Assembly: GCF_000189635.1 (NCBI RefSeq)
Contig: NW_002476226.1
Coordinates: 434,001 to 498,000, forward strand
DNA: 64,000 nt
Reading direction: 5' to 3'
From: Tetrahymena thermophila SB210
Taxonomy: Eukaryota; Ciliophora; Oligohymenophorea; Hymenostomatida; Tetrahymenidae
The notes below the pieces were generated by a model. The model was not told where the DNA came from and ran no database searches. It saw only the letters and a program-made list of their open reading frames with translations. Below, piece by piece: positions 1 to 64,000 of the stretch. How positions within the stretch are numbered: the first letter of the stretch is position 1; each line of letters begins with the position of its first letter. A program made the translations under genes and the position numbers.

Positions 1-1942
1 CAAGGAGATTTAGCAGACAATATGTATATAATACTTAAAGGTAAATTTTTATTTAATTTGATGATTAAAATACATAAATGTACTTAAATAGGGAGTATTC
101 ATGTGAGAATCAAAAGATAAGAAGATATTGATATATAATTAAAGGATCCTATTATTACTACCATATATGATGGATATTCGTTTGGAGACTTAGCTCTTAT
201 AAATCTAAAAATAAAGTAAAGCAAAGACATAATTGAAACAAATTAAATATTAACACTCCGAGAGATGAGAGATTATATAAAAATGAATCAATAAAATTAA
301 GATAAAAACACTTAATATGAATTTAATTAAAAGTAGCTCCAAACAAGCGCATAAACTAAATTTACTCCTCATTAAAAAGATATTATTAAAAAATTTTAAA
401 ATCTAGTTTAAAAAAGAATGTAAAACAGTGCTGAAAATAAATAAAACCTGCTTAACGTTTTTTAAAAGGCTTCTAAAATAGACAACAGAAGGAGTGCAAC
501 TATCGAAGTAAGTTTAAACTTAATTTTTTATTTATATCGTAAAAGTTTTTTTGAAAATAATAACAGGCTGCTGAAAAATGCTACTTATTACAAATATCAA
601 GAGAAGATTTTACTAATATTTTGCTAAATTTAATACTTTCCGAGATGGAAGAAAAGCTTAATTTACTCAAAAATATCCCTTTTCTATCTGTAACCTTAGC
701 TTATTTATTTATAATAATATTTAAAAATATTTTCTGCTCAATTTTTATCTTTAAATAGAACAAATTTTTTATTTGTTTACTAGAAGATTTAATAATTGAA
801 CAAATTGAATTTTATCTTAAAAGGATTTAGACTATACTCAACTAATAACGTTAGCAAATTATATTGAAATAAAAAAAACAAACCTGGGAGACATTGTTGT
901 AAGAGAAGGCTAATAACCTTAGTATTTCTACATCATTAAAAAAGGAAAATTTGAGATAGTAAAAGAAGAGATTATTATAAGAAGTAAAGAGTCATCAAAT
1001 GCTAATTAAAATAAAAATAATGAAAAAAGATTAGACTTTAGTCAACAAAATTGTAAAAAAAATTATCTACAAAATAATTTTAAATTACATTAAAAATAAA
1101 CAGGGAATCATATTTAAATAATGAGGAAATCTTATGAACATGATTTTGCTGAAGTGATTTAAGATAATTATATAAATTAAAAAGATGAGATTCACTAATA
1201 ATAGGAGGATACTGATAATAAAAGCTTGAATGATAGCTTAGAATTAGATTTTTATAAAGGTTTAGAGGGAGAAGCTTAATAAGAATTACCTAAAGAAAGA
1301 TCAACTTTTAAAAGAAATAACCTTTTTTGTAATGAAGAATAATAATAAAAATATTAAGAAATATAATAGGCAATAAGAGAGCAATATAGCGAAAAAGATA
1401 TTAGGCAATACAAAAAAGTGTATGAAAATGGTGAAGAATTAGCATATTGCTATTTTGTAATTATTCAAAGTAAATTATTTATATTAATTAATTTTATTCA
1501 GCATCAAATAGGCACTCTCTAAGAAGGAGATTTCTTCATGTTGAGATCTCTAATTTCGGAATAATGTAAAGTTGATTAGTAAATCTTGGAGTAAATAGAT
1601 TATGATCCGAATGAAAAATCGAGATTAACTATTGTAAAAAATAAATAAAAATAATAATTAATTTATTTTAATATTTTTAACTTAAAATTAGATTTCTGAA
1701 AGTAATCACAATGAAATAGGAATGATTGATAAAAAATTTTTGCATTTAATAGCTCCTAATTTAAAAGTAATTTACTAATATGTTTCTATGTTACTCAATT
1801 TTTTTTTTAGAGGGTACTTATAGATGGTTTAATTTCTATGAAAGACTTTGATCACTAATTTAACAGAGAGACTAGAGAATGGATTGACAGATGGGACAAC
1901 ATGAAAGTTAAAATATATAAAGAACATAAAAAATATAAATGA
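1..1942 (+). CDS. Cyclic nucleotide-binding domain protein, 5' end outside window
   Basis: The 3' part of a gene encoding a protein with two cyclic-nucleotide-binding (CNB) folds; the frame is already open at base 1. The first fold shows NMYIILKG, then FGDLALIN of the phosphate-binding cassette, and after a long insertion RRSATIEAAEKCYLL, the usual end of that cassette. The second fold shows GDIVVREGQQPQYFYIIKKG and a degenerate cassette around GDFFMLRSLI. No kinase, channel or cyclase domain follows; the protein ends in a basic tail, KEHKKYK, at TGA 1940-1942. Introns include 41-91, about 508-567, about 691-823, and three shorter ones after 1470. In this family CNB domains bind cAMP or cGMP and regulate a partner or attached domain; whatever is attached here would lie upstream of the window. 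Ligand binding by the second fold is doubtful because its cassette is poorly conserved. Confidence 0.82.
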
Positions 1943-4900
1943 CGACTGTATCATTAAAATTTAAAAAAATAGTTATAAATAAAACTACTTTTACAAAGAG
2001 TAATCAGAACTTTATTTTGTAAAAAAAATAAATTTAATAATAAATCTAAATAAGTATTTTCAATTTAATCTATTCAATTATGCATTAATCAATTTTTAAT
2101 TGCAAGAATTTAAATAATCAAATAAAGCATGATTTTTAGTATCTTCTATTTTCTTTTTTTTATACAAAATTAATGTTAGAATATCTAAAACTTTAGTGTA
2201 AAATATTTTTTCTTAGTTGAGCTTTTACGTAGAAAAATATCAATTTTTTACTAAAAATTGAAAAAAACTATCTAGATCATGCTTTAAAATTTAATCTATC
2301 CTTTTTATTAATAAAATTTAAGTGAGTGAGATCAATAAAACTGTTGATATAAATAATCTATTTATACAAAAACTAGTTTAATTTTATATTAATTTTGTTA
2401 TATTTTAATGTAAATTATTAATTTAATTTAGTTAATTTACTTGATTTTTTGGAAAAAAGTTTAAATTGATTTTCATCAAAAATTACAAGTTTTTTAAAAA
2501 ATTTTGGTTTTCACCATTATATTATGTGAAATATGGTAGGGATAGAGAGATTGAACATACATGATTAATAAGGAATGTTAAAAACTCTAAAAAAGTAGAC
2601 ATTTTCAAAATTACTATATAAATATCTTGCTTTTATTAAACATAAAAATATGAACAATTAATTAACAGCAAAAATCATTTTTTTATAGAAAAAAAGCTAT
2701 TAATTAAATATTTTTTTAATAAATTAAGAATATAAATTATTTAAATTTTTTATTACATTAGATAATAAAATATTTATTTATCAACTTTATTGATTTTCTT
2801 TTAGGATAATCAATCTGGATACACTTTAATCACTACTTTTAACTATATTAACTTTTTTATTTTTTTAAAACTAGGTGTAAATTTTTCAGTGAGCCCATAT
2901 GAATTTCTTTAAATTGAATTAATTTATAAAATCAAAAAAAAATAGAGAAAATATTTTAACAATTAAGAAAAACTAAACTTCAAAATGATAAAAATGATAA
3001 ATTAAATTAAATTAAAATAAATTTACTCAGACTAGGTATATTAAAAGGGAAAATGATCAAGGAAATTAAGATGGAATGAGCTAACAGTCCTAATAATATA
3101 AATAAAAATTTAATGATTTTTATAAAGTAAGTAAGTAAGTATGATAGATTTTTATTTAATTAAATTTTAAGATAATATATTAGTAAATAAACTTGTATTA
3201 ATTTTTGTTTACTCGTATTTTAGGTTCAAAGTTTGAAGGTCACTTGAATTTTTTACAAAATGAGACCCTAGATTTATTAATTACATGAGATTTGTTTCCT
3301 TATTATAACTATAATATAAAATATCAATTGATTTGTTTTATTAAGTAAAATTTAAAACCTGAAGTTGAGTTTCAAATTTATAAGATTCGAACACTTAGCT
3401 ATACATGAAATGCTTTGTTCTATATTAACAATATAATTTCCGCTTTTAATAAATTTTAAATTTTATTTGAAAAGTAGAAATAATAAAAATTAAACATATT
3501 TGAAGATTTATTTAAATTTGAATATTTAATTTCTAAATAAATAAGTAAGTAATAAAGAATTATTTTAAATAGTCTTAGTATTATTACCTAAGATCAAGAA
3601 TTAAATTTTAAAGATTTGAACAGCTATGTATGGCAGAGCTTAATTCTATGAAGTCTTAGTCAGAAATATAATTATTACTTTTAAATTATTTGATATTATT
3701 AGATATGTATTTTTTATAATCTTCTTTATCATCAATTTACAAAATTATGGATGGATTATAGAAAAAGTATTATATTTTAAAAAAGCTTTATGAAAGTTAT
3801 TTAGTAATTGTAAATAAAATTTAAGGGTAAATGTTATCTTTCTGTCTATTTAAATTTATCAATTTTATTTCTTTTTAAATAAATATTTTAAATCTCGGAA
3901 ACATAAAATTTACCTTAAATCAAGTATCAAAGTCTAAAGAACAGTAAAATCAACTAATGCTGAATTAAGCTCTTTTATCCCTTAATTGCTAACATAATTT
4001 TATCTTTTATAATTAAAATTTGTAATTTATTCTATAAGCTCAATAATTTAAATAACTTATTTTATAGAAAAAATAAAACACTGCATATACCAGTTTATTT
4101 TTTAGTTAAACCTAATAAATCAGTTCTATAAACTATAAATTATTTTATCCTTTATTGATTTATAATGATGAAAAAGTAAAATTTTTTAATATTTAAATAA
4201 TAACAGTTTTCCTAATTATTTAAGAAAGTTTTAGAAATTCGAAATAAGGAAATAATTAAATAAATTTACCTTAAATTTATTATTAAAGCTGACAGATTAC
4301 AACATGTTTTTAAAGTAGAGGATAGAATTTTTACAGGATCTCTCTAAAATTGACTATTTTTATGTTTGTTTATTAAATTTAAAGCTAAATATATGATTAA
4401 ATAACATAAATTGAAAATCTTTTATTTTATTTATTTGTTAAATTAATTTAAGTATCAATCTGATAAAATTAGCAAAAATAAGTTAATCAGTACAATGAAA
4501 AGAAGTTCAGCTCTAAAATTTAGAGATTAATACAATTAGATAAGTCGAAATGTAACTCTTAAAAGCTTTTTTCTTCAAATCTAAACTTCACCCAACTATA
4601 TTTAAACAATATTTTTTTAAGAAAATCATAAATTTACTGTTAGAAATATTTGTTTGATAATATTTATATTTGTAAAAAGTATTATAAATTTTACTTGAAT
4701 TTTATTTTATTAAGGTTAATGCAAATGTTAGAGAGCGTTTATTGACTAGATTTTAAAAGCTATTAAAAAATTGTATTTTAAAATGTAAAATTATAAATTT
4801 GGAAAGATTAATAATAGATTACCTCCTTTGGATTTCTAAAAGTTTGTTTTTTTTTTTGAATTTATTTTTGTTATTGATTACCCATACTTACTATTTTTTC

Positions 4901-5470
4901 AGAAAAATTTTTAATTTATTTAAAATTCATTTGAAAAATAGTAAAAAATTGGCAAATACTGTAAATTCACTTTTATTATTTCCTAAAAAATAAAAAATAG
5001 CAAAAATTTTAAAATGAAATACCTTAAGTTTAGATTATTCTAAAAACTATAATTTTACACCTTAATTAATCAGAATTAGTGGTATTCATTATTTTGATCA
5101 TAAAAAATAATTAGGAAATCTAAAATAATTAATTTTAATTTAAAAATAAATTCTTTAAATTAATTTTTAATTTTAAATTATATTAATAATTGTTTGTTTA
5201 AAAAATTTATTTGATTAAAAAATTAAAAAATATTAATTTAAATTTATAATAAAAATAATTTTTAAAGAATTTCAGATGTAAAAATTACATATTTTTTTTA
5301 ACAAAATTAATGTTAGATAATAATTTTTTATTGATTATAAAATAAAATACATAGTTATTTTTGGAAATAATAAATTTATTATTTAAGGGATAAAATAAAA
5401 TTTAAATATGTATAACATTTTCTATTAGAATAAAAGTTATATTTATTACTTAGTACTATTTTTATTCAAA
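1943..5470. other. Gene-poor AT-rich stretch
   Basis: About 3.5 kb between the tail-to-tail ends of the CNB gene and the FolD gene. It has homopolymer A/T runs and short GTAA-type repeats, for example near 3126 and 3542. A 64-codon frame at 4799 starts at TTG, is composed of F, L, I, N and K, and has no recognisable motif. I see no gene, tRNA or known element. Confidence 0.6.
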
Positions 5471-7078
5471 TCATTAAATTAGAATATCCTTTTTAGGGTT
5501 TTAAATTATCTTTTTTAATTTTTCTTGCTATTGATCAGCAATTTCTTCTTTATAAATACCCTCATTTATGTCATTTATTTATTTTTAATGGCTATCTACT
5601 TATTATTCTTTTTCCATTGAATCTAGACTTTCCCTATCCTATTGATTAACATCTTCAAATTTAACTTAAGAAATTAGTACACTATTATTTCTCTCCCATT
5701 ATTTTACAACATTTTGAATCAACATACTGACTGTAACAGGCCCAACTCCTCCAGGTACTGGTGTTAATAAACTTGCCTTTAATATTACCTTTTCATATTA
5801 ATTAAAAACATTCAAAATTTTACTAAAAGAATTAAATATAATGATTTTTAATCTAAGTTAACATTACTGATTCGAATTCAACATCTCCAACAATAGATGA
5901 CTAATCTTCGTGTGGAAGAGGTCTACTGCATCCAACATCAATAACAATAACTCCTTTTTTAAGTTGCTCCCCTTTAACTAATTTTCTAACACCAGTAGCA
6001 GATACTAAAATATCAGCCTTATAATAAAAATCAATAAATAAATATTTTAATTTAAAATATTAGACTTAAATTAGTAATATAAATCATTTGAATTAGTTCA
6101 GAGCATTCATATATAGATAGATACGCACACAGATTTTGCTTAACTACTTATATTTTAGAACAAATCGAAAATTCTATCAAAATAAAAATTTTTTTTCTTA
6201 CATCTTTTAAAGCAATACTCAAATCACTTTTCTTATCACACATACTAACTATAGCTCCTCTACCAAGCAAAATTGCGCCTAAAGGAGATCCTACTAGCAA
6301 GCCTTTACCAAGCATAACAACTTATTTACCTTTTACATCGATCTTATGAGTATCAAGAATGTGCAAGCAAGATTATGGAGTGCATGGGAGAGCTCTATTA
6401 TTATGATCATCCCAAATTAACTATTAAGTGAGGAAACATCTTTACAAACCATCCACATCTTTACTTGGTTCAATTTAATTGATTACAATAGTCTTTGAAA
6501 TTTGTGCTGGAAACGGTAACTATTTTATTGTAATGAATAATAACAATCATTGATTTTACAGCAATAAGCAAAAAAAGTAAATTTACTTATGTTAATATTG
6601 AATCAACGTCTTCTCTTTTATTCAAGTCTTCAACTATTTAAATAACTTCTTTTTAAGTTGTTGTTTCAGGTAAATGAATCAACTCAGATTGAACTCCTAC
6701 ACGCTTGCAAGCTCTTTATTTGACTGAAACGTAAGATATTGAATCAGCTGCATTACCAACTAATATTATAGCTAGCTTAGGTTCTCTAATATTTACTCCT
6801 TTTTAGTTATTAATATATTTAATGCTAAAAACCAATAGAAAAATATTATAGCTAATACATCATTTAAGAAATTCCATGCATCAAAAATTAAACAATAATC
6901 TAGAATAAAAATAACAAAGTCTACTTTCACGAATACTTAGTATCCTTTCCTTCACTTTTTAAAGCACATCTTTTGATATTTTATTTCCATTAACTAAAAT
7001 AGGTTATTCAGCTTATACTGAGAAAGAACGCTTTATCACATTTAAAAAATGTTGTGTAGTCTTTACAGTGAATTTCAT
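5471..7078 (-). CDS. FOLD: Methylenetetrahydrofolate dehydrogenase/cyclohydrolase (FolD), probably mitochondrial
   Basis: Bifunctional one-carbon enzyme that converts 5,10-methylene-THF to 10-formyl-THF by NAD(P)+-dependent dehydrogenase and cyclohydrolase steps. In order: ILVNGNKISKDVL, the start of the FolD fold; the substrate/catalytic block SISYVSVKQ, with the Tyr and the catalytic Lys in place; LPFPAQIS and PSKDVDG; the nucleotide-binding LGKGLLVGSP; VIVIDVGCSRP; GDVEFES; and the signature TPVPGGVGPVTV. The first ~25 residues (KTTQHFLNVIKRSFSVQ) are basic and hydroxylated and end before the enzyme fold, which suggests a mitochondrial presequence. Beyond the normal FolD end there is an extra tail of roughly 65 Q/E/K-rich residues to TGA at 5471-5473. 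The start ATG at 7076-7078 is the first in frame. Several short introns split the gene, one of them between GDVEFES and the TPVPGG block. It is divergent with the next gene, 371 bp away. Confidence 0.92.
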
Positions 7079-7449
7079 AAACATATAAAATCTTAAAACA
7101 AACTAAATGATATTACTCTTTTTTTAATCAAAGATTTATCTTAAAAATATTAAATTGTTTATAAACAAATAACAAACCCATTCTAATTAATTTAGTAATT
7201 TTTTATAAAATTATTTTTTTACTTCAAAATGCTTGAGTTAAAAAATAAATAAAAATGTCTTAAAATTATATAAAAATTTGTTTATATTATAGAAGAAATA
7301 TAAATATAGTCTGCTAATATTTTCCACTAAATAAATTAAATATAGGCTAAAAGCATTTAAATGAAATTAGAAATAATAATTAGAATAAATATTTTTATTA
7401 TTAAAAAATATTAAAAAATTTTGCAACAAAAAAAATTGTAAATTTTTTT
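7079..7449. promoter_or_regulatory. Divergent intergenic promoter region
   Basis: 371 bp of AT-rich DNA between the FolD start (-) and the next start (+). By position it should carry both promoters. No specific motif is recognisable. Confidence 0.4.
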
Positions 7450-8696
7450 ATGCAGATGGAAGTAGAGTACTAAAATTAATATGAAAATTTGTAAGATAGA
7501 ATTTAAAATAAAGAAGATTATGAAATTTCGCAATTTTTTCTATAGCAAGCTCAAGAATAAGAAAAACAGCCTTCAGAAATAGAAGAGGAAAATGATGATA
7601 GTTCTTTGTTTAGCAATTAATAACAATTTAAAAGTAGATTCAGCAAATAAAGAAATGAAAACGAAAAAATTGAATATATTAGTTAAATTACTCTAGAAAG
7701 ATAAAAAATTTATATCAGAAGAGAGAACTTTCTTTAAACTTATTCTGCTTTAATGAAATACCTTGACAAATTATTTAAATCCGAATTCTTCTCTTTATTA
7801 CCAATTTCAGATCAATTTCCATAAAAAAGAAAGTTGTATCTATCAGAGAGTGTTTAATTAATTTCTTCATAATTAAAGAAAGTGTTCTTTTCTAAAGGAC
7901 TTACTAGTGGATAAGAAATATATAAATATTTATTAGAACGCTCAATGAATACTCCACTTCTAAAGTTATATGGAAAGCAAATATTTGATCATTAATTGAA
8001 AAAAGTAAAACAATGGTTTTATTTATTTTTTTATAAATTAAATTCAAGAAGTGTAATCAAATACTTGACTTAAAATTTATGAAAAATAGAGAAATAAATA
8101 ACTTAAGTTATTTAATTAATTTAAAAATTAGCATGAACAAACTTAATTTAAATAATTATTTATTTTATATAAAAAAGCATAAAAAATACTAAAAATCATT
8201 TGAAACAGAATATAGCCACAAAAAAGGAATTATCAATTATTTTGATCCTGACTTTAATGGAAGCTTAAATTTAATACCTCAAGGCAATAAAATTTTAACA
8301 TTAGATTTGAAACTTTACTGCCATAAATCGATGATCTATATGAAAGTATTGATGACTATGTATAAAAAACTACTTAGACTAGTATTTATACTTGAGATGA
8401 TATTCAACAGATTGTTTGGAAAATGTGGTAGGCAATTTTATTTTAAGGTGCATTTTGGCTTCTTTTATGATTAACTCTCATTTAAAAAATAAGAGTTAGA
8501 AGAAATGAAATAAAACTCATTTTTTCTGTTAGGATCTAATAAGTAAGTATAATTTGAGTATATCCTCAAAGAAAATGAAGATTATTATCAAGTTCTTTGC
8601 AAATAAGAATACCCAAATTAAAATTAAATCAATTCATTGTAAATTAAAGTAGAGAACTAAGGAGAATAAATAAAATAAGAAAACTTATAAGATTGA
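7450..8696 (+). CDS. Hypothetical protein
   Basis: Unrecognised protein. My model has two exons, 7450-8004 and 8052-8696, giving 399 residues: the 47-nt intron begins GTAAAA and ends AAG, is phase 0, and exon lengths sum to a multiple of three. The N-terminal ~80 residues are Q/E/N-rich and acidic (SEIEEENDDSS); the rest is more hydrophobic and basic, with YFDPDFNGSLNLIPQG near the middle and a Q/N-rich C-terminus. No family motif is visible. Reading through the proposed intron would end the protein earlier, at TGA 8080-8082, with about 210 residues, so the C-terminal half is uncertain. The N-terminal exon of 185 codons is the better supported part. Confidence 0.5.
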
Positions 8697-9374
8697 TAAA
8701 AAAGGATAGAGAAAATGAAGGAAGTTGTTTGTTTGTTTGTTTCAACAAAAAAATTAACATAAATTAACTTCCGAAATTTAACTGAAAAGTAAATAAAATT
8801 ACTAATTACATAATATAAAAAGTATTATTACCTTAATTCAAAATCAAGATGTAAATTTCAAATGTAATAATTTCAATCAATTAATCAATCTAGTTTTATA
8901 AACGATTTCTTTCTTTTTTTTTTTCCAATCTAAAAAATCCTTTTCTACTTTAATTAAAAATATCAAAAATACATTGATAATTAATGAGTAATTTAATTAG
9001 TGTGATTTTTTTTTTTCTTCAAATCAAATTTTTTGCAATTTTATTAAATTCTTTTCTTAAGGTTTTATAATATAATATATAAACCAATTATTTAGTTAGA
9101 TAATTGATCCATACATACATCAAATACAATGATTTCTATATCTATTTAAAAATTAAGAGAAAAATTTAAATCTAAAATATATAAACTTCTATATAAACAA
9201 ATAATTGAATTTTATAAAGTAAACAAGTTTAAGTTTAACACACATATATATTACTTTAGCTAAATAGCCAACAACGATCTTTGTGTGCATATATAGAACA
9301 TTTGTTAATCAGCAATAACTCTATTGATTTAGATCTGCATTTAGGAATATACTACGTTGAGTTATTTATTTAAG
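8697..9374. other. Intergenic
   Basis: 678 bp between two + genes. It carries a short TTTG repeat near 8726-8742 and is otherwise plain AT-rich sequence. It should contain the 3' UTR of the upstream gene and the promoter of the RING gene. Confidence 0.5.
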
Positions 9375-11317
9375 ATGCTAAAAGTTAGTTAATAGTAATT
9401 AGAAGAATAGATATCTGAATCTGTTTCGGACAGGAAAGTAATGGAAGAAGAAAATTCTTCAGGACAAAATGCAAACTAAATACCAATATTCTCTACAAGT
9501 AAATCTGTAATGTATACCAACAAAAACCCAAATGTATAATCATTGTATAATGAATGCAAGAAAGGTTCAGTAAGTATGCAAATTATTTAGGGAGATTGTG
9601 ACTGCAATTTACCTACATCTCCTACTTAGCATAAAAATTATAGTGAAAGTAGCAGTCTTAAAAAAAATTTATCAGATTAACCTTAGATTATAAACTTATT
9701 CAAGGTTGCGCAAGTTGAATAAAAGGAAGGAGAGTCAAAAAGTTAAGCAGATGGATCAGAGAGTACTAATAACATGGATATCGCTTAGGAATACTAAAGC
9801 TTAAGTCACTCTCAAAAGCTAAGAAAATAAGAGATATCTAGAGTTCTGACTTTTTTTTAACAAGGAAGCTAAAACAACAGAAATGAAAATCTTGTTGATC
9901 AAGAAAGAGAACCATGTAACAGTAAAATAATAAGCCTAAATAATAACATTGGTCCATGTTTAGCTCCTAATTAAAATATTCTTTCAAATAGCAGTGATAG
10001 CAACTAAAATCAAAGTAATAGCACAATTCCTAGATAAATAGTCTACTAAATGAACGCAGTAGTATAAATGCCAAATTAGCCTGCTGTATAGTAAAATTAA
10101 ATTCTTTCTCATAGATAAAATATACAATAAGCTCAAAATTAGTAACTTCATGCGATACATCCCTTAGGAATGATTTAAAACAATGTATAACAAGACAATA
10201 ATAATATTGGCTTAGTTCATAACCTGCACATTAATGACTTTGGGTTAGGTTACTTTTAGTTAAGACACATGCTAAAAATTTTAAAAGCATTAATGGTTAG
10301 CATGGGAATTACAGGCTGTATAAATCTCTTCATCCTAATTCTATCTATAACGGGATTGACATCTTAGCTTGATTCTTCATTTTGCTAAGATGGCAAAAAG
10401 TTTATTTAAGGAACTTTAATTCCTCTTTGTATTTTAAGTTTCTTTGTGTGTTTCCTTGATTTTTTTGGTGTTTTGACTCTACACAAAAAAGAATATTAAA
10501 ATCTGTCAAAAAAGTAACTCAGTGATATGAGATTAAAGGTATCTGATCTACAAAGTTGTAACAATATTTTAAGAGCGCTTCATGTTAAGTATCCATCGAT
10601 AATTGTACCTCAGTTTTTCCTCAAATTGTAATTTATAAAATATTTTTTCTTGAAAACATCCATTTTACAATATTATCTATTATAATATAAGTGGGCAGTT
10701 TTTTGTGATAATATTCTCCTCTATTTATTACTCTGTTAATCAAGATTCAATAAAAGGTGATTGCAACTAAATCTAAGATAGTAATGATTTATTTATTTTG
10801 ATGCCTTTCATTATTAATAGCTAAAAATTAAACTTTTAAATAACAATGCTTTTTTAAAATATAATTAATTAGATGGCCAATTGCAAACATTTTAAATTCT
10901 TTAAACAGCTTTACTTGTAAATTTGGCTTAATATCTTATAATTTTGGTACTATACTCTCTCGCTTATGTAGTAAGGGCTTGTATTACCTGGAAGAAAAAA
11001 TACGATGCATAAAATTTAGTATAATTTTAAAATATTTTTAAATTTTGTTTTGATAAAAAGTATTCATGACTATTTTTTAACAAATTAATTTATAAAAATA
11101 ATAGCGTAATATAAGAAATTGTAAGTTTTTCAAATATAAGAATGAAAGTTAGCTAGGAAAATGTGAAGGTTAGTGTATTATTTGCTATTCAGACTACTAA
11201 ATAGACGAAGATTTAGCAGAACTACCTTGTAATGGAGGACACATTTTCCATAAAGCTTGTATAGGTTATTGGTTAGAAATAAACTAGTGTTGTCCAACAT
11301 GTAAATAAACAATTTGA
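9375..11317 (+). CDS. Multi-pass membrane RING-H2 protein, probable E3 ubiquitin ligase
   Basis: 566 residues in four exons: 9375-10627, 10692-10780, 10873-11018 and 11105-11317, all in phase. Residues 1 to about 280 are Q/N/S-rich and lack motifs. About four hydrophobic segments follow, among them ITGCINLFILILSITGL, LIPLCILSFFVCFLDFFGVL, a segment containing FFVIIFSSIYY, and LVNLAQYLIILVLYSLAYVV. The C-terminus is a RING-H2 finger with all eight zinc ligands: C520, C523, C538, H542, H545, C548, C559, C562 (spacing C-x2-C-x14-C-x3-H-x2-H-x2-C-x10-C-x2-C), ending four residues later at TGA. In this family such proteins recruit an E2 at a membrane and ubiquitinate membrane or associated substrates; the substrate here is unknown. 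The order of Q/N-rich N-terminus, transmembrane block and terminal RING resembles ER or endosomal RING ligases. Confidence 0.85.
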
Positions 11318-12353
11318 AAAGGAAAAAATGTAATTTATTTATTAACTCAAACTATATATCAACTATCTAAAAGTCCTATCAAATTGTAATTAATAAGAAA
11401 CTATACCAAACAATAGCTAATAAAGTAAAAACTATCAATAAAGCTTAAAAAATAACTGAACTCCTTAAGCAATTAATATGAGATATATTTTACTTTAAAT
11501 TATAATTAACTTTATTATAAATAAATAAATAACTAAATAATAAAAATATTTGATAAGCAATTTCTACATATAACTAACTCTAATGATAATTTGTAAAATA
11601 AATTTAACTTTTTAAAAAAACTATAAAATAGTTAATAAAACTTAATTTTTTACTAAATGAATAAAGCTAGTTGAATTTATTTTATTCTATTTTTATATTA
11701 TGTATTTATTTATTTACTTATTTATTTATTTCACTTTATATGTTTATATAGAAAAAATTATTAATAAAAAAATTCAAAATAAATTAATTTTTTAGTATGA
11801 AACCTTCTATTCAAACGCAATTTTGAATACACATAAACCAATTTATATTTTATTTTTTTAAGTCAAAATAAAATTAAACAAACTTTAAAAATCAAAGTTA
11901 GGATTTGAAATCATCATATCCACAGATTAATTAATGTAAGTATCCTGCAAATAGAAAAACTAAATAGTATGGATTGATGTAAGTATTATTAAAAATACAA
12001 AGTCTTAAGTAAATTAAAAATATGCTTTACTCCTTCTTTATATACTCCCTACCCTTTCTTTTTCACTTGAGTAATAATCACGTAGAATAATATTTATGAT
12101 CTTAAGGCTTAACTTCATTTTAAAAGGTGTGCACATATTTTATTTTTGCATAAAAAAAATCTTAAAATGTAAAATTACATTTATTTGAATGTTAAGTGTT
12201 ATAATTTTTTATAAATATAAATCTTAGTAATATTAAAGTTAAGTGAGTTAAGCAAGCAAACACAAACATATAAACATTTAATTTTTTAACAAATAGATAT
12301 TATTTTCATTGAATATTTTAATTAATTATATGGTCATATTTGTTTACACTTAT
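11318..12353. other. Convergent intergenic region
   Basis: About 1 kb between the ends of the RING gene (+) and TTC12 (-). It holds a TATT-type microsatellite near 11700-11730 and otherwise simple AT-rich sequence. It presumably contains two 3' UTRs. Confidence 0.5.
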
Positions 12354-15300
12354 TCATTTTTAAACGACTAATGAAGTAATAGAATGCAAAATTTCAATAC
12401 CATGTAAGGAGCGAATAACTTCTAAATTTTATTAATTTTTAGCTAACTTTGCTAAGAAAATAGCGGCATTTTTTCTTAGATTTCCTGTCTTTTCTTTGCA
12501 AACTGTTATTAGGCGAGGAATTGTTTCCTTATATTCAATTAATAAATCTGGAACGAATTCATTTATATATGAAGCCAAATTGCAAGAGTTGCAAAACTTT
12601 GTCTCCTCATCTTGGTTCATGTATTTTTTGAGGATTTTACTTAAATTTTTAAAATCAACTTTTTTGCTGTCCTTCAAAATAGCCACTTGAGAGGGGTTTG
12701 TTGTAATATTAGCATACAAACGGATGAGATGACCTGCAAACTTTTCATTTTCAAACATATCCTATAGTTCAAATAGTCTTTCAGCTAGTTTACTGTCTGT
12801 GTAATCGAGCTTTGCCAATATTTGCAGAGATCTATTGTAAACTTCAAAATATTGCTAGTTTCTCCAATTAAGCTTGAAAAACCTACCTATAATTATTAAA
12901 TCAGTACAGAGTCTCTTAAGAATCACTTGCATTTAAGGAGTAGCTTAAAAGCTGATGTTAACTAAAAGAGCCAAGGCAGCTTCTGCAGACTTAAGATATT
13001 TTGGGTTTTAAGCTAAATCATAATAAGTTATTCTCATAATGACTGTCTCAAGCACTTGAGTGTACTTATCTTAGCTAAATAATAATCTGACAGATTCTTC
13101 AGTCAACAAATTTGCTATTAAATTGTAACAGTTTTCTCTTAAAGACTCAAAACTAAACTTCTTTTTTTCATTCTACATAATATCTTTTATTTATAAAATA
13201 TTTTAATTAAAAAATGGTATAAAAATTTTGATTACTATTCAAGTCATTTAAAATCTTGTTTAAGTCTGTGATTAAATTTTTTTTAACAGTTGTCTAGCCA
13301 TAGCACATATTAGATACAAAGATTAAGTAATTTGAGGTGATATAAGGTTCCTTTTGATAAATTTTAACTAAAGGTTCCCACATATTTTTGACGAATTCAA
13401 TTGTCTTTTTGTCAGATGATAGCTTATTCCTAGTTTGCTCTAGAGTAGACAGTGTATTAAGTACTTCAAATGCATCTTCGATTTCGCTATAATTACCAGA
13501 AGCCTAATTTTAGTTTTCACTCAATAATTCCTAAACACGAGACTATATCAACAAATGGCATTCATTTTTTAAAAATTAGGTCTGATATAAAATGTTATCA
13601 TCTATTAATGTGTTAGCTAAGAGATAGCACTGTTTTTTTAGCTTAAGTAAATTTTCAATTCTAGCTGTAGCTTTTTTCTCGAAAAAGTATATTTTTGCTT
13701 CATTATTACGTGCAATATGTTCAACAATTTCTTTTAAATCATCATCGTCAATTTCAGAAGCATCTTTCGCCATAAAATAGTCAACACATTTTTTATAATT
13801 TCTATTTCTATCAACTTTCTATGCTCGTTTTTTTATATCTCCTTCATCTTTATTTTAATTTTCAGTTTAGATATTCTCTTTATTGTTATTTTGTTCAGGC
13901 TAAGATTCAGTTTTTACTTACTTTTGCTCACTCTAACATCCATTTTATTGAGTTTAGTCTATATTTTACTCTTATAATTTTGCTTTTTAATCTAAAGTTT
14001 TATCTTGTTCATCTACTGGCTTTTATTAGAGTTCTACGCTTTCCTTTTAATCTTTAACAACTTCATTTAATTCATGCTAATTTGTTTATTTTTCTGATAA
14101 AGGTACTTTTGCTTATTTTTAATCTGTTCTGTTTTCTACCTTTCTTTCTTCTAGATCTTAGTCTTCTTCATCTTCATCTTCATTTTCCTATTTTTTATTT
14201 TCAGCATTTTGTACTTCAGCTTGATTCTTTTATTGATTCTCTGACTAAGGGTTGAGGACTTCAAATTCATGCTTTGGTAACAGTTTTGAGGCTTACTCTT
14301 TATGCTTTTAGATAAACTCTAATTCAGTCTTTAAATCAAGTGCAGCCTTATCGTTTGGGTATAATTTTAGAGCTTCTAAAATATCATCTAAAGCTTATTT
14401 GTAATCCTTTTTTTCTTTTCTTGCATAGCTTCTTCTTAAGAAAGCCTATTTGATAATTAAAATATAACAATATAAAATAGGTTGATAAAAATTGAATTAC
14501 TTTAAATGCACTATCTCTTGATTTGGTGTACCCTTCTTCGAAGCATTCGCAGTAATCTAAAATACGAGTGCAATCTTCAATAGCTTTAGAGTATTTTTTT
14601 AGCTTAATATATGCTAAAGCTCTATTAGTCCAAAGAGCTTTTATATCTTTCATGCTATCTAAGCCTAAAGAGTACATTTCAACTGCTTACTTATAATCTT
14701 CTTTGGCCATAGCATCGTTACCCTTATTAATAACAATAAGTTAAATTATTTCTAAAACAAACTCTTATGATTACCTTTTATTTATATCCCTCTGCAATAA
14801 TTCTATCATTTGCTCTTTTTTTCTTTCTTTATTCAATATCCATCTCTAAGGCCTTAAAATTTGGATCATCTTTAGGTACAACAGGTTCAGAATTTTCAGG
14901 CTCAGAGTCAGATTCTGATGTATAATAATCCCATTTAGAGTAATTTGTGCTTGTCTTTTTCCAAAGCATTGACTATGTCTTTTTCCAAAGTTCCCACTTC
15001 TTTTTTCTTTCATCTCTTTTTACCTTGTGCTTCTTATAATCATCAACTTTACCTTTTAATTCTTCCATTCTTTAATCATAAGTAATTGTGTCCTTGTTAC
15101 ATCTTATACCTAAATTAAAATTATTTTTAAAACAACAAGAAACTAAAATATATTTATATATTTTTACATTAAGGTGTGGGAAGTTCATACTCCCAAAAAC
15201 AAAATTTGCAAAAACTCAAATAATTATTTTCAACTCCTTTTCCTTTGCGTCCTTATTTCTTTCTTTCGTATTCTTCCATTCTTAATCTCTCCTCTTCCTA

Positions 15301-15465
15301 TTCTTTCTTACGCTTTTCTTCTTCTTTTTTCCTTAATCTTTCTTTCTCTTTACGGTCAAAATCTTCTACTTTGACCTTTCCTTAAGCTAAGTCTTTAATT
15401 TTTTAGCTAGCTAATTCTACTTCAACAAGCCATGCGTCTAAATCGTCTTAATCTTAAATATTCAT
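12354..15465 (-). CDS. TTC12: TTC12-like TPR/armadillo protein, ciliary dynein arm assembly
   Basis: Orthologue of TTC12, a cytoplasmic factor needed to preassemble axonemal dyneins. The N-terminus MNIQDQDDLDAWLVEVELAS matches the short helix that opens TTC12. A basic E/K-rich stretch and KALEMDIEQRKKKRANDRII then lead into the TPR block: KGNDAMAKEDYKQAVEMYSL, ALWTNRALAYIKLKKYSKAI and QALDDILEALKLYPNDKAAL. A long Q/E-rich linker (about 13.8-14.3 kb) separates this from an all-helical armadillo-like C-terminal half. That half ends in NAAIFLAKLAKN and LEVIRSLHGIEILHSI, as in animal TTC12. The frame continues through several TAA/TAG (Gln) codons to TGA 12354-12356. Introns include one within the TPRs near 14.45 kb, one before KGNDAM near 14.75 kb, one near 15.1-15.23 kb and one near 13.2 kb. 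The linker is longer and more glutamine-rich than I would expect in animals. Confidence 0.88.
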
Positions 15466-16198
15466 TTTAGTAAAACTAAATTTTTTTGATTTAATTTTTC
15501 AATTTTTGATTAAAAATTTAACAAATATTTAAAAATTTTTATATAATTTAATTGCATAATATCCAAAAAAATTGAAATAATTTAAAAATAAATAGTCTGA
15601 CAACTATGCTGATTAAATGCAACTTAATTTCAAGTACAAATAATAAAAAATTATAATATTGATAATAAGTGTACCAATTCATCAGCCATTTTCTGTTTAA
15701 TTTAGCTGAATACAATATTTATTAAATTTTTTTATTTAAATGAAATTTAAAAAAGCCTAGTGAAAAATTAAGAATAAATTTTATTATTTTCATAGACAAA
15801 ATTTAAATATTTTAAATTTATAATTTTACTAAGTTTTGATATAATATAATAAAGTAAATTTTAATAATTTTAAATTAAATGAGCTTAAGTTAAGTTCATA
15901 TATTATTTTCTTGTTTAAAAAAGTGATTCATTTTTAAAATATCTATTCGATTTGTTTAAACTTTAATTATATTTATTTAATAAAATAAATTATCTAATTT
16001 ATTAATTTATCAATCTATAATATTGGTTATGAGGAAATATTTTTTACCTATAAAAGTAAAAAATTTATGATGAAATATCAATAATAATAAAGTATTTTAA
16101 AGCAAAAAAAACTCAAGAATTGCAAAATTAAAATTTGAAATAAAATTACAAAATATATTTAAAAATAATTCAAAACGTTAGAAATATTCTATAAAAAA
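15466..16198. other. Intergenic
   Basis: 733 bp upstream of TTC12 and downstream of the next - gene. Uniformly AT-rich; no gene or repeat of note. Confidence 0.5.
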
Positions 16199-17593
16199 TC
16201 ATATTAAAAGTTATTAATTTTCGTTATCATCATCATTTTCGAGATCTTAATTTTAGTTGCTTTAGAGTGGGATTTTTTTCCACATTAAATAATTTTTCCA
16301 TTAGCTAATTTTTTAGTAATTAATGGAAATAATCACAATAATTGCAATCAAAACAGTAAATATCAAAACTATTACAATAGCTTCTTATTGAGCAGTATGT
16401 TAACTTACTTCGAAATGTTTCTACATAAATTTAGAGTTGTTTTAAGAGTTTTATATATTTTATCCTTATTAGTTTTAATTATTTTGGGTTTGGTTAACTT
16501 TATCGACTGAACTGATATTTTGTTGGTTATTAACATTAGCAGATTATTAAGTAGGTAATTCATTTTCAGGGTCTTCATATTTCAAAGCATCTTCTTCTAC
16601 CAGCTCAAGTTAATGTTCTAACTCTTGGTCTTCTTCAGATAATTCTACAGCTTTTAAAATTTCATTACCAAAAACTTCTTCAACTTCTAAGTCTGTTTCA
16701 TCATTATCTAATACCGAATCTGTCAGAGGTAGCTCAAAAATTGTCTCTACATCTTAAATAGCAGAAGGAACCTTAGATCCATCAAATTTATTTAAATAGG
16801 CTTGAAGAATATCTAAACTATCTAAATCTTGTTGTGAATCAATTTATTTTGCTACTGTGTTTTTATATTAGTTTAATTAATTATCTTATACCTACTTTTA
16901 CTATTAAGTATTTGCTTATTATTATTACTAATTTGTAGATTAATTTTAATTCTACTGATACTAGTCTTGAGCATATTAAGCTATATCATTTGCTGAATTC
17001 TAATTAGATTAATTTTATTAATTGCTTTATGCTTATTGATTTTAGTTTTGTGATTAATTTTCATTGCTATAGCTATCAGAATTATAATTTTAATTTTCTT
17101 ATTAATTATTTAATGTGTTCTATTATTGCTCATTTTCATTTGTATCTTCATATCCTTAGTTACTATAATTATCATAGTCTTGTTAATTGCTTAAATTAGA
17201 AGCTCCTGCTTATTAAGACTATGATTGATTATTATTTTAATTATCTGTATTGCTATTAACTTCTTAAGATGTACTCATATTTTATTCTTAATTACCCTAT
17301 TTATTTTCACTATCCTAAATACTGTTGTCAAAATCATTTTATTTTTAACTACTTTAGCTTGAGTTTTGTTAATTTCCTCTTTGATCATTTGAGTTTTAGT
17401 AATTATTATTATCCTCTTAATTTTTATCCTACACAACTTCGTTGTTATTGTAACTTTAATCTTGGGTAGTATTCCATTCTTGTTCGTCTTCTTGTTAACC
17501 AGATATTTAAGACTAAGATTAGTTTACTTTGATGGCTATCAAAGAATTTAAGAGTAAACACAATATTAAACTAAAAAAGATTTTTTTTTGCAT
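16199..17593 (-). CDS. Type I membrane protein with Q/N-rich ectodomain
   Basis: One exon of 465 codons gives 464 residues. It starts with a classical signal peptide (MQKKIFFSLILCLLLNSLIA). About 240 residues follow that are almost entirely Q, N, S, D, E and Y, without long hydrophobic segments. Then comes an acidic region rich in E/D/L (TDLEVEEVFGNEILKAVELS and neighbours) and a second Q/N-rich patch. A single transmembrane helix, EAIVIVLIFTVLIAIIVIIS at about 404-423, precedes a cytoplasmic tail of 41 residues with KNYLMWKKIP and a D/N-rich end. The expected topology is ectodomain outside or luminal, tail in the cytosol. No enzyme or adhesion domain is recognisable. The Q/N-rich part is low-complexity and prion-like in composition, so homology by composition alone would be misleading. 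Confidence 0.8.
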
Positions 17594-18503
17594 TATACTT
17601 GATAAGTGTTTTTACTTTGTTTTTTTGCGAAAAGTTTGATGTTAAAAGAAAAATAGTAAAATAATTAATGAAGAGAAACAAATCTATGTTTAATTAAATG
17701 AAAAACGAATAGTGAAGAAGTAGTTTTTTAATTTTAATTTTTTTTACTTATCAAATTGTTTAAAAAAAAATTATAAAAAATTAAGAAAAACAAGCAATTT
17801 AATAAGCAAATTATCTAAAACATCTTTTACTGAATTTGTTTGTATGTTATTTTGCAATTGTATATTTGTTAAGAAAGCAAAATATTTAAATTGACTATTT
17901 TTATAATTTAAATTGTATTTTAATCTTAATATATTTTTTATCTTCTGAAAAAGTAAACTAAATTAAAATAATTTAAACTTTTTTCTGTTTATATTTATAA
18001 AATTGAATGATTTGCATAATAATTAATTTTCGTTCTGCTTTAAAAATCAAAACATAAAAATTTGCTATAATTATTTATTTGTTATTTTTAGCATTTTTTA
18101 ACAAAATGATGCTAATCTACCAAATTAAATAATTCAAAATAATTTTATTATTTACAAAATTTAACTTAAAAAATGAATAAAATTCAAATTATATGCTTGA
18201 ATTGCATTTTTAAATGAGTATAGACAAATAAATAGATTACAATTTGTTTGTTTTATTATATAGTAAAAACAATATAAAAATAGAATTTCAAAGGTAATAA
18301 ATATTTTACTCAAGAATATTTCTAAATAAACCCGAATATAATTTAATAGAATTAATAATACACAAGAATTTACACTTTTTATGTGACAAAGGTGGTAATA
18401 AGAAACGTTTATTATAAATTATGATATTGATCTTTAAGTAAGCTAAACTTATAAAAGAATAAAATGTGTACAACATAATTGTTTATAAATATCAATTATA
18501 AAT
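17594..18503. other. Intergenic
   Basis: 910 bp of AT-rich sequence between two - genes. It should hold the promoter of the membrane protein and the 3' UTR of the carrier. No feature recognised. Confidence 0.5.
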
Positions 18504-20376
18504 TCAAAATTTAACAAGTCTTGGAAGCGCGAAAGCTTTATATTACTCGTATGCCATAAAGAAAAATACATTCCAGGGTCCAATTCTTAAGAAATAACTT
18601 AAGAATCCTTTATAGAAGGCTCCAAATCCTTCTGTCTTTAATACTTTTAAACCGCATTCTGTTGCAGATTTATATGCTAACGCTCCTTCAGTTGAGACTT
18701 GATTCATAAATCTAGTTTTAATGACATCAACCGGACTACTACATACTGCGCCCATAAAACCTAAATTTAGATTTAATTTTCAAATAATGATTTAATATAA
18801 GGTGTAATTCTTGATGATTTAGATGATGATAAATATTTAAGAATGATGAAGGCATAGAAATATAAAAGATTTTTTATCTTTACATATTCTTCACAAATTA
18901 GAATAAAAAATTTATCAAAATATTTAAAACAATTAATCAAATTTCCGAATCTTATATCTGATAATTGCTGAAAATAATTACTTCGTCACCTTTACATAAA
19001 TATTGAATTACAAAATTTTGCCTTGAATAAAGGGGTTAGGTTTCCAAATAAAATTAGAGAAACATCTTTCAACTTAATCCAACAAAATTTGTGAAGATTT
19101 TATTAATTTTATAATCAGCTCCTTAACTTTTAAAAAAGTTAATTGTTACGTCGATTCTCTCAAAAAAGCAAACAATTATTAGGGATAATGCGCGATATAT
19201 TAATAGTAGTGAAACACTAAATTTTTAATATCGATAAAGTAGAAAATACATATTCATATGAATCTTCTTTAGAAAAATAAAAAAAACTAGCGAATCACTA
19301 AGCGAACAATATCCCTCTTCTTTTATTTTTTTCCTAAAAGCAGTTTTTAGTTTGCAATATGGTTTATAAAGCTTCCAAAATGGGAATGTATTTGTGCAAT
19401 TTTTTTTGATATTATGTTTAGCGTGTTTAAAAATATTTTGCATATTTTTTTAAGTATGGCAAAAAATAAAATAATTATATAATTCATTACCAGCAGCTGT
19501 TGAACCTAAGAAGTGGGTCCAGAGAGAATCGCTTCTTAATTAGCATTGATTAACTAAAAATCCTTTAGCTTAATCGTAACTTGCTAATTCAGCAGCGTTA
19601 ACTACTATTGCTCTGGCGATGTTAACATTGAGCCCTTTTAAAAATCCCATATAGCCATCAGCTTAGAAAGTTTTTTATGCGCAATCTATCAGTCCTTTAT
19701 ACTTTAAACCTTTTATTTTTAGTTTGATTTTTGTATTAGTATACAAATTTAAAATGTTTTAAAAATAGGAAACTTGTAAAAATATATTTTGATGCTTTTT
19801 ACTTCAAGCATACATTTAAAGATATATAAATAGATAGTCCCTTGTAGGAGTTATCAAAAAAATAGTGAAAAAGAAGGACTTCAAAATAAAGAAATCGAAA
19901 GAATTAATTAGATTTCGAAAATTAGTACCTTGCATATCATTGATAAGACGGATTTTGAATACATCCCCTGGTGTACCAACGAGGCATCCAACAGCTCCAG
20001 CAAAGCCACCAGCAGCTAATTTAGTTAAGAATGAGGGGTCAGATTAGAAGTAAGCTCTTTTGATGTTTTCGTAAACCCACATTCTAACGCTAGAATAAGT
20101 GATTTGTCTAAAGAGTGCTGCTGAAAGACCTTTATAGAATCCTCTAAAGCCTGAAGTATTCAAAGTCTTTTTGATGCAATCTCCAAATCCAGTATAAGTT
20201 GGCATTCCTTATTTTCCATTCATTTGCATACGTGTCTTGATGTTATCAAATGCAAAAGTAAGAGTTTCGGCAGTTGAAGCTGCTAAACCTCCTAGAAATC
20301 CTAGAAGAGGTAAAGGAGAAGCTTGTATATAATCTTAAATTGTTGGGATTTTCTACTAAACTTGTGTGGAAGACAT
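18504..20376 (-). CDS. Mitochondrial carrier family (SLC25) transporter
   Basis: Inner-membrane solute carrier of 307 residues in three exons: 19929-20376, 19491-19709 and 18504-18760. These lengths sum to 308 codons. The tripartite layout is clear. Repeat 1 has FAFDNIKTR (about 41-49), repeat 2 GTPGDVFKIR and repeat 3 SSPVDVIKTR, corresponding to the P-x-[DE]-x-x-[KR] signature; each repeat also shows the glycine/aromatic block (GFRGFYKGL, GYMGFLKGL, GFGAFYKGF). Repeat 1 has Ala where the kinked-helix proline normally sits. Overall it looks like the dicarboxylate/oxoglutarate/uncoupling-protein branch, but the substrate cannot be read from sequence by eye. The second intron is unusually long (18761-19490, 730 nt); the first is 219 nt. 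Confidence 0.9.
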
Positions 20377-21349
20377 AATTTTGTGTTTATATAATGTTTT
20401 TTGCTATACTTTTGTGTGAAGAGCTGGTCTCTTAAAATAATAAATAACTTAACTTTAATATGTTATGCCTTGCTAATAATCTCTAAAGATATTCTTAAAG
20501 GAAACATTAAAATTACTTGATCCTTAATTCTAGATTTTTTAATATTATGTTATGAATCAGTATTGATTCCCTATATAACGTATAAACAATATGCTTTATT
20601 AATAATATATTAATATATACTATTTTGTGAGAGTTAAGACTAAGTAATAATTAAATGTGCGCTGAAAAAACAGTCTACTAAGTGAGATTATGTATAATTT
20701 TTAAAAGTTTAAGTGATAGAGTAAATTTTATCTTAGGAGAATTTACCTGAATTGTATTGTAATAAAATAATTGAAGAAAATTCTAAATATCTTGCATATA
20801 ATTAGTCATTTAATTCCATTTTATAATTTCAAATTACAAATATCAAATTTTAATACTCAAATTCTTCACACTTTTAATTTTGGTTGATGTCAATATAAAA
20901 TTATTAATAAAAAATAAACTTTATTAAATTCTTTGATTAATTAGATATTTTTCTAAACTATTTTTTTATAATTAAATTATTTTAATTTAGAAAATGTGAA
21001 ACCTAAACATGAAACAGAAGCAAATAAATTTCTTTTAATCAATTAATAATTAAAATTAATAAAAGTCTTTTAAACCTCACAAAACCAACAATAAATTATA
21101 ATAAATAAATAAATAAAATAACTCATTTTTTTCTATTTTAATTTTATTATTCAAAATATAAATGAAAAACAACATCACTTATTTTAAATTTTTTATTTGG
21201 CTTGGAAGGCCTTATTTTTAATTTTTATTACTTCTCCTTCTACTTAATTAATTGTAGGAATAATAAATTATCTAAAAAAATAATTAAAAGTAAAGAGTCA
21301 TAAATTAGCTTTTTTTCACTTTGACACAAAAACAATTTTTCAGTAAGCA
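20377..21349. promoter_or_regulatory. Divergent intergenic promoter region
   Basis: 973 bp between the carrier start (-) and the EF-hand gene start (+). It contains an AAAT/TAAA microsatellite near 21100-21117. No recognisable promoter motif. Confidence 0.4.
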
Positions 21350-22391
21350 ATGCCTTAAAATACTTCTGTAACTACACCATCAAATAACCAACCTAAATAA
21401 AGTATTGCAGTAGTTTCAATTAAGAAAAGGTAATATTTTATATCTAATAAAGTAGATTGATAAGCAAGGTAATATTTTGTTTTTTTGTAATAGGAATTCA
21501 GGAGTTATGACAGATCCAGAAGTAATAAACGTTCTTAAAGAAATGAAAATAGAAAAGAATGAAATAGAAATTTTAAGAGTTTAATTTCTGAAATTTGATG
21601 ATAAAAATATAGGGGCAATTTAATATTATGAGATAGATGACATATTTTCAAGTAACTAAACACCATTTTTTTTACGCTTTTTTATTTTGCTTTGATTATG
21701 TTTAGCATTTTATAACAATTTTTTTATAAAATAAAATAAAGACTTCGACTTTAAATTTAATTCTAAAGAAATCAAAAAGAGAGTTGGAGCAGAGTGTGAT
21801 AAAAATAAATGGAAAAGAGTCACTTTTCCTCAGCTTTGCTAAATCTTTCTAACAATCTAAAAACAAGAAAAAGATGAGCAAGAATAAGAAGATTTAGAAT
21901 ACAGTAATTAATTACTTCTATTTTAATATATAAAAGCAATCTTGACTTATTAATGAATTTGGTTTATTTATTAATTTGCTTTATAAAATTTATTGAAAAA
22001 AAGTTGACGCATTTGTTGCTATGGGTGGAAACCCAGATAAAACAGGAGTTATTAAAAAGGAAAAGTTAATCGATGTGATCAAAAACGAGTTCGAATTGAC
22101 TATTGATATAGAAGAACTGATTGAAAAGAGTTTGGCAAACTGCGAAGATCTAAACTTTTAAGACTTTTGTTAAATGTTTGAATCGGGTGGTGAAGAAATA
22201 AAATCAAAGGTTTCTCTAATATCAGTATGCTTAACAATTTTATTACAAAATGAATATAAATATATATTTTTTGCTTAATTTAGGAAGTATCAGAGAGAAG
22301 ATAAACAACTACTAATCTTAGCCAATCTAACTTCAATGTAAGATACAAAGATTTTGTAAAATGGGACTAGAAGATGGAAGATAGATTTTGA
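21350..22391 (+). CDS. EF-hand calcium-binding protein, probably axonemal
   Basis: A gene of about five exons starting MPQNTSVTTPSNNQ. The protein has a calmodulin-like arrangement of helix-loop-helix units: FLKFDDKNIGAIQYYEIDDI, a degenerate unit ending in TFPQLCQIFL, then VDAFVAMGGNPDKTGVIKKE leading into KLIDVIKNEFELTIDIEELI, and finally LANCEDLNFQDFCQMF. The third unit keeps the D-x-x-G-x-I core of a calcium loop; the others have lost several acidic positions. The AMGG...DKTG...FELTIDI pattern resembles EF-hand subunits of axonemes, such as outer-arm docking or radial-spoke-type proteins, but I cannot fix which. The C-terminus is a short basic/aromatic tail (YKDFVKWDQKMEDRF) ending at TGA 22389-22391. 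Exact borders of the second and third introns are approximate. Confidence 0.72.
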
Positions 22392-22572
22392 AAGAAAATA
22401 AATAAAGCTGAATTCAGCAAATCAAGATAGACAAATAGATAGATACATGATGTTTCTATTTAATTTTAAAATTAAATAATGTTTGTAATAAATTTAATTC
22501 TATTATATTTATTAAAATAAAAAAGATTTGTATAAAAGATTTCCTTATTAGTATAATATAAAGATCTACTTC

Positions 22573-22598
22573 TATTTATTTATTTATTTATTTATTTT
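22573..22598. repeat. ATTT tetranucleotide microsatellite
   Basis: About six uninterrupted ATTT units just downstream of the EF-hand gene. Confidence 0.85.
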
Positions 22599-25500
22599 TA
22601 ATTCTATGTTTTACTTAAAAAATATAAATAAAAATTTAATTTTATTAAATTGATTTTAATTTTTAAGAGAAAAGAACTTTAAGTTATTATTTTAAAAAAA
22701 ACTACTTAATTAATACAAAAAATATAATTTTGTTTTTTTTTCAAGAGGCTAAATTAATATAAATTTAGTGTAAATCTGCCTTCTGTCTATAATAAACTAA
22801 TCTATCAGAAAAATTAAAGTAAGCGAACAATAAGAATGGTATTAATTGCTTTATTTCTGATTGGTTATATAATTTGTCAGAGATAAAATATAAAAATAAA
22901 TTTTTATTTTTGATAAATTAGTTTTAATTAAAAACAAAACTAAATAAAAACTATTAATTTATAATATAAGCCTATCATTTTTTTTTTATTTATTAAAATC
23001 TGTTTCCCAAAAATATTTGTGGAACAATTACTTTTATATATAAATAAATAGTACTATAAATTAAGAATAACTAAAATCAATTCACTCTTACCATTTTCAT
23101 TGCCAAGAATAGATAAAAAGTATTTATTGACTTATTTTCTAGATCTAACTAGTTTTATTAGGCTAACAACACTTTAGTTAAAATACTCATTTTTAATATA
23201 ACAAAAGTTTTGTAAGTAAATTTTAGGTTATATAATATTTCTAAATAAGTTTTTGCTTCAAAACATTTATTTACACTGTTTATAATCAACCAACAATAAA
23301 TAAATTTTGAACAAAAAAAATTAAATGTAATGAATGTTTTTATTCAATCAAAATTTCACTTCTAATTTGATTTTCTCATTATTTTTAATTGGATATTTGA
23401 ATTTGTGGAGAGGGGAAAATCAAATTAAAAAAATTATTTGTTACATTTACACTGTTTGAATGACTAATCATTTATAAAAATTTTTTTGAGCCTAATCATT
23501 TTAATAAGTTTAATAGTTTTAATCAAATATTAATGAGATAATATTTTTTGTTTACATATAATTATTTATTTATGATCTAAATATTTTATGTATTTTTAAG
23601 TCATAAAGCTATATCATTTAAGTAAAGAGAATTTTTAATTAGTGTAAAAGCTATATTTTGAGAAATCTAAAATACGAAACCTTTGTCTATCTATCAATAT
23701 ATTTTATTTTTCATTTTATGTAATATGAACACAGTAATATTTTCTTCTAAATCAATTGAACAGAATGTATTAAAAAAATTATCAAGAGTTGCTAAAAAAT
23801 TTAATTACAAGTGAAAAAAATTTTTTCTCATAAATTAAATTGTTTTGATTATATATGTAAACCATATAGTTAGTAATAAAGCTTCTTTATACGAGTCTAT
23901 TAACACTCTTTATTGACTATGTATGCAAAGTAATTAAGAATTCAAATGAGGTAAGCAATAAGAATGTCATAAAAGCAATTTTAGATTTTGTTTTAAAATT
24001 GGTGAAAATATGATCTTTTATATAAGTTATCAACAACTCAAAATGAAATAAGTAAAAAAAGGCACAAAACAAAACCTGTGCTTTTTTTACTTCAAATTAT
24101 AGAAACCATAAGCAGCATTAAATGATTTTTTACTTTCAGAAAATATTATTTCATTTTAATTTGCTTTAGCATTTTTTTAATAAAAAAATGTAAATCAAAA
24201 AGAGCAAGAGTTATTAAGCATTTAGGTAGTAAGATTTATTTTTTAAGTAACTTTTTTTAGAAAGTGAGTCTATAACAAAAAGTTAGATTTTAGTATTTTC
24301 AGAATTAAAAAAGTAATAATATGTAATCATACATGTATTTCAGTACTTTTGTTTTACGTCTTACTTTCTATTTTAATTAATCAGCCAACCAATTAATCAA
24401 AGTGAATAAAATATCTATTTAATCAAATAAAAATCCTTACAGACAAATTTTTTTGAGAGTGATTCCAACTATAACTAAGAAATCAAGTATTTTTATTCCT
24501 TCAGTATTTTAATTTTATATACTAAATTTATTTTTTGTATATATCAACTGTAAAAGTGTAATTTCTAATAAAATTTTTTCTTACATCATAAGTCTTTATT
24601 TACTTAAGCTGCTCTATAAAATTTATAATTAAAATTTGTTTGCCATTAAATAGAGATTGTAAATTTTTCTATCGTTAATAGTAAATAGATAATTTTAATT
24701 TAATGCAATTAGATAATTTGTAATTATACTTTTTATTTCAAAAACACATACATGTATAGTTGCTTTTTAAATCTCTTTTTAAACTAAAAACAATAATATC
24801 AATTTAGGAAAGTACTAACTATGAAAGGATATTATATTGTTGATTAGGCTTTCCATGAAATAATATACATTTAATATGTAGGTTGAAAAAGATAAACATT
24901 TTTTAAAAATTTATTGAATTTCATTAACTTTTGGTGTTTATTAAATTTATTATAAATAAATATTTTAGGTTGCACAGTTAATTTTTAATAAAATGTGCAA
25001 ATTAATTAATTATTAATTAATTGTTACAAGTATTTTTTTTACAAGAGCTATGTATGTAGTTGAGCAGAAAATAATTAACTAATTTATTACATTACATAAA
25101 TAATATGTAAACTAGTTTGCTTTTTGAGAAAGTTTTATTTTAAACTTAAATTTTATTTTGTTACTGAAAAAAATATTTCACTGCTCTAGTTAAATTAAGC
25201 GCTCACTTTTTGCTAAAGTGGATAAAGGGGAGTTGTTGTTATAGATTTGTTTTAATAGAAAGATTTGTAAGAAGATATTTTTGATGTTATTCAATTTTTG
25301 TAATTATATTTTTTGCAGTCCAATTCCGATAGCCCTTACAATTCTTTGATATTACAAATCATCTAATTCCAAAATATTGTATTTTAATTTACTTTGAGAG
25401 AGGTGGCTTTAGTCAACAAAAATTAATGATGTTGATTAGAGATTAATTCAATATTTTTTAGTCATAAATAACTTTTGAGATTAAATAAAGAAAAATACCT

Positions 25501-27274
25501 ACCTCTATACCTACCCCACTTCACTAATTTATTTATTTATTCAATTAATTAATTAAATAATTAATATTTTAATTTTCTATGATGGTTTTTATTAATTCTT
25601 GTATTAATAAATAAAACAAATCAAATACTTTCTTTCATAAATTATGTGCAGAAATTAACCCTACATTATAAATTTCTTATAATTATTCTTGGCACGCTGC
25701 ATCCGTAATATCAACAAAAAAGAATTAACCCACCTTGACTTAATTTTTTATATTATAATCTATTTTTATAACTATTTTATATTTTAATATTTGATGTGAA
25801 AGTCATTAGACACATCTTTGCCTTTTAGACTTAAGATATGTTGATGGCAATAAAATGCATCCATTAAGAATTTAGTAATACCAGGCGAAATATTTCTAAA
25901 GAAACTTTTGATTTGATAGTTAATATATTTATAAACATTAGTAATGAATGTGTATTTAATAAAGAAACGTTGTTTTGTATCAACTAAAATGCTGTTCTAC
26001 CTCTCTATTATTCTCAAAAAGAAAAATTAAAGCTCATATTATTGTACTAGGTACTGATTAAAAGAAACTCTTATAAAAATTTTTGAATGAAAAGTGACAG
26101 TTTAGACACTAACAAATGGCAAAAATGTCAAAATAGCCAGAACTATTTAAATTGCAATGCCCAGATGTAAAAGAATCGTATTCTGTTAATATTTTGAAAT
26201 GGTTTATAATAATTTGAATAGTTTTTAATTCAAACCCCCACCAAAGAAACCATTAAGAATATTTATTTTCTTCAGCTTTTTATTTACATAATAGGTTTAT
26301 AACTTTGTGAATTATGAAGATTTTATCAAATAATTAACTTTGTGGTTGTTTCGAGAAGCGGATTCAAACTGAAAATATATTTAATCTAATTGATAAATTT
26401 TACATTGTATTCATGGTGAATTCATGTTTTTATTATAATTAAAAATAATAAAAACAGAGGGAAAAAATTTGCGATACAAGCAGATTTTTTAATTAAATTA
26501 TCAAATCTAACAAAATTTAACAATAAAGGCGTAAGAAGATTAATTTTTTTTCAAAGACTAATTGAATATTTTACTTTACATATTTTAAATGTACTAATTA
26601 ATATCTTTCTTTTGAAGTAATTAGTTTTTATTATACATCTATTAGTAAAGCAACATTTGTTATAGCAAACTGAGCTTAATATCCTCTATTTTTTGGTATT
26701 TCATGTTCCTTTACAACAAACCTTTCTCTTCTCCAAATGCTTACATGTTTTTACCCAAATTAGAAATCCTTGCTAGTTAATTTATCTTACATATAACAAT
26801 AAATTTGATAAAACTGTAAATGTACACTAAATTTGTGTGGTTGAAAATTTAGCTTATAAAATATGTTTAAATGTTAAAAAAGATTGGTTTTGCGCATAAA
26901 AAGAATTTTAAAATTTTTTATTGATAATCAAAGTCTGACAAAAGAAAGAAAGCACAGCTAAGATTTTTAATTATTTGTTTGATTAGAGAAAAGTCTTTTT
27001 TTAAATTAAAGCATAAAAATTATATGAATTATTTATTAGCCATAAAGCTAAATACCAATAAAAAATCATTAAGACTGTTAGAAAAAATATTGATTAATGC
27101 GCGTCGTCAAATAAAAGGAAAATTGACGTCAATAAAAAATAGACTTGGTAAAGTAAGAATGAGTTAGTTATATGAATTGTTATTTTAAAACTAATTGCAT
27201 TTCTCTTACAAACAGAGATGTATTCTTTTAAGAAATGTTATTATAAATAATTTATTTGATATGACAGGCATAGA

Positions 27275-27294
27275 AGATAGATAGATAGATAGAT
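27275..27294. repeat. GATA/ATAG microsatellite
   Basis: About four to five ATAG units, with further imperfect ATAGA copies to about 27310. Confidence 0.8.
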
Positions 27295-29540
27295 TAATAA
27301 ATAGATAGAATTAATTATTGATTGATTATCTTACTTTTTTTTTACACAAGTGATCTCTAATTTGTTAATAACTATTAAATTAGTTTGCGTATTAACTTCT
27401 TTATTAAATTATTGATAAAATTAACTAAATTTATAGTTTTTTCGAAAAAAAAATATATAATTTTACTATTTAATTATCTTTTAACGCCTGTCATAACTTT
27501 ATACATTGGAAAAACAAGTTTCTTGTAAATAAGTTTCAATAATATTCATATAAACGCCTTCTTTTGATTGCTATACTTGTACTAAGCAACAACGTATAGA
27601 ACCTTGAAGAGATAAAGACGTTTGTAAAAACTAAAATTATCTATTTATAAATAATTTTATAAAAAACATTATAAATTTTGTACTGGTCCGATTTTAAGGG
27701 AAAAACCTTTAAGAAACACAAAAAACTCAAATAATTTTGAACTAACTAAATTTAATACAGCCGTTGCCAGCAATCAGAGTCTACTGCTTAGCAATTAGCT
27801 TCAAATTTACAAAAAAGTTAAAATTAATATTATATGTGTGATTCGAAAGCAGGAGAAGTACATTTTATCATATTTATTATTTTGCTAATAAAGCATCCTA
27901 GCCAACTTTAAAATTTAGGAAAAAATTCCTTACACAAATTTATATAACTAACATGCAGCAAAATGTTAGTTAATTTTTTATAGTATGTATTCAGCGAAAA
28001 AATTTCACCGAATATTATTTCATCTTTTAGTAACAATTATTATTCCAAATACCTCATCTATATAAATACATCAACCTCAAGAATGCTTTATTTTACTTAA
28101 AATTAGCACACTTTCCTTTTGCCATGTTTGAAATTAATCCAATAATATTTAGGTATTTGTAAAATATGATTTAAAACTAAACTGTATAAAGTTATTATAT
28201 CTTTTTAGTTTTTCAATTACGAAGTTTGTACTAGTGAGGAGAAACACTTACCGCTTAAAAGTTAATTTCACGCTTTCATTTTATAGAAAAATGTACGAAT
28301 TTTATTACCACAATTTATACAATAATTTAACTTTCATTAAAAGTATAGTTAAAATGATAAATTACTGTACTTTTGGATAAAATCTAGAAGAATGGTTCTA
28401 GAAACGTCCGAGATTGTATTGGTTATATCAAAGTATTAAATCTTATTTAGTAAGTATATCTTCAAGTACAAACAAATCAGTAAATCAGAAAAAAACAAAT
28501 TCTTTTCTTTATTTATATTGGCTCTCTTTTTCTTAATTTGTTTAAATCAAAATGAACAAATTTCATTTGAGGAGATATGTTAAAACATTTGCAAGAAAAA
28601 TTATTTATATATTCCAATACAAATCATATTCTTTTGATAAAATATCTTAATTCATTCTTTTAGTTTTAAATTTGAACATATTTGAATTATTTATTTCTTT
28701 AGATACAAAAATGAATGAAAACTTTTATTAAACAATCAATCTATCGCTGATTGAATAAATAACGGTTGATTTTTTGTTTCAAGTAGTGTGTTCGAAAGAA
28801 AGAATCTCAAAAAAATAATAAAAGAGCTTAATTGAGAGCCATTTAGTTTGATATAAAAAATATTTTTATTAAACCCCCTTTAGAAAGATATAGACACAAA
28901 TCACTTAAGTGATTAATATAAAATGGATGATAGTCTTTAAACAAAAATATTAATTTACAGAAAGTTGATTGCGCTCATGAAACAAGTCGGATAATAGACA
29001 AGATTAAATAAATTTCATGATGATGTAATTTCGATCTCCTAGTTTCTTACAATAAAAGATTTATAATACCACAGAATATTTTTTCCCAAATAAGGATTAT
29101 TATAATTAATTTGGATGACTATTAAGCAGATTCATCCAAATAAACAAGAAATTGTAATTATTATAATCATGCATCTGGTGAGAAAAGTAAAAAATATAAA
29201 GATCTTTGCTTAGTAAATAAAAAATTAAAATCTAAGAGGTTTCCCATTATTAAATTACTAATAAGACAAAACTGCAAAAACATGGAGATAGAATTAATTT
29301 GGCTTTTTAGCAAATTTTGTGTTTCAATATTAAATTTGCTAAATAGAAAATACTTCATTCATTCACTCACTCACACATATCAATTAACATTTAATAAATA
29401 ATTTTAAATGGTAATTTATTAGACGAAATTGAAAATAGAAAGATTAGTTGATGAATTGGTCCCCCACAAAAATAAATAAAATGTGCTAATGAAATTATAA
29501 TTATTATAAATAGGCATGGTTAGTCTTTAAAAGTATTTGT

Positions 29541-29566
29541 ATATTTATTTATTTATTTATTTATTT
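29541..29566. repeat. ATTT tetranucleotide microsatellite
   Basis: About six ATTT units inside the gene-free region. Confidence 0.85.
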
Positions 29567-29606
29567 TAGTTTGAAACTAAATTTCTTCTTAAACAACCAA
29601 ACAGCG

Positions 29607-29640
29607 ATTGATTGATTGATTAATTAATTAATTAATTAAT
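29607..29640. repeat. Compound GATT/AATT tetranucleotide repeat
   Basis: Four GATT units pass directly into five AATT units, so one end of the array is self-complementary. Confidence 0.85.
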
Positions 29641-30821
29641 CAACTGAGATATTAAGACTACTTAATAAAATCTATTTATTAATCAAAATCTGCAAAAGAA
29701 CCCCTAGGATTATTTTTAAATCCAGAGATTAATTGCTATTCTGATGGTACATAATAAAAAGGATTCTTTTTTTTCTGTTATGATTAGTATTTATCATATA
29801 TCATATTTCAATAGAAACTGACTGAACCATTCCCAACTAATTGCAAAACTGCCTATAAGTAGATTGATAATTTAAATACCCTATAGTGATTTTCGCCAAA
29901 AATTTTCACATTATCTTTCGATTCATGTTTATTCTCATGTTGTTTAGTCAATTTTTTGTTTAATAAGTTAATGTGGCTAAATTCAGCCGTAAGTCGCACT
30001 GGATTTATTTTGCAGACCTTTTCTGTTAAATTTTTATTCCTTAGGTACTCAAAAATATGATATTTGCTTTAATCAAAATTAGGCTAATACAAAAATATGT
30101 TTGCTAGAACAGAGAGAGATTTAGTTGTTTAGTAATGATGAAATCAAAAATTGGTTCATTTGTTTTGCTTGTATTTATATACAAAAAGCATGATCTTAAT
30201 TAATTCGTGCTTTACAATTTTTTTGTGGTTATTATAGTTATACCAATAAGCATTATTTGAATACACCAGAATCAAATTACAAATCTAGGCTTACTTTGAA
30301 TATTAATAATACAATTTAAAGAAGTCTTTTATAAATTTTACTATTTTTTGAATTGTTAATGTGCTAAATACATTTTAGAATGAATTATACGTCATTTCAT
30401 CTTATGAAGTTTACTTATACATCATCAAGAATGACTTTTGATAAGACTTACGACATCCAAAATTAATTGGGGATAATTTATAAATTATTGAAAATTTGGC
30501 TGTATGCTACTTTATTTGCCAACACTTTTTTGTAGCTTTCTTAATTAAATCCTCTTTTTTAGATTGTTTGGTTTTTGGTCACTTTAATGTTTTATTAATA
30601 TTAGATCAATCAAATTATATTGAATTAACACTCAAAATATATAATCAAGATTCCTCACTTTATCTTTCCTATAAATTACCAAACTTTATCTTCAACATAA
30701 ATATAAAAATTAATTAACAAAAAAAAATAAATAAAAATCAATCCCCACAAAAAAAGGTCTTTACCTTAATACTACATACAAAAATCAAAAAAAACCTAAT
30801 ACTAACCTCCCTTCACTAAAA

Positions 30822-31774
30822 ATGAGACTCATCCCTGACATGGAAAGATTTGGTTATCTTGACAGAAACGATTCTGACTGCCTTGATACCCTTGACGCTA
30901 AGAGAAGATACAAGAGAATCTCTACCTTCAAGCGTAACTAACTCCTTGAAAAGATCTTCTTTGAAAACAAAAAAATTAAAATCGTAATTATTTCTTTCTT
31001 TCCTTATTAAAAGCTCATTTCAGCTTTATACTTTTGTTAGTTAAAATCTTTGCAAGAGTTTCTTGTTAAAATTAATTTTTTTGCTTTTTTTAGAAAATAT
31101 TCAGCTTAAAAATCCCTTTAATTCTTCACTTGATAATTTATTAAATATCGTATAACGCGAAGATAAGCAAAATTTAATGAAGTTGTAAGCTTTAAATAAA
31201 AAGTAAAAAAATTAATTATCAAAAGCTAAGAAAAAAAACAAACAAACAAACAAAAAACCAATCTTTTGAATATTTACTTTCAAAAAAAGCACTAAAAAAA
31301 CTAACAAACACCTCTTAAATCAAAAAATTTGTCTTTTCAATATCTAAATATATCTTTTAAAATAAATAGGCTGCCTAAGAATTGAATATTAATTACTCAT
31401 CTGCCAAGACTATTTTACACTTATACAGAAAGAAGGCCAAGAAAATCGGTAACTAAAATGCTGCCCGTCTTAGTGAAAACACCAGATGTGGAGTCAGACC
31501 CTTACCAGTAGTAAATGGATCTAATTCTAACTAAATGGAAATTGTCATTTCATAAGGTGGTCGCACTACATGCAACATCTCTTTGGCTTCCAGCTTCTAA
31601 GTAGTTGCAGTTACCAAGAAAACTGAAAGTGAAATGTAATAAGAAGAAAGTGAATTCGATTAATCCACTTACTAATTACAAAGCATTTGTCCTCAATCTC
31701 AAATTGAAGTTTAATAATTACAAGCTCTCTTCGATTTGTCAAGCGAAAGCAATTACAGCGCTATGAGCTTATGA
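30822..31774 (+). CDS. Small helix-turn-helix protein with highly biased codon use
   Basis: 188 residues in two exons, 30822-30983 and 31370-31774 (phase 0; 386-nt intron). Residues about 36-76 form a helix-turn-helix-like unit: FKRNQLLEKIFFENKKIKI, then AAQELNINYSSAKTILHLYR across the splice, followed by the basic KKAKKIG. This pattern is typical of DNA-binding HTH proteins common in protists, so a nucleic-acid-binding or transcriptional role is inferred. The C-terminal ~60 residues are Q/E/S-rich and acidic. Codon use differs from all neighbours: AAG, GCC, ATC, CTT and TCT are preferred over AT-rich synonyms, which in ciliates usually marks strong expression. The gene stands alone between two long gene-free stretches. 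The start ATG lies in the TAAAAATG context common to ciliate starts. Confidence 0.8.
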
Positions 31775-32682
31775 GAAAGTTGATAACTTCTAGAAATTAT
31801 AGAATAAAACAGCTAATTAATTAGATTATATTTCCGACTTTTCAATTCAACAAATACATAAAAATATAACATAACAAACAATAAAATTTCTTAATTATAT
31901 AATAAAAAATTCCTCTAAACATAATATAAAACACACACAGTCAAAACCTATAATCTTCTTTCCTCTAATTCGTTCTTAACTCATTTAGAATAATAAGTAT
32001 TATGATTAAATTTGCTTTTAAATACTCAACACTGCAATTAAGTCACTGTCTTTACTTAAGTACAAACTAACTTTAGAAATGTAACAGTTTCTAAAGCATA
32101 ATGAATAAAATGTAGATGAACGATATTAGTTGAAGAGATCTTCCGTTTTGACCATTCATTCCTTCCTCATTGAGAGTAGGATAATGGACTTTAAGGCTTC
32201 AAAAAGCAGCTTTAAAATACAGAACTTACTCTCTTAATTCATAACAATTTACAAGGATAAAAAATAATAAAAACAATTAATTTATATAATAACCTCCTTT
32301 TAAATCATTTATTATTTGCCTTGATAAAAACACATAAAAAAACAAAAATAATTCTTATATAATTATAAATATCTACATCTTTATTGTCTTCTTCTTCTCT
32401 TTGTATACAGTATCAATTTCTCATTGTTTCTACAATCAAATCAAATCAAATTAAATCAAATCTTTTATTTTAACATGCTTTCTGCATATAATTAACAATT
32501 GTAATATAATATTTTCATTCAATTAATTAATTGCTATCTAAATAAATGAAATTTATGCATGATGAATAAAAAATAAAGTATAAATAGATTTATTGCTAAC
32601 TTTCTAATATTTTAAAATATTTGTTTGAAATCGAACAAGCTGTTTGTTAAAAATCAGTATATCTCCAGTATTAGATGAAAAC

Positions 32683-32700
32683 GTGTGATTCAAATCACAC
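32683..32700. repeat. Inverted repeat, 8-bp arms
   Basis: Arms GTGTGATT and AATCACAC are separated by CA. The half-site TGTGA..TCACA is symmetric and could be a binding site for a dimeric regulator or a small hairpin. Confidence 0.7.
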
Positions 32701-32822
32701 TAAACATGATGCTAAAATAATTAGGATAATTTTAACAAATATTTATTTAAACAGATAAAATTTTAAAATCATCCCCTTTTTATTGTGTCTTAATTTTTAA
32801 GAAAATTTAGATTTTTTATAAA

Positions 32823-32840
32823 GCGAAATTATAATTTCGC
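32823..32840. repeat. Perfect 18-bp palindrome
   Basis: GCGAAATTATAATTTCGC reads the same on both strands, with GC-rich ends in otherwise AT-only DNA. Confidence 0.8.
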
Positions 32841-33854
32841 ACTATATCATATTAGAACCTTAGAAAAATTAGTACTAGACTGATACAATGTTTAAAAGAG
32901 TAATTAATATTTGTTAAGTATAACATCTAATTCCTTCTATCTCTCTCCAGCTTATTTGAATGATTAATTAGACTTTTAATAGATAGTATAAATTATTCTA
33001 AACATGTTATTCTACTGGCAAAAAAGAATATTATATTTAAAAATAACGATATATTTTAATTTAAATGCATAATAATAGTTTATTTAAATTATAAAATAGA
33101 AACTTTTTATGTTTTAGGGTAAACAAAAATTTAAAAGATTTTTGAGTATTTCTTCATTAAATATCTAAATAAGTGTAAAAAAAAATACATCAAAACTGCT
33201 TTAAAAAAAGATTTCCCTCTCAAATAAAGATTCAATTCGAGTGAGTTTAGATATTTTTCTACTCCTATTACAAAATTTAATATACTTATTAGTTGTTTAC
33301 GCAAACAAGATACAATTTAAATAAAATTTAAAACCTAAGATAAATAATATTTTGGATCTAGATAAAAGTATTTGGTTTTAGTTTTCATCTTTTTCATATT
33401 AAAATACTTTATGGCTAACAGCCAAATTAAAATTTTTGCTAAAGTTTTAAAGGTTTTCCCTATCATCCAATTATTAAAGTGCTGATTATCCATAAAATAT
33501 ATTAAATTCTGAAAACAACTTGCATAAAATATGGAACGTAGGTAAATGACACACTTTGATTTCTAATTTGAGTAAGTTGGGATTTTAAAATTTTGAAGTT
33601 AATAAAATAGAAGAAAATATTGGAAATACTTAATAGTTATTTTTGAAAATTAATTTTTGAGTGATTGATTTAGAAAGATTCAAATCCTTTATTTCCACTA
33701 ACCTGCATAATATAGGGATTATTAATTAACACATAATGTGCTGAATCAATCAATAATACAATAAATTATATTTTTAATTGGAAGGACAGATTATAGATCT
33801 AACTTTTCTCCCGTTAAAATCTCATACCAATTACTTAATTTTTTTCTAATGTTG

Positions 33855-34703
33855 TCATTTTGACTATGTTTGCTTATTTGCCTTAAATTTTTTCTATTTC
33901 ACTAGTGCTTTCATTGCCATTTTGCCTTCCAAACAATCTAAGAAAAGCATGAGAAATTATTCAATAGCTTTAAAACCTTTTATTTTTTAAATTCGATGTG
34001 TTACTTCTTTAAGAAAGAAGAGGAGGAAATCAGTGGAAATAAATAATTCGTCTATAAGATAGATATTGGTATTTCAAATTTATAAATTTTCAAACAATTT
34101 ATTACCTATACTTAAAAGATATTTAAGTTTCTTTTATTGTTTCAAAAATATCTTCAAAGAGATTTTGATGATAAATTAAATCCAAAATATGATGGGAAAA
34201 AATCAAATAAGTAATAAAAAATTTTGGTATTAAGTAATTATTAGGCAATTATTCTAAAATGATTGATTACTTGTTTTCATTAAAAGACTTTTTTACTTTC
34301 TATGATTATTTATTTATAAATACACCTTAAAAGTTTTTTAAGTTACAACATTAAATAAAGGTTTACTCTGTAACCTTCTATCTCTTTTTCTGAAATATCA
34401 ATTTGAGAATAATTGTTACTTTTATTCTTTTTTTAGAATCCAATAATTTTTAATTGCACATTATCAGATCTAAATTTTTTAAATAGATTTAATATTAATC
34501 TTTCTTATGAAAATTTTCTAAATTGAAGAGGTTTTTCCATAAAAAGTTTCTAATAAATATACATTAACTATAAGAAAAAAATATAATTTCCTTTTTCTTC
34601 TCTGATATTGTCTTTATCAATACCTTCTTTACCTTAATTTATGCAGTTTTATTATATTATTAAAAAACCTTTACTAAAAAATATAATTATAACTTTTCAA
34701 CAT
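33855..34703 (-). CDS. Candidate gene, possibly mitochondrial, poorly defined
   Basis: Weakly supported. A first exon beginning at ATG 34701-34703 reads MLKSYNYIFQQRFFNNIIKL, which resembles a mitochondrial presequence, and ends at a GTAAAG donor. After the intron a long TGA-free frame includes NKQSIILEQLPNNYLIPKFF and HHILDLIYHQNLFEDIF, then meets a GTAATA donor near 34112. A further frame on the same strand (about 34050 to TGA 33855) reads like protein (FLKEVTHRIQKIKGFKAIEQ, FLMLFLDCLEGKMAMKAL), but its phase does not match the simplest splice, so one junction is wrong or the last part is not joined. No family is recognised. Confidence 0.3.
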
Positions 34704-35892
34704 ATTGTTAAATTTTAAATTGCTTAGAAATGAAAAGCTTTTTTAAGTATTACCCAAAGTACAAAGATATTCCAATATGTTAGATATCCTAAAATAAGAA
34801 GGAAACAATCAAAAAATATCTTAAGAAATTAAACAGTAAACAAATATTTGACTTAAAGAAAAAAAAAATTACACTTGTAAGAAATAACATCAAAGTAAAT
34901 TAATAGTTTCGTTTGTTTTTGTCATTTCGATCATCAATTAATTTTCCACAAATTTGTTACAGGCGAATTTAGAGTTCATTTACTTTCTTATTAATTGAAT
35001 ATGGATTTCAAACATAATTAAAAAAGATTATAATAAATTAAAAACGTGAGGTAAATTTTACCTAAATTGAATAGCTTAACTTCAAATATCATTTATGAAA
35101 ACATCAACACCTAATCACAGGCTATTAATGCAATATCATTTAATTAGCTATTACTATATGTTTCAATTAAACTCGCAATATAAGTGATTATAACCTCAAT
35201 TCATTTTTTTTAGGTTACAATTTATTTAATTTTGATGATGCATCTATTTTCATAAATTTTTTTAAAAAAATTTATTTAATATTAATAGAAGAGTTAAGTA
35301 TGATTTTAAGCTTTTAAATACAAACAAACAAAATATTTTATAATCATTTATGTTTTAATATTTTAATTACTATAATATAAGTTTTAAAAATAAATAAGAT
35401 GCCAAATAAATTAAAAAAATTAAAAACTTTATTCTTAAAAAATTTTTTTCTATAATAAATTTATTAAGTGCTAAAACAAAAATCATTTTTAAACATTTCT
35501 TAAAAATTATGTAAATTATTTTATCATAAAATATTCAAGCAATAATCATTAAGTTAAATGAACTTTTCTTGCTATATTATTTTTTAAAATTTTATTTTTA
35601 GTTTATTTTTTATTTTTTCAAACATAATTTTAAATACTAAATTTATGTTGTCAATACTTATTAAAAATGATATTATGTAATTAGAATTTTGTAAAACAAT
35701 ATTTATTTGAATAAATAAAGATTAGTTTTTTTAAAATTAATTTATTTAAATAGATATTTAGCAAAGATTATAAGATATTTAATTGTTGATAATTGTAAAA
35801 ACTGTAAAAGCGATAAATATATTATGCAATCAAATAAATAAACTAAATCTAATTAGAGTATTTAAATTTCCATTTTAAAAAATAAAATAAAA
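34704..35892. other. Intergenic
   Basis: About 1.2 kb of AT-rich sequence with A/T homopolymer runs; no gene recognised. Confidence 0.5.
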
Positions 35893-38228
35893 TCAATTTG
35901 ATGGCTTATAAGCTTGCTCAAATAGCTGGCAAACATCACCTTCAGAAGAATTCAAAATTATTAGATTGTATCCTAACTTTTAGAAGTAATCAATCTTAGA
36001 TTAGGTACTTAGATTGAATTTAACTTCAGTAGAATTTTCTTCTACTAAATAGCTATTGTATTTTAAGATGAAAACAACATCTTTCTCATTGAGTATAAAA
36101 TTGGTGTAAAATCCGTCAACTATTTTTAAAATAACTGTTAAATATATTTTTTATTTTTAATCATAAATTACCGAATTGAGATTATTTGTGGCTGATATTT
36201 TTTTACTCTAAATAATTCTTAAGTTAAATTTCTTCCTAAATTTGTATGGGGTTTTCTTTTAATGTAAAGCTTTTAGATTGCTTTCCTAAGTTTTGTTCAA
36301 AGAGAGCTAATGTTTCTTAGCTCATTAAATTCTAATAGGCCTTATAAGAGCATCTAATTAGATTTAAGTAAAAGGATTCTTAATTATGGTCTATTCTTTA
36401 AAAGATTTATTCCCAAACATCTTTTTCAAAGTACTAAATTCTATAAAACACAATTGCTAGGTAATCAATATACTTATAACGGAATTTTATGTCACTAGAG
36501 AAGATACTCTCTATCAAATATTTGCTAATGTTATCCTTAGTAATGATGCCTAAATTTGCAGCACATAAGAGTAAGCAAGAAACATACTTGTCAAATTAAT
36601 GAATCTTTTCAGTCTGTATATTATTGATGCTAGACTAAATGCTTTTAATAATAAAGAAGATAAAATTTAATTAATATAAAATTATAAAATTTTACTATTC
36701 TTTTATCTTAGGGGTTACAATCGAACTCTTACCAAGAGAGTATAAAATGTTTGTTTTTATTTAGTTAGAATGCTCACGTTCTAAATTTTTTTCAAGAAGC
36801 TTGCAGTACTTCATATTTTCCTCTTTGTTTTTGATGAAAGTTTCACTGCTCATTATGTAAAAGTATACAAATTCTAAATTAAGTTCTTTTTAAAGGTCAC
36901 CTTCTAAAGCATCTAAGCACATCTTTACAATTTCATCTAAAACTTATTGATTTTAAATTATAAAGTTCTTTTGCTAAAATGTTGCATGTGAAGCTGCCTA
37001 TTTTTATAAATTTAATATTTATTTAGATATACTTTAAAATATTAAAAAAAAAGGAGTTTTTACAATTTTGCAAATTCCTTTTCAAATTTATTTTTATTAG
37101 TAAAAAATTATACATTAAATCTCCAAAATTAGTTTTAATGAGAATATCATGTACAATAAATAAAATAAGTATCAAATATTAACTTTTCTATATCAATTAA
37201 ATGTATAAAAAAATAATTTACCTATATCAAATTCAAAGCATCATACTTTGAAATAGTTTAGTTTTAGTCTAACTTAACTTAGGATAAAACTTTACAATAT
37301 TTATCAAAAGCATCCTACTTATTGAAAGTCTATGTAAAGTTGTAATATTTAGAAGCAAACAATATATCATTTATGTCATAAGAATCTTTAGAGTAGAACT
37401 AAACAGATTCTAACACTTATTAAAAATATGTTGGAATAAATTCCTTAACATAGTCCAAATATTATTTCTAGTTATTGCCAAAATTAATAATATTCAATAC
37501 AAACATTAATTTTTGTATAGCAGTAGATGAACTAGTTGATTCGTTTTAATCTATGCTCTAATAAAACTTCAAGTATTAGCTATACAAATACTTATATTTC
37601 TTTTAAATTTACTTGTTGTTAACATTTAATGTAAGAGCAGTAGCTAATGAGAAGTTAAATACAAACTAGTCTAAATTTTTCACTTCATATTTAATAATTA
37701 GATTTTCGAAATCTTTTTCGGAGAAAAACTCGTTGAAAAATTTCATATGCTAAATGTAGCATTTAGCAAGAGCAAAACTCATAATGTTGAATCTATTCTT
37801 TATGCTTTCTCTGCGGTAAAGGTCAATATCATAACGGCTAGCTGAGATTTTTCTGGCATCAGCATCTTATAATAAAGTATTTAAGAACTAATCGAGGTCC
37901 TTTTGCTAATTTAAAATTGAAAATAATTAATAACAATTAATAAGTAAGTAAGTAACTTGCTTAAAACTCCATTTATTTAAAAGAATATTCAAGTAATATA
38001 GTATTTAATTGCTATTTAAATTACCTAAATGGAATTTTTTTGTGAACCACCATGCTATTTACCTTGGTTTTTATTTTATCCTTTTCTTTACTATTGCTAT
38101 TATTTTTACTAATTCTAAGTTTCTTCTTACTAAGGTTGTTGAGTTGAACAAAAAGTGAATGCAAACTTTTAGTTTAACAGCTACACAGATGTTATGTTTT
38201 TGTTAAATAAGTTAAAATATTTTAGCAT
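35893..38228 (-). CDS. Mitochondrial protein with RAP-like C-terminus
   Basis: Five exons. The first (38025-38228, 68 codons) gives MLKYFNLFNKNITSVQLLNQ and more, an amphipathic basic presequence with few acids, followed by a Q-rich linker. A 119-nt phase-0 intron leads to KDLDQFLNTLLQDADARKIS. A long all-helical region rich in Y/F/K/L follows, split by introns near 37.0-37.2 kb, 36.63-36.73 kb and 36.13-36.17 kb. The last ~65 residues have the pattern of a RAP domain: NEKDVVFILKYNSY, then a charged linker, KIDYFQKLGYNLIILN and a terminal helix to TGA 35893-35895. FASTK/RAP proteins act in mitochondrial RNA processing and ribosome assembly, so that role is inferred. The RAP call rests on spacing and the LGYNLIIL block only; a generic helical-repeat mitochondrial protein is the alternative. 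Confidence 0.7.
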
Positions 38229-38808
38229 TTGTTGGATTATATCTTATTCTAAACTTAATCTACTTTTTATCCTTATTTTATGTAATTATTTATATCCCAA
38301 TAAATTTTTGATATATTTTATGAATTAATTATTTTTTCTTGAGTCAATAAGATATGTTAAGAAAATTCTAAAGAATAACTTTAGTAGTATTGAAAAAAAA
38401 CAATCATAAATAAATATAGTTAGATTGCGAACTATTAAGAAGATTTTATTTACAAATTTGATTTTATAATAGAAATTAAAAATAATAAATTTTTTTAACC
38501 AATTAATTTATTTGGATTGTCTGTTCAATCATATTAAATAGACTTAATTTCTGATCAAATGCTAAGTTAAAAGAATTTAATTAAATATAATAAAAATCAC
38601 TATTATTTGAATCAAGCCTCATAGAAATTAATCGTGATATCTTGTTATAGACAATTCAAATTATATTCTATTTATTCTGATAGGTTAATATTTTAAAATC
38701 TTAATTAGGATATAAGATAGGCAGCTTTGTCTTAGAAATATAATTAAATTAAATCTTTAACAAAAAGTATTCAATTAAATATTTAAACACTTTTAAAAGG
38801 ACAAAATC
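38229..38808. promoter_or_regulatory. Divergent intergenic promoter region
   Basis: 580 bp between the starts of the mitochondrial protein (-) and the small protein (+). AT-rich; no specific motif. Confidence 0.4.
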
Positions 38809-39192
38809 ATGAGCAGCATCAACGTTAAAAAAATCAACATATCGTACAATAATAATCTTTACTAAATAGCCTAGATTCCTAAATCACTTGGATGTTTGTT
38901 TGAGCTAATCCATAAATAAATATTAAAAACAAATGAACTCCATTAGATTTAGATTAAGTAAGAAAATAATAAAGTAATAGAGAATGAATATTAGTACATT
39001 AGTTTGATTTATGATTCTATTGATCAGCTTAATCTTATTATTAATGCATTTCCTATTACCTTAAAGCCAATTTAAAAATCATAAGATACCTTCAAAATAA
39101 AATCTTAAAACTAATAATCTTTGAACAAAAACTAATAATAAATAATCAACAGCCCTTCATTCTTAAAAAATATATTTTACAAATTTATCTGA
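38809..39192 (+). CDS. Small protein with possible PB1-like fold
   Basis: A single exon encodes 127 residues ending at TGA 39190-39192. The N-terminal ~95 residues resemble the ubiquitin-like PB1 layout: INVKKINISYNNNLYQI, IPKSLGCLFELIHKQIL, then YISLIYDSIDQLNLIINAFP. The PB1 OPCA acidic motif is not clear, so binding to another PB1 domain is uncertain. The C-terminal 30 residues are Q/N/K-rich. Nothing else indicates function. Confidence 0.6.
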
Positions 39193-40191
39193 AAACTAAC
39201 TTAATATCTAATCAAATATATATCTTAATTAATCAATATAATTTTAAATCAATGTAAATAATTTTATACTTTTTGTTTTTAAAAAAATAGCCACAAAAAT
39301 TAATTATTATTAATATCTTATTCTACTTTCATTTTCATATTTTTCTTAAAAATCATTGAAAAAAACTAATATTATTGTTATAAATTTTTATTTAAATAAA
39401 TTTACATATTTTAAAATGTCTTTAAAATTATATAAAATTTTACTTAAGTATTATTTAAATTAGTATTATTTATTTGTTAAAAATCACTCAAAATATCTAA
39501 TAATACGAATAAAATACTAAAATATAAAATTATTAAAAATGAACAATTTTAAACATAAATAAAACATTAAACAATGTATTTCCTTAATAATTAAGATCAT
39601 CTCCTTTCATAAAGATATTGCTATTTTGGTTTGTATGGTTGATAAAATTAAAATTTTAACAATTAATATCCTGGTTTCTTAATTAAAGAAGTAGAGTATT
39701 TATTAATTCATATATTTTTTACTATTTTGAAATAATAAAAAAATAATATTTCATAAAAATTAACCGATTATTAATAAATAATAAGAATTTTACTAAAATA
39801 AAATAAATAATTTAGATTAAAATTCTGAAAAAAATTAAATTTACAAATAGTTATAAAATTAAATATTTTTCACTTTTAACTTAAAAGACTTTCTAATAAT
39901 TTTTTCTTTAATACTTAATTTAAATAGAGTTTATACTAAAATTATACTAATAATATATTATACTATATTAACCCTTTAGTTTCATACTTATAATTAATTA
40001 TGTTAAAAGCATTTTTTGAGTATATATCAATAATTGTTCTAAGTATAATTTATAGTAATCAGCATTTTTGAATATTCATAATTAAGAAATAAGCAACTAT
40101 TTCGAAAATTAAATGGAGAATTTTAAATTTCTAATTTGAATAAAATACTAATATTTAAAAATAAAGCATATTAAATAACATTAAATCTTAC
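39193..40191. other. Intergenic
   Basis: About 1 kb between convergent gene ends, among the most AT-rich parts of the window. No gene seen. Confidence 0.5.
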
Positions 40192-41661
40192 TCAATAGTA
40201 CAAATCTTAATAAATGTGATTAGGAAAATAATCTAGGTATTTTTAAATTAATTTATCAAAAGCTGCTTTATTTGCTAATGCCTTTTTCTTTTCTAATTCG
40301 ATTTATGATTAGTAAGTACTTTTGAATTTTAAATTTATTATTGTTGGTTACTAAATACTCTCAAAATCTATATATTTTTGGAAGATGATGTTTGCATTTT
40401 CCTTAAAATTTAAGCTAAAAAATGTACTTTTACTATTTTAAATTAATACTAAGAATGATTTTGCTAGTTTTATTTGCTATTGATCTTCCAAAAAGCTAGC
40501 TGCAAAGAAAAGCTTACAGACCTCAGCTTGAATTTCTAATCTTTAGAAATTTGAAGTATTATTATTTTACAACAATTATTTTTAAAAATTGCTTGTGAAA
40601 TTAAATTGAAGCTTTTATAAATTTTTTTAAATATTTTTGATGAAATAACTAAGTTAATCAACTTCGTTTAGACAAACACTAATTTTTTGAATGGTAGGTA
40701 TTTATGTTATGGTGTTAGTAATTTCATTAGTTAAAGGAAAGGAATTAATTGATAAAGTAGTTAATTAGCTATTTGGTGAAATCAAATTTTAAAAAAAATA
40801 AGGATTAATGACTCTATCAAAACGTACTTTGAATTTCTATACTTAATCGTGAAGTAAAATTTCATCAAATGAAAAGGTATTTTCCTTACTTTAAATATAA
40901 ATATTTTTGATAGTAATTTTACTTAAACTATAATTTTTACTAATGCTTTAAACTAATAATTTGGCAGAATCTAAGCTATCTATTTGCAATAAGTTTATTT
41001 TTAATTTACGTATATTACTCTAAAAAAATAGTTTTTATATCAAATTTTCATTTAATTTCTAAGAAAACTTCAGGTTTTTTATCTTTAATGTGTTAAATGA
41101 TAGGCTATTAATTGCTTTAAAAAGGTTTTGAAATTAGTTGATAAGGTTTGTGTTCAATAATATTTATTTGAACTTTAGCACATCAAAATTCTTTCTAATT
41201 TAGCTCATGAAGCTAAGTATGACTTTATAGTATACCATATCTAAAATGGAGACTTGTAAGCGATTTATGTTTTAGTTCTTGTGAAATAGATCTAATGTAC
41301 TCTGCAACATAATTCCATAGTGAGGACAGTTCAGTGACTTAAGATTCGGACTATTATGCAGTTAAGAATACAGCTCTGAATAATCTTTGCTCTCTAAATC
41401 ATTATTAGATAAAAAATTAAAGTGAAATTTTTCTAGCCTCAAATTTTTCGAAAGCTAAGCAAATATTTCATAAATATTTTTTTTGCTAAAATTTTAGCAT
41501 TCACTAAGTGACCATACAATTTATCTATTGTTTAAGGCTGCAGATTTCATTTTTTATATAATATCTTGAGTAAATTCATACTTATAGAAAGCAAGGAGCT
41601 TTGTCTCTTCTCCCTCAATGAGAGCGATAACTTCTTCACTGCTTTTGTTGTTTGTAATCAT
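40192..41661 (-). CDS. Hypothetical protein with degenerate leucine-rich-repeat-like pattern
   Basis: An uninterrupted 490-codon frame (489 residues) from ATG 41659-41661 to TGA 40192-40194. Periodic L/I/F spacing with N and S at turns recurs through most of the length: LEKFHFNFLSNNDLES, PNLKSLNCPHYGIM, LKFKQILLNTNLINQF, IRKLKINLLQIDSLDS and SLSKITIKNIYIQSKE. This is like the divergent LRR proteins that ciliates have in large families. The repeats are too worn to count exactly. The N-terminus has an acidic/helical cap (SSEEVIALIEGEETKLLAFY) and the C-terminus a K/E-rich helix. No transmembrane segment, signal peptide or catalytic motif. A binding role is all that can be inferred. Confidence 0.75.
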
Positions 41662-41810
41662 ATGGTAATTTACTTTTATGTTTAGCATTATTAATTATGT
41701 TATTTCAAAATTGCAAATATATTATTGTCTTAACTATATTTTTCTAATATTTAATTTCTCAATGAATTTTTCAAAAAAAGTATTCCAAAAGGATTTATAT
41801 TTATCAATAA

Positions 41811-41891
41811 GACAATTTGTCCGAGTGGTTAAGGAGGAAGACTAGAAATCTTTTGGGTTTACCCGCGCAGGTTCGAATCCTGCAGTTGTCG
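41811..41891 (+). tRNA. tRNA-Ser (anticodon AGA)
   Basis: A complete class II tRNA. The acceptor stem GACAATT pairs with AGTTGTC (one G-U). The D-arm follows; the anticodon arm AAGA-CTAGAAA-TCTT gives anticodon AGA, reading UCU and, after inosine formation, UCC. A serine-type long variable arm with a GGG/CCC stem follows, then the T-arm GCAGG-TTCGAAT-CCTGC and discriminator G. CCA is not encoded and there is no intron. A strong pol III terminator follows directly. Confidence 0.96.
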
Positions 41892-41906
41892 TTTTTTTTT
41901 TTTTTT
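41892..41906 (+). terminator. RNA polymerase III oligo-T terminator
   Basis: Fifteen consecutive T directly after the tRNA-Ser gene, far more than the four to six usually needed. Confidence 0.9.
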
Positions 41907-42176
41907 CCTTTCTCTACTATTATTTAGTTAAATAAATTCAACATCAAATTACAATAAAATCTTTACAATAAAAAGTAAATTTAATAAATTTTATAAATTT
42001 GAAGATATTAAATTTCTAAAAAAAATGAACGAGTTTAGGATGAAAAAAAAATGTAAAATTCCAAATCAGGTAAAATCAAAAGAAATCTAAATATAAATGT
42101 AGCTTTAAAATTTTGAATTAAAGTACAATTTAATAATTTTATTTTTTAATCAGTGACTCTAGACTAATCTTACTAA

Positions 42177-42954
42177 ATGATTAAAAACCCTATAATCCAA
42201 CTTTTATTAAAGAGGGACAATAAGTAAATAATTTTTAAATCTTTTAAAACGTGCTGATTTTAAGTAAAATAAAGAAATTATATCAAATATATGAAATCAG
42301 CAGAAAAAAAGAATATGAATAAATTTTGAATCAAGCTTAAGATCAAACTATTGTAATTATATGATTGATGTTAACTTAATTTAAATTTTAACATTTTACT
42401 TTGAATTAATAGAAAAGTTAGGTTCCCAAGTCTCAGTACTGTTGTATCTGTAAAATTAAATTTGAGGACTATTATTAAGTAAATAATATTAAATAACTTA
42501 TTAACTTTTTTAAATTTAATACCATTATTGTAAGCATATAGAAGAAGATTTACATAGATAAAAGCTGATAAATAATGAATTTTATAAGTAAATCCTTGAT
42601 TTTGGTGATCATATTTATTTTAAAGAAAATGATGAAACATAACATGATATTTCAATTCAACCAGATTCCAAGTAAATTGTGGTTTAAAATGATTAAAATT
42701 TGCTATTCGATAAAAATGAATTTGCAAATGATAAATAACAGCTTGGAAATGAAACAATTAGAATCATAGATGATGATAAATATTTAGAAATTCAAAAATG
42801 GTAGTTAATATTTATGAAATTAAAAAAAATTTTTTTTAATACTTACTTTTATATTTATAGGAATCAAATCAATTCATAGATAGCAACTTTCAATAAATAA
42901 TTTAAAAATATTTTAAAATAAGCTTAGACTTTAGTTAAAAGCAAATTTAAATGA
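42177..42954 (+). CDS. DBF4-type zinc-finger protein
   Basis: 187 residues in five exons (42177-42223, 42265-42352, 42413-42478, 42535-42803, 42861-42954). The introns are 41-60 nt, exon lengths sum to a multiple of three, and each junction is in phase; the last donor is GTTAAT, less usual than GTAA. The central motif is C55-x2-C58-x9-H68-x5-H74 (YCCICKIKFEDYYQ, then HIEEDLHRQK), the spacing of the DBF4/ASK zinc finger (motif C). Dbf4 is the activator of the Cdc7 replication kinase, and this finger contributes to kinase binding. The protein is far shorter than Dbf4 elsewhere and shows no clear BRCT-like or motif M region, so it may be a minimal Dbf4 or another protein that uses the same finger. 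Confidence 0.72.
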
Positions 42955-43318
42955 TAATAAATTTAGATAGATGACATGAAAGCTTAATATGATTATAAAA
43001 TTGAAAATAAAAATTAAAATAATAATTATCTATTGTTTTTCTTTAAAATGAAATTATTTTAATTTTCTTAAATCTATTTTGGTTGTATTTATTTTCTACT
43101 TTAATGCAATTACTTCCTAAGTTTATATAATTTTAGATAGACACTGTTTCTATTATTAATTTTTTAGCGATTATTCTTTCTGAAATTATCTATTTATTTA
43201 ATGCTATTGATTCAAGAAATATTATTTATTTATTACTTAAATTGATTAATAAAGTTATTTATATTACTTAGGATATTAGGTCTATTAAAAATTAAATCTC
43301 TTAAAGTATTATAATCAT
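42955..43318. other. Intergenic
   Basis: 364 bp of AT-rich sequence between two + genes; no feature. Confidence 0.5.
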
Positions 43319-44185
43319 ATGTCTACAACTCCTAGCACTTAAGCTCAATCTCCTGCGACTCCTGCTAGTAGCAGTGGTATTAGTACTCCAGCTACTGATT
43401 CGTCTAAATAGACAACTGAAAGCGCATTGAATTCATTTAAAATGGAAATGCAAAAAGTTTTAACAAAAAATATTAAAAAAAAGAAAATTGAAGTTAATGA
43501 ATAGCTAGATAGACTTCTTAATGAGCGCTTTTAAAACCCTTTCGATGTTTTAATGTTAGATATGGAGGCCACTGATGAAGAAATAAAAAATTAACATAGA
43601 TAATTTGCAGTAAAATTGCATCCTGATAGATGTTCAGATCCAAGAGCAAAAGATGCATTCTTTATTGTAGATAAAGCTTATAAAACTCTTTGTGATCCTG
43701 AAAAGAGAAAAATTTATACTCGTATTATGAAGGAAGCCAAAGAAAGAACTGTTTTTGAAAGAGAAAAAGAAAATAAAAAGCGTCTTAAAAGTGGATTATC
43801 TGAATTACCAGAAGATACTTTTGAAGGAATGTATAGAGAAAACTTGAAAAAAATATTTGATGAAATAGAAGAGAGAAAAATTCACCATGCAAAATTGTAA
43901 GCTTCGTAAATCATAGCAAAATAAGAGGAAATAGAAGCTAAAAAAATGATGGAGCAATATAGAGTTTTAAATGAAGAAGAATGGGAAGCTACTAGAGAAA
44001 CAAGAGTATCCAATTGGAGAAACTTTTCTTCCAAAAAAGCAGTAATTGGATCTAAAAAAAGTGATAAAAGTATTAAACCTCCTCCTACTAAGATGGAAGA
44101 AAGACCTGCTTCAGCTGCTAAAATAGATCCTACATCAGGAAAACCTATAGGAATAAATGAAGATTATAAAAAGAATTGGAGGTGA
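43319..44185 (+). CDS. DNAJC8: DNAJC8 (SPF31)-type J-domain splicing factor
   Basis: A single exon encodes 288 residues. After an S/T/P/Q-rich N-terminus of about 45 residues comes the J domain, with NPFDVLMLDMEATDEEIKN, the HPD tripeptide at 101-103 (KLHPDRCSDPRAKDAF) and VDKAYKTLCDPEKRKIY. A long charged helical region follows (EREKENKKRLKSGLSELPED and onward). This is the DNAJC8 architecture: a J protein associated with the spliceosome (B complex) that would stimulate an Hsp70 ATPase. The C-terminus carries the family's EEWEATRETRVSNWRNF block and a basic P/K-rich tail ending DYKKNWR. Length and domain order match animal DNAJC8 well. Confidence 0.9.
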
Positions 44186-44650
44186 AGAAGATAAAAGCAC
44201 AACTATGTAATAAATTTAATAGAAGATTTTTATATAAATAAAATAAATAAATTATTGTCACAAATAACTTGCGTTAAAACTATGTATAGGAATAATTGTA
44301 TATAAATATAGAATTCATCAACAAGACTATAAGAAATATAAAACATATTTAACTAAACCTTCTATTAGATTAGTATAGCTTTGTTAAAAAAAATAATATA
44401 TTAATTAAAGCTGTTAAAAATCGTTACTGTTAATGGGTATGCTTATTTTTTTATTAAAAATCGAAAAAATCAAAAGAAAATATTTTTTAGAAAAAATTAT
44501 CCATAAAAATTTGAAGATATTAGCAAATTAATTTACATATTTGATATCTACTTTAACTGATGCAAAATAAAAAAAATGTTTTTGGTATATATTAATTAAA
44601 TTAACAATCAAAAGGTATTAATTAGTATAGCCTTATTATCATCATCATCA
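44186..44650. other. Convergent intergenic region
   Basis: 465 bp between the DNAJC8 end and the coiled-coil gene end. Only 3' UTR-like AT-rich DNA, with an ATC triplet run at 44636-44653 that reaches the stop codon of the - gene. Confidence 0.5.
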
Positions 44651-47372
44651 TCATCTGTTTATCTAATCTAAGAAGTTATATGTTGAAATATTAAACTTAA
44701 CTTTATTATGGTGTATTAAAGTGTTTTCCATTTTTTATTTGTAAGAATTAGTGATAGTAACTGATTCTTTTAGATTAGGAATAGATTATGACCTATGGAA
44801 GTAATTAGAATCAAATTTATTAGCCGTATTTTAATTTTATATTTTGCTTAATTGAGGTTGAATATCCTAAATTCGTTCTTATGATTTTTATTTATTACGT
44901 AGCTACTTTTATTACATTTAGTAAAATGGATTTTACATCTATTTTTCTTGCTAGATATATTCGTTTCTTTGCTTTTTTGCAAGGAATTCTTTCAAAACTC
45001 GATCGTTATCATTTTGCCCAAATAGTATTCTAATTAAATAATTAATTTTTTAATAAAAATACTTAAATAAATAATTTAGTTACTTTATTATGTCTTAAAA
45101 AACCTCTTCTTTTATTTATTTTGTGTTAATCAGTTCTATTAAGCGATTTATTTCTTATCTTTTAAGAACTGTTAACTGAGATTTAAATTCTTTAATTTTC
45201 TTATCTATTGCAAAAAAGTCTTATTTTTTGTCTAAGATTTCTTCTTGAAAGAAAAGTTTATCAGTTCCAAGCATATTATTAGATTAAGACATGAAAGTTT
45301 TTTGTAAAAGAGTTGGTTTTCTAATCTAATAATAATGATTGTAAGTAATACTTTGCTTGTTTGAGCTAATTTCACTTAAATTTCCACCTAATCCTTCATT
45401 TGATATTTCTTCATCAATGTCAGGTATCTGAAACGATATTTTTCCATTTAAGTTACTCTTTGATAAAGATGGTATATGTTATTAAATATAATTTTACAAG
45501 AGAAATATTACTTCTGATTCGCCTTAGAATAGAGGTATTTGTTGCATGGATACTATCTTTTCATTGAGCAGGGGTATACTGCATATCTATTCTGCTAATT
45601 CTCTTAAAACTTAATTGACATTTTCACTTTCTTGATTATACTTAGTAAAAATTGAGGGTTTTTTTTCTTCTATCTATTAAATTTCAAATAATATCTTCCC
45701 AGTCTCAATAATATAATCTATAGATATATCATCTAAACATTTAGGGAATTTCTAAGTAGGTACTGGCTCATCTATTGTTATAAATCCTCTCACAATATAG
45801 CTCAAGTTCTAAGTTGTTCTTGATAAAAATAAATTTATTTATTTTGTATTACAACTCAAAAATATTCATTATTTACAAAAAAGTTTTAAGGTGAACTGTG
45901 CATAAATCAATAAACATATCTCTCAATTAAGTTTTGCATTTCACATAATTTTCTTTAATTTCTTATGATTTGTTTTTTAAATACTCGTATTATTATTAGA
46001 GGACTAACAAAATATTTTAAAGCTATTAAATTGTGTCATTGTACTCATCCACTTCCTTTTGTTTCATATCTTTTAATTTCTAAGAATGTTTATTAGTCAA
46101 TATTGTTTAAAAAATTTAATTTTTAAATTACCTCCACATAACCAATGAAAACATCATCAAATTTTAGCTTATCTTTTATTTGATGTAAATTAAATTTGCT
46201 TGCATCGCCTTTTTTTCTTTCCTAAAAATATCCAACGACTAGGTTTCTCTCAAGCCTTTCGTATTTAGAAAGAATTATCTATTGATTTTATCAATTCAAA
46301 TTAGGTTTTAAATATTTATATTGATTTTATTTTAAATTATTTTTACCTTAACATTGAAAATTGATAACTTGTGCTGTAGATCATATATATAATCCCTTAC
46401 TTATTTCTTTGATTTTTTGATAACTTTTGTATTATACTACAGCTGATACATTTTTTATAAAATCTTTCTCTCACAATTAACATAATCTAATTTTTCAGTT
46501 TCAATTCTTTTCATCTCTTCTGAGAAATCAAATATTTTTTTGGGCTCTTTTTCAACAGATATAACTTTCTTTTTAATATCATTTATGTTCAAAGCACTGC
46601 TTGTAATTGTCATTTAAAGATTTTTAAAATTCTTTAAAGTATTATCAATTCTAGGCTATTCTTAGATCAATCTATTTTAGTCAAGCTACTTTTCTTAATT
46701 ATAGATTTTTTAAAATTTATTAAGCACTATTTAACCAATAACCACTTTGTTTTTATCATTTTTAAAAAACTAGTAGTTTTATATAGACTGAGCTTAGGAG
46801 AATAACATTTGGTTTGATCTGTTAAGCAGACTGCTCCTCCTACTAACATTCGGAGAAGATCCACCAAGTGATTACATAGATTAAATTTTTGATTGACTTG
46901 TAGTACTCTTATCTTCTACTTTGAAATTTATAGCACTGGTATTGAATATTTAGCTCCTATTGCCATCTAATTGTTTACAAAAAAAAAATAAGTAAACAAT
47001 TTTAATAAAAATAAGAATTATTAAAGCAAAAATTATAACAAATTTATAACCATTTTACATAATATTGTTGATAATGTCTATTTTTATCAACGGATCTGTT
47101 TTTTCTATCAAAGTTGATGGATAAACTAATTTTTTTCTCTCTATATAATTGTTTTCTCTTAGCTTTTTTTGTGTATTTATTTTCCAAATATCTAAATTAT
47201 TTACATGGTTTAGCTCTAAATCAATATTTTGATTTTATTAATCTATTTTATTATGAGAAATATTTTATAATTTGCTCAAATTTGACTAGCTTCTTTTATT
47301 TTTAACATTTATTTGAGAAGAGTTAAACGTAATATTGGAAAACGAATCCTCTTTCGAGTCAAAAGTTTTCAT
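44651..47372 (-). CDS. Coiled-coil protein of unknown function
   Basis: A multi-exon gene starting MKTFDSKEDSFSNITFNSSQ. Its first ~250 residues are polar and S/N/K-rich, including SLGGSSPNVSRRSSLLNRSN, a likely phosphorylation-prone segment. Predicted coiled coils follow (FSEEMKRIETEKLDYVN, KSKKQVRDYIYDLQHKLSIF), then ILSKYERLERNLVVGYFQER, KDMKQKEVDEYNDTIQQLQN, SYIVRGFITIDEPVPTQKFP and a long basic helical C-terminus (QDFFAIDKKIKEFKSQLTVL). The last exon adds a Q/N/K-rich tail to TGA 44651-44653. Five or more introns; the first, from about 47045 to 46966, uses a GTTATA donor that keeps the frame. No family is recognised; a structural or scaffold protein is the simplest reading. Exon borders around 45.8-46.0 kb are uncertain. 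Confidence 0.65.
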
Positions 47373-48490
47373 AATGTTTTTTTTACTTTTTTTGTAATTA
47401 AGTTGAATTAATTAATTTATCAGACAAAATATATTGATGGATATAATATTTTTGCTTCACTATTTAGCCAAAAAAAAATTAAGAAATAATTAAAAATATT
47501 TTTCAAAACTTTAAAAATATTAAATTATTTTTTTACTTTACAATTTTATTTTTATAAATAAATATTTTATTTAAAAATATTTTTCATGAAATTCAAAAGT
47601 TAAAATGCTCTTCATGGCAGTCAAATCTAACTCCTTCCCTGGGTTATTTCATTGAGCTTACTTAAACAGAATTTATTAAATTTGAAGGGCCACATATAAC
47701 TAAATAAAACTATATCTACATGCAATTTTATTGCAAATATTTAATAAAATATTAATAACTATTATAGAGAATAAATTTATTTAAATTGAGGTGCAAACAA
47801 GCATAAAGAACAGTAAAAAATGCAGAAAAATTTAAAATATTTTTTTTATATAAATTATTTTTAGATATTTCCAGTAATTTTATTTCTTATGAGTATCTTT
47901 AAAAGAAGCATTTAGAATTTAAACTCAATGATTTAAAAATTATAAATGAATACTATAGAGTTTTTAAATCGAGATGTCAATCAACATAATAAACTAGAAT
48001 AAATGTTGAAAAATATATATATATTTATAAACTAAATTTAATTTGTTTAGAATTTTTAGTAAATTATAAAAATTTTATTTTCAATAAATATCTATTAAAG
48101 AATAGTTTTAATCTTTAAAGTAAATATAAAATAGGTTTACTAATAATTTTATTTTGAAGATTTAAAAATAGTAAATAAACATAATAAAGTATAAATAAAT
48201 TATAATCAAAATTTCAACATAAATAGTTATGAATAAATATATCATAAGTTTAAGCATATTTAATATTGAAAATAAAGTTTATTTAAAATATTTTTCCTTT
48301 ATTTTTTTGTAATATTATTTTTAGTTAATATAATATTTTGTATGAAGTTTGTTTAATTCATTTAATTAATAATACAATAACTTTTTTATAATAAACGAAG
48401 ATTTTATAAATATTAATAAAATATTGTCTAATTAATTATTAAGAAAGATCTCTGTAAAAAGAAAAGTTAATAAAAATTGAATTTTTAAAA
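47373..48490. promoter_or_regulatory. Divergent intergenic promoter region
   Basis: About 1.1 kb between the coiled-coil gene (-) and SPF27 (+). It includes a short GC-enriched patch near 47605-47700 (CTTCATGGCAGTC, TCCTTCCCTGGG) in otherwise AT-only DNA. By position it holds both promoters. Confidence 0.4.
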
Positions 48491-49153
48491 ATGCTTAGTC
48501 TCACTTCATCGGATATACCGTTAGTTTATAAAAATAGTTTAGCAAAATTAGTTACAAGCCTTCCCTATGTAGATGCAGAAGCAGATGATAATATTAAGAT
48601 CAAAGTTCAAAGACTTATCAAATAAGAAATGGCTTTGATGGAAAAATAAGATTATTTATAAGATTTACCAATGCCAAAAACTCATTTATATGATTCACCA
48701 TTAATTTAAGAAGAACTTTAAAGAGTTAAAAATATGTAGCTTTTAGAAGAACCTTAACTACTTTAACTTCCTAACCTCGATTTAGATATTGCAGAAGCTA
48801 GTTAGTTAAAAGAATTCAATGATATTGCTAGCAAAATTAATTAATATAATAATATTAAATAAGTTAACTTAGAATTAATGCTTAAATATGGTCCTGAAGC
48901 TCACAAAATATTTATAGAATATTAAAAAAATTTTAAAAATGAATTAAGTAGCATGAACGAAAAGTTAAAAGCCTAAATTGAAGAAGTTAATTCAAAAAGA
49001 AAATTTGATTAAAGTAATACAAATGATAAATTAAGCAACTATCAATATAAAATTGGAAATTTGTTAAGAAGAAATGAAGAACTTGAAATAGAATGCCAAA
49101 AAATTGAGCATGAAGTTCTCACTTTACGTAAAAAATAGCTTAAATTAAATTGA
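48491..49153 (+). CDS. BCAS2: Pre-mRNA-splicing factor SPF27 (BCAS2)
   Basis: A single exon encodes 220 residues, the usual SPF27 length. SPF27 is a core subunit of the Prp19 (NTC) complex, which activates the spliceosome. Matches along the length: VTSLPYVDAEADDNIKIKVQ at the N-terminus, then LYDSPLIQEELQRVKN, NLDLDIAEASQLKEF, VNLELMLKYGPEAHKIFIEY (family: NLELM..G...WK.Y), then the coiled coil with QIEEVNSKRKFDQ and the terminal RRNEELEIECQKIEHEVLTL. Many glutamines, including conserved ones, are written TAA or TAG, and the frame ends at TGA 49151-49153, which independently supports the genetic code. Confidence 0.93.
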
Positions 49154-49764
49154 TAACCCGAATATTTTAAGTAAAGGATTAACTGTAAAGTTATTAAAGT
49201 TCATTTTTAAATACTTTTAAAATTATGGTTTGCTCATTTGTATATTTTATTTATGATTGGAAATTAAAAATGTTCGAAAAAAATAATTTTTATATAATTT
49301 AAACAATTAAATAAATAAATTAATTAATTTAAAAAACAAACACACTTATCGTATTCTTAATTAATTTATATAATCAGTCATTTTTTATTTTCAATAAACT
49401 ATTTAAAAATCAAATTTATAATTTTGAAAAGAAAGCTAAAAAATATTTTAGAGATGAATAGATATGAATTATAGCAGTATTATCAAAAACAAATTTGTTT
49501 AAAGTAGATTGAAAAACTAAATATTTACTAAGTTACAAACAATTTAAGAGTTGTGTAAAAATACTATGGATTAGAAAGCACTTAGAAAAACTTCAAAATA
49601 TTTTTATGAAAAAATACATCATTTTTGTTTTACTTTAATATCTATAAATATAAATTAAATGTATTTATTTATTTATATATTTATTTATTTATTATTTTTA
49701 TAATTAAATTTAATAGTTATAAAATTTTAGTTCTGTTTATTTTTTATGATTTGTTATAATAGAT
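49154..49764. other. Convergent intergenic region
   Basis: 611 bp between SPF27 and the DH-PH-PX-FERM gene. It carries an ATTT microsatellite at about 49662-49695. A 51-codon frame on + at 49454-49609 is noted elsewhere and not accepted. Confidence 0.5.
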
Positions 49765-52700
49765 TCATTATTCTTACTTTTTATTAGTTTCTTACTTTAA
49801 AGAAAGCTAATTAATTTATTAATATTCTGTAATTAATTGCTTTATTTCGAAGCTCTGTGTTGTGTTAAATTTATATTCTCTGCTAGGCGATTCAAATATT
49901 AAGTGAATGAGCTTAGGAAATACTTTTGTTGCCTTTAGTTCTTCATATTTAAATTAAAATATTTACTCTTTAAATTCAGGCCCTAATACATAAATCATAT
50001 TATGTTTAATTCCAAGCCATACATTTTCTTTAAGATGCTAATTATCTCTAAGTGTATCCTTGTAAGTATTAACATAAAATTGAGTTACTCCAAATAACTT
50101 ATTTTATTTAATTGCATTTATAACTACTAACTATGTTAGCTTTAACTTTGATTCCAATATTTATCTGGAAGTATATTTAGATATGTCAACTATATTAGAC
50201 TCAGGATTAGGCTAACTTTCTATTTTTGGAGATTTTTGATTACTTTATGTTAGTAGTTTGCTTTTCAATAGGTCGACTTTATTTAAAATTGATTGATTTT
50301 TCTCTTTTATTTTATCAATTTCATCATTAATCTATAGAAGGGTTTAAGATATTCCTATTATCCAAAAAGTTTCTTCTTTTGAATTGAAAATGATATCAGG
50401 AAGTATTTCTTTCAGGGTATTTATAGGAAATTCCTAGCTGTTTCCTGAAATGCAACTTTCTTTGTTTTTAAAAATTTTTTCTGCTTATTATGGGTATTTT
50501 ATTAAGATATAGAGAGCTGAAAAGAGAACATAATTCTTGAAGGAGAGTTTATATCTTTGCTGTTGAATGTTTTCAAAAATCTAAAAGCAAATTAAATTCA
50601 ACCTGACAGGATCGTTTCTAATATCATATTCTTCTTATTAAGGCGAGAGCCACAAATATTTTTTAAAGACAATTGTATATCTCTCGCTAAAGTTAGAAAC
50701 AAATCTCTTGAAAGTTCTCATGATGAAATTTTCATTTTTACAAATCTCTGATGTATATTTCCAAAGAGGAGTATTCCCTTCTGCTTAGGAATCATTAGCT
50801 TCAGGGTTTGGTGTATCATCATTTTAACTTTCTTGTGTATTATCTTAAATTTAATTCTAACCACTTGCTTATAAGCTTTAAAGTAATTATTGGTTATTTG
50901 CTAATATAATATCTTATCTACTAGCTCTATTTCCATTAGTAACAAGTACTGCATTGTTTTCTAAGCTATTTTAGTGGGGAAATAGCATTTTAAATAATAA
51001 TTCATCATCATCTAAAACTCTAAAATTTCCTTTTGAATCTTTTAGAAATATTCTGTAATCAAGATAGGATTTTAATTTGATTCTTTTTGCAATGCTAGCA
51101 CAAATCTAAAAGCAGCGACTTTGAGAATTGATTTCCACTTCTTACTTGGAGCCATCTAAAAATTCAACATCAATTAAACATCTTTCATTTTAGCTCAGAG
51201 ATTCAGAGTTATAGTAAGTAATAATAGAGGCTCTTTAATTCTTGCTTTTCCTAAAAAGTTTAAGCATTTCTGATGACGAAAGTGTTCCAATAGCTGCTAA
51301 GCTATTACTTTTTGACTTTTGCCTAGTTTAAAATTCTTAACCTAAAGTGCTTATTCTCTTTTCTGAACTTTATTAGTTTGGATCTAATTTTTATTCTTCT
51401 TAATTGTTTATCTCTTCATCTTCTTAAAGTTTGCCATTATCCTCCATATTTTCATTTTCTTTTTATTCATCAGAGTCAGAATTAGAGTCAAAGTCAAGCA
51501 ATTTTTACATGTTTTTGTCTCCCTCTTCTATGTTAGTTTTGTAAGGAAGGTCATAAAAATCACTAGGCAGACCTAAATCATTCAGTATTTCAGGCATTAT
51601 AGATGACTCTTTAATTTTTTTCATGGTAAGAATCTACAAATTATTTTTATTTTTAATTAGATAAAGCAGCAAATATACCAAAATAAATAATAAAATAATA
51701 TAAAAAATGTATTCAAAAAAATATTTAATTCTAAAAAAAACTAAAAAGCAAAGAAATCTATCCACCTTCTTTAGAAAACTCTCGAAGTGTACCTTTCTTT
51801 CTTCAATTATTTTTGTTCTATGACTATTTAACCACGTCAGTCTTGTGCTGAAATGATCAATTTAGATGTCTTTTATATGATTCTTTATCTTTTTTTCTAA
51901 ATTAGAAAGTTATCTGTATCTAACCCATATTTTTAGTGTGATGTTTAATATTTTTATTTCAGCCACATAAACTGTAAATTTTTGTATTTTAGTTGTGTTC
52001 CACTCTTCAGTTCCTAAGATATTTACTTCGATGTTATCTAAGTCATTATCCATTTTATCTTTACGTAGATTATTTATAATTTTATCTATCTAGCTAATCA
52101 GGGTTTACTTTTTCTTTTCATCTTCAGCCATAAATGTTAAGGTATTGTTTGTTCCACTTATTTTAAAAAGATGAGTGAAATACTTCATATCTTCCACGGG
52201 TTTAACTTTACTAGTGTGATTTAGGTAAAGCCATGTTAATGGTTTAGTAGACTCTTCATCGATTCCTTCTTAAACCAATATTAAATCGTTAAGGAAAGAA
52301 ACAACACAACTTTTTTCTCCATCTTTGATCAAATATAATCTTTCTTCACTAATTTTTTATTTAAAATAGATTTAAATTTTGTTTATTATTATAAATATTT
52401 ACAATTTAAATTCTCTCTTATTCTCTATAATGTTTAGCTAAAAATTTCTAAAAGTTTGAGATAATTCGCAAATTTTCTGATTATCCAAATACTTTTGAAT
52501 TTATGAGTTGATTTATTAGTTAACCTAAGTGAATTATTGCAAGCATTTTTAAGTCCAAATATAATCCTTATGATCTGTTGGTGTTTTTTCCAATAAAGTC
52601 TTGAATAAAAGCTCGTATCTAGGTATTCTTTATACAGGCAGGATCAGTAAACTGCTTATATTATCATTTTCGCTTTCAAATTACTTTAAATAATCTCTGA

Positions 52701-53277
52701 TATCTTTTCTTCCTTCCTTAAGTTTCTCCAAATATTACATAGAAACTTCAAAATTTTACATGTAATCTACATAGATTTTGAAATAAGGAATCGTTACTTA
52801 TATATATTTATCAAATACTTCCTGATTATATAAAGTAACTGGATATTTTTTATTGTTAAATGTGTAAAAGCTATAAACAGTATCCGATCTTACTTTAATA
52901 TATTCTAAAAAATCTTAGTTAAGCTCTAAAATTTGTTAAATATTACTAAATATTTTTTAAATATCTTGTTCATTATTTAAAATATTCATCATTTAACTCT
53001 TAAGAGTATTTTAAATGATCTATAATTTCGATGTATAAGTTTTTTCAGTGGCTACTAATTCTTTTATGATATTGATTCTTGTTTTAGCTTTTTTAAGATT
53101 TTTTTGATATTTATTTTTGTAATGCTTTATTATGAAAACTTTTGCAATTTTAGCAAATGCCTTCTCTCTTGCATCAGCTATGTTAACAACTTCTTTTTCT
53201 TCACCCTCGGGTTTTTCTGAAAAAGAATCAACAACTTATTATATGTCACTTCCTTAGTTGTTTGGATTATCTTCCAT
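49765..53277 (-). CDS. RhoGEF with DH-PH-PX-FERM architecture
   Basis: A protein of about 1,100 residues starting MEDNPNNQGSDIQQ. A DH (Rho-GEF) domain at about 70-265 shows the first conserved helix, IIKELVATEKTYTSKLQII, and the signature helix LLILPVQRIPRYELLFKTLL. It is followed by a PH domain (about 275-375: YLIKDGEKSCVVSFLNDLIL, HLFKISGTNNTLTF). A PX-like domain follows (about 390-475: WVRYRQLSNLEKKI, ERKVHFESFLKKV). After an acidic/Q-rich linker comes a FERM-like unit. Its ubiquitin-like lobe shows DVEFLDGSKQEVEI and DYRIFLKDSKGNFRVLDDDE; the helical lobe shows RNDPVRLNLICFQIFENI; the PTB-like lobe shows GVTQFYVNT, WLGIKHNMIYVLGPEFKEQ and FNTTQSFEIKQLI. DH domains load GTP onto Rho/Rac GTPases; PX and FERM bind phosphoinositides and membrane or tail partners. 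Introns lie near 52341-52395 and 51630-51770. Domain calls are by motif, firmest for DH and the FERM C-lobe. Confidence 0.85.
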
Positions 53278-53789
53278 TAAACTAAAACCAATCGATTATT
53301 CTAAAATTAACTTTTATAAAACAAATTTAACAAATTGGATTTTGTGATATTATTTGTTTGTCAATTCAATTAATCTTTTTATCTCTATTAGATTTCAATT
53401 TTTTTCTATCTTGACCAAAAATTTTTTCTTATCAAAAAAAATCAGAAATGACTTATCATGAAAGCTATTGATAATTAGATATTTGCATCAAATGTTTAAA
53501 AAAATAATTCGAAGGAGTAAGAGCTATTTTAAACAGCTTTTTCTATGGACAAAAATTACTTTTCTTGTAATTATTATAACAAATTAGTTCAATAAAAATT
53601 TTATCTTTGACTTATTACTATGATCAAAAATTAAAGCAAATAAACTCAATTTCATATTTTTATTTTTTACTTCAAAATAAATGTAATATAAACATATGAA
53701 TATTAATCTAATTTTAAGCTAAAGCTTGATTATTTTAATAATTTGTTATCCATTTTCAACTTTGTCTTTTTTAAATATTCTTATCCTCA

Positions 53790-54240
53790 AAATAGTATAA
53801 AAAATATGCTTATGTAATATTAGGAATAATAAAATTTTAAGGTAAGTATTTAATTTTAAATATTAAATTAGATTTCTTTGATAATAAAAAATAATCTTAA
53901 TATATCAATAATATTTTTAAAATATAAAATTTAAATTACTAATTTCTAAGTTTAATAATGAAAAATTTTAGCTAGTCGAAAGATACTATAAAATAATTCT
54001 AAATATTTATATTATTGATTTTGATGCTAAAATAATGAAATTGAATGATTTTATAATGGATCTTATAATTAGTACAAATAATGCTAGAAATTAATTGAAT
54101 TATATCATGTATCCTTAAAATATTAGATAAGATAAAACTTTTAATCTGATTACCATATAATAATTATGAATCTATAAAGCTTTAAAATTATTAATAGAAG
54201 TGTAAATTTATTTCTCCTAGTTTATATTTCACTTTCCGTC
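53790..54240. repeat. Diverged tandem repeat, copy 1
   Basis: In the same order as copy 2 it has AATTTTAAGGTAAGTAT, AATAATCTTAA, AGTACAAA followed by GCTAGAAATTAAT, ATCCTTAAAATAT, and a TAATTAT motif near the end. Similarity continues between these blocks. No shared open frame, so it looks non-coding. Confidence 0.65.
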
Positions 54241-54284
54241 TTAATTTTGATTAATCCTCTTTTCATCAAAAAAATTATGAAAAA

Positions 54285-54690
54285 TAAGCTAATTTAATAT
54301 CAAGAATAAATAATTTTAAGGTAAGTATCTAATAATGGAGATTAATTTAGTTTTATTTCATAATAAAAATTAATCTTAAGAACTGTAAATATGTCATCTA
54401 TATCTCAAAATCTCACATAGAAGCTTTTAATCTCTAAATAAAAAATTTTTTAAATTAATTAAACGAAAGATATTTTAAAAATAATTTTGAATATTTATAT
54501 TTTAGATTGTGATATCAAAACATTAAGATTGAAAGATAAAATAAATAATCTTAAAATAAGTACAAACTAAGCTAGAAATTAATAGAAATCTTACAAATAT
54601 CCTTAAAATATGAAATAATTTCTATTCACATAAGCATTTGATAATTATCGAACTCTTAAGCTCTATAATGTTTATTAGGCACTTTTATCT
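54285..54690. repeat. Diverged tandem repeat, copy 2
   Basis: Direct-orientation partner of the segment at 53790-54240, offset by about 480 bp. The same landmark blocks appear in the same order, with many substitutions and small length changes, which suggests an old duplication. Confidence 0.65.
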
Positions 54691-55932
54691 AACCTATTTA
54701 ATTTTTTAATCTTAAGGATATTCTAAAATTACTAAAAAAAATATTCTCAATTATAAATTTAATAATTTTTAAATTAATTTAAATTAAACTTTTTTAATAA
54801 ATAATTAAAAATTTTTAAGTATTAAACCATATTTACTTAGATAATTCATTCATTTTCCTTTAGATTAATTAATTTCTAAGTTTATTTTAACTTAATTATA
54901 CTCATCATAGCTTTTCAATAATAAAATATCTATTAGTATTAAATACATATTCCTTAAATTAAATAATAAAAATATAAATGGCAATTCTTATTTTTTAAAA
55001 GATAAGTTTATTTATTAATTTTAATTGAAATTTTTAATAAAATAAAATTTATTTTAAAATAACTTATGAAAAGATATATTTTAAAGATGCTAATAATTAA
55101 AGTATATAAAAAAAATAAATATTTAATAATTAAATATATTTGATCTTTTTTTTAATGCAAGTATGTTTTGGTTAGAGTTACAGTTAAAAGTAGGAATAAA
55201 TATACATTTCTATCATATCCTAAAATTAAAAGTAAAGTATTTTATGATTTCTAAATTATTAAATCTTTCTTTTGAGTAACTTTTTTTCTATATGCTTATG
55301 TTATTTCTAATTATCCTTTGGTAATAAGTTGAGTTCTTGAATTATTAGTATTTATTTTTTTTTAGCTTTTAATAAAAATAGCTCAACTAAATTATATAAA
55401 AATTTTTTCAAACTGTAAGATTTACTAGTTTTTACTGATTAATAAATTTATTAATCAAAATATTTATTATTCTATAAATATATTTTTTAATATAAAAATT
55501 ATAATAAGATGAGATATAATTTGAAACAATAGCATTCATTTTTTGTAATTTTGCTAATTTTTTAGAAGAAATAATTTTTCTTTTAATTATTAGCTTGTAT
55601 ATATTGATTGTTGGAAACCACAAATTTATACAATAAAAAATCTTTTTTAGATAATAGATTATGTATCTATCTATCTTTTTGTTTAGCTTTATTATTACTA
55701 TCAAATAATTGGTCAAATAATGATTTCTGGATTGTTTGAAATTTTATTCAGCAAATTTAATAAAAAGTAAAGCAAGCAATAAATAAAAATAAAAAATTAA
55801 AAGAATATTAAGAGTTTTATAAATTAACATTAAACAACTTTTCACAAATAATATTAAAAGTTAAAAAAATTTTGTAAATTATTAATAAATTAAGAAAAAA
55901 TTGCTTAGCAAGTCAATAATAAAATCAGTGAA

Positions 55933-57556
55933 ATGGCAACTAAATTATTCAAAACTATTAAAAAAAAAGCAGGCCGCTTACAGGATATTGTTAGTGTCCT
56001 CCAAAAATTAGAAGAAAAGAAATATATAGAACGTCTCTCTAAAATCTTTGAAGAGATTTTCTATGAAGAGCAAAAGTTCACAATCACAGGTAATCTATCA
56101 ACAATTTGAACGATTTTATGAATTAATTAGCCAGTTCGTTTTTAAAAGCAAAAAAAAACAAAATATTATTAATGAAAGCTAGTTCATGATAATGAATAGT
56201 TCTAAAATATTATTTAAATAAATTATTAAAAGAGCTTTAAAGGATTATGAGTAGTAAGCCAGCTAATAAGTACCTTGATTTGGATGAGCAATTTAAGCAA
56301 AATACTTAGCTTTTTAAAGCTAATTTTGAAGCAATCAACTCTATATTAAGTAAGCATTTTTATTTTTATGGCAATATTTATATTAGCCTGATTTTAGTTC
56401 AGTTCAAGCAAAAATTACAACTAAACCTTTTAGATAAACTGTTTATTTTTATGTTTAACTATTGGTTTATTTTTTTATCACTAATATTTGCAAACCTTTT
56501 TTTAGAGTATTTCAATTATTTATAATCCACTTCCAATAATTTATTAATTATTATATTTAAAAATAGTTAATGAAGTATGGGATAATATCACAGCTACCTT
56601 CAGTAAGCCTAATGAAGGAAAGTAATAAGTTTACTAAGATGATGAATTTTAAGATAGAGGACGCCCTTAAACATCTGCTTAGCATCAATATAGCATAGCA
56701 GAAGATTAATAGCATTAACAACAACAATAATACTAAACAGTTGAAAGTGTTGCTAATGAAAATGAATAACACCAAATATATTAAACTGCTCAGTCATATG
56801 AATAGCAACATGCAGTTTCTAGCGGCAATAATAATAATAATAGCAATACACTTAATAATGACTCAAAGATACTTAACAAAGTTGGATTAGCCAAAAGCTA
56901 GTTAATTAACAATAGTTCATATTCTATGAATACAAGTTATTCCCAACAAAATCATAATGAAAATTGGGTCAGAACAAATATGAAAAAAAGAAATTCAAGT
57001 CGTTCCTAAGAAAATTTAAAGTTATCTTAAACTGGAAATGTAAATGATAGCTAATATGCTAAAAGAATGAACTCTATGAATAATTCTACCTTTTAAAATA
57101 AAACAAACACTTCAATTATAGATATAAAGAAAGCTGCTGAGAAAAAGCTTAATAGCACAAATCTCTCTATTTCAAGCGTAAAGTCTCTATCCTAATCAAA
57201 GCTAGGAATGCCTCCTCCATTCGTAAGATAAATATTAAATTATTATTTTTTAAACTAAACCTTGTTATTTTAATTAGTCTGAATTCCCAGAATAAAAAAA
57301 CCCACTTTCAACAAGTTTCTCAAGAGCCCCAAGAAAACTCCTTGATAAAGAATTAAGCTAATCTCCAGGACCCTCTGATTATCGTGTTGAAAAGGCAGAT
57401 AAACTAACAAGAAAATAATCACCAAAAGCCTCATTTGGTAATACAATTAGGACAAATTTCGTTGATGAAAAGCATCGTATAGAATCATGTGCATAAACTC
57501 CTGGGCCATAGTATAATGTTAGCTAAACTAATATATATAAGCCTATGAAAAAATGA
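55933..57556 (+). CDS. SHIPPO/sperm-tail PG-rich-repeat-like protein, probably ciliary
   Basis: A gene of about four exons. Exon 1 (55933-56089) encodes MATKLFKTIKKKAGRLQDIV and a charged helix; exon 2 from 56233 continues ELQRIMSSKPANKYLDLDEQ. A large exon from about 56565 encodes a Q/N/S-rich region with basic S/R patches (KKRNSSRSQENLKL), and a last exon encodes the C-terminus. That C-terminus has LSQSPGPSDYRV and CAQTPGPQYNV, two PGP-x-x-Y cores of sperm-tail PG-rich (SHIPPO) repeats, about 45 residues apart, with KASFGNTIR between them. Proteins with such repeats (STPG, ODF3 and CIMAP families) bind microtubules, often in the ciliary lumen, so an axonemal location is inferred. Only two repeats are seen. 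The first intron uses an acceptor at 56231-56232 that keeps the frame. Confidence 0.72.
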
Positions 57557-58617
57557 TTCATCCAAAATAAATATCTTTAATATATTTTTTTATCAAGAAA
57601 TAAAACTACCAAATTACAATTAAGTATTCTGTTTGTCTATTTTTGTATATTAATTCTACCTTTTACTCTAACTTTGTTAATTTATTTTAAAATAAATTAT
57701 AATTGCTTTCTATTTTTTTAAATAAGCTTTAATGTAAATTACAATCAGACACTTCTCTTTTTTATTTTTCAAGTCTAAAATTGAAAAAAAATTTAATTTA
57801 GTTTAATTTCATTAATATATTTTGCTATTTTAGAAAACTCGATTTTTTTTAGAGTCTAGTCTGTATTTATTAAAATACAATCAAAATAATTCATTTAATA
57901 AATTAATTAATTTCAAGCCAATAAATAACTTTTACAATAAAACAATTATTTAAAATTTATTCGAATGATAAGGATTAATAGAAAAAATAAATATTGTTTG
58001 ATTTGTTTTAAAAATTAGTAGTTTTATTATTAACCTTCTTTAATATAATATTTTAAAACTTGTAAATTTTATTTTAGATAGATTATTTACAAAATAAAAT
58101 TTAACGTTAAAAATTGGTAGTTTGCATTTAATAAAATTAATGGTAAGCCTATATCTTTAATTTAATTAATGTTTTATTGATAATTAATTAAAGCAGTTTA
58201 TAATATTTCAACAGATTTAATGAAATAATTGGATAAAAACTCAGAAAAAAAAAAAATTAAGATTGGTCTGAAATATATTTGCATGCATTACAATATATCT
58301 TTCTGAAAAAATATTTAATACTTTATGATTGATTGATTGGAAATGCTAGAGAATCAACTCAAATATTTAATTTATAAATTTAAGAGTTAGATTGAATGAT
58401 TAAGGCTAATCATTATAAAATTATTAAACCAAATCAATAAATTAAAGAAGAATAACTTCAACTTAAATTAAAGAGTACCTACCTAAAAGCTTTATAGATT
58501 AGATAAATAAATATATATACATAAATATATATATTATAGTTTAAATTAAGTATAAATTTGTTTACAAGAAGATTCAAATATAAATTAAAGGTTATTCAAG
58601 CAAAGAGTAAATAGTTT
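57557..58617. other. Intergenic
   Basis: About 1.06 kb between the SHIPPO-like gene and the kinesin, both on +. AT-rich with short TATA-type runs near 58510-58535; no gene. Should contain the kinesin promoter. Confidence 0.5.
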
Positions 58618-61600
58618 ATGAATACAAGAATTCAGGTTGGAATACGCTTGCGTCCATTCCTTGATACAGAAATTGGGAAAGGTTATTAAAATTCAAAGAT
58701 AAAAGTAGATAAATCTTAGGGAAAGATTAGCGTTTTCGATAACCACAGCAACAATAATAGAGTTTTTGAATTTGATCACATCTTTGATTAACAAACTACC
58801 TAGAATTAAGTCTATGAAGAGTGTAAGGTCACTGAAATGGTGGCTAGAGTTTTAGATGGTTTTCATTCAACTATATTTGCATATGGATAAACAGGATCTG
58901 GTAAAACTTACACAATGGAAGGTAAGCACGAAAGCGGAAATTATGTATCTGACGAGATGAAAGGTATTGTTGCTAGAGCCTTTGAGGATCTATTTACTAT
59001 GATACCTAAACTTAAATCATAAACAAATAAGGATTATAATGTTACTTGTAGCTTTCTTTAGATTTACAACGAAAAAATTTACGATTTGTTGAGTCATCAT
59101 TCTTAATTTGCAAAAAATAGTGATGTCAACAATACAGTAAATGCTAATTAATAAGGAGTAGCTGCTGCTGCAGCAGCAGGTATTGCTCCTTAAGGATTAA
59201 AACTAAGATGGAATGCTAGAGAACAATTTTAAGTAGAGAATTTATTTGTGTTTGATATTAAAAATCCTAAAGAAGCTTAACATTATTTTTTGCAAGGAGT
59301 TAAAAATCGTATAACAGCACAACATAAGCTAAATATGACTTCTTCTCGTTCTCATACTATTTTTACAATTACTGTGTAAACATACTCCTAGTAAGGAGCT
59401 CATGAAACAACATCAAAATTACAGTTGGTTGATTTAGCAGGTAGTGAGCGTATTTCTTTAACTGGAACTGAAGGAAAAATGGCTAAGGAATCAATTGATA
59501 TAAATAAGTCTCTCTTTACACTTCGTTAAGTTATAACAGCTTTATCAGAGATAAATTAAAACACAAATAACAATAATGCATTTAATTCCACATAACCTAT
59601 AGGGTAGACTGCATAGGGCTAAACATTAAGCACATAGCTACAGCAGACTTAGCAATTAGACTAAAATACAAAAATCCAACATATTCCATATCGTGATAGC
59701 AAATTGACTAGTTTACTCAAATAAAGTATAGGTGGTAATTGCTATTGTTTGATGATGGCTTGCATAGTACCTAATGATGCTTTTTCAGATGAAAATATTT
59801 CGACTTTATTTTATGCTTCGAAAGCAACTTACATCAAAAACTAACCTGTTAAAAATGAAGATCCAAACAAGTTGATCTTAGCTGAAGTTAACAAATAAAA
59901 TATTAATTTAAGGTCTGAGTTAGAGAAAGCAAACTCTCACATTGCATTTTTAACAGCAGCTCTAGAAAAGTCTGAGAAGAATAATGCTATACTAAAATAA
60001 AGGAATGCAGAATTACTCAAATAGCTTGAAGAAAAACCAGGAAGTGCTAATTAACCTAAAATAGACTCAGAAGTAAAAGATTTCAATCAAACAGCAACTT
60101 CATTTTAAGTTGGTGGTGGGTTATCAGAATAATTTATGAAAGAATAAATTCATTTTTAATAATAGTAAGAATAATTTAAGCTATAGCAACAAGCTTAAAT
60201 TCAGCAATAAAAGCAATTTGAATAATAAATGATGATGAAATTCTCCTAAAATGGATAAAAGCAAAATGAATAAGATCCTAGCGATGCTTCGACAGCTTTT
60301 AATTAAGCTCACAATTACGAATCTATCAGATAGAGCATACCCTTTACAAATACATAATATTAAAAGTAATAAACAGGTATTGGGTTTGTGAGACACTCTG
60401 TAGACACTCCAACAAATTCAAATGCTATTAAAAATCAATAATATAATACTAGCTAGTAATAAACTTAAGCTAACAATGAAAACAAGCTTTACTACACATA
60501 GATGGATTATGATAACTTTAGTGACAGACTAATTGAATCAATAACTCTTGTCAGACAGCTCCTCGAAAGTAACAAAGAACTTCGCTAATAAACTGATGAT
60601 TATAAATAAAAGGCACAATCTTGTGAAAGAGAATTATCTGATTTAACAGCTGAAAACTAAGAACTTAGAGAGTAGCTTGAATAATTTACATCATAAAAAG
60701 GAATTAAGGTAACTAGAAACAATTCTTCATCTAAAGAAAATCGTAAAAATTTGACAAGAAGAAATACAGCAAACGATGAAGAGAAAGAATATAATCAAGA
60801 TCTTAGTGAAAACGATTAAGTCTAATAAAATTTATAATTATAAAATTAAGAAAGTGATGCATAGAAATAATAAAAGCATGCTATTGGTGGCAGCATTCCT
60901 CCGAGATATCCTAAAAAGAAAAAAACGGACAATAACTAATACACAGACGATTAAGATATATAGGACATATAGGAGCTGGTCCACGAAGAAAATTTAGATA
61001 CTTAATAAGCTGATATGAGCATAAGCAGTCTTCAAAGAAATGTAAATAAAACACAAACACAACAATCATAAAGAGGTAAAAACAACAATAATGATGTTTA
61101 GAATAACAATAGCTATCATAATTAAACTAAAAATGAATTAATCCAAGAAATTCTAGAGCTTCGTCATAACTAGTTGATTTTAGAAAAGAAAATAAAATCA
61201 TATGATGCTGATAGAAACTAAATAAAATCTTCATAAGGGCAAGCTAATATATCTGCAGGAAATAATAATATTGTCAATTCTGGAATATCTTCAAATAGTG
61301 CAGGTAAAAACTAGTAATAAATGACTCCTAATAGTAAGTAAAATTATGTTTTTTATAGTAGCAATAAGAAGAGAGGATCTTCTCAAAATTAATAATAATT
61401 ACCAAAATCTAACAACAAAAGCTTGTCTATGTAACTCTAAGATGATTTCGCTCCTTCATAAACTCTCCACTCAACACCCATGACAGCAACAAGCAGCTTG
61501 AGTGGCACAAAAGGAGTAAATTATTTAAATAGAACATAGTAAGAATTTAATATAAACAATTCAAATCATCCTTCATCTACAACAGCAGCTTAAAATGCTC

Positions 61601-62283
61601 AACATTCAAGCTTAGATGTAAATAATGCAGCTTTATATACTAACAAGTAAGGGATGGATTCGATACCTACTAATTTTGGAAGATATACCTACTATTAGCA
61701 AAATTTTCATAATTTAGATAAGCTTTAATAACAATAAATGATTAAATTTTAACAACCTTAGAATTAAGCAAATTAACAAGAGAATTATAAATTCCTCTCA
61801 ACTGGAAGAAATACTCTTTCAAATATATCTAGTTAATATTAAGATTTTACAAATGAATCACCTATAATACAATCTAATGACCAAAACTAAAAAAGAGTAC
61901 CTAGCTAAGGAGCTCCTTCTGTAAAATCTAAGAGATCCAATAGTTTAACAAAGAATCAGATTAATCTATTAAATAATAACAATAATAACTAAATAAATAA
62001 TAGTAACAATAATTAAAAAGGAACTTATGATTTTTATCAAGGAAATATAGGTAAGGAGTAAATAATTATAGGAAACCCAAATACTGGAATAACATATACA
62101 AAGATTAAAAATGCTTATCCCAACAGTGGTAATAGCAATGGCAGTAATCCTGCAGCAATTTTAAACTCATCTAGCAATGATGAAAATTCAAATAAATTAA
62201 AAAACACTCAGCTAACTCAAGATTAAAATAAATTAAAAGGAAAAAGTGGCACATCTGCAAAAATAAATGTAGTTAATAATTGA
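58618..62283 (+). CDS. Kinesin with N-terminal motor and long Q/N-rich tail
   Basis: A single exon of 1,221 codons plus the TGA at 62281-62283. The motor occupies about 1-425: [12 protein letters not shown]-loop GQTGSGKT at 90-97, NMTSSRSH (switch I), LVDLAGSER (switch II), [33 protein letters not shown], and [18 protein letters not shown] at the neck. All nucleotide-binding motifs look intact, so an active plus-end-type ATP-driven motor is expected. Two insertions disturb the usual spacing: an A/N/Q-rich loop after IYDLLS, and about 45 Q/N/T-rich residues in loop 12, between helix 4 and PYRDSKLT. A coiled coil follows the neck (about 430-480), then mostly Q/N-rich tail with two short coiled segments ([29 protein letters not shown]). 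The subfamily is unclear; the domain order resembles kinesins used in cilia or spindle. Confidence 0.9.
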
Positions 62284-62965
62284 AAAATAAGAAAGAATTT
62301 CAGTAATTAGAATGAAATGAATATAATTTTATTCTTATAAAAACATATCCAAATATTTTCAATCTTCAATTTTTATTTTATTTCAGCAACAAACAATTTA
62401 ACATTTTGAAATTACTAATAATAAATAAGCTAATATTTTATGTAAAATAAAAAATTTTATTAATTTTTATCCATTTTATAAATAATAAGTAAAAATTATC
62501 CTTCCTAAATACTTTTTAAATGTTTAATGCTATATATTATAGAGTAATTAAATCCATTCTGTTAATTAAATTTACTTTAAAAGTACTTTTAATGTTTATT
62601 GTTTGTTTGTTTGTTTGTTTGTTTGTTTGTTTGTTGGATTAGTTTTATTAAAATAATAATTTAAATTTTCATAAAATAATATTTTTTTTTTTTTTGATTT
62701 TTATTCAAAATATATTTTTTTAAATATGAGTTAGTTATTTCAATGTTGAAATATATGTTTAAAATTCCATATTTTAATAAATTTACCTTTTAAATTAAAA
62801 AATTAATATCTCTATTTATAGAAATCTTAAATAGTACTCTTTTGTTTATTTATTAAATTTTAATAATCCAAAACCACTCAAAAAAAAAAAAAAAAAATTA
62901 AGCAAGGCCTACTTTATTTTTAAAAATTTTGAAAAACTTATTTTCCATTTTATTATAAACAGAGT
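62284..62965. other. Intergenic
   Basis: 682 bp between two + genes, with the TTTG array listed separately and an A-run of about 18 at 62880-62897. Confidence 0.5.
62600..62635. repeat. TTTG tetranucleotide microsatellite
   Basis: About nine uninterrupted GTTT units, the longest perfect microsatellite in the window, 0.3 kb downstream of the kinesin. Confidence 0.9.
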
Positions 62966-63746
62966 ATGAAAACAAATTAGCTTTGTCAAATTGATATTCC
63001 TAAAAATTAATATTCAATTAATGCGCCATCAAACTAACACTATAATTATAAATATCTAAAGGAAAAAATTCTACCTGGCCTTACTCCTATAAACTCTCCT
63101 GATTTATCACCTTAGATATCATTAAATTAGATAGAAGATCCAGCATTTGCAAATATTAAAATGCTAAAAATTGATTAAGAAAGTAAGAATAATTTTTCTA
63201 TGAACTAATTTTCTCAATTAAGATATGGCAGCAGAGTTATACATAAAGAACAACATAAGGCTGAGTTTGATAATCTAAATAATTGTGAGGTTCTGCTAAC
63301 TATTATAAAAAATTTATACAAAATATTCAACACCCTTAAAATAATAGGCAGAAAACGATGAGAAAGAGTAATAAACAGGTATTGTACATGTTTCTAATTA
63401 CCATAAAAAATAAACTGAAGCCAAAAAATCAGAAGACCTTGCTTCAGAGCTATAAGGATTTGAATAAGAAGTGTATGGTACAAGCAACAAATCTACTGAA
63501 TCAAAATTTAGTGTTTTACAAAAATTTAGTACAACCAATAATAATAAATTAGAATTTCAAGACAATTCTTTAGAGTTTTACAATATGTAAATTATCTTAT
63601 CTTTTTTTTACACATAAAGTTTATGGAAATTAAATTAAGTTGAATTTTATTAAACTATGACAAATAATAATTAATCATAATTTACCAATAATTTAATAGA
63701 TTTAGGATTTAATTAATAGCTATGCTATGATAATGTTTTATTGTGA
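62966..63746 (+). CDS. Hypothetical protein
   Basis: Starts MKTNQLCQIDIPKNQYSINA; contains KILPGLTPINSPDLSPQ and FSQLRYGSRVIHKEQHKAEF. A phase-0 intron (GTTCTG donor, AATAG acceptor, about 63290-63351) joins LNNCE to AENDEKEQQTGIVHVS. The frame runs on as a polar K/E/S/N-rich protein to TGA 63744-63746. No family motif, signal peptide or membrane segment. The last ~45 residues (from IILSFFYTQ) are compositionally different from the rest, so a final intron or an earlier end is possible. Confidence 0.55.
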
Positions 63747-63946
63747 TTTAAAAAATAATAAATATTTATCTAAAAGCTGGGTTACTTTTAAATAATTTGT
63801 TGAAAATTTAATATATTTTTTTTAAAAGTTGATTTTATTTTTATTTTGGAGTGATAAAAATAAATTTGAAAAAACATTAATCAAAAAAAATAATTTTAAA
63901 GTTTTTTTATCTAAAAAATAGAAATGAAACCTAAAAGAAAAAAGTT

Positions 63947-64000
63947 ATGGAATTAAAAAGTATTATTGCTTAAAAAATAGAAACAAACACTTTATAACAG
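63947..64000 (+). CDS. Possible start of a gene running off the window
   Basis: An open frame from ATG 63947 gives MELKSIIAQKIETNTLQQ to the last base. The balanced composition after a long AT-only stretch suggests coding, but 18 codons cannot identify it. Confidence 0.3.

Follow-up and report, generated by a model that had tools for sequence, protein, structure and literature searches.

A candidate Rho GEF with the domain order DH-PH-PX-FERM, and a paralog, in the Tetrahymena thermophila genome

FARP1 and FARP2 are Rac GEFs in which an N-terminal FERM domain is followed by DH-PH-PH, with no PX domain. The sorting nexins SNX17, SNX27 and SNX31 have a FERM domain close behind a PX domain. FERM domains of the talin/myosin type bind receptor tails and cortical proteins. 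The domains of FARP proteins are listed in the available part of PMC10830384, and an excerpt of PMC8280035 describes PX-FERM as a unit of SNX17, SNX27 and SNX31, with no GEF. According to the accessible portion of a 2010 survey, RhoGEF is rare beside PX, and RhoGEF and FERM_M are both listed as PX partners (PMC2837644). As excerpted, a 2007 survey reported that some Tetrahymena myosins carry a FERM or a MyTH4 domain but that none has the two in tandem (PMC2375034), and a 2014 survey reported MyTH4-FERM myosins in Tetrahymena thermophila, as the only known bikont, and suggested convergence (PMC3942036).

The sequence-only reading of this DNA had compared the locus with FARP and with PLEKH and myosin proteins, a list that missed the PX-FERM sorting nexins. 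In the open-licence literature (titles and abstract openings, among the matches listed), we found no RhoGEF with a PX-FERM tail, no paper pairing PX-FERM with RhoGEF, and none pairing a RhoGEF domain with TTHERM.

Gene structure and domain order

We analysed a stretch of 64,000 nucleotides (the window) and found that positions 53277-49765 of its - strand, read in ciliate code 6, form a single predicted gene encoding 1108 amino acids once two introns are removed. These are the coordinates and the intron number given by the sequence-only reading. The ATG at 53277 is the first in frame, the TGA stop ends at 49765, and the stop-to-stop frame 49768-53394 (- strand) is open under code 6. The features of the gene, in window positions, are as follows.

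52403..53277, - strand: exon 1, with the start codon, N-terminal tail and DH (amino acids 1-291 and two bases of codon 292)
52349..52402, - strand: intron 1, 54 nt, GT-AG, 7% GC
51766..52348, - strand: exon 2, with PH and most of PX
51634..51765, - strand: intron 2, 132 nt, GT-AG, 15% GC, within PX
49765..51633, - strand: exon 3, with the PX end, linker, FERM and TGA stop
52507..53070, - strand: DH (RhoGEF), amino acids 70-257, Pfam PF00621 at 1.3e-35, with ELVATE and LLILPVQRIPRYELL motifs
52060..52404, - strand: probable PH, amino acids 292-388; the span takes in intron 1, which splits the first PH codon
51532..52032, - strand: PX, amino acids 398-520, span including intron 2; Pfam core 430-499, PF00787 at 1.8e-7
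51190..51531, - strand: PX-FERM linker, amino acids 521-634, ~115 residues, low-complexity and rich in acid/Q/N/S
50983..51177, - strand: putative FERM F1 (ubiquitin-like), amino acids 639-703, Pfam RA_2 at 7.6e-5
50287..50739, - strand: putative FERM F2, amino acids 785-935, DdMyo7_FERM at 9.2e-5 (824-921) and FERM_M at 0.0015 (826-931)
49813..50139, - strand: putative FERM F3 (PTB/PH-like), amino acids 985-1093, Pfam IRS/PTB at 0.0035 (1014-1093)

As both introns are in frame and free of TGA, an open frame by itself is no proof of either. They are much poorer in GC than the exons (24-28%). The splice model is best supported by a paralog at C169 (described below), which aligned straight over both splice junctions without extra residues. 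The stretch from PX to FERM, where a stop would have refuted the sequence-only reading, contains none, and the C-terminus of PX, the linker and F1 all lie within exon 3. Elsewhere in the window, a BCAS2-like gene (48503-49150, + strand; 7.3e-33) converges on the GEF gene, a large kinesin gene occupies 58396-62280 of the + strand (Kinesin motor match, 3.8e-90), and a tRNA-Ser with anticodon aga is found at 41811-41891 (+ strand).

The DH domain is full length. The match covered positions 1-180 of 180 of the PF00621 profile, and the protein keeps both ELVATE and LLILPVQRIPRY, which we take to be conserved DH motifs. In the PDB search, intersectin was the best DH match (9.6e-14), FARP2 stood in the third row (3.3e-12) and P-Rex1 was among the best. 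A six-frame Pfam RhoGEF search of the genome recovered the window DH at 3.8e-31.

The PH domain is less distinct. The excised piece gave a weak Pfam score (0.077). There was no PH match in the whole-protein Pfam scan or in the PDB profile search, and the corresponding piece of the paralog, scanned alone, gave no Pfam PH match. The DH alignments of intersectin and FARP2 extend into the start of their PH, and the PH region is conserved between the window protein and the paralog. Position, conservation and the weak Pfam score make a PH after the DH likely, if weakly so.

RhoGEF and PX are the only matches in the window protein that passed the curated Pfam cut-offs. With a PX profile made from both copies, the PDB search gave 10 sequences at E 10 or below, from CISK, nischarin, SNX27, SNX24, SNX16, KIF16B and SNX25, all of which we take to be PX proteins. 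The window PX has Arg-Tyr at 435-436 (R435, Y436) and R476, presumably at the places of PI3P contacts, which we take to be the 3-phosphate contacts of p40phox and CISK; these three residues were assigned, and a fourth contact, a loop lysine, was not placed. The linker that follows differs in length in the paralog.

We searched the genome from which the window comes (101 Mb in 445 contigs, 78% AT) for related genes. Two candidates were scored in the six-frame RhoGEF search and both matched (2/2): the window gene (C278) and C169:609130-609738. The latter lies in a second DH-PH-PX-FERM gene, at C169:608983-612896 (L007 4984-8897), whose product is ~30% identical to the window protein. Pairwise BLAST of the two proteins gave 8.4e-38 on the DH-PH side and 4.9e-36 over F2-F3. 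A genome search with exon 3 returned 4 matches, namely the window gene and three C169 pieces (F1, 8.2e-10; F2, 1.5e-14; F3, 4.7e-15). The C169 model consists of one long frame and, after an intron of 110 nt that lies within the PX-FERM linker, one exon; the product is 1267 amino acids from the chosen ATG, and the start is uncertain. Its Pfam matches come in the order RhoGEF (5.2e-40), PX, RA_2 (1.3e-6, above the cut-off), FERM_M (0.54) and IRS (0.0071). The C169 gene, reached separately through its DH and through exon 3, has the same domain order and is the strongest support for the architecture: the genome contains two copies of the fusion, ~30% identical to each other.

When the genome was searched with the paralog DH, three of the 4 rows fell on the two known genes (one on the paralog itself, two on the window gene) and the fourth was a weak match at C167. 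We dropped this third DH match (E 0.048); it overlaps a frame that by eye reads as RNase III/Dicer-like. Two RhoGEFs is a lower bound, as the genome searches score the best candidates only, exon by exon. For DOCK-type GEFs, DHR-2 lobes C and A matched neither the genome nor any of 14 controls, so their absence is not thereby demonstrated. None of the 14 controls gave a match when the genome was searched for the other families either (RhoGEF, FERM_M, PX, RhoGAP, CRIB, RhoGDI and MyTH4).

The order proposed by the sequence-only reading thus held for DH, for PX and for F1-F2-F3, with PH as its weak member. We conclude that the predicted architecture is real and well supported, as a variant of the Dbl GEF kind. 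Our preferred reading, to which we give a probability of roughly 0.6, is that one gene encodes a Rho GEF of the Dbl family, ordered DH-PH-PX-FERM, and serves Rho activation directed by lipid and by a FERM partner.

The FERM unit and its relatives

Each FERM piece of the window protein fell below its curated Pfam cut-off, yet the pieces come in the order F1-F2-F3. The Pfam check thus bore out RhoGEF and PX in full and the FERM pieces in their order but not in their scores. Weaker related models, Ras_bdg_2 and PH_SLA1, fell over F1 and F3, and a DPVRL segment of F2 is kept in the paralog. These matches point to three FERM lobes, in order in both GEFs and weak singly.

We found that the FERM region resembles those of talin and myosin VII, in agreement with the myosin/talin type assigned by the sequence-only reading. 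With a profile of the two FERM copies, 29 PDB sequences came up at E 10 or below, of which 21 are named as talin, 1 is MKIAA1027 (which we take to be talin), 4 are myosin VII and 3 are ribosomal S17. Talin-1 scored 2.9e-4 as a whole chain and 0.011 as the F3 piece alone, and F1 of myosin VIIb scored 0.018. None of the 29 was an SNX chain. The FERM alignment was also run once against viral contigs; of 283 pattern matches, none was confirmed.

These results bear on a reading in which the protein is a sorting adaptor like SNX17 or SNX27, with PX-FERM selecting membrane cargo and DH-PH reduced to a scaffold that exchanges nucleotide poorly or not at all. The PX-then-FERM arrangement is that of SNX17, SNX27 and SNX31 (PMC8280035, in the part available), F1 of SNX27 binds Ras and its F3 binds NPxY cargo motifs (PMC8083963, likewise in part), and the PX of SNX27 is among the PX-profile matches. 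However, DH has the top Pfam score in both copies, the FERM profile found talin and myosin VII with no sorting nexin up to E 10, and the linker parts PX from F1. We therefore regard an adaptor as unlikely, and favor a working GEF.

The genome also encodes MyTH4-FERM myosins, and we compared their tails with the GEF FERM. The MyTH4 search gave 6 matches (C60, C129, C437, C398, C200 and C154), five of which reach the cut-off. Neither GEF locus (C278, C169) was matched in this search, and the Pfam scans of the two proteins found no MyTH4. An alignment was made of five tails from MyTH4-bearing genes: C60, C129, C437 (cut short), C200 and C154; C398, with its tail split over frames, was omitted. 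The C60 tail, the only one of the five checked with Pfam, contains F1 (RA_2, 1.8e-10) and F2 (FERM_M, 7.4e-7). In phmmer it matched C437 (8.5e-11) and C129 (7.9e-9), and the remaining MyTH4 regions, including C200 and C154, were unmatched; FERM in C200 and C154 was assigned from the MyTH4 match and a reading by eye. Judged by eye, the tails other than that of C60 look like FERM. The C60 myosin was the sole row, and a weak one, in the FERM_M search of the genome, which indicates that FERM_M sees ciliate FERM domains poorly.

Aligned by hhalign, the GEF FERM pair and the five-tail alignment gave a local score of 38.9 (probability 45; E 2.2e-4 for one comparison), colinear from F1 to F3 over 283 columns. 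The best of 200 column shuffles scored 22.9 (0/200 above the real score), with the ten best covering 50 columns or fewer, and the reversed profile scored 12.7. Other comparisons of the same regions were negative. With a HMMER profile of the five tails, the GEF FERM did not stand out from shuffles: the window copy reached 4.9 bits (rank 4 of 2002), and the paralog FERM was outside the best 12 of the 2002 sequences. With the C60 tail alone, hhalign gave E 0.24, which is not significant.

The likeness to FERM might instead be due to chance or be partial, with an RA-like ubiquitin fold and a PTB-like fold, the latter carrying a helical insert, that form no working cloverleaf. The two non-significant tail tests and the weakness of the single Pfam scores, above all FERM_M in the paralog, are consistent with this, as are the single-sequence AlphaFold models, which were unusable (mean pLDDT 38 for the 485 amino acids of FERM, and 44 for the 194 of PH-PX). 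Against it are the F1-F2-F3 order in two proteins, the PDB matches to talin F3 and myosin VII F1, and the colinear alignment with the myosin tails, and we think it quite unlikely.

It is very improbable that neighboring DH-PH-PX and FERM genes were read through as one, as might be feared in a code that stops at TGA only and leaves 33 frames of at least 80 amino acids over 6 kb on both strands, because a single exon spans the junction between the PX and F1 and the fusion recurs elsewhere, in one long frame and one exon of the paralog.

Rho pathway genes and a possible mechanism

We found that the genome contains candidate partners for a Rho GEF. A search with yeast Cdc42 returned 22 rows, of which 3, at 58-71% identity, define two loci, C130 (L033) and C199 (L034). 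The remaining 19 rows, at 24-34% identity, were left unclassified, and two Rho-like loci is a lower bound. Spliced, the two products have 196 and 205 amino acids, end in the CaaX sequences CVLI and CTLI, and share 59% and 40% identity with yeast Cdc42. Each gene has four introns, in places that look matching by eye. Their PDB matches are Cdc42/Rac chains (best 60 of 86) and Rac/Rho chains (best 60 of 145), respectively. A Rho-family substrate for a Dbl-family GEF thus appears to be present. According to the accessible part of a 2020 review, Rho genes are missing from sub-clades of alveolates (PMC7600811); this genome keeps at least two Rho-like genes.

RhoGAP matched 1 of 3 candidates, as a half-domain (positions 80-147 of 148). 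RhoGDI gave 2 rows at a single locus. CRIB gave one match, at E 0.028 and just above the cut-off (C172; L036 2673-4467), which adjoins a PAK-like kinase frame and a VSKPENFARVHH stretch, the kinase and the motif both being read by eye. PX gave 36 rows, with both GEFs included.

For the GEF reading, these results suggest the following steps. From what is known of the family, the plain reading of a full-length DH is exchange on a Rac/Cdc42-like GTPase, and the DH-PH unit would load GTP on one or both of those in the genome. The Arg-Tyr pair and Arg 476, presumably at 3-phosphate contact places, make PI3P membranes the likely address, and PX may anchor the protein on endosomes or phagosomes whose membrane is rich in this lipid. 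For the talin/myosin-like FERM, a receptor tail, a cortical protein or a small GTPase could be the partner. By analogy with FARP2, the FERM might mask DH until a partner is met. Rho-GTP, and then actin changes through the PAK-like kinase, would arise only where lipid and FERM partner coincide.

A broader version of this proposal is doubtful, and we offer it tentatively. In this ciliate, all Dbl-type Rho activation might depend on two PX-FERM GEFs acting on two Rho GTPases, with Rho switching tied by architecture to PI3P compartments (phagosomes, endosomes). In addition, FERM might have been exchanged between the GEFs and the ciliate MyTH4-FERM myosins, which are thought convergent, so that GEF and motor share FERM partners.

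If the GEF reading is correct, then the Rho circuit of this organism would be very small, with two GEFs, two GTPases, one RhoGAP match, one RhoGDI locus and one CRIB-like kinase, all as lower bounds, and with activators tied to phosphoinositide membranes through their architecture. It would lie outside animals, fungi and amoebae, where Rho signalling has mostly been studied. The locus would also place a FERM domain in a non-motor ciliate protein. A second FERM family in a genome with MyTH4-FERM myosins would be a concrete source to test against the convergence suggested in the available part of PMC3942036.

Comparison with known systems

Like FARP1 and FARP2, the window protein is predicted to combine FERM and DH-PH in one chain. 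It differs from them in order, with FERM at the C-terminus, and in having PX. Intersectin and P-Rex are DH-PH GEFs that, with FARP2, gave the best PDB matches to its DH; their accessory domains are quite different from those found here.

With SNX17, SNX27 and SNX31 the window protein shares PX followed by FERM, and the PX of SNX27 is one of its PX matches. Those proteins have no DH-PH. In the SNX17/27 type, FERM follows PX directly, whereas here ~115 amino acids intervene and the FERM resembles those of talin and myosin VII. The type of FERM is the one found in talin and in MyTH4-FERM myosins, including those of ciliate class XIV (F3 matches talin-1, and F1 matches myosin VII). Unlike these myosins, the window protein has neither a motor nor MyTH4.
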